A stretch of 64,000 bases of DNA, taken from contig RPFO01000072.1 of the NCBI GenBank assembly GCA_009746045.1, positions 5,514,507-5,578,506 of the forward strand. Reading direction: 5' to 3'. Shown in pieces: positions 1 through 64,000 of the stretch. A model generated the notes under the pieces. It had not been told where the DNA came from, did no database searches, and worked only from the letters and a program-made list of their open reading frames with translations. Both the position numbers and the translations under genes were made by a program. Source of the DNA: Mesostigma viride. Its lineage: Eukaryota; Streptophyta; Mesostigmatophyceae; Mesostigmatales; Mesostigmataceae. Each line of letters begins with the position of its first letter. Positions within the stretch are counted from its first letter, which is position 1.

Positions 1-592
1 TGTAATTTTGATGTGCCTTTTGCTATACGTATACATCAAAAGGCACGGTGGTGTTTACACGAGGTTCAAGGTTTTAGGTGCCCTTCAAATGCATTCCGTG
101 ATTCTAAGAAATCGGCAGGAGCACTGCTGCAGGCGCATGACCCTGGGCATCAAGAATGTGACCTGGTGAATTTCGATAAGATGGTGAATTGCCATATAGT
201 CACTGTAGGAACAATAAAGCTGCTGACATTCGTGTGGCCAGCGACGGATCCTTCGGCCGCATTCTTACTTGTGTGAATTTTCGCTTGTGCGCCTTTTCTC
301 TAACGGGCACTCTTTATTCGCACGGTCGTCGAATTTGCGATCTTAAAATGGGGGACCAGTCACAGGGATCTGTCGATCACTGAAATGCCTGGTATTGTTC
401 TAACGCTGCTGTTGATGCTTTCATCCACCTAATCATTTTTCCTGGTCGTGACACTATCCCTCCTTGTGTTGGCGTTCTATGTGTGCCCCCTTCTCTCCCC
501 ACACCCACCCACCCACCCACCCCACCCCCTCCCCACCCACGCCCGTCCCACCCACCCACGCACACCCCCAATTCTCATGGGCATGCGCACTG
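1..592. other. 5' flank or intron with no supported gene
   Basis: I see no convincing coding exon here. The stretch at about 495-570 is a C-rich run of CCCAC units that leads into the splice-acceptor-like CAG at about 590. It could be the upstream intron of the sialyltransferase-like gene or its 5' flank; the true first exon was not found. Confidence 0.4.
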
Positions 593-659
593 CAGGCAGC
601 GCGGATGGCGAGGAGGTGGTCGCCCAGGAGAGCCAGGAGGTGACAGTTGTGGAGGAGGG
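593..659 (+). CDS. Candidate upstream acidic exon of the GT29 gene
   Basis: After a pyrimidine-rich tract ending in GCACTGCAG the sequence opens into a short acidic segment (reading GSADGEEVVAQESQEVTVVEE) followed by a donor-like GTACGTG. Composition matches the acidic exon at 1350-1568. The phase link to that exon could not be verified, so this is a candidate only. A partial copy of its 3' end with a donor (SQEVTVVDD, then GTACATG) recurs at about 725-755. Confidence 0.35.
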
Positions 660-908
660 GGTACGTGCCGGGCGTGGGCCTATATGTATGCTAGGTACTA
701 GATAAATTAACTAATGGTGCATTAGAGCCAGGAGGTGACTGTGGTGGATGATGGGGTACATGCTGGCGATGGTAGATGACGGGGTATGTGCGGGGCCTTT
801 AGATATACACCTAGCAGGCCATTTTGAGCTTTGGCTGCTCAAGCTTCTCTTTCGCGGTCCCCGTTGACAGGATGGGGTTCGCAGTATGTGCTCCGTATTT
901 GCCGCACA

Positions 909-1080
909 GCCAACTGCGGGTGGGCCCAGTTGATAGGATGGAAACCAAGCGGCCCCTTTTGCCTTCTGTGGGTGGGCCCAGTTGATAGGATGGAAACCAA
1001 GCGGCCCCTTTTGCCTTCTGTGGGTGGGCCCAGTTGATAGGATGGAAACCAAGCGGCCCCTTTTGCCTTCTGTGGGTGGG
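909..1080 (+). repeat. 52-bp tandem repeat, 3 copies
   Basis: A 52-bp unit containing GGGCCCAGTTGATAGGATGG is repeated with its start at about 929, 981 and 1033. It lies in a presumed intron and is one of a long series of minisatellites in this gene. Confidence 0.85.
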
Positions 1081-1349
1081 CTTGAGATCCCCTAGACCGG
1101 GTTCATGGTCTCATCACCAGCCACACACTGGCCCTAACTCTTTTACTTGCTATGGTCATCTTGTCCTTCATTTTTTTTTCATAGTTTTTAAACTGGCGGC
1201 TTCATCCCCGCCCCGGCTGCTGGTATTAATACGCGGTGGCCCATCTTGGCGCCCGTCCTGTCCTGTTTTAAAAACCTTGTTTCTGAAACTCATGAGTGTC
1301 TGCCGTCCTCTTGTTCTTCTATTTTTAATCACTGTCAACTGCCCGACAG

Positions 1350-1568
1350 CCCGTGAATCAATCGGACGAGACGTCCTCCAACGAGGACCAAGGGAGTGGC
1401 GACGCGGCCAATGAACCCTCCAGCGACCCCAACGATGACGGCTTTGGCCACCTGGCCAGTGACAGCGGTGATGGCGCGTCGAGTACGCCATCCGAAGAGA
1501 CGGTGGACGGCGTGCCCATGTCGGTGGTGGAGCAGCTGTCCGACGGCACGGGCATCCCGGTGGAGGAG
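1350..1568 (+). CDS. GT29 gene: acidic stem exon
   Basis: Acceptor TGCCCGACAG and donor GAG|GTGAGG bound 219 bases, open and in phase 0 at both ends. The translation is rich in Asp, Glu, Ser and Asn (NQSDETSSNEDQGSG...), which suggests a disordered lumenal stem. The 3' end plus donor is partly repeated at about 1637 (CCCGGTGGAGGCGGTAACC). Confidence 0.6.
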
Positions 1569-4500
1569 GTGAGGGCAGTTCATGGCGGGGAGTGCTTGTG
1601 CTGGCAGCATATGTAGAGCCTCGAGGATATGTAGAGCCCGGTGGAGGCGGTAACCAACCGTAGTTACCGCCTGCATCACCAAGCACGATGAGGGCGCCGC
1701 ATCCTGTGGGAGCAGCTTAGGGCACCCTCAGGTGATGGGAATTACTTATGCTGGCACAGGGTGTGTGGGCAGGTAATGCTGGCAAACGTTCATGCGGGCG
1801 CAATGCTGGCACGCTTTTTCTCGCTGGCACGCTATTTGTGGGCGCATCCTGCTGGCACACTCTCATGGGCATGCTTGTAAGGTCGCATGCTGCCGGCACA
1901 CTCATGTGGGCGCGCTTGTAAGGGCGCATGCTGCTGGCGCACGGTACTGCTGGCTGGTATAATTGCGCGGGCATGTGATGCGGTCGCATGGTTGACAGAG
2001 GGGAGGGGAGGGGAGGGAATACGTTTGATCCGGTACGTTCTGTTCATGCTATTCATACGTTTCTGGATGCGTTTGATCTGGTACGTGCGGTTCACTTTAT
2101 TCATACGTTTCTGGATGCGTTTGATCTGGTACGTTCTGTTCACTTTATTCATACGTTTCTGGATGCGTTTGATCTGGTACGTGCGGTTCACGTTATATAT
2201 GTTTCTTGTCATGGATGCCTGCCTAGTCCCGTCCAAGGGTTGGGTCAAGTTATATCTTGCATTCTTACTTTTCCAAGGGGTCAACGTGCTGATAACGTCC
2301 ACCGTGCCTTCCTGCGTGGTATGCATTGGAGAGTAGACGTGATACATGGAAGAGTCTGTAGTTGATTGTGTCATATTTCCCATCATTTATGTGTTGTGCT
2401 GGGTGCCACCACCAGGCTGTCGAGGTAACGGTGCCCATGCGGCCTGCGTGCGTGCCTGTGTGTCGTAGGACAGTGACACGTGATGGTCCTGTGACGTGAG
2501 ATGCCTTCCATCTTTTTCGAGCATGAATAGGAGTGTTGTAGTAATAGCATTTAGTATCGTGTGATAGTTTCTTTTGTGCCGTGAGCCAGGTCAGTGAGGC
2601 AATTGAGGAGGTTTGCTTGTGTGCCGTGCACCAGGTCATCAAGGCAATTGAAAAGGCGGAAAACGGATGGTAGGCATGTCGTAGGTGTGGCAAGCCCTTT
2701 CCATGACGGCTTTTGTGGTCTCCCCACCTAATGGGAGACCTTACTAATTATTAATTAATGTGGTTTCCCAACTCATTTGTGGGCTCGTGTGCTGTGTGCC
2801 AGGCGGTCGAGGTCACTGTGCCCGTCCTGCGTGTGCCAGGTAATAACTTCTTATATTCACTTATAATTACCATCACTCGTCACGTGCCGTGTGCCAGGTG
2901 ATCGAAGAGATCGAGGAGGCCGCACATGCGGGCAGTGATGCACCGCCCCAATGCTCCACGCTTCACCTGCTGTCAGACCTGATGAAGTCGCGCTTCCCTT
3001 CCAAGCGGAGGCAGCACCGCCGCCTGCTGGGGGGGGAGCAAGAGACCTCCCATGGCTACAGGTGCGTGGTCTTGATGGCTAGTTCTAGTCAAGGACTTTA
3101 GGGAGAAACAGGGCCTGTGCCCTATCTATGGGCTTGCCTGCGCGTGGTCTTGATGGCTAATGCTAGTCGATTACTATAGGGAGCAGGAGGGCCTGTGCCT
3201 ATCTATGGGTGGGCTTGCCTGCGTGTGGTCTTGATGACTATTTCTTGTCGATTACTATAGGAAGCAGGAGGGCCTGTGCCCTATCTATGGGCTTGCCTGC
3301 GCGTGGTCTTGATGGCTAATGCTAGTCGATTACTATAGGGAGCAGGAGGGCGTGTGCCCTATCTGTGGGTGGGCTTCTTGTTGAGCATCAGTCCGGTAGG
3401 GAAGGTACCTAGATATCGAAGCCATCAGTCCGGTACATATCGAAGCCATCAGCTCCCTATGACTCTCCCAACAGAGGGTCGTGAGTGAACGAATGGGCGG
3501 GGGAGCATGCTCCAGTTACACAATTGAGGATTAAAACTCACCAAGTCCTCACCAAATCCTAGCCATAATCTCTGCAGCAGATATATTTCTGCATTATTCG
3601 TCGATTCTTGGCACGTGTAGAGGAGGTGGCGAGGATGTGGCGAGGATGTGGCGAGGATCTTGTCAGAGGTTTCAACCTCAACTCGGCATGCCTCCCATAT
3701 TTTGTCTGACAAATATTCCTAAATTTCTAAAAAAGTTGTCTCTACGTTATCTGGTGCCCGGCGCCTTTACTCACCATTTCTGCCCCATTCTTTGTACCCT
3801 CCACCCCTTTGGCATTGTTCTCCCTCCCATCCCTTGCTGCCTCCGTTCCCCTTGGATCCCTTTCGCCAATCCCTTCTGCTTATTCCTTGTGCCTGTCCCT
3901 TCTGCTTATTCCTTGTGCCTGTCCCTTCTGCTTATCCCTTGTGCCTGTCCCTTCTGCTTATCCCTTGTGCCTGTCCCTTCTGCTTATCCCTTGTGCCTGT
4001 CCCTTCTGCTTATCCCTTGTGCCTGTCCCTTCTGCTTATCCCTTGTGCCTGTCCCTTCTGCTTATCCCTTGTGCCTGTCCCTTCTGCTTATCCCTTGTGC
4101 CTGTCCCTTCTGCTTATCCCTTGTGCCTGTCCCTTCTGCTTATTCCTTGTGCCTGTCCCTTCTGCTTATCCCTTGTGCCTGTCCCTTCTGCTTATCCCTT
4201 GTGCCTGTCCCTTCTGCCTATCCCTTGTGCCTGTCCCTTCTGCTTATTCCTTGTGCCTGTCCCTTCTGCTTATCCCTTGTGCCTGTCCCTTCTGCTTATC
4301 CCTTGTGCCTGTCCCTTCTGCTTATCCCTTGTGCCTGTCCCTTCTGCTTATTCCTTGTGCCTGTCCCTTCTGCTTATTCCTTGTGCCTGTCCCTTCTGCT
4401 TATCCCTTGTGCCTGTCCCTTCTGCTTATCCCTTGTGCCTGTCCCTTCTGCTTATTCCTTTGTCTATCCCTTATGCGTATCCCTTGCGTCTATCCCTTCT

Positions 4501-7500
4501 GCTTATTCCTTTGTCTATCCCTTATGCGTAGCCCTTGCGTCTATCCCTTCTGCTTATTCCTTTGTCTACCCCTTATGCGTATCCCTTGCGTCTATCCCTT
4601 CTGCTTATTCCTTTGTCTACCCCTTATGCGTATCCCTTGCGTCTATCCCTTCTGCTTATTCCTTTGTCTATCCCTTATGCATATCCCTTGCGTCTATCCC
4701 TCATGCCTCGTCGCGCCGTTCCCTGCACCCAGTGTGCCCGAGCGGCGGCTCTCCCTCGGCCGCATGGGCGCCCGCCACGCGGCGACACCTGCTGGCCACA
4801 CGTCGCGCCACCTGCTGGTCAAGCCGTACCCCTTTGTGGACTATGTCCCCCAGGACGCAATCAACACATTCCATGCGCCGGTAGAGGACAAGCTGCTGGC
4901 GGGCCGCATCATGAAGTGGGTGGTTTCGACGGTGTCACCGTGTGGTCTCTGTGTCATTATAGTGGGAATGATAATGAGTAGGACGAGCTGCTGGCGGCCG
5001 CATCATGCAGTGGGTGGTGTCGACGGTGTCACCGTGTGGTCTCTGTGTCATTTTAGTGGGAAATATTATGAGTAGGACGAGCTGCTGGCGGCCGCATCAT
5101 GCAGTGGGTATCACTCTGTGAGTATGTGGTCATTACAGTTCATGATCATGAACAGGACGAGCAGCTTGCATGAGAAGAGGTCGGTGGTCGCTGTATAATG
5201 ATATGGTGTATAGTGTGCAATGCCCTGAATAGGTCAAGCCTCCCTCCCACGTTTCCCCCTCTTCTTCCCTTAGAGCCCCCCACCCACCTTTCATCTTTGA
5301 CCCTCTTGTCTCCCACCTGTCCTCCCCCATCCCTTCCTGAAACGCACACGCAAACGCACACGCACACGCACACGCACACGCACACGCACACGCACGCGCA
5401 CGCGCACGCGCACACGCACACGCACACGCACACGCACACGCACACGCACACGCACACACGCACACACCTTCCAAGCCACCTTCCCCCCTTCCCCCCCCCC
5501 CACACCTCTTCAACCGGTCTCCAGTCTCCTCCACTCCACTCCTTGCCCCAACCCTGACCCCGGTGAACCCTGAACTCCCAACCATCGTTGCAACCCTACA
5601 TCATACCTCTCGCCTGCCCCCCCTGTCCGCCCCCCCCCCTCCCTGCTTCAACCCCCCTAACCTGCGCCCTATCCCCTCCCTTCCCTCCCCCCCAGGGCAA
5701 TCAAGCCCGGCTACTGCTCCTGCAAGAAGACCGCCGTCGCGTGCGGCCCCGAGGGCGAGCGCTACGGCCTGCGCCTCAAAGCCGGATCCCTCGGCACCTG
5801 TGCGGTCGTGGGCCTGGGCCGCAACCTTCTCGACAAGGAGAAGGGTGTCGAGATCGATGACCACAAGACGGTCATCCGCCTCGGCCGCGCCCCGCTTGAG
5901 CGCTACATGCGCCACGTCGGGCGCAAGACGTCGGTGCTGTTTGTGAGGAGTATCGGCGATCTGGGGACCGACTTTTGGGACACGGCGAGCGAGCACCATG
6001 GGGAGCACATGACGACGATCCACCCGAGTCTCTTCTTCTGGATGGGGGACCCTGTGCTGGCTGACGACGAGAGTGAGTGGGAGGGTTAGGAGAGCTTGAT
6101 TGGGGGGTGGGATCAAAGGAAGTCATGTCTCAAGTAAGCAAATTCACTGCTCATCAGCCTATTCTCTGGAATCGCCAATTCGCTATGGCATGCTGTACTA
6201 ATAGATAGTTGCGATCGCGACCCTAAGAGCACGATGTGCCGAGGACGGCGGTGAGTGGGAGGGGCAAGGTCTTACGTGCGGGGGGAAGGGAGTAAGTTTG
6301 ACCTGTCCAAGGACGAGCGTGAGTGGGAGGGGTTGGACAGAGGAGTCGGGGGACCGTGACAGGAAGGCTTGTCGCATGACTGCTGTGCCAAGGATGAGAG
6401 TGAGTGGAGGGGCAGTGATGTGAGTGAACGGCCAGGAGGGGGATTGGGAGGCGGAGGCGGAGGCGGAGGCGGAGGTGGAGGCGGAGGCGGAGGCGGAGGC
6501 GGAGGCGGAGGGGGAGCGGGAGCGGGAGCGGGAGCGGGAGCGGGAGCGGGAGCGGGAGCGGGAGCGGGAGCGGGAGCGGGAGCGGGAGCGGGAGCGGGAG
6601 CGGGAGCGGGAGCGGGACGGGGAGGGGGGACTCATCGGCCGTTCAGCTTTCTGGTCGGGAGAGCCAGAAAACGGGAACCGGGATTGCCTTGCGAAGCGGC
6701 AGGGACATGCGCTGTTATAGAAATCATGCAGCCGGAACTGAAAACAAAATCCTTTCCTTTCCTGCCCCTCCCCATCCAACCGGCCCCTCCCCCATCGCCC
6801 CTCCCCCCCCACCCCCTGCCCCTCGCCCCCCGCCCCCCGCCCCTCCCCCCCTTGCCCCATGCCCCATCCTACCCCGCTTACCCACCCACCACGTGTCCTC
6901 GCTCCCCCTCTTCCCCTTGACCACCCCACCATGGCTTTCCCACCCCCCTTCCCCTTGCAGACCCATACCAAGCAGTCCCCCCCACGGGCAAGATGGTGGG
7001 CATGCCGTACGTGCGCAGCGAGGGGCTCAGCAACACGACCGCGCTGTCGGACCTGCTCTCAGTGCTGAACGCGTACGTGAGGCGGCAGGGGCGCGCCGCG
7101 CAGGAGGGGACGGAGATGAAGGCGTCGTCAGGATTCACTGTGGTGACCACGCTCATCCAGGTAGGAATGAAGGGTCTCGGGGGGACCGCTGACGTTATCG
7201 GGAGCCAGCCCGGTTTTACGAAGGGCTTGTCTTGCGAAGCCGTAGCAGTATAGGGTTTTTCCTTATTCGTCATGCAGACAACATTATCAGAAGCCAACCC
7301 CTTTGAAAAGGGGTTCCCTTGCAAAGCCGTAGCGGTATAGGGTTTTTCCTTATTCGTCATGCAGACAACATTATCAGAAGCCAACCCCATTGAAAAGGGG
7401 TTCCCTTGCAAAGCCGTAGCGGTATAGGGTTTTTCCTTATTCGTCATGCAGACAACATTATCAGAAGCCAACCCCTTTGAAAAGGGGTTCCCTTGCAAAA

Positions 7501-9222
7501 ACATCTTGCTGATCCAGGTACGAGGTGGCCCTATGTAATGTGACTAGGATCTGTGTTTCATGCGGATGTCAGGTGGCCCTATGTAATGTGACTAGGATCT
7601 GTGTTTCATGCGGATGTCAGGTGGTCCTATGTAATGTTACTAGGATCTGTGTTTCATGCGGATGTCAGGTGGTCCTATGTAATGTGACTAGGATCTGTGT
7701 TTCATGCGGATGTCAGGTGGCCCTATGTAATGTGACTAGGATCTGTGTTTCATGCGGATGTCAGGTGGTCCTATGTAATGTGACTAGGATCTGTGTTTCA
7801 TGCGGATGTCAGGTGGCCCTATGTAATGTGACTAGGATCTGTGCTTCATGCGGATGTCAGGTGGCCCTATGTAATGTGACTAGGATCTGTGTTTCATGCG
7901 GATGTCAGGTGGCCCTATGTAATGTGACTAGGATCTGTGCTTCATGCGGATGTCAGGTGGCCCTATGTAATGTGACTAGGATCTGTGCTTCATGCGGATG
8001 TCAGGTTGCCCTATGTAATGTGACTAGGATCTGTGCTTCATGCGGATGTCCCCACACGCATGGGGTCTGCATGCTTGGGCGTAGATTGAGCCTGAATGGT
8101 TATCCTAATGTGCGCTTGGTGGCGTGGCTAAATGTCTCATAGGCTTAAAGGATACAAGCACGGTCATCCAGGTACGAGGGCGCTTTGGGTGATTCGTGCT
8201 CATCCAGTATGAGGGGATTCTCGTATGGGACGAGGGAATTCTCCTATGGGACGAGGGGATTCTCCTATGGGACGAGGGGATTCTCCTATGGGACGAGGGG
8301 ATTCTCCTATGGGACGAGGGGATTCTCCTATGGTACGAGGGTATTCTCTTATGGGACGAGGGGATTCTCTTATGGGACGAGGGGATTCTCCTATGGGACG
8401 AGGGAATTCTCTTATCTTTGTTGCAAAGTGAACCCCAAAGCCCTGGGGCCTCTCTCCAAAGGCAGGATTTTCTCGATAAGCAGAACCCTTTTCCGAATAT
8501 TCAGGCTGTGTTAATGTGTTGCTGCTGACAGTTTCGCATCAGAGCACTCGTGGCATTTGAGAAGGATCGCAGAATATTCATTACGGGAAGCTGATGAGAT
8601 AGACTCTTGCAGTTGCTTCTGTGTCGTGATGGTCCTGTCGGACAGTCAATCTGATGCGAACAAAGGGAGTACCAGCACAATCGCACACGTGTTCAAACGG
8701 CAGACTGGCCACGCAGTGTGCGCCTTTCCATTTCATCAATGCAGGCAAAAGTAAGTCACGCAGGCACGTTGGGGATCCACGGAGCATGAACCCTTACGAT
8801 GAGCCTCGATCGATCGGGGCTATCTAATGACCTGTCATTCCTACTGGTTCACCAAGTTTGCTATCTAATGACCTGTCATTCCTACTGATTCACCAAGTTT
8901 GCTATCTAATGACCTGTCATTCCTACTGGTTCACCAAGTTTGGGACACTGCACATTCTCAGGTGTCTGGCCCCACCTAATGCACTGTGATGTGCAACCGT
9001 CTATTGCTCTCCGTCCCACCAAATGCCCTTGCCGGGCCCCAGGCTCAACTCTGCTCGCGCATCGACCTCTATGGCTTCAGCCAGGATGGCGTTGGCCATT
9101 ACTTTGACGAGGGCGCCAACTACCGCCCAGGGGGCGGCTTCTCACACCGCAACGTGGCTGGGCTGGAGCATTATGTCTACAAGGTGGCGCAAGCGAACGG
9201 GCTGCTGTGCCTCTACGACTAA
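1350..9222 (+). CDS. GT29 sialyltransferase-like glycosyltransferase (multi-exon gene)
   Basis: Six exons can be chained with matching phases: 1350-1568, 2898-3061, 4733-4915, 5696-6072, 6961-7160 and 9043-9222 (stop TAA). All junctions are AG acceptors and GT donors. The product has the hallmark blocks of family GT29: sialyl motif L in exon 5696-6072 (GTCAVVGLGRNLL, then IDDHKTVIRLGRAP and VGRKTSV), motif S split across the last two exons (SSGFTVVTTLIQ / CSRIDLYGF), motif III-like GHYFDEG, and the terminal motif VS histidine and glutamate (SHRNVAGLEHY). GT29 enzymes are usually Golgi type II membrane proteins that transfer sialic acid from CMP-Neu5Ac. In plants and algae the related proteins are suspected to use Kdo-like sugars, so the substrate is not known here. 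The N-terminal signal anchor was not found, so the 5' end is incomplete. An acidic, Ser/Asp-rich stem precedes the catalytic part. A TGTAA motif, the usual chlorophyte polyadenylation signal, lies about 30 bases after the stop. Confidence 0.85.
2050..2200 (+). repeat. 48-bp tandem repeat, about 3 copies
   Basis: The phrase TATTCATACGTTTCTGGATG recurs at about 2050, 2098 and 2146 (period 48). Intronic; the apparent reading frames through it come from the repeat itself. Confidence 0.8.
2898..3061 (+). CDS. GT29 gene: basic/acidic linker exon
   Basis: Acceptor GTGTGCCAG, donor AG|GTGCGT. The 164 bases encode an acidic start (VIEEIEEAAHAGS) and a basic end (SRFPSKRRQHRRLL). The last codon is split AG|T and joins exactly to exon 4733-4915. 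Degenerate copies of this acceptor plus the first codons lie just upstream at about 2581, 2622 and 2792. Confidence 0.7.
3062..3375 (+). repeat. Intron-start tandem repeat, units of roughly 75-95 bp, 4 copies
   Basis: Beginning right at the donor, the phrase GCGTGGTCTTGATGGCTA plus the following GAGCAGGAGGGCCTGTGCC block is repeated four times with small changes. This is the first part of the intron between exons 2898-3061 and 4733-4915. Confidence 0.75.
3868..4700 (+). repeat. 26-bp minisatellite, about 22 copies, grading into a longer variant
   Basis: The unit CCCTTCTGCTTATCCCTTGTGCCTGT (26 bp, written here in two parts: CCCTTCTGCTTAT and CCCTTGTGCCTGT) is repeated from about 3870 to 4450. 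Variants with TTTGTCTATCCCTTATGCG follow to 4700. Because 26 is not a multiple of 3, all three frames read as the same 26-residue peptide repeat. This makes several long open frames that are not genes. Confidence 0.92.
4733..4915 (+). CDS. GT29 gene: exon upstream of motif L
   Basis: Acceptor CCCTGCACCCAG, donor ATGAA|GTGGGT. It encodes a segment with VPERRLSLGRMGARHA and later FVDYVPQDAINTF, and ends in a split Lys codon (AA|G) that joins exactly to exon 5696. Two imperfect copies of its 3' end with the donor follow at about 4981 and 5077. Confidence 0.8.
5340..5462 (+). repeat. (CACACG/CACGCG)n microsatellite
   Basis: About 120 bases of hexanucleotide CACACG/CGCACG repeat in the intron before the motif L exon. 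The His/Thr- and Cys/Val-rich open frames through it are artefacts. Confidence 0.95.
5696..6072 (+). CDS. GT29 gene: sialyl motif L exon
   Basis: Acceptor CCCCCCCAG, donor GACGAGA|GTGAGT. Contains the CMP-sugar-binding motif L (CAVVGLGRNLL ... EIDDHKTVIRLGRAP ... YMRHVGRKTSVLFV), followed by a Cys-poor acceptor-side region (DFWDTASEHHGEHM). The motif L cysteine, paired with the motif S cysteine in characterised enzymes, is present. Three short copies of the exon end plus donor follow at about 6240, 6312 and 6395. Confidence 0.9.
6235..6412 (+). repeat. Repeated exon-end/donor modules
   Basis: Short copies of GACGAGAGTGAGTGG (exon end plus 5' splice site) occur at about 6240 (GACGGCGGTGAGTGGG), 6312 (GACGAGCGTGAGTGGG) and 6395 (GATGAGAGTGAGTGG) within the intron. 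Confidence 0.7.
6440..6625 (+). repeat. (GGCGGA)n then (GGGAGC)n microsatellite
   Basis: Two adjoining hexanucleotide tracts, about 70 and 115 bases. They give Gly-, Gly-Ala-, Arg-Glu- or Ser-Arg-repeat open frames on both strands, none of which I treat as genes. Confidence 0.95.
6961..7160 (+). CDS. GT29 gene: exon with first half of motif S
   Basis: Acceptor CTTCCCCTTGCAG, donor CTCATCCAG|GTAGGA. It encodes GMPYVRSEGLSNTTALSDLL and ends with SSGFTVVTTLIQ, the first half of sialyl motif S. Phase 0 at the 3' end joins to exon 9043. Copies of the exon end (GATCCAGGTACGAG, CATCCAGGTACGAG) reappear at about 7508 and 8165. Confidence 0.85.
7239..7500 (+). repeat. 87-bp tandem repeat, 3 copies
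   Basis: GCCGTAGC marks the unit at 7239, 7326 and 7413. Intronic. Confidence 0.85.
7515..8055 (+). repeat. 48-bp tandem repeat, 11 copies
   Basis: The unit contains GTGGCCCTATGTAATGTGAC and ATCTGTGTTTCATGCGGATG. Being a multiple of three, it reads as a clean 16-residue peptide repeat (ALCNVTRICVSCGCQV), but it lies inside an intron of the GT29 gene. Confidence 0.9.
8205..8415 (+). repeat. 21-bp tandem repeat, about 10 copies
   Basis: Unit GACGAGGGGATTCTCCTATGG with single-base variants; intronic. Confidence 0.9.
8821..8942 (+). repeat. 41-bp tandem repeat, 3 copies
   Basis: TATCTAATGACCTGTCATTC begins at 8821, 8862 and 8903. Intronic, about 100 bases before the last exon of the GT29 gene. 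Confidence 0.9.
9043..9222 (+). CDS. GT29 gene: terminal exon (motif S second half, III, VS)
   Basis: Acceptor GCCGGGCCCCAG, stop TAA at 9220-9222. Encodes AQLCSRIDLYGF (motif S end, with its cysteine), GHYFDEG (motif III-like) and SHRNVAGLEHYV (motif VS, His and Glu), ending LLCLYD. This is where GT29 proteins normally end. Confidence 0.88.
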   Translation, partial: AQLCSRIDLYGFSQDGVGHYFDEGANYRPGGGFSHRNVAGLEHYVYKVAQANGLLCLYD

Positions 9223-9589
9223 CTTTCGCTGCATTTAGATAGCATTTGGTGAGGTGTAAGCAAGGCTACTGACAACAGTTGCTCATGCGGTTGCATATTT
9301 ATGCCCCTGCATTGCCAGACTGTTTGTTTCTACTGTTGGCTCGACGCGTAAATTTCTCATTTCTCGAAGTAAACCAGAAAAGTGATTTTCAAATTAAAAT
9401 ATAATTACAGCATGACAATAACATCATCTCATGGCACCCATTGCCTGGCACAGTGGCAGTGGGTCTACTAGTTTGCCGATATCGCAGTCATGGACAATGT
9501 TCACAATCAAATGACTTGGTATCACTGCAGTCACCATGGTAAGTCTATTGTGTCGCGATCTTGCTGTACATTTGCCATTAAATTAAATT

Positions 9590-10657
9590 AAATTACAACA
9601 TGACTCCGTTGGGAGATCAAGTAGCACGTATTCCCTTGCTGGATGGATGGCTTGAGGTGTGCAAAGCCGCGAAACCGAACTGTGCTAACTGTAAGCTAAT
9701 CTAGTCAATTCTAACTACTCTACTCAGCAAAGCGCCCCTTGGCCTCCTGGGGGGGGGGGGGGGCTTGCCCGCAGGGGCTGGCGTGTGAGCCTGGACAACC
9801 GTCTTCCACCTCTTCTTGTTCCATGTATATCAGTCCAAGCAAGAGAGAGGGAGGAAATGCGGTGTTCAAACTGGGCTGGGACAACTAGGTCGGCCAGCAA
9901 CATCTGGATGTAGTTCATGGCAGGTTTACCTAGCTTCCTCGGAATGTCCTTGGGGCCAGGCCAGGTCAAGATATGCCGCCCTGGTTGGCCAAGCCGCTGG
10001 GGGCCGGCCAGACCAAGGGCGGTGTCAACCTGGCTGGTGCGAGCAAGATGTCCTACAAATGCTATTCTACGCTGCCTAATCTCGTCCGAAATACGAGGCA
10101 TACCCTGATACAAAGACTCTCATGACCTACGCTGGGAAAACCCTACATTCAGGACCTGTCGGAGCATCCTGTAAACCGTGCCGTCTACATAGCTGAGCCG
10201 CCAGTGTGTCCGTGAGTGTCCATGCCTCGGCGCCATACGTACTTAGCACCGTGAGGACGAGGACCTTGAAGAGCATGGGCTTACGGTGCTCGCGCCCAGG
10301 TTCTTCGAGCGCCAGTAGGTGTTGAGCGATCGGAGCCGGGCCCAGGGCAGGCCGATGCGGATGTCCACATCGTCGGCGGTGTCGGGGAGCATGCTCCCTA
10401 ACAGTTTGAAGCGATTACGAAACGGGACCTCCGTCCCGTCGAGCAGGCGCGGCAGCGGCGGGCGACTGGAGGCCCCAATCACCATCCGACGCCTCAGTCT
10501 TGACACTAATCTCCAACCCCACCGCCCTCGCCTCCAAGCCCAGACAGTCCAGCCAGGTCTGAATGTGCTCGGGGCGCGCGATGAGGGTGGTGTCATCCGC
10601 ATAAATCAGGTCGGCCAGGCGGTAGCCAGTGCCACCCCCGCCGTGCTCGCGCTCATA
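9590..10657 (-). mobile_element. 5'-truncated LINE fragment (RT thumb to 3' end)
   Basis: The minus strand reads a frame-broken C-terminal part of a LINE ORF2. The YADD-side segment lies at about 10,600 (reverse complement of GTCATCCGCATAAATCAGG) and a polypeptide with IRQRRIAFVGHLART at 9,724-10,113. The 3'UTR continues to an AT-rich tail (TTAAATTAAATTACAACATG on the plus strand) at about 9,590. The same C-terminus and 3'UTR occur on the plus strand at 60,395-60,990. Probably dead. Confidence 0.75.
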
Positions 10658-10890
10658 CCCTGATACAAAGACTCTAAAGACCTATGGAAAACCCTACATT
10701 CAGGAATCAGGACCTGTCCAAGCATCCTGGTAACGTGCCGTCAAGCCGGGTGGCCAGCGTGTCCGTGAGCGTCCATGCCTCGGCACCATAGGTGAGCACC
10801 GTGAGGACCAGGGCCTTGAAGAGCACGCGCTTGCGGCCCTTGCCCAGGTACTTCAAGTGCCAGTAGGGTTTGAGCGAACGAAGCTAGCCT
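10658..10890 (-). mobile_element. Second LINE fragment, broken by a nested insertion
   Basis: About 220 bases closely match 10,110-10,340 (CTGATACAAAGACTCTAAAG ... TGTCCGTGAGCGTCCATGCC). The match continues at 12,534-12,725 and again at 14,826-15,205, so one LINE copy has been split by two ORF1-type insertions. Confidence 0.7.
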
Positions 10891-12535
10891 GGCTAAATAG
10901 TCCAGTTCTTAGCACTGGAACGCAAGCTCCTTGGGCCCGGTGGGCCCATCCCCTACGAGAACCTGTCCAGAAAGGTTCCTCGCCCGGCCAGTGCACAACC
11001 ATCGCCTCGCTATCCTGTGCAGCTTCTTCCATGCAGCCAACTGAAGATGACCTCACCGCTAAGCTCCGCAACCCAGCCCGGCCTGCGCAGCCGGCAGCCA
11101 CATCGGCTTCCTCCCTCTGCAAGGATGACGCCCGGCCGAGCGCGCAGTGCTGGAGGAGCACGTACGTGACCTGGCTGCTGCATGGCTGATCTCGCTGAAC
11201 ACGACGCTCAACACGGTGGAGGCCCGGGTCTCCCATATGGAAACCAAGTTCGTCCGCAAGCTCCAACCTCAGTAACTTCACGGCTCTGCAGACCGCGGTA
11301 CAGGCATCTTCGAAAAGGCCGCATGCTGCACTTGTCTCGCGCAGTAAATCAGGTGGAGGGCAAGTGCGGCCTGCTCGTCAAAAAGCTCGAAGCCATCACC
11401 GCCCGAACCGACGTCCTGGCCACGCAGGTCCCGGCAATTGCAGCGCAGATGCCAGGCCACCATCGCAGCCCAGCCCACTCGGCCGGCAGATGATAGCCTC
11501 TCGCCGCACTCCTACGCGGACCTGCTGCGGTCAGCGACCCGGCCTCGACTACTCGGACGCCATCGCCACGAAACTCCAAGAGCTTGAAGACCTTAATCGC
11601 CTGAGGCAAAACAATGGGAGGCCACCGACCGCGCTCGCTGCGACTGCCGGGTGGTGCTGCGTCGCTTCCCCCAGAAGCCAGGTGAGACGTCAACCACCGG
11701 CCTTGCCGACGAGCTCAAGGACCAGCTTCTTACCCTCATCATGGGCCTCGGGTAGGTGAGGTGGAACTGCGTGGCGGTGCATGCCACGGCCGCCTTCCCC
11801 ACTCACGGGACGAGGCGGCTCTCCCACCAGTCCTGCTCACCTCAGACCTCAGTTCCCCTCCCCTGAGGACAAGCAGCGGTTCCTTTCTCGTCATAAGAGG
11901 TCGCACGACCTCACCTGGACGCTCAGGGAAGACGACCTGAACCCCGCTTAGCAGCAGCAGCGACGCGACCTGTGGCCTGAATACCGGCTCCGCCCGACAA
12001 GCAGGACCCCCATGCGCAGAAGCCCAAGGTGTCAGTACTGGAGGGGCGGGGACCTGATGATCATGCAACCACAAGATGTGGACGCGCCCCCTGCGGCCGG
12101 CTATAGAATAGCCCTAGCTTGTAATCATTGGTAGTAGTCACTGCCGCCATGGCAGCCATGCCTAGCTAGAATGTTTGCCTAGCCTTGCCATCATACCTAG
12201 TGCATGCACCGCTAACGCACGGTACACAACCTGCCATAGCCTTAGCTTAATAGCCCTTGTACAGCCAGCCATGCTACGTCCTGGCTATGCTTAGCTTCCT
12301 TGCCCACGCTCCTTGTTATGGTATGCTCACGCGGGTCTTATTGCACCCACAGACCTTGCCAGATCGTCTAATAATCGTGTCCGATTGCTGCTGTGGCATG
12401 CCTTAGCTAGGCATGAAGGAGAAAGGGGGTCTCTGCCCTTTCTTCCTGTTGTGCACATATACAGGGATGAAAAGCACTCCGGTGCTCCGTGACTCCCCAA
12501 AGGGAGCACGAGTTTAATTAATTGATTAATTAATT
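10890..12535 (+). mobile_element. ORF1-only LINE derivative, degenerate, (TTAA)n tail
   Basis: Fragmented ORF1-like coding on the plus strand, including QQQRRDLWPEYR-like text near 11,955 that corresponds to the L1-type ORF1 at 13,151-13,783. A non-coding 3' part and a TTAATTAATTGATTAATTAATT tail at 12,515-12,535 follow. A second copy of the 3' half is at 21,227-21,886. No reverse transcriptase is present. Confidence 0.65.
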
Positions 12536-12725
12536 GAAGCGATCACGGAACTCGACCTCCTTCCCGGCGATCGCAGCCGGGGCTTCGGCGGGCAACTGGT
12601 AGCCCCAATCACCATCGCCTCAGTTTTGACACTAATCTCCAACCCCACCGCCCGCGTCTTCAAGCCCAGACAGTCCAGCCAGGTCTGAATGTGCTTGGGG
12701 CGCCCGGCGATGAGGGTGGTATCAT
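12534..12725 (-). mobile_element. LINE reverse transcriptase fragment between two insertions
   Basis: This fragment matches 10,408-10,600 (GAAGCGATCACGG ... CAGACAGTCCAGCCAGGTCT ... GATGAGGGTGGT). It resumes at 14,826 after the insertion 12,726-14,818. Confidence 0.7.
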
Positions 12726-14818
12726 TAATTAATTAATTAGGAACATAACTCCGTTGGGAGTATATGTAGCACATAGTAGCCCAGAGAAGGGGCATATTGC
12801 CTATCATACATTCTAAGCTACTTCCTGCAAGGGTGGGAATCATTGTAAAGGACCCTTGCTCTAGGTGCACCAGGGCACTTGCATCCCCATGATCTTCAAG
12901 CTATGCCCAGCGAAGGGGGAGCCTGTCATGGGGGGGAAGATCAGCATGCATGGCTATACAAAAAGCTAGGGCATGGCATCTCAGCAGAGAGTTACTCCCT
13001 GCATGGGCACAACATTACTAAATAAGGCTAGGCATCATCTGGAGTGTGGCACATCATAGGCACACATGTACATGGCTAAGGGAGACTCGTGAGTCAGCTG
13101 GTATAGAGCCTGTAGGAGGCTTACATGTACATGGCCACGGTCTATCTATTCTACACTACTATACTGCTGTATTCCCCTATTAAAGCTGGGGCGTCTGGAG
13201 TCGTTGGGGCCGCGCGGGGGTCGCCTGCCAGCCGCTTGTGGCCGACGTAGATGACCGCCCCCTTCCAGTACACCAGCTGCCCCGCCTTGGTCTGCCGGAG
13301 CTGGAGGTAGGTCGGCCATAGCTCCCGTCGCCGTTGTTGCTGCGCCAGGGTCAAGTCGTCGTCAAGATTGAAGAGAGTCTTCTCGAGCCGCTTGCGGCGT
13401 CGGAGAAAAGAAATCTTGTCCGCCGGGGTCTTAAAGGTGAGAAGGAGCGGGGGCGGCCCTGCCTTACCCCGCGCGCGGGGAAGGCGGTGGGCGACCAGCT
13501 CGATCTCACCAGTAAGGCCCATGTGACTAAGAATTTCTCTCTCAAACGCACGTGCAAGCTTCTCGGAATTCTCACCTTCCTCCATGTCGAGGTTCTTGAC
13601 AATGACGTTAAGGCTGCGCTTGGCAAGCTCGGCCTCCTCGCGGAGGTCAAGCGTCTGCCGCTGGAGCTGGGCTGCGACGGCGGAGGTGGTGGAGGTGGCC
13701 GGTGTGCTGCTTAAGCATGTCCGCCCAGGTCGTGATGGGAGGAGCATCGCCGGCCAGGCCAGCAGAGGCTGGCTTGGTGGCAATGTCCTTCACCCGGCCT
13801 GGGCGGTGAGGCCCGCGGTGTTCTGCAGGATCGACCTCGATAGCGATGGCATTATCCTTAAGACGCTGGTCAATGTCGCGGAGCTGGGCGGTGATGGAGT
13901 CGGTGGAGGCGGAGGGGGGGGGGGGGGGCGAGGAGGGTGGCGGTGGCGGTGGCGGTGGGGATGGTGGGGAGCTCAGCAGCCAGCGTGCGACCCACAGCTG
14001 CCACATCTGCAGCTAGGGGCGTCACGTGCTGTGAGATGGTTTCTTGGAGGTGGAGTCCTGAGGAAGGTGGATTTGGTCAAGGGGGAGGGGGTCCAGAGGT
14101 CCGTGACAGAGCGCTGAAGGATGGAAAAGAGGGCGGCGAGCTGAAGACGGGGGCGAGACCAGCGGGCCAGGTTCTCAGCATGTTGTCGGACTGTAAACCG
14201 GCCGTCAGGTCCAGTGCGGAGGCGGCTATGGCTTTGAAGGCGCTGGCACAGGTCGAAAATGGAGGCGTATGACCCATAAAACACGAGCTCCAGTATCTTG
14301 ATGGGTGGCATGTCGAAAAAGCCGGGTCTGGCATCGTCGAAGGTGGAAAATAACCCGTCAACGTCAAAGTCGCGCTCAGACCAGCTCGGTTCGGTTGGGC
14401 GGCTGCGTTTTGGCTCAGGCGAGGCTGAGGGCGAGGCAGGAAGCCCGGGAGGGTGCTGGACGACCACCAGTGCGCGACTAGTGTCATCATTGCCTGCCGG
14501 ACCTGAGGGCGAAGCTGCAGCCGGAGCTGCAGACGTATTTTCATTGCCGAGCGCAGCCGTCAGGCTGCGTTGCGTCGATAAGCGTTTGCTGGTCGTATAT
14601 TGCGTGATAGCTGCGGAAAATTAGATCAGCATGTGCGTCCTAGAAAGACGCGCCGATTGTGATATTCACGGCTGAATTCGGTGCTCAAACGTGAAAGTTA
14701 TGAGCTCCGCCGTCGATCAGCCATGGCTACCTCGTGGCTCGTATCATGCATTGACAGACGTGGCCATGCACATAATTAAAAAGATGGTATCATCCATGGC
14801 CATGCACATAATTAAAAA
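12726..14818 (-). mobile_element. ORF1-only (HAL1-like) LINE insertion with 11-bp target duplication
   Basis: The insertion is bounded by GGTGGTATCAT at 12,715-12,725 and 14,819-14,829, and joining the flanks restores the LINE reverse transcriptase sequence. On the minus strand it starts near a 5'UTR monomer (about 14,590-14,700), has an L1-type ORF1 and ends in a TTAA-repeat tail at 12,722-12,740. No endonuclease or reverse transcriptase lies within. Confidence 0.75.
13151..13783 (-). CDS. L1-type ORF1 protein (RRM plus C-terminal domain)
   Basis: A 210-residue open frame whose central part (SLNVIVKNLDMEEGEN, then AFEREILSHMGL and ELVAHRLPRA) has the alternating strand/helix pattern of the L1 ORF1p RNA-recognition domain. 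The C-terminal domain part is KISFLRRRKRLEKTLFNL and QQQRRRELWPTYLQLRQ. It continues upstream in other frames to about 14,544, so the N-terminus is frame-broken. ORF1p is the RNA-binding chaperone of LINE RNPs. Family placement comes from pattern only. Confidence 0.6.
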   Translation of the reverse strand: MPPSQPLLAWPAMLLPSRPGRTCLSSTPATSTTSAVAAQLQRQTLDLREEAELAKRSLNVIVKNLDMEEGENSEKLARAFEREILSHMGLTGEIELVAHRLPRARGKAGPPPLLLTFKTPADKISFLRRRKRLEKTLFNLDDDLTLAQQQRRRELWPTYLQLRQTKAGQLVYWKGAVIYVGHKRLAGDPRAAPTTPDAPALIGEYSSIVV

Positions 14819-14825
14819 GGTGGTA

Positions 14826-15205
14826 TCATCGATCCGCATAATAAATCAGGTAAGACAGGCGGTAACCCGATCGAGGGCCACCGCCGTCGTATTCGCGATG
14901 TCCAAGCCAGGCTCGAACCCCGGCCTTATTTAGAGTAGTGAAGCGCGCGCACGTGCCCGGCGCATGATGTGATCGGTCCACGTCAACAATGAACAGATAT
15001 GGGGACAGGACACAACCTTGCCACACCCTGTGGTGATCGAAGGGGGAATATGGTGGGGTGGTGCACCTTCCGCAGTCCGCACTACTGCCTATGATCGGGC
15101 TCATATACAGCCGGCGAACGGCAGCAATAAATGCTGGGGGCACATGATCCAGAGCTAGGATGGCCCAAAGATCGAGCCTCCCAGAGGACCGTCTCGATGG
15201 CCTTG
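14826..15205 (-). mobile_element. LINE reverse transcriptase fragment
   Basis: The minus strand reads GCVLSPYLFIVDVD and, downstream, LIYYADR. These are reverse transcriptase motifs 4 and 5 with a damaged YADD box. This is the upstream continuation of the LINE split by the two ORF1-only insertions, itself cut at 15,205 by the REL-LINE. Confidence 0.7.
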
Positions 15206-15350
15206 ATATATACTAAAAATATAATTACTTACAGCAGAGTGAAATCACTCAATTAAACCAAAGCAAACGCCCAGCTATAAACCTATATACAGAGCCATGT
15301 CAAAGCTCTATACTAGGATAAGACCAATGGAAACTCCTAACGGGAGGAAC

Positions 15351-16010
15351 CTAATAGCCCTGCTGCACCGCAAAATCAGCCCACGTACGGCGGAGCATGA
15401 TGTCAGCCATGGCCCGAGTCAGCGCCACCGACAAGCGCGCTGACGCCAATATGACGTCCAGGTCCGCGCCGACCATGGGGCCCGCTGGCCCTCCAGGTCC
15501 AGCCGGTCCTCCCGGAGCCGGCAACACTCCTTGCATGAAGAAGGCGGAGGTCAGGGGCCCCATGGCCCCAAACTCCTCCACTGAGGACAAAGGGCACCAC
15601 ACGATGGTGCCCGACGTCGCCGTAGGCCTGAGGAGCTTGGCCCGCTCCGCCCGGTCCGCCGTGTAACCTGCCGTGAGGGAGGCCCCAGCCACGTGGCTAA
15701 GAGCCAAGGGCCGCGCCAACGCACCGTCAATAAGCAGATGCCGGCCACCCCCCTCAAATTAAGTCCAGCACCACGATGTCAGGCCGGTGGTTGGGGGACT
15801 AGAAGGCAGCGCCATCCGCATCCTCGGACCAGATGTTCGCGTCACTGGGGGAAAACCGACCGAACCATGGCGAGCACCACCGTCAGGAGGACATGCAGTT
15901 TGCAAATACAAATACCAATTCTGATTCTGTTGGCCCCCCATGCAGGCAAGGTAGTGAGTCCCCGTGGGATCCAGCGGCTGCCCACAGCTACCACAATTAA
16001 GGCCGCCAGG
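15351..16010 (-). pseudogene. CCHC knuckle and restriction-like endonuclease of REL-LINE
   Basis: Frame-broken copy of the module best read at 29,728-30,354: a C-x2-C-x9-H-x3-C knuckle (CGSCGQPLDPTGTHYLAC) followed by the PD...D nuclease core (SPNHRPDIVV ... LLIDVSVARP) and a conserved tail ending ADFAVQQGY. The knuckle plus nuclease order is diagnostic for R2/CRE-type LINEs. Confidence 0.7.
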
Positions 16011-16964
16011 CCGGAACAAGAGGCTGCGGGGCGCAAATAGCTGGTGCCGGAGCGCCACCGCGAGTAGTGGCTGGGAGCTAAGGCGAATGGGGGGGCCATG
16101 GGATCGAAGAGCACGAAGGTACGCCGAGCCCACACTCCGCGCAATGAAAGCGAGAACAGCCACGCACGTCCCTGGGCGTTGAGGTCCGCGAAAAGAGCCA
16201 TCCAATCAGCCGTGTGCAGAATACCCACGTAGGTTTTCTGGTGTTTATCGATGACGCGAGCAGCTAGGGAATGCGGCGGGAGATTGAACGGAGGCAACCG
16301 AGGGAGTGCCGCGAGGGAGGCGGCACTGTACCGCCTGAGCGGCACGGCCGGACAGGAGAACAGGCCTGCTGGATCTCAGCATAGGCCTCCTGGATGGCGG
16401 TGACGAAGGGCAAAGGGCTGCTGGGGTCCAGGAGGTCAGGCGCTGCCGTTGCCAAAAGGCCGGGGCAGGAGCCGGCAGCTTTCCGCCCACGACTGAGCGA
16501 CGGAGCCCAAAAATGCTGCTGGGGCCAGCCGGGCGGCACGAGTCAGACCACAGCCACCCATCCGTGCAGGCAGGGAGCTGCAATGCGAATATAGCATGTG
16601 GCGGGAGGTCGGGGCCCGGGACCAGCTGCGCCATTGAAGGCCGACTGGATGCGTTCGTCGTGGCCCTCGGCGGCCAGCCGGACCTGAGCCGGAAGAGCGC
16701 CCCGGAGCCAGTGAACGACGCGAGGGTGAGCGCAAAACCACAGAAGAGACCCTTGGTCTGCGAATCATGAATTAATTCATTCATTCCTTGGTCTGCGAAT
16801 CATGAAGGCGCGCAATCAAGGGCAGTACCTTAGTGCGTGCCTCGAGGGCGGCCCGCAGAGTATCGATGACAAACTCGGGGTCGCCAACCGGAACGCCGAG
16901 GACATCCAACCCATGGAGGCGCTCATCCCGGCCCAAGAGCTGGGCGGAAAGCCGGATCGAGCAA

Positions 16965-18190
16965 TCACCTTGCATGGGGCGAGTACACCGCGCACTTGGC
17001 CAGGGTCAACTGGAGGTTGATGTCGGCCACCGCGGTCTGCAGTGCCAGCAGAGCCGCGGTGGTGTCCGGCACAGGGCCCATGAGGTAGTAGATATCATCC
17101 AAGTAGGCCTGGATAGCTACCGCCGGGTGCATGGGCAGCATGGACCGCTTGGAGGCAACCCTGAAGGGGGGCGGCAAAGTACAGGGGTCCCAGGGGGTCC
17201 CCTTGCTGCATGGGTGCCCGACCGCGACAGCAGGCCGCCGCGAGTGCCGTCCTCCATGATGTGAACCAGTTGGCCGGGCTGGCCGTAGCACACGGCTGTT
17301 CAAGCCGGTACAAGTCCTCGAAGGACTCCATGACTGCCGCAAACATGCTTGCGCCGGCGGGACAGACTGTTGAACGCGTTGAGGCAGTCGACCTTGACGA
17401 CAGCGTGGGTGGGGTGGGCCTCGAGGTAGGCCTGCACCGAATGCATGGATGAGGATATCCGCCCTGCCTGGAGTCGTCACCCCCAGCTGGGCCGCCACCG
17501 AGGTCTCACCCGCTGCGAGGGCGGCCGGGCGGGCAGAAAAAGGCACGGAGCTCGGGCGCCTTTTGGCGGCAGATCACTTTGCCCACGAGCTTGCGGAGCA
17601 CCTCACCGCAGGCGATCGTCGGGCACACCTTGCCCTCGATCGGGGGGGGGCAAGACACCCTCATGAGCAGAGCGAGGAGGCGAGCGCCCGCTAACCACTC
17701 GATCACGCGCAGCGGGAGGAACGCGACCAGCCGCCAGGTCAATGAGGGTGTCAAAGAGAATGTCCTCGCCCCCATGCCCCACCAGGACCTCCAAGTGCTC
17801 GTAGCGCCAGCCCGACGGCCCGGTAGAGGAAGCCCGCGGGACCGCACGCATCACCTCCAGGAAGCAGTCGCGGTCCAGCCGGAGGGGCCGGGGCCGGCAG
17901 GGGGTCCGGCACGGGCAGCTGGAATCCGGGCTCCGCAGGGTGAAGAGCCTCCAAGGCCGCCAGGGTAGCCGCATTGGCTGGGGCCAGCTTGGCCATGTCC
18001 AAGCGGGTCATGGCCCGGCTGAGCTGCCCTTCGCGGACGAGGCGGATGACGTCGGCGGCCACCCGCTCGAAGGAGACCTCCCCCGACAGCCGGGCCGTGC
18101 GCGGGGGCGGCACGCCAAACAGCCCCTCCCAGTCCCCCTGCAGAAAGCGTCGGCAACGGGGAATGACCGCACCGTGGAGGCCGCGCACAC
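16965..18190 (-). pseudogene. Reverse transcriptase domain of REL-LINE (frame-broken)
   Basis: At least three frames are needed to follow the domain. Fragments include STGPSGWRYEHLEVLVGHG (fingers), the DCLNAF-like region near 17,370, GDPLGPLYF at about 17,185 and the palm motif AIQAYLDDIYYLMGP at about 17,080-17,125. The YLDD box is intact. Between-frame jumps show decay or indel errors. Confidence 0.7.
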
Positions 18191-19309
18191 CACGCCCGAG
18201 AGGTCCGAGTGAGGAGCAGGCGGGGGGTCACCATGTGCAGTTTAAAGCCCAGCGGGTCGTCCGGAGCGGCGTGCATGCGCCGGAGAGAATTAAACGATTG
18301 CACATTGCGCGATAAGGCTACGCGCGCGGTGGGGGACTCAGGTCGGTCAGGGTAGACGTCGGGTTGATGGCGCATGCATCCCAGGGAACCGTGTCAAGCC
18401 AACGCCAACCGGCCGAGTAGTCGGGCGGCGGGGGCTGGGAACCGGTGGGAGCCGAGGCGGGAGGGGGGGAGGGGGCCGGGACGGCTGGCCGGTTGAGGGG
18501 CCGTTGAGCAACACAGGCGCCGCGCGTGCTGCCGAGCGCGCCCGTGAATGGAGTACACCCGCTGGCAGTGAGCTTCCGGGCGCCGGTAACAGCTCATGGC
18601 CTGCAGATCCGCCGCGCCGAGATCGGGGTGCACAGCGCGAAGGTGCATGCTGGCAGAGGAGGTTACGGTTGTGGAACACACCAGCACACGGGGACCCCGT
18701 GGGAAGCAGCACGGCACACCGGTGAAGGCCGTCGGCGGGCGCTGAGTGGCGGGGACGGCGGCGCCAGCAAAGGCAGGTGGGGCCTGCGGCGTCTCCCCAG
18801 CCGGCGGGCCGGCAGGAGCGCGCACCACGACCCGACCAGCGCCCGGCATGCCCGCCGGGGCCACGGAGGAGGCAGTGCCCACCAGGGAGACCCCCAGCGG
18901 AGGGGGATCGAGAACGCCGGCGCCCCTCCCAGGGGATCGACTCGCCAGCCGCGCGCCCGCGACCACCCCAGGCCCCGGCAACGAGGCCGGGGGAGGCAGC
19001 CGAGGGGCCGGGCCGGCAGCTGGCCCGGCCCGGGGCCCGGGGGGGACCCTGCGGGGGACCCAGCGAGACCGGGGGCGGGCCGAGAGGAAGCGCAGTCCCA
19101 GGGCCGACACAACAGCCCGACACAACAGCCCGGCACAACGCATTACAATTCGTTCAAGTGGCCCGCCGGAGCGGCTGTACAATTTTTCCCAGTGAGCGCG
19201 CTGCCAAGTGTACTTGTGGGCAAATTTTTAGGTGCCCCGTCACTTCGAGGTACTAAAAATTAGGCTACGGTACGAATTCAGCGAATTTCAGCGAATTTTC
19301 AGTCGAGCC

Positions 19310-19810
19310 AAAGGAAGTGACGCCAACTACCAAAAAGTTTCCGTTACGAATTTTCAGCCCAACACTCGCGCAAAATGAAGTGACGGCAACTACCAAAAAG
19401 TTTCCGTTACGAATTTTCACTCCCACACGTTTGCACAAAAGGAAGTGACGGCAACTACCAAAAAGTTTCCGTTACGAATTTTCAGTCCCACACTTCGCGC
19501 AAATTTTAGTAGGGCTGCACGCAAGCTACCTTTCAAAATTTTGCGCTAGTATGGAACGCATTTCATTCGTCTGGAGGAACGCTGCCCGCCAACTACCCCC
19601 GTTCAGAAAGTTCCGCCGAAATTTACCCGAGATTTGGAAATCTGAACGTCCGCGCAAATTTTAGTAGGGCTGCACGCAAGCTACCTTTCAAAATTTTGCG
19701 CAAGTATGGAACGCAATTCATTCGTCCGGAGGAATGCTGCTCGTCAACTGCCCCCGTTCAGAAAGTTGCGCCGAACTTTACTTGAGATTTGGAAATCTGA
19801 ACGTGCGGTT
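19310..19810. repeat. Tandem repeats of about 60 bp and 154 bp, AT-rich
   Basis: The phrase AACTACCAAAAAGTTTCCGT recurs at about 19,328, 19,388 and 19,455. A longer block starting GCGCAAATTTTAGTAGGGCT occurs at about 19,498 and 19,652. No coding potential is seen. Confidence 0.75.
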
Positions 19811-19884
19811 GGAGTTTCGCGGGGAAACCCAAGTTCCCAAGTAATTCACCAATGACGCGCTTCGAACACTTGTCCGCTAAAACC

Positions 19885-20202
19885 TAAGCAGCCGCTCCGC
19901 CTGGCCACTTAAACGAAACTTGATGGGGCAGCGCGGCGCGGAGTGGAGCAAGCTGCGCGCGATGCACGCTTGATGGAATGTGTGGCCGCACGCGGGCAGC
20001 TGCGACACAAGCCATCCCCCTGCCGGAAGGGCTCGAGGCAGATGGCACAGGAGCCCGACTCGGGGTCGTCCCCCTCGATCCAGATGAACACACATGAAGA
20101 ACAGCCGAAAACCATCCTGGGGCAAATGCGACGCACCTCCTCCATCAACCGGACCACCACAAATATACAGCCATGACATTTGCCATCACCTTCCGAGTTC
20201 AC
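19885..20202 (-). pseudogene. RING-H2 finger protein fragment with one frame break
   Basis: One minus frame reads GSCAICLEPFRQGDGL and the next reads SQLPACGHTFHQACIARSLL followed by APRCPIKF. Together these form a C3H2C3 (RING-H2) finger of the E3 ubiquitin ligase type. The switch lies at a GGGGG run near 20,020, so it is either a single-base assembly error or a lesion. The N-terminal part (MNSEGDGKCHGCIFVV) has no recognised domain. Length suggests a fragment. Confidence 0.6.
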
Positions 20203-20605
20203 AGTTACACTGTTACAGGGCAGATTCGGACTTCCTCAAGTACTGGATAGTACCACTCTATGATCCATGTGCAAATACCGATGATCCGGCACTGAATCAA
20301 TTGGCTCTACAATATTCTTATATATTATCCAGCTAGTTGGGCACGTTGATAGTTCACTCTCCTTGGTTTGTTGGCAGACAAGCTAGTGGCCAGCCTTCAT
20401 CATGTGTGACAGCATCCTAATAAGGTTTAGCTCGCGACTAATCCTCGCATGATGCTTGAACCAGTACACAGCTGCACTTAAACTAGAAAGTTGTACGCAT
20501 TGAGACACAATTTGCGAGATCCATGCAACATACTCTATCTCCTATGTTTTCCTTTCTCTTCTTTGTCAATACAATGATGTTCATACATCTACATGTATAT
20601 CTCCT

Positions 20606-20934
20606 GACCTCCGCCTTCTTCAAGGAGTGTTGCCGGCTCCGGGAGGACCGGCTGGACCTGGAGGGCCAGCGGGCCCCATGGTCGGCGCGGACCTGGACGT
20701 CATATTGGCGTCAGCGCTTGTCGGTGGCGCTGACTCGGGCCATGGCTGACATCATGCTCCGCCGTACGCGGGCTGATTTTGCGGTGCAGCAGGGCTATTA
20801 GGTTCCTCCCGTTAGGCGTTTCCATTGGTCTTATCGTAGTATAGAGCTTTGACATGGCTCTGTATATAGGTTTATAGCTGGGCGTTTGCTTTGGTTTGAG
20901 TGATTTCACTCTGCTGTAAGTAATTATATTTTTA
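20606..20934 (+). mobile_element. 5'-truncated REL-LINE copy with 13-bp target duplication
   Basis: Only the last part of the endonuclease ORF (TSAFFKECCRLREDRL ... ADFAVQQGY) and the 3'UTR are present. The copy is flanked by ATGTATATCTCCT at 20,593-20,605 and 20,935-20,947. This clean duplication fixes the 3' end of the family (TAATTATATTTTTA). Confidence 0.88.
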
Positions 20935-20964
20935 ATGTATATCTCCTTGATCCAAGTAAATAAA

Positions 20965-21226
20965 TCAATTAATTAATTAATTAAGAACATAGAGCTCCGT
21001 GGGGAGCATATGTAACACATATCCCTGCATGAGAAGGGGCATACGGGTTTTTAATACAGTCTGGGCTACAACCTGCAGGCGGAGGATGTAGACTGCCACC
21101 TACACCGAATGTGATCCTGCACCACCATGATGGTTCATACCTAAAAGAAGGCCTGCATGACATGTGGGGTGGAAGATGATTATGGCTTGGCTCAGTATTA
21201 TATCTGGTGCTTGGCATCTCAGCAGA
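20965..21226 (-). mobile_element. ORF1-only LINE copy 2, 3' part
   Basis: The (TTAA)n tail at 20,968-20,985 and following sequence match 12,726-13,000. The copy is interrupted at 21,227-21,886 by a plus-strand relative and at 22,175 by an LTR element, and ends beyond 31,429. Confidence 0.65.
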
Positions 21227-21886
21227 CGATTGACAGCTGGACGACGACCTGCTGACCCCCGCTGAGCAGCAGCAGCGACGCGACCTGTGGCCCGAATACC
21301 TCCGCCACAAGCAGGAGCCCCATGCAGAAGCCCAAGGTGTACTGGAGCCGGGGCGGGACCTGATGATCAACCACAAGATGTGGACGCCTGCTGTGGGCTA
21401 GAATAGCCCTAGCTTGTAATCATTGGTAGTCACTGCCGCCATCGGCATTAATTCGGCAGCCATGCCTAGAATGTTTGCCTAGCAGAGCCACCATACCTAG
21501 TCATGCCGGTACCACACGGTACACAACCAGCCATAGCGCTAGCTTAGCCCTAAGTTGTACAGCCATGCTACGTCCTGACTATTACTACTTGATGGCTATC
21601 AAGGAGACAACCAGCGCAGGCCAGAAATCGGGAGAATCCGGCTATGATCAGCTTACTTGCCCACGCTCCTTGTTATAATATGATCACACGGGTCGCATTG
21701 CACCCACAGAACTTGCCGGATCCTCTATCGTGTCCGATTGCTGCTGTGGCATGCCTCTGGCATGAAGGAGAAAGGGGGTCTCTGCCCTTTCTTCCTGTTG
21801 TGCACACAGCCACACACAGGGATTAAAAGCACTCGACCGGTGGTCCGTGACTCCCCAACGGGGCCACGAGTTTAATTAATTAATTA
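21227..21886 (+). mobile_element. Nested ORF1-only LINE copy, 660 bp, 11-bp target duplication
   Basis: Flanked by ATCTCAGCAGA at 21,216-21,226 and 21,887-21,897. It matches the 3' part of 10,890-12,535 (QQQRRDLWPEY-coding region, then the CTTGTAATCATTGGTAGTCA non-coding region) and ends in TTAATTAATTAATTA. 5'-truncated, as expected for target-primed insertion. Confidence 0.85.
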
Positions 21887-21897
21887 ATCTCAGCAGA

Positions 21898-22174
21898 GAG
21901 TAACTCTCTGCATGGGCAAAGCATGACTAAATCCTCTAACTAAAGCTAATGCATTGGCGGGTGTGGGCCCATCACGTAGGCATACACGGCCACGTCACTA
22001 AGCTTTACCAGTCTACACTACTGCTATATAGTCCCCTACTAGGCTGGGGTGGCTGGCCGGGGTGGCTGAGGCGGCAGGGGTCGCCTGCCAGGGCTTGTGG
22101 GCGATATAGATGTCCGCCCCCCTCCAGTAGACCGGCTTCTGCCCTGCCGTCTGCCGGAGCTGGAGGTAGGTCGG
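21898..22174 (-). mobile_element. ORF1-only LINE copy 2, continued
   Basis: Matches 12,985-13,330, including the ORF1 C-terminus (TYLQLRQTAGQKPVYWRGADIY). It is cut by the LTR element at 22,175 and resumes at 31,430 with CCATATAGCTCCCGTCGCCG. Confidence 0.75.
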
Positions 22175-22860
22175 TGTAACGAACCCAGATTTACACCTAA
22201 ACCTGAGCGTTCGTCGCGAAAGATCAACTGTGCCGGTAAGAGGAAGAATCAAGGTGGCCTAATGCAGATTGCGCTTCACGACTGGGGTCGTGAGATATCT
22301 GGCACCGCGACTTGATGCCAAGCTAATTAATACACACTTATAATAATGGCTAGCAAGACCAATTACAAATGGATAAGTGCCCCAGGTTCAATGTGTAGGC
22401 TTCATCGCACTTTACATTCATCGAACCAAGAGGACGAGACTCTCGTCCTCGATCGGACCAATTTCACCTAGGTCTGCCACCAAGCTGGCAAGTGGCGCCG
22501 ACATGGCGCCGACCTTCCAGAGAATTACGAAGCATGCAGTCCACACAAGATCCTCGGGTCGACATCGACCCTCGCCAGACTACAGAATCCACGCATGAGT
22601 ACAATATCTCAACCAGCTATAAAGTACGCAGCGAGGCGCGACTGCACCGGCCCCTAGAAGATCGCATACATCAACCTAGGCCCAAAATAACTGGTCCGAA
22701 TCACACAAACTATCATAATTCCATACAAAAGTCCTGACCAAGGGACAATTCCCAAATTAAGTCCCGAAATGAGTCCCAAAGTCCTACGGACTATGACAAC
22801 AAGCCAAAATACATAATTTATTCCATTGTTGCGCCCGTTCCAAGGGTCGGGTTCGCAACA
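22175..22860 (-). repeat. 3' LTR of gag-only element
   Basis: 686 bases, plus-strand TGTAACGAACCCAG ... GGGTTCGCAACA. Matches the 5' LTR at 30,747-31,424 apart from small indels (ATAATAATGG versus ATAATGG, CTCGATCGG versus CTCGG) and several substitutions. Confidence 0.92.
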
Positions 22861-22876
22861 CTCCTCCCCCTCCCCG
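22861..22876 (-). other. Polypurine tract of gag-only element
   Basis: On the minus strand GGGGAGGGGGAGGAG directly precedes the 3' LTR, the position of the plus-strand primer. Confidence 0.85.
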
Positions 22877-24334
22877 GGGGACGGTAGTCCCTACCGTCAT
22901 GCAGGTAAGGACCAACAACGAAAGGGAGAAAGCACACAACAAACATACTACTAACCACGCAGGGTTACTCTACTTGCCACGCAGGGCAAAATCAGATTGA
23001 CCATAGGGGTACTATGTCCCAGCCCTTGTTCTCCAACGGGCCAGTAAAACCAATTCCCCCAAAACTCGCCACACAAGGACAAGTCTTGACGTAGTCAACG
23101 TATCTCCCTACTATAGGCCGAAGGGAGGAAACCAGATCCTATCACGTGAGGGCTTTCGGGTTTTGACCACAGAAACTTCTCCGCGTGGGTTAACAGTCGC
23201 CTGAATGAACAGCTCGTTTGACTTTTTCGCCATGGCGGGGCTTCCATGACTAGAGACTGCTCCAGACGGCGGGGATATTCCCAGTACTGACGGTACAGGG
23301 CATCCATTGGCATTATAGGTGTGGGGCGCTCCACCTTGCCTGCTGGCTGTCTTCCCACCACGAAGTCATTCCTATAGTGTCCACCTTCCGACTCCCACGT
23401 TTGTCCTATCTACCGGGACCTTACACCAAGAACCAGGTCCAGGTTGGCCTAAGGCCGGCTGCCTACCCCAGGTCAAGTATGATATTTCCCGGTCGACTCA
23501 AGCAACATAATACCGTGCCCTCATCACATGAGGCACCACTGGAAATTGGAACAAATCACAGGGCAATGTGACTGGAAACTCCGGATCTCTGGACTGGAAC
23601 AACAGGAACAGAACCCCATAATCCTTCCTGGAATCTCCCCCACTTCCCACAAATCCATCAATCTCCCTCTCACCGCTGCCCTCCCTGGCGACCGCGCTAG
23701 TGCAGGGCTGCGGCAGCATATAAAATTCCGCCAATGCTTATCACAACTGGGATAGTAATACGCGCGTGGCGGACACGTTGCGCGCGACCATGCACAGCTA
23801 GTGGCGCGGGCACGCAATAATTGGGGTTCGCAACAGTGGTCCGCGGGGCGCGCACGCGCCATCATGTGACAGCGTTGTAAACGCCACAGCCGAGCAAAGG
23901 CAAAAATATGGATCACCGCAGTCGTCATCAACGACTACGGGAGGTGCTCGCGTGCAGAACTGACCAATGCAGTCGATGCAGGGTGGACCACCAAGCTGAA
24001 TCACGTCTTGCTTGTGCGGAGATGCGCGCGCAAGCGCTGAACTCGCCATCCCGTCTGCAAGACCCTTGATGTCGAGTCAACCACAGCGGAAGGCCACCTC
24101 CAGGTAAGGCAGAAGGCGGGGAGACCTCTGGGGCCTGCCCGTCGTTCCTATCTACGTTATTGGCCTCTGGGGCCGACGCGTCTGTCTGCATCTGGTGTGG
24201 GCGTCTGTTCTACCTGGTTGACTAACTCTACTCCTCCCTTCCCCCGATCGTCCGAAGATGTCGTCCGGGAAACGTATGAGCGAGAGGCACCAATGGCCTG
24301 CAGCTAGTTTGGTAGAATGACACAGGCACCAATA
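22877..24334 (-). other. Internal non-coding region of gag-only element
   Basis: No integrase, reverse transcriptase or other domain could be read on either strand here; short frames only. This is where pol would be expected if the element were autonomous. Confidence 0.6.
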
Positions 24335-25975
24335 CTAGAGCTCTGCGACCATCACGTCTCCCGGGGGAAGTGACCGTGTATACGTCGGCCTCCTCCGCCT
24401 CCTCCTGCTGGTCACGTGCCTGGTATAGGTACTCCGCCACGACCACAGGAGGGCCGAGAGGTTCCAGCGCACTGAGGGATCAAACCCGAGTGTGGGATCC
24501 CTCCCCTTCCCCAGGGGACCGCGCGTCCGCGCGCTGGTCGTCGTCATCCGGGGGCCTTGCTGGAACTTGTGGGCCCACGCTGGAACACGTGTGCGCGTCT
24601 TGAGTCGCGGGCAGTCCTTCTTGAGGTGTCCGATCTCGTTGCACCTGAAGCAGCGGGCCTTGGACACGTCGATGGTGTGTAGCTGTGTGGCGGGCACCTC
24701 ATCGTCCTCGGATTCCTCCTCCCGGACGGGTTCAACTTCCCGTGGGCTGGCTGAGCCCTGGTGCGTGATGATGTCGGCCACTTGGAGAAGGTACTGCTGG
24801 ACGGCGTGGATGTCAAGATTCGCCCAGGGCACCTCCGCGTAGTGCTTCTTAACCTCGTCCAGGAGGTCAGGGTGAATAGCCTCCAGAAACCGAATCTTGT
24901 ACTCGGTCCACGTCAGGTCGCCGGTCAGCCGCGCCGCAAAGGAGTCAAAGGTGGTGAGGAACTCCGCCAAGTCAGTGTTGCCTTGACGTAGGCGGCCGAA
25001 CTCAAACCGCTCGGTCAGTCGATAGCCGGGAGGGATGAGCTTGCGCCGGATGCGCTCCAGCAGTTCCTCAACCGTCTGCGGGTATGACTGAGCCGCCACA
25101 CTCTCGACGTTAAGCATCCCGACTACTGATGGGTCCATGCACTTCACCACCACGTACGGGATCAGCACCTTGGTAGCCAGCTGCCACTCGTTGTGTTCAC
25201 ACCATACTGTGTACAGCTGCTGCCACATACGAGCCCACTCGTCGATCTCGCGGGGACTCATGCCCGCGTGGAGCTTGGGCACCGCCTTGAAATCTGGCAG
25301 GGGCGGGGCCTTGACCGGCTCTCCCAGGGGCCCGCCCGTCTCGCAGTACGCGGGACTGGAAAAGGTGGGGGGCTGTTGGCGCCTCGCCCACGCTTCATAA
25401 TGGGACGGTCCATGGGAGGGGGCATACGGGGCAGACTCGCGCCGGGATACAAGAGCGTCCGCGCCGCGCCAAGCTGGATAGTCGCCAGTCCCACGTCGGG
25501 GCGCGTAGGCGTCAGATTGCCGCCGAAAGGCGAAGCGGTCCGACTCACGCCGCACGCGGACCGACGTGGGATGCTCGTAGCCAGGGTCGTCCAAGGGCAG
25601 CCGACTGAAGTTGACATTCGTGGGCGCGCTCCTGGCGGGTGTGTATGGTGGTACGGTGGGGAATGGGCTAGGAGGAGCGTGTCCATCGTCCCATGGGTCG
25701 CCGTGGACGTAGGCCGACGATCCTGGCACTCTAGGCGGGGACCTGGACTCTCGCTCGTAAGACCCGAAGGATACCCGACGAGGGACCCGCCCGGGCTCCG
25801 GCCTCGACCCCCCCCGTCCACGCCCGGCCCATGCATGGGTCAGACGCGTGCTCCCGCGCGCGTACGTCGCCGGGTAGTACCGATCCATGCGAGCAGCAGG
25901 CGGGGGTACGAACGGAGAGCTGGCTGTTGAGCTACCTGCGTCCTCTACATCCTCCTCCTCCTGCGCATCTTCCAC
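24335..25975 (-). CDS. Gag polyprotein with CCHC zinc knuckle
   Basis: A 546-residue open frame: an Arg/Pro/Gly-rich N-terminal third, a capsid-like helical region (HAGMSPREIDEWARMWQQLY ... EFLTTFDSFAARLTGDL ... YKIRFLEAIHPDLLDEV), an acidic stretch, and a knuckle CFRCNEIGHLKKDC near residue 440, all in the order usual for Ty3/Gypsy or Copia gag. It packages element RNA in virus-like particles. An upstream Gln/Ser-rich frame (25,932-26,252) overlaps the start and may be its N-terminus after a frame break. Confidence 0.85.
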   Translation of the reverse strand: MEDAQEEEDVEDAGSSTASSPFVPPPAARMDRYYPATYARGSTRLTHAWAGRGRGGSRPEPGRVPRRVSFGSYERESRSPPRVPGSSAYVHGDPWDDGHAPPSPFPTVPPYTPARSAPTNVNFSRLPLDDPGYEHPTSVRVRRESDRFAFRRQSDAYAPRRGTGDYPAWRGADALVSRRESAPYAPSHGPSHYEAWARRQQPPTFSSPAYCETGGPLGEPVKAPPLPDFKAVPKLHAGMSPREIDEWARMWQQLYTVWCEHNEWQLATKVLIPYVVVKCMDPSVVGMLNVESVAAQSYPQTVEELLERIRRKLIPPGYRLTERFEFGRLRQGNTDLAEFLTTFDSFAARLTGDLTWTEYKIRFLEAIHPDLLDEVKKHYAEVPWANLDIHAVQQYLLQVADIITHQGSASPREVEPVREEESEDDEVPATQLHTIDVSKARCFRCNEIGHLKKDCPRLKTRTRVPAWAHKFQQGPRMTTTSARTRGPLGKGRDPTLGFDPSVRWNLSALLWSWRSTYTRHVTSRRRRRRPTYTRSLPPGDVMVAEL

Positions 25976-26039
25976 GGAAGGGGGTCGCTGCGTAGGAGGT
26001 ACCCTGTCCCAGTACGTTGCCCATATGCTGGGTCAATAG

Positions 26040-26250
26040 CGTTCGCGGCTGCTGCTGCGTCTGCTGTCGCTGTCGCTGAGCACTGGTGCTGCTGCGGCTG
26101 TCGCGACGGCGGAGACTGCTGAGACTGAGGCTGTCGCTGCGGCGACTGCTGAGACAATTGCTGCCGCTGCGGCGACGGCTGAGGCACATGCTGTCGCTGC
26201 GGCGACTGCTGAGGCTGATGCTGTCGCTGCGGCGACTGCTGTTGCTGATC
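26040..26250 (-). repeat. CTGCGGCGACTGCTGAG-type tandem repeats
   Basis: Imperfect 30-36-bp units built on CTGCTGAGGCTG and CTGTCGCTGCGGCGA. The minus strand encodes Gln/Ser-Pro-rich text (SQQSPQRQ), which could be the gag leader or 5' untranslated sequence. Confidence 0.7.
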
Positions 26251-26601
26251 AAACCCTAGGGCAGCTTGTTCTATCTACGACTCCAGAATAGTCTGCCGTT
26301 GTGCGGTAACCCTAGCGGCTGCATCGGATCTCCGGGAGCCTCTGGACGTGCTAGATCTTCTGGAACCCTGACTGGACGTGCTGGATCTTCTGGAACCCTG
26401 ACTGGACGCGCTAGCCGCGTCTTCTTTCTCTCTATTGTCCTCTGGGGACTGTCACTGCAGTACCTGTACCTCGCCTCCTATGCCTCCGGGGCATTTAGGC
26501 CGTTGTACCTTACCCACACCGTACACTGCAAGCAACACCTCCCCAGTGTGTGTGAGAGAGAGAGAGAGATGACAACCGCGTAATGTATATATATTAATAA
26601 T

Positions 26602-28162
26602 TGTCATCGATGCTCTGCGGGCCGCCCTCGAGGCACGCACTGAGGTACTGCCCTTGATTGCGCGCCTTCATGATTCGCAGACCAAGGGTCTGCTTCTGTG
26701 GTTTTGCGCTCACCCTCGCGTCGTTCACTGGCTCCGGGGCGCTCTTCCGTCTCAGGTCCGGCTGGCCGCCGAGGGCCACGACGAACGCATCCAGTCGGCC
26801 TTGGCGCAGCTGGTCCCGGGCCCCGACCTCCCGCCACATGCTATTCGCATTGCCTCCCTGCCTGCACGGATGGGTGGCTGCGGTCTGACTCGTGCCGCCC
26901 GGCTGGCCCCAGCAGCCTTTTTGGGCTCCGTCGCTCAGTCGTGGGCGGAAAGCTGCCGGCTCCTGCCCCTTTTGGCAACGGCAGCGCCTGACCTCCTGGA
27001 CCCCAGCAGCCCTTTGCCCTTCGTCACCGCCATCCAGGAGGCCTATGCTGAGATCCAGCAGGCCTGTTCTCCCGTCCGTGCCGCTCAGGCGGTACAGCGC
27101 CACCTCCCTCGCGGCACTCCCTCGGTCGCCTCCGTTCAATCTCCCGCCGCATTCCCTGCTCGCGTCATCGATAAACACCAGAAAACCTACGCGGGTATTC
27201 TGCACACGGCTGATTGGATTGCTCTTTTCGCGGACCTCAACGCCCAGGGACGTGCGTGGCTGTTCTCGCTTTCCTTGCGGAGTGTGGGCTCGGCGTACCT
27301 TCGTGCTCTTCCCATGGCCCCCCATTCGCCTTGGCTCCCAGCCACTACTCGGTGGCGCTCCGGCACCAGCTATTTGCCCCGCAGCCTCTTGTTCCGGCCG
27401 GGCGGCCTTGTGGTAGCTGTGGGCAGCCGCTGGATCCCACGGGGACTCACTACCTTGCCTGCATGGGGGCCAACAGAATCAGAATTGGTATTTGTATTTG
27501 CACACTGTCCTCCTGACGGTGGTGCTCGCCATGATTCGGTCGGTTTTCCCCCACGCGAACATCCGGTCCGAGGATGCGGATGGCGCTGCCTTCTATTCCC
27601 CCAACCACCGGCCTGACATCGTGGTGCTGGACTTTGAGGGGGGTGGCCGGCATCTGCTTATTGACGTTTCGGTGGCGCGGCCCTTGGCTCTTAGCCACGT
27701 GGCTGGGGCCTCCCTCACGGCAGGTTACACGGCGGACCGGGCGGAGCGGGCCAAGCTCCTGGCCTACGGCGACGTCGGGCACCATCGTGTGGTGCCCTTT
27801 GTCCTGGAGGAGTTTGGGGCCATGGGGCCCCTGACCTCCGCCTTCTTCAAGGAGTGTTGCCGGCTCCGGGAGGACCGGCTGGACCTGGAGGGCCAGCGGG
27901 CCCCATGGTCGGCGCGGACCTGGACGTCATATTGGCGTCAGCGCTTGTCGGTGGCGCTGACTCGGGCCATGGCGGACATCATGCTCCGCCGTACGCGGGC
28001 TGATTTTGCGGTGCAGCAGGGCTATTAGGTTCCTCCCGTTAGGCGTTTCCATTGGTCTTATCGTAGTATAGAGCTTTGACATGGCTCTGTATATAGGTTT
28101 ATAGCTGGGCGTTTGCTTTGGTTTGAGTGATTTCACTCTGCTGTAAGTAATTATATTTTTAA
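26602..28162 (+). mobile_element. REL-LINE copy, 5'-truncated in the RT, 16-bp TA-rich duplication
   Basis: Flanked by TATATATATTAATAAT at 26,586-26,601 and 28,163-28,178. The plus strand encodes the post-RT region (LIARLHDSQTKGLL ... PARMGGCGLTRAARLAP ...) and, after a frame jump near 27,450-27,530, the endonuclease (HRPDIVVLDFEGGG ... LIDVSVARP) to QQGY. The 3' end faces the 3' end of the next copy. Confidence 0.9.
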
Positions 28163-28178
28163 TATATATATTAATAAT

Positions 28179-28853
28179 ATAATTACTTACAGCAGAGTGA
28201 AATCACTCAAACCAAAGCAAACGCCCAGCTATAAACCTATATACAGAGCCATGTCAAAGCTCTATACTACGATAAGACCAATGGAAACGCCTAACGGTAG
28301 GAACCTAATAGCCCTGCTGCACCGCAAAATCAGCCCGCGTACGGCGGAGCATGATGTCAGCCATGGCCCGAGTCAGCGCCACCGACAAGCGCTGACGCCA
28401 ATATGACGTCCAGGTCCGCGCCGACCATGGGGCCCGCTGGCCCTCCAGGTCCAGCCGGTCCTCCCGGAGCCGGCAACACTCCTTGAAGAAGGCGGAGGTC
28501 AGGGGCCCCATGGCCCCAAACTCCTCCAGGACAAAGGGCACCACACGATGGTGCCCGACGTTGCCGTAGGCCAGGAGCTTGGCCCGCTCCGCCCGGTCCG
28601 CCGTGTAACCTGCCGTGAGGGAGGCCCCAGCCACGTGGCTAAGAGCCAAGGGCCGCGCCACCGAAACGTCGATAAGCAGATGCCGGCCACCCCCCTCAAA
28701 GTCCAGCACCACGATGTCAGGCCGGTGGTTGGGGGAATAGAAGGCAGCGCCATCCGCATCCTCGGACCAGATGTTCGCGTCACTGGGGGAAAACCGACCG
28801 AATCATGGCGAGCACCACCGTCAGGAGGACAGTGTGCAAATACAAATACCAAT
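28179..28853 (-). mobile_element. REL-LINE copy, tail-to-tail with the previous one
   Basis: The endonuclease ORF 3' part (28,305-28,712 in one frame) and the common 3'UTR are present. Its 5' break is at an ATATATATA site (28,851-28,860). With the previous copy it makes a large inverted repeat with about 25 AT-rich bases between them. Confidence 0.85.
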
Positions 28854-28860
28854 ATATATA

Positions 28861-29583
28861 CTTTAATAGTACTTATTACTGATCAGAATATACTTTAATA
28901 GTACTTATTACTGATATTAACTATTAGCTATTAACTATTAACACTAGGCTATGACCAGTAGTGCTATAGAGCTGCTGTATCAAACAATATCTAGTGCTTA
29001 TGACCTAAAGGAGGTGCCCAGGTGGAGCTGCTCTAGTGCTCGCAACACATCATGTGCAGGTAGCTGTGTGAGATACCTAGTCTGGTGCAGCCCTTATGGG
29101 AGTAGTATATTATCCCTAATAGACTAACCTGCCTCTGTGATGAATACGTCTATAACCTCCGTCATTATTACGTCTATTGCGAGAGGTTCCCATGAACTAC
29201 CGATTAGGTATAAAGCAATATCACACGGTATTGAAGCATGAAATGCAGGAAGGGAAAGAAAAGGAGGACAGCCCACCCAGGATACCTCTACGTGCAGGTG
29301 ACGTGCTCACAGCGAGAGAGAAACACAAGGCAGAAACAAAACGTTCACAAACAGTACGAAGAACGTTGAGGTACAGCCACCGGCAACACAGTAAGGCAAC
29401 GGCCAGCCGGTGACTACCCTCGAGCCGTTGGCAGCGTTGCCCTCTGGGGGTCCGCCCACGGCTCACGAACGTTGGCCTCTGGGGCAACGTGGGTACCAAC
29501 AGACACGAACATGAAATCGGACACGACAGAAAACATATACCCCGTTGCTACGCGCGTGGGTAAGACAGGGGATAAGAAGGACT
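28861..29583. other. Internal sequence of gag-only LTR element, no gene seen
   Basis: Contains a short direct repeat, TACTTTAATAGTACTTATTACTGAT at about 28,858 and 28,888 (a 25-base phrase, named here by position and its TTTAATAGTACTT core). No supported coding region; probably the element's long 5' leader. Confidence 0.5.
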
Positions 29584-29595
29584 TATATATATATT

Positions 29596-30367
29596 AAAAA
29601 TATAATTACTTACAACAGAGTGAAATCACTCAAACCAAAGCAAACGCCCAGCTATAAACCTATATACAGAGCCATGTCAAAGCTCTATACTACGATAAGA
29701 CCAATGGAAACGCCTAACGGGAGGAACCTAATAGCCCTGCTGCACCGCAAAATCAGCCCGCGTACGGCGGAGCATGATGTCAGCCATGGCCCGAGTCAGC
29801 GCCACCGACAAGCGCTGACGCCAATATGACGTCCAGGTCCGCGCCGACCATGGGGCCCGCTGGCCCTCCAGGTCCAGCCGGTCCTCCCGGAGCCGGCAAC
29901 ACTCCTTGAAGAAGGCGGAGGTCAGGGGCCCCATGGCCCCAAACTCCTCCAGGACAAAGGGCACCACACGATGGTGCCCGACGTTGCCGTAGGCCAGGAG
30001 CTTGGCCCGCTCCGCCCGGTCCGCCGTGTAACCTGCCGTGAGGGAGGCCCCAGCCACGTGGCTAAGAGCCAAGGGCCGCGCCACCGAAACGTCAATCAGC
30101 AGATGCCGGCCACCTCCCTCAAAGTCCAGCACCACGATGTCAGGCCGGTGGTTGGGGGAATAGAAGGCAGCGCCATCCGCATCCTCGGACCGGATGTTCG
30201 CGTGGGGGAAAACCGACCGAATCATGGCGAGCACCACCGTCAGGAGGACAGTGTGCAAATACAAATACCAATTCTGATTCTGTTGGCCCCCCATGCAGGC
30301 AAGGTAGTGAGTCCCCGTGGGATCCAGCGGCTGCCCACAGCTACCACAAGGCCGCCCGGCCGGAACA
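29596..30367 (-). mobile_element. REL-LINE copy with the cleanest endonuclease ORF
   Basis: The flanks carry ATATATATATT at 29,585-29,595 and 30,368-30,378. One uninterrupted frame (29,728-30,294, 188 residues) covers the nuclease: SPNHRPDIVV, then LLIDVSVARPLAL, KLLAYG, VVPFVLEEFGAMG, to QQGY. The CCHC knuckle sits just upstream at about 30,297-30,350. Confidence 0.9.
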
Positions 30368-30379
30368 ATATATATATTG

Positions 30380-30730
30380 CTTTACCGATGCCTTACTGCC
30401 GTCAGTATCGTTGAAAACCCTGAGTTCTGGCCGCCACCTGGTGTCGTTGAAAGCCGGAGCTCTGGCCGCCACCGGGTGTCGTTGAAAACTGGGGCTTTAG
30501 CCGCTACCGTCGGCAGCCCAACACCACGGGATCGCTGCTGACCCCGCCGAGTATTCCTTACTGGCCGCTCGCCGTCTAGGTCGTCGTTGAATCCCTTGCG
30601 GGATTGCCGCCAACCTGTCCAGCGGTCGTTGAATAATGGAACCTCTATCTACACCAAGCTCCGCCTTGGTCTTCCTAACTGGCTACACTAGCTCTCTCTG
30701 CGAGAGTTAGCTAACCTTGCCAGCAACACA
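30380..30730 (-). other. 5' leader of gag-only element with a short tandem repeat
   Basis: A roughly 42-bp unit containing GTCGTTGAAA and TGGCCGCCACC is repeated about three times at 30,405-30,505. No coding sequence is seen. It lies next to the PBS and could hold packaging signals; function not known. Confidence 0.5.
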
Positions 30731-30731
30731 A

Positions 30732-30745
30732 ACCTCCGATAACCA
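30732..30745 (-). other. Primer-binding site of gag-only element
   Basis: The minus strand reads TGGTTATCGGAGG beginning one base inside the 5' LTR. The leading TGG pairs with the CCA end of a tRNA. The tRNA was not identified. Confidence 0.7.
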
Positions 30746-30746
30746 G

Positions 30747-31424
30747 TGTAACGAACCCAGATTTACACCTAAACCTGAGCTACGTCGCGAAAGATCAACT
30801 GTGCCGGTAAGAGGAAGAATCAAGGTGGCCTAATGCAGATTGCGCTTCACGACTGGGGTCGTGAGATATCTGGCACCGCGACTTGATGCCAAGCTAATTA
30901 ATACACACTTATAATGGCTAGCAAGACCAATTACAAATGGATAAGTGCCCCAGGTTCAATGTGTAGGCTTCATCGCACTTTACATTCATCGAACCAAGAG
31001 GACGAGACTCTCGTCCTCGGACCAATTTCACCTAGGTCTGCCACCAAGCTGGCAAGTGGCGCCGACATGGTGCCGACCTTCCAGAGAATTACGAAGCATG
31101 CAGTCCACACAAGATCCTCGGGTCGACATCGACCCTCGCCAGACTACAGAATCCACGCATGAGTACAATATCTCAACCAGCTATAAAGTACGCAGCGAGG
31201 CGCGACTGCACCGGCCCCTAGAAGATCGCATACATCAACCTAGGCCCAAAATAACTGGTCCGAATCACACAAACTATCATAATTCCATACAAAAGTCCTG
31301 ACCAAGGGACAATTCCCAAATTAAGTCCCGAAATGAGTCCCGAAGTCCTACGGACTATGACAACAAGCCAAAATACATAATTTATTCCATTGTTGCGCCC
31401 GTTCCAAGGGTCGGGTTCGCAACA
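30747..31424 (-). repeat. 5' LTR of gag-only element
   Basis: 678 bases, partner of 22,175-22,860. The minus-strand start is TGTTGCGAACCC and the end is GGTTCGTTACA. Confidence 0.92.
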
Positions 31425-31740
31425 GTCGGCCATATAGCTCCCGTCGCCGTTGTTGCTGCGTCAAGGTCAAGTCGTCGTCCAGCGTGGAGGTCCCCCCAAG
31501 CCGCTTGCGGCGCTTGAGGAACTCCATCTATAAATCCGCCATGGTGTCTAAGGGGAGGAGCACTGGGGAGGGGCCAGCCTTACCCCGCGAGCGGGGAAGG
31601 CGCGTCACCCCCCGCGGCTTGTCCTTACCAGTGAGAGCCATGGGGACAAGGATTTTGTTCTCAAACGCCTTGGCAAGGGTCTCGGAGGTCTGGTCCTGCA
31701 GCTGGTCGAAGTGCTTGAAGATACAAAATGTACTACAATC
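31425..31740 (-). mobile_element. ORF1-only LINE copy 2, 5' part
   Basis: Continues the ORF1 sequence interrupted at 22,174 (GTTGTTGCTGCGTCAAGGTC matches 13,330-13,360). Similarity is lost near 31,700. Confidence 0.65.
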
Positions 31741-32760
31741 AAATCAAGTTGATTGATACAAAAGGTCATACCCATCCTAATTTTCCGATTTCAGGGGTAC
31801 CCAAACCTGCCAGAAAATTGGTCTTGTGAGGGGCGCTTTGTACCATCCCTAGTTTTAATGCGTGGTTTCTTGCTAAATGCTGATTGGAGAGGTATTAAGT
31901 CTCCCCTACGTCATCGACCGCGTCATCTTCATCTTGCATGAGCCTCGTCCACGTCCACCTCGATCGCCTCACCCTTGATATCTTGTCGTACAATACTACA
32001 CATTTACGCAAATAGAAGCTCGCTTTCAATCATATATCTTGATAGAGGCATGCCTCTTAGTGAATTTCAACCAACCTCTGATTTAATCTCTGAGATCGTG
32101 AAATTTTAGGCACGGAGCCAAATTTTCAACGACTGTAACATATATAGCCTGGTTACTTTGGAGTACATCTTCACGGTCATGAGACTTTTTCTGACAGCAT
32201 CTGCGAAGCGCTTTTTGATACTTGCCATTGGTTAAAAACTTAACGGCATAGACACATTTTGAGCGTATCAGCTGCTCAGTTCCTTTGCCTAAAAGGACAT
32301 TTCGATCAATCAATAGATTGTTAGCTGTGCATGCTACAATTCATACATCTTCAAAAACGAGAATAAAAGACATACATTCACTTGGCCGCTGCATCAGGAA
32401 TTTTTTCCATTGCCGACCTTTTTATCATTGTATATGTACATGCAACATAGTTCATATGAGCAACCACAGAATGTATAGGGGTATGTCTCATGCATATGGT
32501 CGATGCACCACCTGGGCGCAGGATCAACTGGCTACTAGGTACAGTCCCCCATGCCTGGCTTGCTCGCGGTTTATCAATGAGACAATCAGCGCAGGCCAGA
32601 AATCTGGAGTATCCGGACCATGGTGGTTTATGCCTTATTGGTTGGCTTGCCACGGTTTGGGCGGCAAATCCGGTTTGATCATGAGCGATAGAAGTTAGAA
32701 GCGACAGTCTCATTGTGAAAAGCTGCTTTAGTGGACAATGACTCCATAACAAGACTGCTG
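31741..32760. other. Intergenic, no supported gene
   Basis: AT-richer than its surroundings. Only short open frames occur, none with recognisable domains. Confidence 0.5.
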
Positions 32761-34332
32761 TCACCCCTGCAGCGGAAGCTGGCTACGTGACCCCTCCAAT
32801 CCTGCATTCCCCTGGCTGAGAAGCTGCAGGGCCTGATCTCGTAGATCCAGGCACTGGGCCTGGGTCGCACCCACACAGACAAACACAACGGCGATCCCCC
32901 GCAGATACAGCAAGGGAAACACGCCACCCGAGGGCATGGAGGCTGAAGACGATGTAGATACCGCAGCCGGCACCGCTGTTTTTACCGCTGGGTTTACTGC
33001 TAGGTTTACCGCTGGGTTTACCGCCGGGTTTACCGCTGGGTTTACCGCTGGGTTTACTGCTGGGTTTACCGCTGGGTTTACTGCTGGGTTTACTGCTGGG
33101 TTTACTGCTGGGTTTACTGCTGGGTTTACTGCTGGGTTATTTTCACATCTGGGTATCAAAGCGATCCCCTTCTCCCGTAAGCACGACCAAAAGGTGGCTA
33201 CATCTACGTCATGCCCCACCAGCTTGTGCTTCAAGCAGTACGACGCGGCAGCCCCCAGGACAAACCTCTCTAAAAATAGCTTATACTGATGGGCGCCGTT
33301 GAAGCGGGCGGTGTTGACATCCGACAGAACCGGCTCGCCCCTCACGCTCAGGAAATCAAACCCGCCGGGACCCTCCGGCTGGATGTGCTCAATCAGCTTC
33401 CTTGTGATTTCTAATGCTTTGTGCCGGTATGGTTCGCTCGAGTGGCACTCGTTCCAGCCGACATACGTCGTCCCAGCCATGATCTGCTCGACTAGATCCG
33501 GCGGCAGCAGCTCCTGGCCCATGTAGTGGACTGCGGGGGACACCGCGCTGCCACCTGGCGCAAGATCCAGATCCAGCTTGACCTCAAGCACGACCTCGCC
33601 GTGGGGAAAAGCATAAGCACGCAGGTCGGCAGGGCTGGAGAGGAATTCGATCCCCAGCCCGGCGCAAGTGCCCAGCGGCTTGATGACAACGTCCGCCACA
33701 CCCAGGGCCGCGTAGGCGTCCAGTAGGTGCTGATTGGTCGAGCACACAAACCCGGGGGCGATGGGGATGGTGGGATCGATGGTCTCTAGCACGCTGGGGA
33801 TCTCTGGCGTCGCCATGTGGCGATGAAGAATGCCCTTGTGGCCGAGTTTTTCCACCCAGTGGGGCGCCTCGCCGCAAATATCGATGGGTCCTGAGGATTG
33901 GAACCGGGTCGCCCATTCGAAGAACTCGGGTGTGCTGCTGTACGGGATGAAGAGGACTTTGCCGTTCCCTGGGGCCGCCCTGATGATGTTCGTTATTGCA
34001 GCTGTCGTGGTGTAATCCATGTCATCCAACAGGCAGAAATTCTGCCCGCTCGTGTAGATGACCTGCCAGGGCTCGATCCCGAAAATAGACATGCAGAACT
34101 TTGCAAACTCGAGGGTAGGGGGGTGGCCTCCCGGGAGCAAGATGTAGTCCCTCATCGGGCGCACCATGTACATGAAGCGGGCTGGAAGGGTGTACTGCCA
34201 CTCGGGGATGGGCTGCCATCCCCTGGGGGCGCTGCACACCCAGATGCATGTGCACGCCTCCCACTTGCGAGGCATTTGCCGCGTTATAACAGGCCACGCC
34301 TGCAGCCTGTTCAACCCCGGACGCGAGTTCAA
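32761..34332 (-). CDS. ATP-grasp ligase-type protein with (NPAV)n insert
   Basis: A 523-residue uninterrupted frame. After a short N-terminus comes a pre-ATP-grasp region (PMRDYILLPGGHPPTLEFA, WQVIYTSGQNFCLLDD). The ATP-grasp fold follows: a substrate/ATP lid segment (FVCSTNQHLLDAYAAL), the Lys-containing strand VVIKPLGTCAGLGIEFL, a long central sheet, and the metal/ATP motif GGFDFLSVRGEPVLSDVNTA with Asp and Asn at the positions used for Mg2+. Such enzymes join a carboxylate to an amine with ATP. The layout most resembles the pre-ATP-grasp/PGM1-type peptide ligases, but the substrate is unknown. A run of about 13 Asn-Pro-Ala-Val repeats separates this core from a C-terminal part (GVFPLLYLRGIAVVFVCVG). 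The ATG at 34,330-34,332 is the first in frame; a further 5' exon is possible. Divergent from the methyltransferase 1.26 kb away. Confidence 0.75.
   Translation of the reverse strand: MNSRPGLNRLQAWPVITRQMPRKWEACTCIWVCSAPRGWQPIPEWQYTLPARFMYMVRPMRDYILLPGGHPPTLEFAKFCMSIFGIEPWQVIYTSGQNFCLLDDMDYTTTAAITNIIRAAPGNGKVLFIPYSSTPEFFEWATRFQSSGPIDICGEAPHWVEKLGHKGILHRHMATPEIPSVLETIDPTIPIAPGFVCSTNQHLLDAYAALGVADVVIKPLGTCAGLGIEFLSSPADLRAYAFPHGEVVLEVKLDLDLAPGGSAVSPAVHYMGQELLPPDLVEQIMAGTTYVGWNECHSSEPYRHKALEITRKLIEHIQPEGPGGFDFLSVRGEPVLSDVNTARFNGAHQYKLFLERFVLGAAASYCLKHKLVGHDVDVATFWSCLREKGIALIPRCENNPAVNPAVNPAVNPAVNPAVNPAVNPAVNPAVNPAVNPAVNPAVNLAVNPAVKTAVPAAVSTSSSASMPSGGVFPLLYLRGIAVVFVCVGATQAQCLDLRDQALQLLSQGNAGLEGSRSQLPLQG
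32990..33150 (-). repeat. 12-bp tandem repeat coding (NPAV)n
   Basis: Plus-strand unit GGGTTTACCGCT/GGGTTTACTGCT repeated about 13 times in frame within the ATP-grasp gene. Synonymous third-position changes (CCG/CTG) between units keep the peptide constant, a hint that it is translated. Confidence 0.9.
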
Positions 34333-35593
34333 CCCTTTTGTGCGTGTATTAAGGGCTTGCTAGTGGGAAAAAATTGGCGAATGTCGCTGCACTCACGTGC
34401 AAACGTCACAGTTTCGTGCAGCAAGGGTGACTAGGCAATCAGGTAAACAGAATGGCGACATCAGGCCCGCCGTTGGTTTTAGAAAAAGTCTGTCCACATG
34501 CGCCCATCCGTCACCCTGCCATGAAACTACAAGACATGGTTAATTTGGCCTGCATTAGATGGCCGCCTTTGGATGATCATAGTTGGATGCCTTTACGCAC
34601 GCTGGCCTATTTCGACTGAATCATGCGCCGGTACACGCGCGCACATTACTGTACATGATCGGCCGCTAATCATAATTAACGCATCCAAACCATGGTGATG
34701 CACAGTCCGCATTTGGGAATGCAGCCGAATGGACACTGACGACGACGGCACCATGCGTCAGAGTCAGACAACGCTGTTAGGATTTAGGTTTGACGCCGGG
34801 ACTTTGCTTATGATGAAAAGCCCCGCAGCGTTACTTGACATGCTGCGAACAATAAAGGATTGCAATAACAATGAAGGCAACATTATTGCTCCCGCTCCAT
34901 ACCCCGTCGGGCATAAATATGGTCTCCAAGGGAACCTCGCGTAAATTCCCACGAAGTCTCACCTGCATCATCGCGCGAGAAATGGAATTTGGCTTCGTGG
35001 CATGGCGCAGTGAAGCAGCTGCCACGCCGCGCCAGCTGGCGGATTTTCGCAATTTCCGCGGGACGGGAGGATGCTGTCATCCGACACCAAACCCGCTTCA
35101 GTTCACGGCAATATGGCGGGATCCACTCACGTGACGATCGCCCCCCCGCTCGCGTCTTGCTCGATTATGGCCGCATACAGTGATAAAACCCTAAACATCC
35201 TCTATTTAATTAACATCATTGTTGCAGAAAAAGACGTTTACCATCGTCCAACGTGCATACCGATTAAAACATAACCAATTTTACCGATCGAAATGCCACT
35301 CACGAGGTCACGCACGCTTACCTGCTTGAAGTTGGGTACGTGCGTTTGCCATCATTCCATCGCTGTTTTCTGGCATTAAATCAAGAAACACCCGATTCCA
35401 GGTATTTTGAAAGTTTAAGGCAACAGGAGGAATTTACACCTCCCAATGCAAGCACGGGGCTCGGATATGACATGATGATCGGTACCCGGCAGGGAACAGG
35501 TTGTCGGCCACGAGGGGTAATGTCCACCCGCCTGATCTGACCTGCAATCCTAGACAAAGGCGATTCGTTTGAGAACTTGCCACTGCGAGTTAG
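34333..35593. other. Divergent intergenic region, likely promoters for both neighbours
   Basis: About 1.26 kb lie between the ATG of the ATP-grasp gene (-) and that of the methyltransferase (+). AT-rich stretches at 35,195-35,235 (CTCTATTTAATTAACATC) are possible core promoter sequence. No coding domain recognised. Confidence 0.4.
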
Positions 35594-36231
35594 ATGGCCG
35601 GTGAGCGGGCTTCCTGGCTGTACGATGACATCCAAGTTGAAAGTGCAGCCTTGAACACAACGGGCGGCCGCGTTTGGGGCGCCGCCAAGCGGCTTTGCCA
35701 GTATTTAGAAGCCACCGCGGACGCGATCGGGATGTCGAAACCAGGTGTTAGAATCCTAGAGCTGGGATCCGGGACAGGCTGGCTGGGCTTGATGCTGGCT
35801 CGGAACTTGCCGCAGGCGGACTTGGTAGCTGTGTCCGAGCAACCCTCGGGCAGAGGGCTGGCATGGCTTCGGCACAACGTGTACGCCAACCAACGGCGGC
35901 TGCCCTCCCGGCTCGACCACGTGCGGGTGGTCGCGTGTGATTGGAGGGATCCCTGCCAGAGTCTCCTCCGAGAGGACGCCCCTGTCGCTGCCGTCCTCTG
36001 CAGGCGTTGCCACGAGGACGCGCAGGGCAGCGGACCGGGGGTGTTTGACCCGAATGTTGTGTTCCTTGACGTTGGTGACGTGCAGCCAGACACAGCCAAC
36101 GGCGTGGGTAGCACTGGCGGCGCTAGCACTGGTTGCTGCTGCTGCCCCACGTCACGGCCACGAGCTGCCTCGACCTCCGCGGACCCTGCTGGCGAAGACC
36201 AATGGGATTTTGTCATCGGCTCCGACCTCGT
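35594..36231 (+). CDS. Methyltransferase exon 1
   Basis: Starts at ATG 35,594 (MAGERASWLYDDIQVES), carries motif I near residues 54-68, and ends in a split Val codon GT|G. The consensus donor GTAAGT supports the junction. Confidence 0.85.
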
Positions 36232-37493
36232 GTAAGTGCGATGCCTGTTTGTGTGAGTGTGATGTCTGCGTGGGGTGACCGTGGTGAGCAGAGAGTGGTG
36301 TGTCGGGTGGCATTGTAGAGTAGATGAAGTGTAGTGCAGACTCCATCATGCGGTCCATCTGTAAACACTTGGCAATGGTGGTTAGTTGTTACTAGTTACT
36401 TAATATTCAGTAGCTAGTCAAGGGTATTTGATGCCGTGATGTCGTCTGGGAGTCGCTTGGATTCTCTGGGGTGACCGGTTTATGGCTTGATGTACAAGAT
36501 CAATGTGATGGGCACTGTAACGGGGACCCGAGGCTTGTAGGTGTATGCCTAGCATCTACCCTTACTATCGTTTTCGATGATGTACGACCCAAACGAGAAC
36601 CATCATCTAGTTGTCCTTTGTTTTGTGCAGAAGGAGTTACTCTGGAACTCGCCGCAACCAGGGAAAGTTTGTAAGGTCTTATTATCCACAGCATGCCTTT
36701 GGCTTATCATATATCCGCACACATGGTGACGGCTGTGACATGGTGGCAACAGAGCTATCACAATGAAAGAAAAGTGTACTCCCTCGCCTCTCTTGGTAAC
36801 CAAGTGAATAAAAAAATACTATAGCACCTACTACCCACCCCCTTTTATTTGCCAGCCCTTTGAGGGTGATAGGGGAAAAAAATCGCATTGTAGCCTACAC
36901 TAGTGCCTTGGTACCCTTGATCCTAATGGAGGCAAATGCTACAGTTTGTTCAGTGGAACCCAATGCTGCCTAGTCCTACCGAGGCACGGCTTCCTAGTCC
37001 GTATGGTTGAGGACATTACAGCTGCACTGACAGGGCGTGTCTGCTCTTCTCTCCTCAACACATCCGTGAATAAGCCTATCGCTAATTCTTTTCCTGTGCA
37101 CCCTCCCTGCATGCTCCCGTTGCCATATTGTTGTGGTCAAATGTATACCTATTCGATGTGATGTAAACAAAATGCATATAAATACATAATACTATGAATA
37201 GGTATGACGATGCAGGAACCAAGATGCTGCCAAAGGTGCTGCTGCACCATGCCCAGAGAGGGTCGTACATCCTTTATGCCCACACGCTTTTCCGTTACGA
37301 GGACCGCGACTATGAATTTTTGGACGCTCTGAGCGCCCTGGGGATGTCGTATACGGAGGTGTGGGAGCCGGGTGCCCCAGCACCTCCGTCACCTCCACCA
37401 AGGTTTGAAGCCCTCTTTCCAGAGATGAGGGTGGCTATTTATTCAATCGCTCTAAAACCACGGCCGGACAATGCACAGGACCAAGTATTATGA
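35594..37493 (+). CDS. METTL21-like (Methyltransf_16) SAM-dependent methyltransferase, 2 exons
   Basis: Exon 1 is 35,594-36,231 (donor CTCGT|GTAAGT) and exon 2 is 37,202-37,493 (acceptor ATGAATAG, stop TGA). Together they make 309 codons plus stop, in frame. The class I SAM-binding fold is clear: GGRVWGAAKRLCQYLE (substrate-side motif), VRILELGSGTGWLGL (motif I), LVAVSEQPSGRGLAWLRHNV (acidic loop and helix), VRVVACDWRD, and the post-IV block WDFVIGSDLV|YDDAGTKML split exactly at the intron. Relatives methylate lysines on proteins such as HSP70, eEF1A or VCP; the target here is unknown. A Gly/Ser/Cys-rich insert precedes the intron (STGGASTGCCCC). It ends RVAIYSIAL, as family members do. Confidence 0.85.
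37202..37493 (+). CDS. Methyltransferase exon 2
   Basis: Completes the Val codon and continues YDDAGTKMLPKVLLHHAQRG, then HTLFRYEDRDYEFLDAL, the C-terminal helices and strands of the Methyltransf_16 fold. The acceptor has a weak pyrimidine tract, but phase and protein continuity are exact. Confidence 0.82.
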
Positions 37494-37589
37494 AAGGTCA
37501 TGATAGGTGTTAGAATGTAGAACTGCAATATCTGGATGCTTTGAAGCTTTCTTGCATGGGGTTGAAAAACAATGTCGGCATCGTTTGCG

Positions 37590-38212
37590 CTCATTTATTG
37601 ATGCCCGTCATCACCGTGCATGCGGTAAGTGGCATGCCTAAGTACAAAGTCCTCCTTGCGGACGGTGTGCAGCATAGCCCACACGGAATATTGACCGCAG
37701 CATGATGGTGACCGCCATCCAGCTTTTTGGCCGGCAGGTCGGCTGTGAGGGTCCATGTCTCGGCCCCGGCCATACGTGAGAACAGGAAGGACCAGGACCT
37801 TAAACAGGTCCTGAACATTTATCTAGCTTGCCCAGGGGCTTGCGCCACAGGGCCCGGTATATATTGGCGTAAAGCGTGCCAGGCCGGCGAGGGAGATACA
37901 GTGGTCCACGTCGGCCTCGCAGCTGGGGAGTGAGCTACCCAGCAGCTTGCCGCGGTCCCGATACTGGACGCGAGAGCCATCAAGAAGGAAGAGGTCGGGT
38001 GGTGGCTGAATGAGCCCAACCGCCAGGGCCTCTGTCTTCTTGCTGACTTCGAGTCCCACCACTCGGGCCTCGATTGCCAGGCAGGCAAGCCATGTCTGCA
38101 CGTGCTCCGTGTCCTCGAAGAGGGTGGTGTCATCTGCATAGATTATTTCCGCTAGCCGAATCTCCGTGTCCACCCCGCTGTGCCAGAACTTGTTGGCGAC
38201 CTTCACCCCTGG
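37590..38212 (-). mobile_element. LINE reverse transcriptase fragment
   Basis: The minus strand reads EIIYADDTTLFEDTEHVQTWL (YADD box; in pieces EIIYADDTTLF and EHVQTWLACL) and, in another frame, MAGAETWTLTADL. This is the same LINE type as at 43,160-47,350. The upstream part stops abruptly at 38,212, where a terminal repeat begins. Confidence 0.8.
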
Positions 38213-38481
38213 TGTCACGTCCGTGATCATTTACATCCGTGCACTCAAGAAGTTACGCGGTTGCCGTAATCGGAATCGTTACCGACGTTTGGTTGGTTCC
38301 GATTCAGTAGGCCGCAGGCTTTGTTCCTTGGGCCGGTGTGGAGCGCCGCGCCGGAAAGGCCTGAATTTCTAGAGTGACAGTCTTAGGTGACCTGACTTAG
38401 GTTCAGGCGCAAGACTTTGGGGCGCAAAGCCTTGGTGGCTTGCGCAATATTCCGGTGCGTGACATTTGGCAGTTATGAATC
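38213..38481 (+). repeat. 269-bp terminal-repeat copy (LTR-like), second copy at 63,365-63,633
   Basis: Begins TGTCACGTCCGTGATC, and has TGCGTGACA at 38,457-38,465, giving a TGTCACG/CGTGACA inverted pair. The two copies are the same length, and I found one difference (ACATCCG versus ACGTCCG). It interrupts LINE sequence on its left. It could be a solo LTR or the 5' terminal repeat of an element whose 3' end is at 63.6 kb. Confidence 0.7.
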
Positions 38482-39438
38482 TTTTGTATTGTCCAGACGG
38501 AATGATGTTCAGTCCATCTGACAAAGCTAGATACGCAGATTGTAGTGTGCGGTGTGCTGGCTCGCACGTGGTTGTCGAACAGACTTGCTCTGCATTTTGC
38601 TGGCAGTCTAACTGCACGTCAGGCGGCTTGCTGGCAAATGCGACAGCGCATGGATGCCGGGATTTTTGGAGGTATTTAGGAGCAGCGCAGCGGCCATGGT
38701 GGTCGTTGTTCGCTCGTTTCTCTCCCTCACAACTAGTTTGTTGTCTTCATGGGGTTAAACTTCTCGAACAGCCCGGAGCAGCCCCCGTGAGTGGTTGCAT
38801 GTCGTTGCCATGACGATGGTTGATAGGATTGACAGCTAGTGGTTTGATCCGGTTGGGATGTTGTTGGCATTGTGGACGAGAAACGTTCTGCTGACCCGGG
38901 AACAGTCCCGGGAAAGGGCCGGTACGTTCGTCGTTGGCCAGTGTGCCAGTAACTGGGACATGAGCGCAGAGTCACACAGTTGATATAGATTATGACGTAA
39001 GTAAACACTGTTGCGCCACAGTGGCGTCATGGTCGGTCTGTGGTGATTTCGATGGGTCTCAAGGATATGTAGTTACTCTTACAGTTGCGGCAGCACAACT
39101 CGGCATTCATTGTAATTTTTCAAATGTTATGGAATGAATGGTTCGGGCATTGCTTTCATCATAAAGCATTATTGCAATCTTCATAATATAATCGGCTGGC
39201 TGCGCTGCCTGTCATGAAGGTGGTGGTGCCGTCAAGGACACAACGGTACGAGCCGCGCCAAAGTCCGACCTCGTAAGCGGTACCCGAAAAGTGGCGCCAA
39301 ATGCAAATTTTGGTGTGCGGGTGCACGACGGTGACCGAATTCCGGGCGACAGGCATGGCGGTCTGGCAGGCGATGTTGAGCGCGTAAAAAGGCATTATCA
39401 AGGCTGAAATTTTTCGCTCATCCTCCTAAGGAGTTATT

Positions 39439-40434
39439 TTGTCCACCAGTATTTTTTTTTCGGCAGAAACTTTGCGGAATCGAACAGCATATTGCGTCAT
39501 TCACAGGTGGGTGCCTGTTTGGTCGCAGATTTTCTCTCGACCCCACCTGACTGCAGCAAAAAAATTTCCCGATGAAGTGCGCCCTAAGATCGAGTTTATG
39601 ATCATAAACGACGCATTTTTTAATTCTAAAGACTTTGACCGAACGACTTTTTTCAATACCGCTGCAATTTTTTTTTCCCGAGCTACCGCATATTTCCGAC
39701 CAATTTCAAGGCTGCGTCAGGCTTGGCAAACCGATAATCCATATATATTCGCGTTTGCCCCAAACGTCATGTTTAATGCAGGCTTTCTTGGCACTAACGA
39801 CGCCCACGGCGTCGGGGTTGTTATTAACCTCCCGACATGCACAACCTGCATGCCAGCAGGTGCATGCCGCAACGAATTTCTGCTGCGGGGTGTGCGAAAC
39901 CGACCTCAAATGCAAGAGAGTCATGGTTATCGACTAGCGGTACGTTCTCATATTCATATCTAGGTGCCAATTTACTCCTTGACGAAGCCCTGGCCTTTCG
40001 CGGATGAATGTTGTACCATTCCCCGTCTTCCGAGTCCCTTTGTGTCATCGTACTCCTATTTTACAGGAAGTGCGCCATTCAGCGAGCGACAGTTTGATGG
40101 CGAGCTGTTTCCTCACACGAGCGATGTGCAGCCTAGTTTAGAGACTAGGGATATCAAGAAGCAATTCTTCACACGGATGTTAGGGAGAGGCCGTGCTGGG
40201 TTGCGTGCAATCTATATTGCCGGCTGGCTGGCCATTGCCGCCGATGACAACATTGATGTCGACGCAGTCAAGGCTATGGATAACAAAGCTGCTGCTTTGT
40301 TATATATGGTTGTGCGTGGTACAAAATATGGGCAGTTTTCTTGCATGGCATGGCTGACCCTTAAGTGGCAAAGAAATGAAAGAATGTTGATGGCAACCCC
40401 AGAGGTATGGGTGGCCTCCTTTAACGGTTGATGG
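39439..40434 (+). CDS. Unassigned open frame with one internal stop
   Basis: Two open stretches in the same frame, 39,439-39,963 and 39,964-40,434, are separated only by a TAG. Together they would make about 330 residues (... DIKKQFFTRMLGRGRAGLRA, AIYIAGWLAIAADDN, CMAWLTLKWQRNERML). No family recognised. It may be a decayed element gene or a chance frame. Low confidence. Confidence 0.25.
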
Positions 40435-42100
40435 CAGCGCGTGCTTTGATGAGTCCATCCAACCCATTGCATACATGCACGCCATTTCTCTTACGCATCC
40501 ACAAAGCATCTACCCTGACGCATGTGTAGGACATGCCTGTACATGAAAACTATTCATCATGGTTTGTGGAGCGGGTGTGATGCCATAAGAGCAGGGAGAG
40601 AGTCAATTGCTGGGCTAGGTCTGCTACCTGTGCTGCGGCCACATGGCGGCTTAGTGCACATGATGCCTTCCATGCCAGCACCCAAGCTGCCTTCATCACC
40701 CACGGTGACACCATGACTGATGAGCCGAGGGCGTCATCATGGACGCCAACGTTCATGCAGTTCAGGCTGTGCGTGCTGGCGAAGGGCACGGGTAAGCCAA
40801 TTACTACGCACGCTGCCACCAACGCCAATGAAGAAACCCAAAACCTGCCCTTCAGATAGGTATGTGCAACTTGGTTTCTCATTTCTTGTGGCCTACCAGC
40901 AACTCCTGATTTTCCTATGATGCATGTTGGCAGAATTTTGGTGACATTACGGCAGTGTGCATGGCCATACATCCACAATGCCAGGGGTGCAAGGGTTCAA
41001 TTGCCAAGAGAACCACAGACACATGCACATGCTCAACGCCTCTTACTCCAAGGCCACTGCCACTCACCCAGAAAGACAGGCACACATACGAACCATTGCT
41101 GAGATGCAAGCCAGACTTCGGGTCCTTACGGCAATGAGAGATGGGATGAGGCACCATCTAGTTTGACAGTTTAGCTGAGGAAGTGCAGTAGTTGGGAGAC
41201 AGTCAAGGATGGCTGGGAGAAGCATGGCACAAGGTACAAGGATGCCTGACAGTTGGCAAGCGTAAGGGCAAGGGCAAGAGCAAGACCACAATGAGAAAAG
41301 GCCATGGAGAGTTGGCCTCATGCAGCATGTGTTAATGTGGACCGTGGTACGCCTGTGGCCAGGCAGCTGACTGATATTGTGCAGTGGTCACTTCATGCTA
41401 GGTATGATAATAGTGGCCAAGTTTATTTAGTTGCTTAGGGCAAACCTTGAGGCAGCAACAGGGGGCGGGGCTTGATTTGTCACTGGCTACTCAATGCCAC
41501 CATGCTCAGTGGCTGAGAAGTTGGACGTCCAACATGGAAGCTGCGTGGCCAGCAAGGCAGGCCCAGGCTGAGAGTCTAGGCAGGAGCATGAGGTATGCAA
41601 GTTGAGGAATGGGGGATGAGGTGTGACAAGGTCAGGCAGGCCTTGTCAAGGGATATACCACTACTTACACTTAGCGACGCCACAACAATGGTGCGCAAAC
41701 GCATCGTCGCCATGCCGCCTGCCGAGTGACTTTCAACCCTCACGGCTGGTACGTGATGATTGCTGCATATCCAGGTTGGGTTTAGGTCTACTTTGCATGC
41801 TGTGGGTGTAGAATAGACCTTCTAGCCCCTGTGACAGCTGCGAGTGGTATTTTCAGCAAGCCCATCAATAGGAATCGCCTCAGCGTGGCCACTTGGGCAT
41901 ATAGCCAGCTGGGTCCAGCCAATGTTTAGATGAACAAAATTTTCTTTGTATGTCACAAAAGTCGTATTACATAATGGATGAAAGGATTTTATAGTTAGCA
42001 AGCCATATAAATGGGAGTTTGCCATATTTCACTTAGGAGGTTTGCTCAATCAGTGAGCGTCTTAGAACCGAAACTGACATGTATTGCATGTATTACTCAA
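40435..42100. other. No supported feature
   Basis: Only short open frames occur without recognisable domains or splice chains. Nothing else was seen. Confidence 0.4.
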
Positions 42101-42105
42101 CCAAA

Positions 42106-42800
42106 TGACACCTGATTGACCTGGATTTTTGTGCATTGTCTCAACTAGCGATTTAAAGCCTGCCTGCAAAGTTCCAACCTCAACTGAGCACACCTATGAA
42201 AACTGCAATGAGTTGCATGTGGTGAAAATGGCGAAAATCGCGCTGTTTTGGTAACATTTGCTTACAAACTGCCATCAAATGACACCTGGTTGACCTGGAT
42301 TTTTGTGCATTGGCTAAAATAGCGATTTCAAGCCTGCCTGCAATTTTCCAGCCTCAATTGTTCACACCTTCTATGAAAACTGCAATGAATTGTGGGGAAA
42401 AAGGCGAAAATCGCGCACTTTTGGTAACATTTGCTGACAAACTGCCATCACATGACACCTGGTTGACCTGGATTTTTGTGCATTGGCTAAACTAGCAATT
42501 TCAAGCCTGCCTGCAATTTTCCAGCCTCAAAAGTTCACAACTTCTATGAAAACTGCAATGAATTGTGGTGAAAAAGGTGAAAAACGTGCGTTTTTGCTAG
42601 CATTTGTCAGCAAAATGTCACCACACGAAGTGTTAAGGACCTGAATTTTTTCACAATGTCTAAAATAATGTTGTTTAGCATGCATGCAGAGATCCAGCCT
42701 CAACTGGGCACATCTTGTATGGAAACTGCAACATTAATTGATGAAAAACGTGAAAAACGCGCGTTTTTGCTAGCATTTGGTGGCAGTTTGTCACTAAATG
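42106..42800 (+). repeat. Diverged tandem repeat of about 175 bp, 4 or more copies
   Basis: TGACACCTG(A/G)TTGACCTGGAT starts units at 42,106, 42,280 and 42,453. More diverged units follow near 42,620 and 42,790. Shared phrases are GAAAACTGCAATGA and GGCGAAAATCGCGC. Satellite-like, non-coding. Confidence 0.8.
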
Positions 42801-43616
42801 GGGTCAGATGACCATGGGACCTGGTGCACAGTTGGTAGTCATGAGCACCAGTCTCCTTGCAAGCAGCCAGGCCAGGAGCTCTTTATTTGCATATTATACG
42901 GGATTTGTTTATTATAAAACCTGAAATTTTGCTAAAAATAGATTTGCCAAAAATAGACCAACCGAGGTCAGAAAAATCTGGAAAGTTCAATTCCTTCTAG
43001 TGGTGTCCCAAACATGCTGCCTGCACATATCTAGCATGTTTGGACTTAATCTGTTCCACGTAGGGCTTATAAGGTAGGTTTTTGGCACTTTCATACCGTT
43101 GTGGATCACACCTATCATTTCCACTTAATTTAAACGAGCGAACAACCCTTGGCGGGTTAATTAATTAATTAATAGACACGTGACTGCGTCACGTAAGCAT
43201 AAGTCCTCAGTGGGAGGGGAACATGGGATGGAATGGATGGTATAAGCTATCTAGGTCCTAGTTACAGGGGTGTGGGCACCGCGGCCCGAATCGCTATGAA
43301 TGCCATACTTGGTCACACGCGGAGCCCCCACAGGCTTGGGGGTGGTCTCCTTCATCACTACTTGCCATCTATCCTTGCGCACCATCTGCCTCCATATTAC
43401 AGACAAACCAGGAGGCTGCCCGGGGGTGAGCCCGTCACGTCTAGCTAGTGTAGCACATGTCCATGCCGAGTCTATCACGAAAAGTCCACGGGTGGCGGCC
43501 CTGCCGCGCGCGGCCGGGGGCACGCCAGGTGAGGACATATCGCCCAGGCTGGGCGGGCTTGGTGCCAGCTAGTCTATCTGATGTATCTACCTGATCTGTG
43601 CGGGCCAGATGCCCGG

Positions 43617-44913
43617 CTAGGCCCAGGCGCCTGTGCCTAATAATGTGGGAAACATAGGGCAAATCAGCGTACAAATCCTCATTACTATAATGTGCAAACC
43701 AAAGGGGATGTTAAGGGCCTTGCGCAGCATCTTGGTAACGGCGCCGTCGAGTCGTTGCTCCAGCTCCTGCATCAGTGTCCACGTCTCGGCGCCGTAGGTC
43801 AGGATCGTCAGAATGACGACCTTGAAGAGGTCACGCTTGACGATCCGGGGTAGGGCGGGGTTGCTCCACCAGCGGCGGTGGTCATGGAGGTGCGCCCACG
43901 CCATGCCGATCCGTGTCGTCATGTCGTCCTCGCAGTCGGGAAGCCAACTGCCGAGCAGCTTGAAGCGGCCTGAAGGAGGGTAGTTGACCTCGGCATCGTC
44001 TAAGAGGCTGAGTGTGGGTGGGGGCCCTGCCATGCCGAGGGCCAGGGCCTCCGTTTTGGGGCTGATTTCTAGACCAACCGCCCGAGCCTCGAGCGCCAGG
44101 CAGTCCAGCCAAAGTTGGGCAGACTCCGGCTTCTCGATGAGCGTGATGTCGTCGGCGTAAATGAGGTCAGCTAGTAAATTCTGCTTGTTAGTCGGCCCCC
44201 CTTCCCCAAGCTCGTTCGTGATCGCTAGGCCAGGGGCACGGCCTGCAATGCTAGGAAAGCGAGCACGTGCCTGGCGCATAACATAATCCACTACAATTAT
44301 AAACAGGTACGGCGACAGGACGCAACCCTGCCAGACGCCGGTCTGCAGTGGGCATGGCGGGGTAATGCCGTGTTGAGTGCGCACCGAAGTGGTCGACCCC
44401 TCATACAGCGTGCGGATGACGGTAATCAGGGGAGTGGGGACGCGAGCGCGAGCAAGTACAGCCCATAGAGCGTCCCAGAGGACAGAATCAAAAGCCTTGA
44501 TGAAGTCGACGAAGAATCATCAAGATTGCGGGAAACTCACCAGGTTGCAGGAGAGCGATTTCCTCGAAGAGGCGACGCGCGACGAAGATGGCCATGACGG
44601 TGTTGCGCCCAGGATGGAAGCCCGTTTGACTTTCCCCAAGGTGACAGTCGAGAGCAGAACGAAGGCGGTTGAGGATCATGCGCATGAACAACTTAAGTGC
44701 GGCGCTCTGGATGCATACTCCTCTGTAGTTGGCGGGGTCGTCAGGGGAACCTTTGTTTTTGTACAGCATAATACGGTAGCTGTGCTGCCACTCAGGAATC
44801 GGCGGCGCGTCGGCAAGCAGGATCCGGTTGCAGACGTCAAGCAGGAACCCCGTGAGCGCCGTCAGCTTAATCACCGGGGCTGGGAGCTGGTCAGGTCGAT
44901 CCAACGGTGGCAT
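43617..44913 (-). pseudogene. LINE reverse transcriptase (two frames)
   Basis: The first frame (44,488-44,913) has IPEWQHSYRIMLYKNKGSPD, NYRGVCIQSAALKLF and FHPGRNTVMAIFVARRLFE, the fingers region. The second (43,617-44,384) has VWQGCVLSPYLFIIVVDYVM, LADLIYADDITLIE (intact YADD) and a thumb with YGAETWTLMQELEQRLDGAV. A frame change near 44,400-44,490 interrupts the catalytic domain. Confidence 0.85.
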
Positions 44914-45748
44914 AGAAGCGGAGTTGCTTGGCGGCGGTGCTCAGCTCGAGCTCGGTGAACGGCGGGAGCTCGTTGGGGTCGGCCAGGGGTTCCGTCAGGG
45001 CTGGGTTCGTGTAGTCCTGCTCAGCGGCGGGCGGCGTGGGCGGCGCAGGGACGTCCGCAGGCGCTACTGCCAGGCGTGCGGCCGCCAGAGGGCCAAGCGG
45101 CGGAGGCGGCGGGGGGGCGCCGAGCAGCCGGGACTGGGAGGAATACCACTGGTCTAGCTGCTGCTGCGGTGAGCCAGCGAGCGTCCGCGGCGCCGGCTGC
45201 GCGCCGCCGGCGGGCCGTTGGGCGTGACGCAGGCGGGTCCAGGCGTACTTGCCGTGCTGGTCCTTGAGGTGGGCGAAGTACTCGCGGACAGGAAGGTCCT
45301 CCTGCTCCTTGGTCGCCTGCCGGATGGCCGAGTGGTAATCGGCTTTGAGGCGGGCGTAGCGGGCGGGGTCGTTGTTGTCTCGCAGGGCTTGCCGGGCGTG
45401 GATGATGGCGGGGAGCCGGTGCAGGCTGGTGAACCGGGGCGGGCGGCGGGGGGGCAGCAGGGCCCCGGCCGCGGGCAGCTTGTCAGCGAGGTGCCGAAGG
45501 GCCGATGCCGGGCCGGCAGCGAACAGCTGGGCGTGGCTGGCCGGGATGTCCAGCGCGTCGACGAACGCCTCTGCCGCGCGCTTGTGGGCGCGTTTTTCAG
45601 GGAAGTCCTCCAGAGCGTCGTCAGATTTCTCAAGCAACTGAAGTGTGCGCAAATCAGGTGGTGCCACGTGCTTACGAAAGGGCGAGGGGAATCGCAGGCG
45701 GATGCGGGCGGTGACGATGCGATGATCGGAGCGCACCAGGGGGATCAC
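44891..45748 (-). pseudogene. LINE ORF2 linker between endonuclease and RT
   Basis: The frame starts with the end of the endonuclease (IPLVRSDHRIVTARIRLRF, the SDH motif of AP endonucleases). A helical Ala/Arg-rich linker follows, ending before the RT fingers. The SDH motif lies in a different frame from the rest of the endonuclease, so there is an indel at about 45,750. Confidence 0.75.
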
Positions 45749-46499
45749 ATGCGAGCGAGCAGCTAGTACAGAGCCTTGATGACGCTTGCATGCGCATTAC
45801 AACATAGTCGATGCAGCGTTCAGTGCCAGTTGGCGAGGTGTGTGTGACCAAAGCATCTGGACTATGTGGAAAGCGGGTGTTGGCAGTGACCAAATCGCAT
45901 GTCATAAGCAAATCAGCAAAAAGTTCAGTGTTGGCATTGGAGATCGTACCGTTGGGGGCGTGCTGACATCCGCCAGTACCCGGTGGTAGCGTGGCGTTGG
46001 CGTCCAACAGCAGAGCGAGGTAGTTGCGACCAGGGATGCCGTTCGCCAGGTTCTCCAGCGCTGCAAAGAAGTCGTTGCGGTCTTGTTCTGGGTGGCCGGA
46101 GTGGGGTGCGTAACCAACGCCCACCGTCAGGGCGTAGGTCGAGTGGCCCTCCATCGAATGAAAAGTGGCCACAAGGAGCCGAGCGTTGACCAGCTGGGGT
46201 TCGCCCATGTGGCGTACGGCGAGCGGGGAGCAGAGGAGACCGACGCCCCCGTTCCCAGTGCCGTCGCCGCCTCCGTAGTAGAACCGCCAGCCGTCGATGT
46301 CGTCAGCCGCAAGGGCAGTTGATCCGCGGGCCGATGCAGTGCGCCTGTGTTCTTGGATTCCCAGGATGGCGATATTATTGTCGATGCAGAAACCAATAAG
46401 ATTGGAGACTCGATGGCACTGACAGTCGTCACTGCGCAGGCAGTGACAGCGGTCAGCGTCGGGCTGGAGCGTGCGGGCGTTGAAGGTGGCGATGACCAA
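45672..46499 (-). pseudogene. AP-type (exonuclease-endonuclease-phosphatase) endonuclease of the LINE
   Basis: IATFNARTL (motif with catalytic Asn), AILGIQEHRR (catalytic Glu), YAPHSGHPEQDRNDFFAAL, LLLDANATL (Asp/Asn) and RCIDYVVM are all visible in order. The enzyme nicks DNA to prime reverse transcription. It is joined to the ORF2 start (46,900) only after a frame change next to a G-rich run near 46,520. Confidence 0.85.
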
Positions 46500-46900
46500 G
46501 GGCGCGCGTTGACCGAAAAGGGGGGTGCAGGCGGGGGTGGGGGCGGAGATGGAGCAGGGTGGTGATGGGGTGGGGGTGGAGGTGGTGGGGTAGGGGGGGC
46601 GGGTTGGGGACTTATGCTTTCAATCACCGTTTCGATTCTTCCTGCCAACGCGTCGAGGCGACGCTGACGGTTGGCTCGGGTGGCCAGGTAGAATGAGTCT
46701 GCGTCTGCACGCATAAGAAATGCGTGCAGTCTGAGGAGGTTTCGGAGGCGGCCGCGCGAGGCGGGGCGAACCTGGCTCACTGCCGACCCGGTGCTCTCTC
46801 TCCGACAGCCCGAGGGCTGCGAAGGCAAAGGGGCGGGAAGGGGAGTTAGGCAGATCCCACTGCTAGAGCCGCGGAGCCGCGGGGCCGCGAGCGTCGTCAT
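46127..46900 (-). pseudogene. ORF2 start of the LINE
   Basis: Starts at ATG 46,898-46,900, overlapping the ORF1 stop as ATGA. The N-terminal part (NLLRLHAFLMRADADSFYL ... RQRRLDALAGRIETVIE) has a helical character. It leaves the endonuclease frame near a Pro-rich, G/C-homopolymer stretch. Confidence 0.65.
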
Positions 46901-47351
46901 TGATAGGAGAGAAGGGTTCGCAGCGCGGGCTCCGGCTCAGGTGCAAAGCGAACGAATTTATTAGGGGGACGGCCAAGCCTGGCAGCCATACCTGAGTTGA
47001 AGTTGCCCCGGCGGATCCCCACACGTGCTGGGGAGCAGGTGACCGTCGATGCCGGTGGCGATGGCGGTGACGGCGGGGGCCGAGCAGGGGGCTGGGGCGC
47101 TGGCACGGCGGTATCCATGGGGGTCGCCGTCATTGGAGGAAGGTCCTGGCCGTTAATGCGGACGATGAAGACGCCATTAAAGAGACGGGCATAGATGCTG
47201 CACCGTAGTTGCGGGTTGGCCTGCTTGGCTGCCCGAGCCTCATGGACCTCCGGCCGGTTCAGGGCGGCAGCCCGGGCCTCAAGCTGCTCCGGGGTATAGT
47301 AATCGTCGATGCTCAGTTGGGTATCGTGGAGGTTCCGGCGGGCCTTCTGCA
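46897..47351 (-). CDS. LINE ORF1 C-terminal part (continues at 58,472)
   Basis: Reads QKARRNLHDTQLSIDDYYT, EQLEARAAALNRPEV and CSIYARLFNGVFIVRINGQD, ending LLSYQ. Removing the element and one CCTG copy joins it in frame to the ORF1 N-terminal part (HRKEDKLQ at 58,480). Confidence 0.85.
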
Positions 47352-47355
47352 CCTG
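47352..47355. other. Target-site duplication CCTG (left)
   Basis: CCTG here and at 58,468-58,471 directly flank the element. Deleting the element and one copy restores the LINE ORF1 frame. Confidence 0.85.
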
Positions 47356-47491
47356 TGTCGCGTCTGCGTGCCACAATCTCCGGCGCCACCATGGCGGCTG
47401 GCCACTCAGCTTAATTTGGTAAAACCCAAATGAGCTGAGCTGGTGCCTGCCTTAACTGCATGCCCTGTGGGGTGGGCGAGGACCTGTCCCA
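47356..47491 (-). repeat. B2 terminal repeat (136 bp)
   Basis: Plus strand TGTCGCGTCTGCGTGCC ... GACCTGTCCCA. It repeats B1 (48,750-48,887) with one 2-base indel (CTGGTGCC versus CTGACGTGCC). It forms the outer 3' end of the element. Eight bases, TGATTGAA, link it to A2. Confidence 0.9.
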
Positions 47492-47499
47492 TGATTGAA

Positions 47500-48747
47500 T
47501 GAAAAGAGGGCTCTCAGCCGAGGACAAGGAACTGTCCCTCGTGCCTGATGACCACCTTCTTGATCCCCTTGTGTACCGTCGCGTGCCGCGTTTGAATATC
47601 CTTGCTGGGGCGTTAGCTAGACGCTCCAACTACTCTAATTGCGACAATATGATGGTGCAAGAGGGTGCTTTTGCCTCCCCTGCTATAGAACAATGCTTTC
47701 ACAACACACACTTTGCACAGTCTGATGATGAAGCCGCATATGCGGAATTTATTGAGAAAGTTAATACAATTACAACACGTTGATAGTCTCAATATCGATG
47801 CACTCCATGCTCACGAGCCCGCAGTTAGGCAGCGCTCCATGACATGCTACCGGCCTTGCTCCCAAGGAAAGGGAGAAACACGAAGGCCACTAACGAGAGA
47901 CTCGAAGAGACTACACGCTGCGTGAGAGTCCTCTTCGACTATGAACCAAACCATTCGTCATGCCACACGCATGACACACGCCACACTTGTCAGTCCAGCC
48001 AGGAATGCCAAAACTATCTTGCTGCCTGAACCATGCAAATAGAAACCGCATTCCAGTTGCCGTCCTGGCTTTCTACCACACATGCCAACAAAAGCAGGAA
48101 GGCATCCCGACAAATCTAAATTGCTACCCTGTTGCCGATCTCATCTCCTAGAGGCTCCGGCATTTCTGTCCCTGGGAATGTCCGGCATTGAGTCACGTCC
48201 ACCAAGGTCGAAGCATAATATCCTTCAGACAATCTGCACGCTCACACCTTGCGTGTGAGTGGCCCAGCAAACATTGCGTCTAATCGTTCCTTTCTAGAAG
48301 AAATCCCTTTGTAGGGCTGCCAGCGATTTCGCATTCATTCCAGCGATCTGGCTCCGCACCGCAAATTGTCCTTTTCCATTTTCTGTCCAGTCCTCATAAC
48401 GTTGACCCGCTATTCTACACCACAAAGACACCTGGCCTGTCAATAGCCTCGGCGCTGTTGAAGTCCAGCAGTCCAGCTTCAGCTCCAGCTGTCCACTAAC
48501 ACGCGTATGATCCTCTCGACGCTGCGCACTTGTGCTGCCGTCCGCTCAAGTCAGTGCTGCGCGCCCAGCTGTGCCTGGCCCGGCGCGCGTGCACGTACAC
48601 TTTCGTCCGCTCTTATGCTGCAAGTGCTAGTGTCCCCCCCGGTCACTAGCCTTTGTCGAAAATGCGTAGAAAACAAATTCCTTGCGCACGTCACCGGTCT
48701 TGTGCATAGTGGGCGCCGCCCGGATGACATAGCTCGCGTCCGTGACA
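47500..48747 (-). repeat. A2 terminal repeat (1,248 bp)
   Basis: Plus strand TGAAAAGAGGGCTC ... CGTCCGTGACA. Nearly identical to A1 at 57,219-58,467: three substitutions and a one-base difference in a C run were found by eye. It is separated from B1 by the dinucleotide GC. Confidence 0.95.
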
Positions 48748-48749
48748 GC

Positions 48750-48887
48750 TGTCGCGTCTGCGTGCCACAATCTCCGGCGCCACCATGGCGGCTGGCCACT
48801 CAGCTTAATTTGGTAAAACCCAAATGAGCTGAGCTGACGTGCCTGCCTTAACTGCATGCCCTGTGGGGTGGGCGAGGACCTGTCCCA
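48750..48887 (-). repeat. B1 terminal repeat (138 bp)
   Basis: Second copy of B, located between the polypurine tract and A2. The A2-GC-B1 joint (plus strand CGTGACAGCTGTCGCG) is nearly palindromic and looks like the joined outer ends of the element. Confidence 0.9.
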
Positions 48888-48890
48888 TGA

Positions 48891-48903
48891 TTCCCCCCCT
48901 CGC
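48891..48903 (-). other. Polypurine tract
   Basis: Minus strand GCGAGGGGGGGAA, just before TCATGGGACAGG where B1 begins. This position fits plus-strand DNA priming at B1 rather than at A2. Confidence 0.8.
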
Positions 48904-48918
48904 TGGCGACCGGCCCCA

Positions 48919-50427
48919 TCACGAAGACAGCGATCGTACCAAGACAAGGGCAGCGGTGACCGCAGTCAAGCTGCGGGAGGTAAACTGCGCAGCGGTGCAC
49001 ACTGGACAAAACCAATCCCCCTCCGGAATGCTGGTGACCACTGGCTGCAAGCACTGCATGTGCCAACCACAGTTACACTGATCACACAATAACATGGACT
49101 CCGCCTGATCGACCCGGTGACAAACCTGACACTGGGCGTCCTTGACTCGGCGAGACGTGTGCGGTTGGAGGTCGTGGACCAAATTGGGCAGCGAGCAGGG
49201 ACTGAGATTGCTGAGGTTGTCAGTCGTACGGCTCCCGTCGGCGCCCTCCAAAATTGCCACTCCCGATGGTTTGATAGCCACAATGCGCAAAATGGTGGGC
49301 CCCGCCTCCACATCCAAAGTGTGCTTCAGCTGAGTGCGCAGGAAAACATACTGCCCTGGCCTAAACCGCAGCTGGCGAGCCATGTATGCGCCCCCCCGGC
49401 GCTGAGCGTAGCGCAGGGAGTCCCTGTGCTGAGCAATGAACAAGTTGTTCATCGCGATGGGCATGACCTTCTTAAAAGTCTCTGCCCTGGCCAGCACCTC
49501 AACCAAAAATTGCTGAGCGTTGTCGAAGGCCATGGGTTCGGGGTGCGCAACCTGTGCCTCCGTAGGCAAAAGAGGATTACGCCCGAACAGAAGGAAATAC
49601 GGGGAGAAGGTAGCGAGAGACTCCTGGGGAGACATGCGATAACCCATGGCAATCCATGCCAACTCGCGATCCCACCTGGCCGACTCCGGCACCTGCAGGC
49701 TCCACTTGCGCAGCGCCTGCTTGACGGTCTGCACCAATCTCTCAGCCAAACCATTGGCCTGAGGATGCTCCCGAGAAGTGCGACGGTGATCAATAAGACA
49801 TCCATCCAGCAACTCCTGGAACTCACCCCTGAACTCACCACCCTGGTCCGTGACTACCTCCGCGGGAGCCCCAAACCTGGTGATGTCCGCAAAATGCTTC
49901 GCTGTGGTAGCGGCATGCTTGTCAGCAATGGGGATCAACTCAACCCATTTGCTAAAGCTCTCCACGCATACCATGACATAGAGGTTGCCGTCAGGGCTCT
50001 CCTGAAACGGCCCGCACAGATCGACGTGCCAGCGATAAAACAAGCCCTTGATGGGAAGCGACATCAGCTCCTTGGCACCATGATCTGCGCTAAAGTTAGC
50101 CTTGGTTCGAGCACACGGGACACAGCTGGCCACTACCTGGGCCACCGTGTGTCGCATGTTATTCCACCAATAGCTGGTCCGTACGAGGCTGAGCGTGCGA
50201 TTGCCACCCAAGTGACCATACCGCTCGTGGTACGCCTGCACTATAGCAACGCGCTTGTCAGGCGGTGGGACGACCACCCTACGCTTGCCCAACAGCTTGT
50301 ACAAAACCCCATCTTCCCAACCATAGGTTGCAGCCCTGTGCTGCACCCTGTTCAACTCCGTCGCCTTCTGAGCAGGAGTCCAATCGACTGGAGTAGGAGT
50401 CAAGACAGCACCCTGCACTTGCTCCAA
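48919..50427 (-). CDS. Integrase with C-terminal PHD finger
   Basis: A 502-residue frame. An HHCC zinc domain (YHERYGHLGG ... CVPCARTKA, His67/72, Cys102/105) precedes the RNase H-fold core with the DDE triad (WHVDLCGPF Asp136, VVTDQGGEF Asp194, PQANGLAERLVQ Glu229). A typical Gypsy C-terminal beta domain follows (RFRPGQYVFLRTQL). At residues 433-477 there is a complete C4HC3 PHD finger (CQVC ... LLCDQCNCGWHMQCLQ ... WFCPVC). PHD fingers commonly bind histone H3 tails, so it may steer insertion as chromodomains do in chromoviruses. The frame opens upstream of the ATG-equivalent, overlapping the RT frame by 28 bases. Confidence 0.93.
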   Translation of the reverse strand: MEQVQGAVLTPTPVDWTPAQKATELNRVQHRAATYGWEDGVLYKLLGKRRVVVPPPDKRVAIVQAYHERYGHLGGNRTLSLVRTSYWWNNMRHTVAQVVASCVPCARTKANFSADHGAKELMSLPIKGLFYRWHVDLCGPFQESPDGNLYVMVCVESFSKWVELIPIADKHAATTAKHFADITRFGAPAEVVTDQGGEFRGEFQELLDGCLIDHRRTSREHPQANGLAERLVQTVKQALRKWSLQVPESARWDRELAWIAMGYRMSPQESLATFSPYFLLFGRNPLLPTEAQVAHPEPMAFDNAQQFLVEVLARAETFKKVMPIAMNNLFIAQHRDSLRYAQRRGGAYMARQLRFRPGQYVFLRTQLKHTLDVEAGPTILRIVAIKPSGVAILEGADGSRTTDNLSNLSPCSLPNLVHDLQPHTSRRVKDAQCQVCHRVDQAESMLLCDQCNCGWHMQCLQPVVTSIPEGDWFCPVCTAAQFTSRSLTAVTAALVLVRSLSS

Positions 50428-52943
50428 ACTCGACCATCTAGCCAGATATCAGCGGTGTAGCAATCAGCAAGAGAGCTACGCGCTAAGAGAGCCTGCACAG
50501 CGATCAGCTGCTGCAGAGAAGGATCAATGTCAAAGGACAGAGACCTACCCTCTTCCATAGCGCACACAGCTTTGGATGGCGTGAATGGCGACGGCCGCAC
50601 CGGGTCGTCGCTGATGCCGAAGTCCGCCACAGAGTACTCGACACTGCGCCACCACGCCTCCTCCTCATCGTCGGCCGCATACCCAGCAGCGTTCACAAAG
50701 ACCACAGAACCAGACGAGCCCTCGGCACCCATGGCCCGGGCTCCAGTGTGGTCAACAGTGGTAGGCATGGCGTATCGGGATAGCACATCGGCGTTGACAT
50801 GGTCCTTGCCGGCCCGATGCACAATGGTCATGTGGTACTCCTGGATAATCATGGCCCATCGGGCGAGCTTACCCGTCAGGTTGGTGTTGGTCATTAGCCA
50901 CTGAAGCGGCTGGTGGTCTGTCACCAGAGTAAACACGCGCCCAAATAAATACGGGCGAAAGTGCTTGATGGCCCACACCACAGCCAGTGCCTCCCCCTCA
51001 TAGGAAGAATACCGGCTCTCCGCTGGGTTGTTGCTGCGACTAGCATAAGCAATAACGTGCTCGCGCCCATCACCATCCTTTTGCGCCAAGACCGCACCCA
51101 GTCCTACCTTGGACCAGTCGGTATATAACACAAATGGCAAAGCATAGTCAGGGGCGCGCAGAATCGGTGCCGACGTGAGCTCCTGCTTGATTGTCTCGAT
51201 GGCGCGTTGCTGTGCGGGACCCCACGCCCACACGCACCCCTTCTTGAGTAACTCGGTCAAGGGCTTCACCTTGCTGCTGAAGTTCTCAATGTAACCTCGG
51301 TAATAGCCAGCCAAACCCAAATACGCCCGCACCCCTGAGACATCCGTGGGTACGGCGGCCTGCGCAATGGATTCGACCTTGGCGGCATCAGGCGTCCGGC
51401 CACCCGGCACAATCTGATGACCAAGGAATGAGAGGGTCCGCTGGGCGAACTTGCACTTCTCAGGGTGCAGCCGCATATTATGCTCCTCGAGAGCCAAGCG
51501 AACCTGCTCCAAGTGCGCCAGGTGCTCCTCAAATGTCGCGCTAAAGACGATTACATCATCAATGTAACAAGCGGCGAAAGGAAGACCTGCAAGCACTTTG
51601 TCCATAGCTCGTTGGAAAACAGCACTAGCGTTGCGGTGCCCAAAGGGCATGCGCACCCACTCATACAAATTGCCGCCCCCCCAGAATGCAAGCTTCCGCT
51701 GATCCTCCGGCGCAACTGCGATCTGATGAAAGCCGCTACGCAGGTCCAGCGAGGACACAAACTTCACATGAGGAGATATCTTATCCAGGACATCATCCAC
51801 ACGTGGCATGGGGTAACGGTCCACGGGTGTGTGTGCATTCAGCAACCGCAGATCGGTGGCCATGCGCATACCCGTCCATGCCCCGGTGATAGCGTCCTTC
51901 TTGGGCGCAACGACAACGGCAGCAGCATAGCTGGAGGAAGATTGCCTGATGATACCGGCATCCTCTAACTCCTTGCATTGCTCGGCTACAAAATCCAACT
52001 CGGCCTGACTCAGGCGATGCTGGCGTCGGAACAAAGGAGTGTCAGTGTCCAATGGAACACGCATGGTCCCACCATTGAAACACCCCAGTTCATCACTTGT
52101 GAAAGCGAAGGCCCCCCTTGCAGTGCCTAGCCACTTTAGCATGGCTGAGCGCTGCGCATCAGAAAGGTGTTCGCCAATAGCCCAGGGGTGCGTATCCGCG
52201 GGATCACCCACAGCTACCGCATGTGCCTCAAGATGCGGCGCCCTAGCCGCATCGTCGTGGAACAAGGAAAAGGCTGCCACACCTGGTGTGACACCCACCG
52301 CCGGAGCCTCGCGTGCCGCACGGTGTATTACCCGATGCAGCGTGGGCTCGCCGGCCAGCACGGTGCTGGTCAGCAGGGCGGTCATGAGAATGATAGTCCA
52401 CACCTGTCGCAGACGCCACCCCCATGCTGATGAAGTCCCCGTCGCTGCAGGGCGCTTCAGTTTGGCTGCGCGCGCCTCAACCTGCTGAGGCGGATTGGCT
52501 GGGGACGCCCCCCCAGACTGGCGCACGGCAACCGATGCAAGCAGCACATACCCGACCTGCAACACCGACATAGCCTGGCCTATCAAAGACCAGCGCTCAC
52601 TCTCGAGCACGCCCGGCAGCGCCGAGGCCCCGACATGAAAACCCATGCTGGCCTCACGAAATTCTGCGGGTGGCTGCACCAACAGACCGGTGGTAGTGTC
52701 CCAAACGAGACCCTTACCCCGATCACGGTATGCTGTCGACCCTTGGTAACTGACCAGGGTCGGCAGTGCACACATGGGGCTCCCGACCCGGTTGACGCGT
52801 GCATACGGTGGGCGATCCTCGCTATCCACCTTCTGCGTGACTAGGTGGGAAGGCAATGCTACCTCCGCAGACACACTCGGATGCTGCCTTGCTACGGCCC
52901 CAAGACCGCCTGCACACCGGTCGCACACGCCACGTTGGTCCAA
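50400..52943 (-). CDS. DNMT C-terminal part, reverse transcriptase and RNase H
   Basis: An 847-residue frame. Residues 1-135 look like the end of a C5-methyltransferase (PPAEFREASMGFHVGAS, then ERWSLIGQAMSVLQV, motif IX/X-like), so the domain continues from the overlapping frame. A hydrophobic stretch VWTIILMTALLTSTVLA (about 181-197) follows. The reverse transcriptase runs from about 290 to 560 (IIRQSSSSYAAAVVVAPKKD, SLDLRSGFHQIAV, catalytic YIDD at 460-463, FLGHQIVPGG). RNase H covers about 600-720 (VLYTDWSKVGLGAVL, YEGEALAVVWAI, TDHQPLQWL). Gypsy-type throughout, with no stop or missing catalytic residue. Confidence 0.93.
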   Translation of the reverse strand: MDQRGVCDRCAGGLGAVARQHPSVSAEVALPSHLVTQKVDSEDRPPYARVNRVGSPMCALPTLVSYQGSTAYRDRGKGLVWDTTTGLLVQPPAEFREASMGFHVGASALPGVLESERWSLIGQAMSVLQVGYVLLASVAVRQSGGASPANPPQQVEARAAKLKRPAATGTSSAWGWRLRQVWTIILMTALLTSTVLAGEPTLHRVIHRAAREAPAVGVTPGVAAFSLFHDDAARAPHLEAHAVAVGDPADTHPWAIGEHLSDAQRSAMLKWLGTARGAFAFTSDELGCFNGGTMRVPLDTDTPLFRRQHRLSQAELDFVAEQCKELEDAGIIRQSSSSYAAAVVVAPKKDAITGAWTGMRMATDLRLLNAHTPVDRYPMPRVDDVLDKISPHVKFVSSLDLRSGFHQIAVAPEDQRKLAFWGGGNLYEWVRMPFGHRNASAVFQRAMDKVLAGLPFAACYIDDVIVFSATFEEHLAHLEQVRLALEEHNMRLHPEKCKFAQRTLSFLGHQIVPGGRTPDAAKVESIAQAAVPTDVSGVRAYLGLAGYYRGYIENFSSKVKPLTELLKKGCVWAWGPAQQRAIETIKQELTSAPILRAPDYALPFVLYTDWSKVGLGAVLAQKDGDGREHVIAYASRSNNPAESRYSSYEGEALAVVWAIKHFRPYLFGRVFTLVTDHQPLQWLMTNTNLTGKLARWAMIIQEYHMTIVHRAGKDHVNADVLSRYAMPTTVDHTGARAMGAEGSSGSVVFVNAAGYAADDEEEAWWRSVEYSVADFGISDDPVRPSPFTPSKAVCAMEEGRSLSFDIDPSLQQLIAVQALLARSSLADCYTADIWLDGRVWSKCRVLS

Positions 52944-54115
52944 TAGGCACGCAAACGATGCGTGAGCCCACCCAGCCCTGCGTTGTCACACACGATGGGC
53001 TCCCCCAGGAGTGCCACGATTGTAGCCCAGTCCTCCCGCACCGCCTGATGTGGGCTGTCACCCGCCACAACGTTCTCAAACAGATACGCAGGCGGATGGG
53101 GCTGACGCGACTGCAACAGTCCCACCACACGCAACAGTTCCCAGAACAGCGCGCTACGCGGATCGGCTAGCCCCCGCCCTTGCCCTGCCTGGCTCAGGCC
53201 CTGGCACTCCCAACCCGCAATTACCAAGTCGATGGCATGATGCCTGCGCAACAACTGCTGCACCTGCACCTCACCGATGGCTCGGATATCTTGAGGACAT
53301 TCCCCAAACGGGTCACGCCATGCTGATGGCGGAAACTGCGCGGGATACTCTCGCGACAACACGCCACAGTGACTGAAGTACACCTGACGCGCCTTGTGCG
53401 ATGGCTCTACCGCGATGAGTTTACGGCACACGCCGCCTGCGGCCAAAAAGCCTGCAATGCCCCCTCCGATCCCCGCAAACAGTTCCAACACTACCGCACC
53501 CTTGGCAAAATCAGGGGCCTGCGGTAAGATTGCAGCAGAAAAATTACCTTGGGCCTCCGAGACACCCGGTTGCACCAAAGTGAGGCCATGGCTGGCCATC
53601 TGAGGAATGGTGATGACGGCTTCAGTCACCCGCTTGCGCATAGCCAGCTGCCGCGTGGACGTCACAGCATCCAGCGACCACTGCGTGCGCATCTTGGCAA
53701 TGCTCGCCGTTGGCTGAGGCAGCACCGTCCGATGCTTGTCCCACGCCGATGAGCCCGCCGCCCGTACCTCCACCATGCTGACCTCCACCACGCCCGCAGC
53801 CGCGGAAGGGTTGAGGCGTGCAGCCCCGGCTGAAGAACTGAAGCATGAGACCGGCACACTGGCCCGCTTCAGGCCAGCCCCATCCCAATCAGGGATGTAA
53901 GATGCCTCCTCCGCCCTATAGTCCACCTGAACCATGGCGCGAGCAAGGACATCCACCCCGAGTAGTGCGGAATATCCACACTTGTTGACCACCAGCGCAT
54001 ACGCGGACACGGTGGTCATGCTAGAGGCGCGCAACGGATTGAAAATCACGTTGACTTTAACCGCCGTCATAGCGTACGGCTTACTAGCCGGACCCTGCCA
54101 ACCTGACACAGACAC
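52892..54115 (-). CDS. Protease C-terminal part and C5-cytosine DNA methyltransferase
   Basis: A 407-residue frame. Residues 15-60 complete the retropepsin (GYSALLGVDVLARAM is its second signature). From about residue 205 it is a C5-DNA methyltransferase: motif I VLELFAGIGGGIAGF (209-223), motif IV GWECQGLSQAG with the catalytic Cys304, motif VI LFENV (345-349), motif VIII THRLRAYWTN (385-394). The usual Pro before the catalytic Cys is Glu. Motifs IX/X continue in the next frame. The enzyme would transfer methyl from SAM to C5 of cytosine. Its place between protease and RT inside a Gypsy polyprotein implies release by the protease or action as a fusion. Confidence 0.92.
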   Translation of the reverse strand: MSVSGWQGPASKPYAMTAVKVNVIFNPLRASSMTTVSAYALVVNKCGYSALLGVDVLARAMVQVDYRAEEASYIPDWDGAGLKRASVPVSCFSSSAGAARLNPSAAAGVVEVSMVEVRAAGSSAWDKHRTVLPQPTASIAKMRTQWSLDAVTSTRQLAMRKRVTEAVITIPQMASHGLTLVQPGVSEAQGNFSAAILPQAPDFAKGAVVLELFAGIGGGIAGFLAAGGVCRKLIAVEPSHKARQVYFSHCGVLSREYPAQFPPSAWRDPFGECPQDIRAIGEVQVQQLLRRHHAIDLVIAGWECQGLSQAGQGRGLADPRSALFWELLRVVGLLQSRQPHPPAYLFENVVAGDSPHQAVREDWATIVALLGEPIVCDNAGLGGLTHRLRAYWTNVACATGVQAVLGP

Positions 54116-57069
54116 GGGGCTTTCACTAAGCCACCGTTCTCGTAGGTCAGGTTCAGCATGGTGGCCAAGTCTGTGCTGATGACTAGCGGCTGAGCACCGC
54201 TATCAAGCTTGACTGCGCCAACCAACGGACATGTCACCATGTCGCTCCATACATCTCCACAGGCTCCAACTGCTTGGAACGCTATGGACGGCTCACCATT
54301 GGGGTATGGAACCACCGTGGGAACCTGGGGAACTGCACTAGTGCGCTGCTGGCTACTTGTGCTGACCACTCCCGCTTGCACCACGGGCACTGCGGCTTCT
54401 ACCGGCTGACGCCCGTAGGTGACGGACTCAGAATTGCGCAAGGTGCGCACATCATGCCCATCTGCGAACAACTGGATCTCGGACACAACCGACCCCAGCC
54501 ACTCAACCCCCTTCTGCCCGAAGGTGTCGACCACCTGCCGTGCTGAAAACATGGGTACGTCCACAATGAACGGCATTGGGTACACAGGCGCCAATCGCCT
54601 ACGCTGCTCCAGCCCAGCAGGGTTCGCATGCTCAAAAGCAGATTGCACCCCAGCCAGCGGCATGGAAAAGGACGCGGGCAACTGCCCGGCAGGCAACATG
54701 GGTGCCTGCTGAAAAGAAAGCGGGCTGCGTGCCTGCTTGCCTTTGGTAGCCTCCGCAGCGTTGATCTCGACGTCACCCGGCATGGGCGCCCAGAATGGGT
54801 CCTCCCGGTACACCGTCGCGAATTGGTTGGGGGGCGCCGTCGCCTCCTCACCATGCTTGATGGCAGCCACCTGGGCTTCCATCGAGTCGGTCTTGCCCGC
54901 CATCTCGGCGAAGTGGACCGTCTTGATGCCCGCGGCTGGACACTTGTTCATCAGGTGCCACTTCGTGTCTGCCCCATGCGGCTTCGTGCAGCGGCTTGGA
55001 CACTCGCGACTAAGGTGCCCATCCTTGTCGCAAAGGTAACATTTACCGCGTGACGGGGTGGGTGCGCCCAGCGCGCCTTGCACGCCCTGCGCCTCCTGAG
55101 TCCCATCCGATGACGGCGGACGACCGCCTCCGCCTCGACCACCACCGCGACCCCGACCACCGTAGCCACTGCCGCCGCCACCACGACTGACACCGCCGCT
55201 GCCACCCTGACCGCCACCGCCGCTGCCCCCGTGACCGGCGTTGCCACCACCCTGAGTGCCGACATATTCACCGCGCCCCGCACCAGGCAGCCGCTGGCCA
55301 CCCTTGACCGCGATGGCCTTCTCCATCTCAGCCATCTTCTTGCGCATCTCAGCCAGCTCAGACGAGATACCCTTCTCGCCTTCCGCACGCTTCCTGAGCA
55401 GCCGCTTGAATGCTGCACAGAGAGTCACCAAAGTCCACTCCCCACCGGGCGGCTCCGGAAGATCGATGGCCAGCAGGGGCACTGCACTCCGCCATAACCG
55501 GCAAGCCTTGGTCTGCGTATAATCAGGCACTTTGCCCGCAAACGCGAGAAGCCGGTCAAGGGAGAAAGCCGGATCCTCACCCTCGGCGACGGTGAACGCT
55601 CCATTCCATTCCGCGATGGCCTTGACGTGCTCAACTGGGTACTCCAGCCGCAGTTGCTGCCACAGCTGCTCTGCCGGGTCGACATCGAAGATGATCGAGT
55701 CGAGATCCGGTGTGCCCATGTCCGTGAGCGCAAACCATATGTCCGTGCGATGACATCGGTCCACGAGCGCTCGGTAATGCTGGACCAAAACCTGGACCTT
55801 CTTCTTGGTCAGGTCATGGAAAAAAAGGTGAATAAAATCCATCACCATCTCATGGCGAAGAGGATACCCCGAGGCATAACGATAAGTGTTACAATGAGCT
55901 CGGAAGAGCTCATAGGCTTCCTCTAAAGTCGCACCCGTGCCTGCTGAGGTGAACTTCTCGCGAAGCTCCACCTTGGGCAGCGATGGCACACGAGTGGATT
56001 CGCCATGCACGCCGTACGGCATGCGGTGGGGTCGCTGGACGTCGTCGCCCTCACCCCATGGTATGCTGGCTACCTCCCGATCGACTTGGCCCCAGCCGAA
56101 GTCTGACCGAGTGCCGCCAAGCCTGGGCCGCCCTGCGGTGCCACCCAACGGCGTTGCTGCCGCCGTCATGGGTGGCCGACCTGTGCTAAACAAGCCACCT
56201 GATGCTCCCCCCCTGGGGGCTGCACCATACCCGCCGCGCCACGATAACGTGCCTTGGTTGGGTGCCCGTAGGTTCCCCCCCAGCGTATAAGATGCGTCGG
56301 CAGTCGACCGGGTGCCTACCCGACCGACGTTCGGCTGCAGCTCGTCATCCTGCGCCATTTCCCCGTCGCCCCGCCGTTGACCGCTTGGTCCGACGCGTGG
56401 CTGACTGGGCTCAACGTTGCGTAGTGGACCTGTCCCACTGCGCTCTTCGTCGAAGTGTCCGCGTTGGTCGCGCAGCGCCTCATGTCGCCGCGCTTCCTCG
56501 GCAGCGGCCTCCTCGTCGGCAGCCTGCCTGGCCTCGGCGTCGCGTTGGGCCGCAGCTTGGCAGGCGCGTGCAGCTTCCGTGGTTGCCTCCGCCTGCCGCC
56601 GTTGCTCAGCGCGCTCCGTAGCACGCCTCGCTTCAGCCGTAGATTCCGCGCGCTCCAAAGCAAGTCGCACAGTTTCTTCAACAAGCGTCGCCTGTTGCGA
56701 TAACTGCGTCGCTTGCTGAGCTCGGAGTGCCGCCAGCTCTGCCGCTTGCTCTTGCAGCAGGCGCAGCACTTGGGTAAGAGCACCACCGTCCCCTGCCGAA
56801 GAAAGGGAAGGCGCTCCATTACCTAACAAAGCGGTGTCCGCACTAGTGCCGAGACGACCGCTGGGCGGGTCAGTTGCTTGACCGCCCGTAGCTGCCGGCG
56901 CTGACCCACCACTGCCTGATGCTGTGGGGTCAGTTCCTGACATGTTGATGGTGGTATCGACCCTGGAGAGCTCCTGCCCGTCGGTGTCGACGCCCGTGTT
57001 GGCACAGCCTGCGTGGCTTGCCAAAAACGCTGTGACCGACCTAGTGTGATATGACATAAACTGCCACAA
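54067..57069 (-). CDS. Gag polyprotein with coiled coil, zinc knuckle and start of the protease
   Basis: A 1000-residue frame. A Ser/Gly-rich N-terminus precedes a long Ala/Glu/Gln/Arg coiled coil (about 90-205: LQEQAAELAALRAQQATQ ...) and a Gly-rich linker. A capsid-like helical region follows (about 370-560: EEAYELFRAHCNTY, VMDFIHLFFHDLTKKKVQVL). Next come a Gly/Arg-rich basic stretch (SGYGGRGRGGGRGGGG) and a CCHC knuckle CYLCDKDGHLSREC near residue 675. Near residue 955 it enters the retropepsin active site VKLDSGAQPLVIS, whose other half is in the overlapping frame. The start could be residue 1 or the later Met at NMSGTDPTAS. Confidence 0.9.
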   Translation of the reverse strand: MWQFMSYHTRSVTAFLASHAGCANTGVDTDGQELSRVDTTINMSGTDPTASGSGGSAPAATGGQATDPPSGRLGTSADTALLGNGAPSLSSAGDGGALTQVLRLLQEQAAELAALRAQQATQLSQQATLVEETVRLALERAESTAEARRATERAEQRRQAEATTEAARACQAAAQRDAEARQAADEEAAAEEARRHEALRDQRGHFDEERSGTGPLRNVEPSQPRVGPSGQRRGDGEMAQDDELQPNVGRVGTRSTADASYTLGGNLRAPNQGTLSWRGGYGAAPRGGASGGLFSTGRPPMTAAATPLGGTAGRPRLGGTRSDFGWGQVDREVASIPWGEGDDVQRPHRMPYGVHGESTRVPSLPKVELREKFTSAGTGATLEEAYELFRAHCNTYRYASGYPLRHEMVMDFIHLFFHDLTKKKVQVLVQHYRALVDRCHRTDIWFALTDMGTPDLDSIIFDVDPAEQLWQQLRLEYPVEHVKAIAEWNGAFTVAEGEDPAFSLDRLLAFAGKVPDYTQTKACRLWRSAVPLLAIDLPEPPGGEWTLVTLCAAFKRLLRKRAEGEKGISSELAEMRKKMAEMEKAIAVKGGQRLPGAGRGEYVGTQGGGNAGHGGSGGGGQGGSGGVSRGGGGSGYGGRGRGGGRGGGGRPPSSDGTQEAQGVQGALGAPTPSRGKCYLCDKDGHLSRECPSRCTKPHGADTKWHLMNKCPAAGIKTVHFAEMAGKTDSMEAQVAAIKHGEEATAPPNQFATVYREDPFWAPMPGDVEINAAEATKGKQARSPLSFQQAPMLPAGQLPASFSMPLAGVQSAFEHANPAGLEQRRRLAPVYPMPFIVDVPMFSARQVVDTFGQKGVEWLGSVVSEIQLFADGHDVRTLRNSESVTYGRQPVEAAVPVVQAGVVSTSSQQRTSAVPQVPTVVPYPNGEPSIAFQAVGACGDVWSDMVTCPLVGAVKLDSGAQPLVISTDLATMLNLTYENGGLVKAPCLCQVGRVRLVSRTL

Positions 57070-57202
57070 CCACTACCAAGTAGCAACGGTCTAATCTGAA
57101 AGACTTAATGGTTGATCAGGCCACTATGTGTGCTAGTCTTCCCCAGAAAACTGCACACCGTCTCTCTTTGCTGAAATGAAAATGTTCCTTTGCAGATGGA
57201 GC

Positions 57203-57216
57203 TAGTCTCTTCGAGT
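57203..57216 (-). other. Putative self-priming primer-binding site
   Basis: Minus strand ACTCGAAGAGACTA begins two bases inside A1. It has no tRNA-type TGG. It is perfectly complementary over 14 bases to the element's own RNA at 57,632-57,619 within A1 (and 47,900-47,913 in A2), the arrangement used by Tf1-type self-primed elements. Confidence 0.65.
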
Positions 57217-57218
57217 AA

Positions 57219-58467
57219 TGAAAAGAGGGCTCTCAGCCGAGGACAAGGAACTGTCCCTCGTGCCTGATGACCACCTTCTTGATCCCCTTGTGTACCGTCG
57301 CGTGCCGCGTTTGAATATCCTTGCTGGGGCGTTAGCTAGACGCTCCAACTACTCTAATTGCGACAATATGATGGTGCAAGAGGGTGCTTTTGCCTCCCCT
57401 GCTATAGAACAATGCTTTCACAACACACACTTTGCACAGTCTGATGATGAAGCCGCACATGCGGAATTTATTGAGAAAGTTAATACAATTACAACACGTT
57501 GATAGTCTCAATATCGATGCACTCCATGCTCACGAGCCCGCAGTTAGGCAGCGCTCCATGACATGCTACCGGCCTTGCTCCCAAGGAAAGGGAGAAACAC
57601 GAAGGCCACTAACGAGAGACTCGAAGAGACTACACGCTGCGTGAGAGTCCTCTTCGACTATGAACCAAACCATTCGTCATGCCACACGCATGACACACGC
57701 CACACTTGTCAGTCCAGCCAGGAATGCCAAAACTATCTTGCTGCCTGAACCATGCAAATAGAAACCGCATTCCAGTTGCCGTCCTGGCTTTCTACCACAC
57801 ATGCCAACAAAAGCAGGAAGGCATCCCGACAAATCTAAATTGCTACCCTGTTGCCGATCTCATCTCCTAGAGGCTCCGGCATTTCTGTCCCTGGGAATGT
57901 CCGGCATTGAGTCACGTCCACCAAGGTCGAAGCATAATATCCTTCAGACAATCTGCACGCTCACACCTTGCGTGTGAGTGGCCCAGCAAACATTGCGTCT
58001 AATCGTTCCTTTCTAGAAGAAATCCCTTTGTAGGGCTGCCAGCGATTTCGCATTCATTCCAGCGATCTGGCTCCGCACCGCAAATTGTCCTTTTCCATTT
58101 TCTGTCCAGTCCTCATAACGTTGACCCGCTATTCTACACCACAAAGACACCTGGCCTGTCAATAGCCTCGGCGCTGTTGAAGTCCAGCAGTCCAGCTTCA
58201 GCTCCAGCTGTCCACTAACACGCGTATGATCCTCTCGACGCTGCGCACTTGTGCTGCCGTCTGCTCAAGTCAGTGCTGCGCGCCCAGCTGTGCCTGGCCC
58301 GGCGCGGGTGCACGTACACTTTCGTCCGCTCTTATGCTGCAAGTGCTAGTGTCCCCCCCCGGTCACTAGCCTTTGTCGAAAATGCGTAGAAAACAAATTC
58401 CTTGCGCACGTCACCGGTCTTGTGCATAGTGGGCGCCGCCCGGATGACATAGCTCGCGTCCGTGACA
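57219..58467 (-). repeat. A1 terminal repeat (1,249 bp)
   Basis: The 5' end of the element, minus strand TGTCACGGACGCGAG ... CCTCTTTTCA. It holds promoter and primer sequences; see the self-priming site. No copy of B lies next to it, unlike A2, which has B on both sides. Confidence 0.93.
57619..57632 (-). promoter_or_regulatory. Predicted 5' end of element RNA / self-primer segment
   Basis: Minus strand TAGTCTCTTCGAGT is complementary to the primer site at 57,203-57,216. If transcription begins near 57,632 the RNA 5' end would be the primer. A weak TATA-like TTCATAG lies about 30 bases upstream (57,658-57,664). Confidence 0.4.
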
Positions 58468-58471
58468 CCTG
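58468..58471. other. Target-site duplication CCTG (right)
   Basis: Pairs with 47,352-47,355. Four bases, not the five seen at the other LTR element in this window. Confidence 0.85.
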
Positions 58472-59482
58472 CAGTTTGTCCTCCTTGCGGTGGAATTCCA
58501 CCAAGACAGGGGCGGTGGTGCCGCCGAGCCGTCGTGCCGTTTTGATGACGACGCTTTGGGCCACGCCGAGCTTCCCCAGGAAGGGGTCGCCTCGGAGGTA
58601 GGTGCCCAGGCGTGCATCGTTGACGTTCGAGGGGACGCCACGTACCACAATACTGCATGAGCGAATGGGTTCGTGCATAGCATCCCTTGTGCTGGCCTTG
58701 ACGGCTGTTTTGATTTCGTTGATGAGCTCCGTAGGGTTCTGAAGCGTGGCGGCATAGGTGGTCTTGGCAGGAGTTATGGAGGCAAGTTGTTGCTGGAGCT
58801 GGTGGAGGAGCTGCTGCTGCTGCTGCTGCAGCCCTGCTGCAATGTGGGTGATGGCGGAGTGGATGGAGGTGTCGGCGTGTGAGGAATGGGCGTGGTGGGT
58901 GGCGAGGTGGTTGTGGACAGGGTTGAGGGCAGCGTTGAGGAGGGGAGGGAGGCGATCGAAGCAGGTATTGGCGACTTGCTTGGCGGTGATGTTGATGGCG
59001 GCCGCAACAGTGGGGTCGGCTCCCAGGTCCAGAGAGGCCATGACAAAGCTCTCAAGGGCGCTGTCGGAAAGACGGGAGCACGTCCACCAGACTGCGAGGC
59101 AGAGGTCAGTGTCGTCGGGGTCGTCGTGGAGAAAGTCCGACAGGTGGGTAACCTGTTGGTTGCAGTCCCGGATCTCGCACTTTTTCTCGGCAGCCAGGTG
59201 CAGGATGGTGAGGGCGGCAGCTCGGGACAGGCGCATGATGGCGTTAAGGCCTGGCCATTTGCCAGGTAAAAATGCGGCAGCTTCCTCGGCAGAAAAGGCC
59301 TCCTCGCGGGTATCCATGGCAGGGTCGCTGTTCGGCGGAGCGGTGGAGTGGAGCGGCTGGATGCTGACAGTGGCGTCCGGCATAGCGTGCAAGGGTGTTT
59401 CCAACGACGCCATGGCTTCATCAGCGAGTTGGTGCAGGGCCGCGGACGCTTGTGATTGCTGGGATGAGTCGTATTCCGCCAT
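58472..59482 (-). CDS. LINE ORF1 N-terminal part
   Basis: Starts ATG 59,480-59,482 (MAEYDSSQQSQASAALHQL). It has helical, Ala-rich repeats, a poly-Gln coiled coil (LQQQQQQLLHQLQQQLA) and an RRM-like region (SCSIVVRGVPSNVNDARL, VVIKTARRLGG, PVLVEFHRKED). It matches the L1-type ORF1p layout of coiled coil then RNA-binding domain. It ends at the insertion and resumes at 47,351. Confidence 0.85.
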
Positions 59483-59497
59483 ATCGAGCTGAAAAAA

Positions 59498-60000
59498 CAG
59501 CGATATTTGCTGGGCAGGGCGGTGGCGGTATCTTCGAAAATATTGAGCGATAGTTGTAGAAAATTATATCAGCGTGTTCGTCTTTAAAAGACGAGTCTAA
59601 TGCAACCAACCCGATGAAATTTCATGGCCGGAGTCAAAAGTTATGAGCATTCTCGTATATTGCAACAGCGATATTTGCTGGGCAGGGCGGTGGCGGTATC
59701 TTCGGAAATATTGAGCGATAGCTGTAGAAAATTATATCAGCGTGTTCGTCTTCAAAAGACGAGTCTAATGCAACCAACCCGATGAAATTTCATGGCCGGA
59801 GTCAAAAGTTATGAGCATTCTCGTATATTGCAACAGCGATATTTGCTGGGCAGGGCGGTGCCGGTATCTTCGGAAATATTGAGCGATAGCTGCAGAAAAT
59901 TATATCAGCGTGTTCGTCTTCAAAAGACGAGACTAATGCAACCAACCCGATGAAATTTCATGGCCGGAGTCAAAAGTTATGAGCATTCTCGTATATTCGT
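59498..60000 (-). repeat. LINE 5'UTR monomers, 168 bp x 3
   Basis: CAGCGATATTTGCTGGGCAG starts at 59,498, 59,666 and 59,834. The array lies directly upstream of the ORF1 ATG. Each unit holds a CGTCTT...AAGACG hairpin. Such promoter-bearing monomers are known from mouse L1; a diverged single unit is at about 14,590-14,700. Confidence 0.88.
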
Positions 60001-60394
60001 AGAAATGTACTATATCGGTTGCAAATCCAGTTAACGTAAAACCTTGGCGGGTTCAGTTCGGACAGCCTGAGCCGGAGATATACCCAAGCTGCTTGCAGAA
60101 TCAAACACTTGGAAGAGTATTAAGCTTATCCTTTTAAGGGGAGGGGATATGCCTAAATAGCACATTTCTGGAAACCATACCTATGCATGTGCTAAAAATC
60201 CAATTATGATTGGGAACCATAAATATGATTTAAAAAAAATTTTCCAACCACTTGGGGGGGGTACTAGCCCCCACCAGATGCCGGTTACGCGCTAAAAATA
60301 GAAAAAGACGCTACTTTTGGCATATTTTCCCTAGGACAATGGGCAAACATATTTGGACCAAATCATATATTTCCATCCCGGATGCTCCCGGATC
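60001..60394. other. No supported gene
   Basis: AT-rich; CCCGGATGCTCC is doubled at about 60,380 and 60,407, just ahead of the next LINE fragment. Confidence 0.4.
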
Positions 60395-60990
60395 ATATAT
60401 TTCCCGGATGCTCCGACAGGTCCTGAATGTCGGGTTTTCTCAGCGTAGGTCCTTAGAGTCTTTGTATCACGGTATGCCGCGTATTTCGGACGAGATTAGA
60501 CAGCGTAGGATAGCATTTGTAGGACATCTTGCTCGCACCAGCCAGGTCGACACCGCCCTTGGTCTGGCCGGTCCCCAGCGGCTCGGCCAACCGGGGCGGC
60601 ACATTTTGACCTGGCCTGGCCCCAAGAACATTCCTAAAAAGGTAGGGAAACATGCCATGACCTATACCTAGATGTTGCTGGACGACCTAGTGGTCCCAGC
60701 CCAGTTTGAGTACCGCATCCACTCTCTCTCCCGTCTTTGGACTGCCATGCAGGACAAGACGCGGTGGAAGAAGATTGTCAAGGCGCACACGCCAGCCCCT
60801 GTGGGCAAGCCGCCTCCCCCCAAGCGGAGGAGCCGTTTTGATGAGTAGCGTAGATAGGCTTTTCTAGACTAGATATAGCTTAGAGTTAGGTTAGTTCGAT
60901 TACGCGGCTTCCTCCACACCACCCATCCAACCTGGAATATGTGCTACATGATCTCCCAACGGAGACATGTTATAATTTAATTTTTTAATA
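60395..60990 (+). mobile_element. 5'-truncated LINE 3' end
   Basis: The plus strand encodes SLESLYHGMPRISDEIRQRR and IAFVGHLARTSQVDTALGL, the conserved C-terminus of the LINE ORF2 also seen at 9,590-10,657. The 3'UTR follows (GAGTTAGGTTAGTTCG ... GATCTCCCAACGGAG), ending in an AT-rich tail near 60,985. Confidence 0.82.
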
Positions 60991-63055
60991 TATTTCCATA
61001 TAGTTCCCCCACTTTTGAGAAAGTCTGCCTAATTTTGAGCACAAAATAATGATGTTTAGACACATTGATGGATTTTCTCGCAAAAAGGGTACTTTTTTTC
61101 ACCAAAAAAAATAAAACAAATCATAAACACATAGAATCATGCCATATCTTATATTTTCAAATACTAGAGAGGGGGGGACATGCAGCCCCAAATTTTCAGG
61201 TCATTCTGACAAGCGCAGCCCTATTTGATGGATATTCCCAGATTGCCACCTGTGATGACGCTGACGGAGGTTTTAGCTAGTATTTAACCACACTAACACC
61301 CCTTTATACATCTAAGCCACGTGAAAACTGGCCAAACCACACACTACCATCCTCTGCACATATGGTACCTCCTATGTTCCAGGTTTGACGACGTTCCGAC
61401 AAGAACTGCCCAAGTTACAACCATTCCAAGACGGCCACCCATGTAGACACTACAAGGAAATTAAAGTAACCATTCAGCCACACTAGCACCTCCTTCTTCA
61501 TCAAAGACATCTGCAAACTGACCAAAGCACACATATAATTAACTCTTGCACGCTGACGGCAACGCATGCTCAACGTGGGGGTCATTGTGACAAGAACTAC
61601 TCAAGTTGATGGGTTTCCTATATGACCTCCTGACAAGGCGCTAAGGACCACTCAGTAAGTTAGTAACCCCACAGTACTAGTGCCACTTCTTATGCCACCC
61701 AACATGCACCAAAACCATGCTGAGTATGTTTACAATGTACAAAGGGGTGGCCACGCACCTCATATGTCTTCATCATCCCTCCAGCATGGCCAGCCTTGTA
61801 AATATGTTCATAGCCTTGACGATGGTAGCCCTAATACGCCTAAGCAGCATTTCCTATGTTTCTCCCAGGTTAGAGACAGAATAATGTAAGGTTGATGCCA
61901 ACCAAGCTAATCAACTCAACAACACCTCCTAAACTGTCCTCCCCGGCATGGATGACAAACTGGGACTATGGAGGGCGAGGAACCAAGCAGGAACATGGTA
62001 TATATAGCTTGCATGCAGTCATGCATGTCAACCATGGTTGGCTCAGCACATTGTAGTCTTGTCACATCATCATAACAAAGGAAAGCTCAAACAACCATTG
62101 GTGCCAGCTATCTACATGCAGTCACACAAATGCAATATCTCCAACATCATCATCACTAAAACACTTCCATCCCTGCACGATAAAATGCAAAGAAACCACT
62201 GGCGGCCCTTCAGTGCATGAGCGCTGTGATGCCGCTGTGGCCTGCGAAGAGAGGGTGCGTCACTCTCAAACAACAAGAAGCGTCCATACGCACAACATCC
62301 TTGCCGGAACGCGTTTTATGAAATGCCTTATACCTTCCCAAAGAGCTATAGGCTGCGACTGAAGCGGCCCTGACCACGGCATCAACGAAAACAATCTAAA
62401 GCTGCCAGGTATTCGACAACACAACGGCAAGCGACGGCGAGCTAGCTGGCGGAAACTGCCCAAAAAGAACGCAAAAAACCTCGAACGATGAGCTCATAGA
62501 AGAAAGCACTGATAGCAGATAACATTCGCGACAAATCTGTACCTCGCCCTCGTAAATCCCTCACCCAGGCGCGCAACAACAGCCGTTCTTCCATGGACAG
62601 GTCAGACACGCACTGCGCAGGTCTGAACAATTACTTACCGATAATGGCCGAAAATCTGGCAAAAAGCACCAGATCGGTTTAGAATTCGATGCAACCAATA
62701 TTAACGCCTGCTTCACGGTCAGAACAACCCTTAAAACCGCGATTTTACAGCCGCTATCATGAATTCTATTTCATTCCGCGCGACCAAAAAATTCAGATTA
62801 CCCCCCATGCCGATGGCATAAAAAAACAACAGCGATATTGTCAACCAGCTGATTTCCGCCACAAACTAACATCATAAACGCATCTTCTTTTAGATTCGAG
62901 TAAAAATTTTGCATTTCGCCTGCCCTGGTGTGGTAGTTTCGCCTGAACGCAGTCGCCATGGCCACTTCCGCAAGGGGTGCGCGCACCGTGCACGTGAAAT
63001 TTATGACCTTCGGTTCCGGCGCGAATTTTTTGGCGCCAAAAAATTCGGGCATGTC
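60991..63055. other. No supported gene
   Basis: AT-rich region with only short open frames. I see no domains, long frames or clear repeats here. Confidence 0.45.
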
Positions 63056-63059
63056 CCGT

Positions 63060-63185
63060 CCCCTTAAAAAGCTATGAAGAGGATTCGGCTTATCCTTGAA
63101 AAAGCCATGAAGAGGATTATGCTTATCCTTGAAAAAGCACTCAAGAGGTTATTGCTTAGCCTATTTGAAAAGCATGTGTGGTCCT
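63060..63185 (+). repeat. About 40-bp tandem repeat, 3 copies
   Basis: Units built on CTTATCCTTGAAAAAGC and GAAGAGGATT, decaying toward 63,180. Immediately upstream of the polypurine-like tract at 63,263. Confidence 0.7.
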
Positions 63186-63262
63186 GCCGTGGGAATATTT
63201 TTTTCCCTATGTGATCCTCTTTTTTTATTTACTTTTTGGCTCTTCCCATTTTCGAGCTAAAA

Positions 63263-63362
63263 AGTGGGGGGGAATATAGTGGATCACACACAAGAGTACT
63301 CTAGTGCTATGGATATGCCTTCCAAGTGATAGGCTAGGATATAATGGCACGCAAACGCGACA
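63263..63362 (+). repeat. Polypurine tract and B1-like segment of a second element
   Basis: GTGGGGGGGAATATAG (63,264-63,279) is followed by TGGATCACACAC ... GGCACGCAAACGCGACA (63,280-63,362) and then GC. The end of this segment and its joint to the next repeat match the B1-A2 joint of the 47-58 kb element almost base for base. Confidence 0.65.
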
Positions 63363-63364
63363 GC

Positions 63365-63633
63365 TGTCACGTCCGTGATCATTTACGTCCGTGCACTCAA
63401 GAAGTTACGCGGTTGCCGTAATCGGAATCGTTACCGACGTTTGGTTGGTTCCGATTCAGTAGGCCGCAGGCTTTGTTCCTTGGGCCGGTGTGGAGCGCCG
63501 CGCCGGAAAGGCCTGAATTTCTAGAGTGACAGTCTTAGGTGACCTGACTTAGGTTCAGGCGCAAGACTTTGGGGCGCAAAGCCTTGGTGGCTTGCGCAAT
63601 ATTCCGGTGCGTGACATTTGGCAGTTATGAATC
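63365..63633 (+). repeat. 269-bp terminal-repeat copy, partner of 38,213-38,481
   Basis: Same start (TGTCACGTCCGTGATC) and same end (GTTATGAATC) as the copy at 38.2 kb. Preceded by GC and a B1-like segment, which the 38.2-kb copy lacks. Confidence 0.75.
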
Positions 63634-64000
63634 AGTTGAGAATGACTTTGGAAGGGTTTGGTTGCAATGGCTGCGGCCCCTTGGCCGCTGTTTATTGCTT
63701 TAATTTATACATTTACAGCGTCAACCTTCTAGAGATGCCTAGAAACCTTGTCCTGCACTGTCGTTACAAGTATGGCAATGCAGTATGCGTTGTGCACATG
63801 GAACCTTCTCGACACCAGACGCCAAACTTAAGTCTGCCATGGTTATATCTTAACAACCCGTGGCAAGACTGCAACCATTTTGGCAACCATTTTGGCCAAC
63901 GACATGAGTCGCGCCGGATTCATTGTCCGCATCCAGGTAATCAACATCACGTGCGGCAAACTGATATATTGCATAACAGAAAACCTGGACAGAATAATGC
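63634..64000. other. No supported gene
   Basis: No B2-like copy follows the repeat, and no coding domain could be recognised before the window ends. Confidence 0.4.

Follow-up and report, generated by a model that had tools for sequence, protein, structure and literature searches.

The window analysed here, 64,000 nucleotides of the Mesostigma viride contig RPFO01000072.1, contains on its minus strand a retroelement in which a C5-methyltransferase lies between the protease and the reverse transcriptase of a Gypsy-type polyprotein. The coding features, in the order in which the element reads, are as follows.

54067-57072, minus strand: 1001-aa frame with gag, a CCHC zinc knuckle (55047-54994) and the protease start (frame reading; Pfam)
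53900-54204, minus strand: aspartic protease region with DSG, limits approximate, spanning the frame change (DSG motif; alignment to the MAG element, see below)
52895-53518, minus strand: methyltransferase motifs I, IV (WECQ), VI (ENV) and VIII (Pfam PF00145; predicted model, pLDDT 82.6)
52524-52769, minus strand: methyltransferase motif IX/X-like part, inside the reverse transcriptase frame (tblastn; alignment to its counterparts in beta and the MAG element)
51411-51905, minus strand: reverse transcriptase (Pfam PF00078, E 1.2e-27)
50835-51224, minus strand: RNase H (Pfam PF17917 and PF17919)
50098-50268, minus strand: integrase H2C2 zinc-binding domain (Pfam PF17921, E 4.4e-17)
49762-50037, minus strand: DDE integrase core, rve (Pfam PF00665, E 5.4e-11)
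48997-49131, minus strand: PHD finger at the Pol C-terminus (Pfam PF00628, E 2e-9)

The order protease, reverse transcriptase, RNase H and integrase, with an integrase of the DDE type, is that of Ty3/Gypsy elements (Metaviridae). No protease family is among the Pfam matches of the window frames, and the protease is identified by its DSG motif and by alignment to an element carried by a mis-binned cyanobacterial MAG, whose counterpart matches Asp_protease_2 at E 7.8e-4, below the Pfam cut-off. The domains from the reverse transcriptase to the PHD finger sit, by Pfam, in two frames that follow a 435-aa frame, and the PHD finger is also present in genomic copy L014 and in the MAG element. From the L014 Pol and from the frames of the window Pfam returned rve and H2C2 domains, and no phage integrase of the kind that would mark a tyrosine recombinase.

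The 435-aa frame (54199-52892, minus strand) matches the DNA_methylase family PF00145 at E 2.8e-12, and the C5-methyltransferase signature is present in order: motif I, the catalytic cysteine of motif IV, the ENV of motif VI, the RxR of motif VIII, and motifs IX-X. The sequence-only reading of this DNA had placed motifs I, IV, VI and VIII between the protease and the reverse transcriptase, where the PF00145 match and the motifs indeed lie (approximately 53518-52895), and had a motif IX/X-like sequence continuing in the reverse transcriptase frame, which we locate at approximately 52769-52524; its limits of 52550-53510 are accurate to about 30 bases, the whole methyltransferase extending from 53518 to 52524 on the minus strand. 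The window copy is frame-broken, with the coding region of the element split over several frames. This multi-frame state, the WECQ rather than PCQ of motif IV, and the split direct repeats all lie beyond what that reading reported.

The repeats and ends of the element, again from its 5′ side, are these.

58468-58471, no strand: 4-bp target site duplication, 5′ side (match to 47352-47355)
57217-58467, minus strand: A1, the 5′ terminal repeat, starting TGTCACGG (repeat comparison)
48750-48892, minus strand: B1, the inner B repeat (repeat comparison)
48748-48749, minus strand: GC spacer between B1 and A2, forming a CA-GC-TG junction (repeat comparison)
47498-48747, minus strand: A2, the second A repeat, differing from A1 by 4 mismatches, one of which lies just beyond A, and by 1 gap column
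47356-47496, minus strand: B2, the outer B repeat on the right of the split arrangement, ending ...CGCGACA (repeat comparison)
47352-47355, no strand: 4-bp target site duplication (CCTG on the plus strand), 3′ side, identical to 58468-58471

The repeats thus follow the order A-internal-B-GC-A-B, which is the split direct repeat arrangement of DIRS/PAT elements, and the identical LTRs that bound Ty3/Gypsy elements at both ends are not found. The tyrosine recombinase and absence of target duplications that characterize DIRS/PAT elements are not found either, the duplications being present, and joining the flanks without the element restores a single open frame of 516 aa. The 80-bp B-GC-A junction is 100% identical in all 40 places scored, from 606 candidates. 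Among 17 copies that were read, 15 have A at the left end and B-GC-A...B at the right, where for the 12 sampled copies of the 17 the reading covers the GC-A and the last B on either side of an unread stretch; the other two have A...B without a terminal repeat. A perfect 4-bp target duplication flanks 15 of the 17, the exceptions being L013 and C1579, the latter off by one base.

A genome-wide count of copies, a check that the sequence-only reading had proposed, gives at least 147 places that carry the methyltransferase, and in many of them Pol, including the methyltransferase, is a single open frame of 2073 or 2074 aa. In this genome the window piece has 97 scored matches at 99-100%. A second family in this genome, beta, has a domain about 65% identical to that of the window family, alpha, with the same domain order, and the order is the same in the MAG element, whose domain is 42% identical, so that the lineage is wider than one genome. 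As assembled, the MAG contig has 127 identical bases at its two ends and is closed upon itself, so that its repeat type is unreadable. The methyltransferase domain is under purifying selection, with pN low in motifs I-VIII and IX-X; together with the copy number and the domain order common to the three families, this bears out the view that the methyltransferase is built into a Gypsy Pol. Of the 97 scored matches, 32 stop at the very residue where the window copy does, and all seven of those examined (L001 and L003-L008) share its methyltransferase frame break. Copies with a broken methyltransferase have multiplied, and probably did so in trans.

By family profile and by predicted fold the methyltransferase is of the DNMT3 type, an assignment that consists of a profile and fold ranking and places the domain nearer to DNMT3 than to DNMT1, MET1 or DNMT2. 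The nearest folds of the predicted model (pLDDT 82.6) are DNMT3A and DNMT3B; a DRM chain is absent from the VIA-align fold list, an absence that carries no weight against DRM. Searched alone against solved structures, the alpha sequence finds as its best match a chain named ‘DNA methyltransferase’ (5.3e-5), followed by HaeIII (8e-4), HhaI (1e-3) and DRM2 (1.2e-3), and DNMT3A is absent from the matches of this search up to E 1; with the alpha/beta profile, DNMT3A (7.5e-6) scores only slightly better than HhaI (2.6e-5). Capture of a phage methyltransferase was suggested first, by phage matches, but the one bacterial relative tested, L066, is itself nearest to DNMT3A, so that a phage is no more than one candidate source.

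An independent capture, separate from that in Klebsormidium and with a DNMT3-type gene of bacteria, phages or the host as its source, would fit the family profile scores, which rise to 78 bits for bacterial enzymes and to 57 for those of phages; these two values come from a scripted profile made from the same alignment as the tool's own profile, by which DNMT3A scores 49. Bacterial relatives score as high as DNMT3A or higher, and the type would not imply a eukaryotic origin. Two other host methyltransferases are remote by the family profile (L054 at 6.9 bits, L055 at -0.7 bits), and no free-standing host DNMT3 was seen among the PF00145 matches read, a part of 127, a search that exon-split genes can escape. 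Against such a capture stand the MAG element of the same order and the resemblance to KnitGypsy-Dnmt3 of Klebsormidium nitens, described as having a DNMT3 in a Gypsy Pol and DIRS-like repeats (de Mendoza 2018, PMC5890265). Because the DNMT type, the Gypsy domains and the DIRS-like repeats all match, common descent with KnitGypsy-Dnmt3 appears at least as likely as independent capture, which we regard as possible but on the unlikely side.

The domain is unusual in its motif IV. The sequence is WECQ in all 16 alpha and all three beta copies examined, and the Pro-Cys dipeptide expected of a C5-methyltransferase is therefore missing from both families, while the MAG element has WPCQ. The glutamate beside the catalytic cysteine is constant across alpha and beta despite their divergence of about 35% in amino acids, and among prokaryote loci proline is found in all 88 motif-IV pattern matches. 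In virus contigs one of three scans returned 49 distant loci, and the pattern gave the proline form in 25 of them; it is leaky and these counts carry no weight, since the 24 loci without a match include L198, a phage-like methyltransferase with WPCQ. The two further scans found no relatives in viral contigs.

The lost proline may leave room for a non-catalytic role, and one could suppose that its replacement abolished methylation and that the alpha and beta domains are kept as DNA- or cofactor-binding parts of Pol. DNMT3L, which serves DNMT3A, provides a model for such a module. The fixed glutamate, set against proline in the MAG element and in the prokaryote matches, is in keeping with this supposition, as is the absence of methylation in yeast for the Klebsormidium element's domain, a result described by its authors as inconclusive (PMC5890265). 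However, the cysteine, the ENV and the arginine pattern of motif VIII are all retained, which would be needless in a domain freed from catalysis, and the low pN of the domain motifs likewise speaks against it, such that we consider loss of catalysis rather unlikely.

We think it probable, if by no means certain, that this is a recently multiplied split-repeat Gypsy element with a DNMT3-type enzyme in its Pol that acts on the element's own cDNA or fresh insertion. The methyltransferase would be made with Pol and packaged with it, and would then act on newly made cDNA or on the new insertion, where cytosine methylation could make the insertion look like methylated DNA of the host, or could protect the cDNA. 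Judging by the GC-spaced B-A junction, cDNA synthesis may proceed by way of the split repeats in a DIRS-like manner, not by ordinary LTR transfer, and the DDE integrase would integrate the element at its outer ends, the start of A and the end of B. That the element can methylate its own DNA, as the sequence-only reading supposed, is plausible, and its own cDNA is most likely what the domain would modify. Points running counter to this explanation are the WECQ motif, the weak DNMT3A score for alpha alone, the Klebsormidium yeast result, the multiplication of broken copies, and the two imperfect duplications among 17. In another view the enzyme works mainly in trans, with the host genome or RNA as its substrate, and would be retained because widespread methylation reduces damage to the host or is otherwise of use to it; high copy number would agree with this, and host-wide effects and possible RNA substrates are discussed in PMC5890265, but the location within Pol, flanked by protease and reverse transcriptase, points to the element's own nucleic acid, and we judge the idea improbable. 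A one-off host exon insertion or a chance run of motifs, to which the broken frames of the window copy might have lent some credence, can effectively be dismissed given the 97 places at 99-100%, the at least 147 places in all, the two further families that share the order, their domains being about 65% and 42% identical, and the purifying selection.

More tentatively, we suggest that these elements belong to an old split-repeat Gypsy lineage, represented in two or more eukaryotes and plausibly in Klebsormidium as well, in which a DNMT3-type enzyme is a standing core Pol component rather than a passing capture, and that the branch in this alga exchanged the near-invariant motif IV proline for glutamate under purifying selection, with changed chemistry, changed specificity or a purely structural role as the outcome. 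With the same layout present in distant families, Gypsy elements that carry a methyltransferase are probably not confined to a single charophyte, and more than 100 near-identical copies with such a layout occur in one genome. A host of this kind, rich in recent and near-identical insertions, would allow tests of how an element benefits from having its own methyltransferase, and the naturally occurring WECQ and WPCQ forms offer a comparison for such tests.

Among known systems, the nearest free-standing relatives found for the domain are phage and bacterial DNMT3-type enzymes (for example L066, and L017 from Pelagibacter phage HTVC134P), which are about 30-41% identical over their best stretches; these are free-standing genes, with SPCQ in motif IV of those aligned. 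The element is like ordinary Ty3/Gypsy elements in its protease, reverse transcriptase, RNase H and integrase order, its TG...CA ends and its short target duplications, most LTR retrotransposons having ones of 4 to 6 bp (PMC12440569), and unlike those with ordinary LTRs in having A alone at the left and B-GC-A-B at the right, and in its additional methyltransferase and PHD finger. SymbioDIRS-Dnmt3 of Symbiodinium similarly has a DNMT3-type domain in Pol with reverse transcriptase and A-coding-B-A-B repeats, and methylates CG de novo in yeast, but it is described with a tyrosine recombinase in a separate frame (PMC5890265), where the element here has a DDE integrase and target duplications.

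The closest counterpart is KnitGypsy-Dnmt3, whose host has a genome of about 0.1 Gb, compared with 440 Mb for the genome here. Among solved structures, a set not known to include a charophyte, the rbcL of this genome comes nearest to chain 1gk8, from Chlamydomonas. Compared by description, the two share a DNMT3-type domain in Pol, Gypsy domains, DIRS-ordered repeats and purifying selection on the domain, and KnitGypsy-Dnmt3 is said to have ‘fewer copies’ than Symbiodinium (PMC5890265). The element therefore adds to a kind already described, and the independent capture that had been raised is unproven. The glutamate for proline in both families, the PHD finger ending Pol and the 4-bp target duplications go beyond the account of KnitGypsy-Dnmt3 in the portions of that paper drawn on here, and what is new relative to the described elements is the wider lineage, the target duplications and the motif IV glutamate shared by alpha and beta.

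The element is on the minus strand of the window, and six-frame reading resolves the following frames:

57072-54067, minus strand, gag frame
54199-52892, minus strand, frame with methyltransferase motifs I-VIII
52985-50400, minus strand, frame with motifs IX-X, reverse transcriptase (RT) and RNase H
50448-48919, minus strand, integrase-PHD frame

The methyltransferase frame matches PF00145 in Pfam (E 2.8e-12). The methyltransferase spans about 53518-52524, in agreement with the sequence-only reading, which had placed one at 52550-53510 within a Gypsy-type polyprotein. The window copy is broken but intact copies are present elsewhere in the genome, because other copies have open frames of 2073 or 2074 aa. 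Such frames occur in 35 of 89 rows of the window element's family (alpha), and were read directly at loci L009, L010, L011, L013 and L014.

In the source genome (440 Mb, 2243 contigs) at least 97 scored places are 99-100% identical to the window piece (721 first-look candidates), and merging these 97 rows of a first listing with the 89 alpha rows of a second gives at least 147 distinct places that carry the methyltransferase piece. The possibility that the domain is a one-off in this copy, which the sequence-only reading had left standing, is excluded. Among the matches listed, 32 of 97 rows end where the methyltransferase frame of the window copy breaks, and all seven examined (L001, L003-L008) share its break, before motifs IX-X. 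That copies with a broken methyltransferase have multiplied points to frameshifting or to mobilisation in trans, and it counts against a need for the methyltransferase in cis. Two different gag genes, with differing inner parts of the A repeat, are joined to near-identical Pol genes (L009, L010, L011 and L013 versus the window and L016); gag has been exchanged between subfamilies.

The repeats of the window copy are arranged in the order A1, internal region, B1, GC, A2, B2:

57217-58467, minus strand, A1
48750-48892, minus strand, B1
between B1 and A2, minus strand, GC spacer
47498-48747, minus strand, A2
47356-47496, minus strand, B2

The outer ends of the element are TGTCACGG and CGCGACA. 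Both ends were read in 17 copies, namely the window, L010, L011, L013, L016 and 12 of 20 copies picked from the genome listing (five of the other eight are without an A start in the fetched piece, and three more without a B end). A perfect 4-bp target duplication is present in 15 of the 17, the exceptions being L013, which has none, and a copy on contig C1579, whose duplication differs at one base. B-GC-A with a further B end is also found in 15 of 17 (for the 12 picked copies the reading covers the junction and the end on either side of the stretch between), L010 and L016 being A-internal-B only, and the junction matches at 100% in each of the 40 places scored (606 candidates). Among the picked copies 15 A starts were located, and B-GC precedes none of them; the A start of the tandem copy on contig C111 (L009), where head-to-tail copies have B-GC-A junctions in common, does have B-GC before it.

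The element is inserted within a 516-aa frame (46900-47355 and 58472-59563, minus strand), which is restored on removing the element and one duplication, confirming the element ends. This frame has no Pfam match; since an RT frame (PF00078, 44516-43620) comes after it on the same strand, a LINE-like element is the probable target. At 59496-59999 a 168-base unit stands in three tandem copies, with 95-98% identity to the first one.

In beta, a second family (L052, L053, L056; 29 rows at 86-100% in the second genome listing), the methyltransferase shares about 65% identity with that of alpha and is followed by RT and then RNase H, the last domain read. The genome also has many short single-exon methyltransferase frames of the FPCQSFSNAG type (L022-L051, 304-387 aa in most), on small and Mb-sized contigs alike (for example C35, C47:644530, C1468:5244968, C1579:8868612); their scores against the retrotransposon profile are about 18-26 bits, and they resemble a virus or some other mobile element present in many copies. 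A further methyltransferase gene, which we take to be DNMT1-like, lies in an exceptionally long open frame of 2065 aa (L054, C1402:3168900-3170237).

In a prokaryote scan (one genome per species), one stretch among the best 80 of 148 related stretches stands apart, with 42-43% identity over the whole domain. The contig, CADCWO010000201.1 of a MAG labelled 'Synechococcales', has a gag-like region with CCHC-like motifs recognised by eye (no Pfam match) and a protease that stays below the Pfam cut-off; it also codes for a methyltransferase, RT, RNase H, an integrase and a PHD finger. Because five more contigs of the assembly carry Pol-like matches, we infer that it is mis-binned eukaryotic DNA, whose host could even be a Klebsormidium relative; six Gypsy-type Pol contigs in this GTDB 'Synechococcales' MAG (G001, CADCWO01) are a sign of eukaryotic contamination. 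In this MAG element a single in-frame TAG lies between methyltransferase and RT (L142:3489-3491; one contig), which may reflect read-through or decay.

Identities between alpha and the MAG element (identical/aligned)
Protease, 35/117
Methyltransferase I-VIII, 92/194
Recognition part, 21/50
Motifs IX-X, 31/77
RT, 135/278
RNase H, 104/160
Integrase core, 125/248
PHD, 23/52

Between L014 (alpha) and L052 (beta) the methyltransferase has pN 0.231 and pS 0.737, the latter near saturation; pN is far below pS, though synonymous-site saturation makes omega unsafe to quote. By part, pN is 0.221 in motifs I-VIII, 0.172 in motifs IX-X, 0.357 in the recognition part, 0.397 in the linker to RT, 0.127 in RT and 0.090 in RNase H, and the methyltransferase thus changes faster than RT but more slowly than the linker. 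Motif IV reads LVIAGWECQG in all 16 alpha and all 3 beta copies examined. Since proline is present in the MAG element (LVIAGWPCQG) and in 88 of 88 motif-IV pattern matches among the prokaryote loci (87 PCQ, 1 PCT; the count covers loci with such a match), the glutamate is most simply seen as a derived change fixed in the Mesostigma branch; the cysteine, ENV and motif VIII arginines are retained alongside it.

Alongside the ends, duplications, integrase and conserved methyltransferase that we observe, we propose that the integrase would act on linear DNA, joining its A start and its B end, that the B-GC-A junction would allow cDNA completion from an RNA starting and stopping inside A, and that the methyltransferase, made with Pol, may act on cDNA or fresh copies. 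In PMC5890265, cDNA methylation is proposed and CG methylation activity shown for Symbiodinium DIRS elements; the Klebsormidium domain showed no activity in yeast, an outcome that the authors regard as inconclusive.

The same paper had already reported a Gypsy element whose Pol includes a DNMT3 and whose repeats are DIRS-like. PMC12344493 recognises orphan DNMTs and places some DNMT3s in streptophyte and dinoflagellate retrotransposons, naming Copia and DIRS. PMC6338049 reports Gypsy and DIRS clade retrotransposons with adenine or cytosine methylases, not separating the enzymes, with green algae among the hosts, which makes a green-algal case less new. Among the open-licence papers searched, KnitGypsy-Dnmt3 is named in one and no further case was recognised. 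Given the PMC5890265 precedent, the Mesostigma element belongs to a kind already described, with a distinct catalytic-loop variant.
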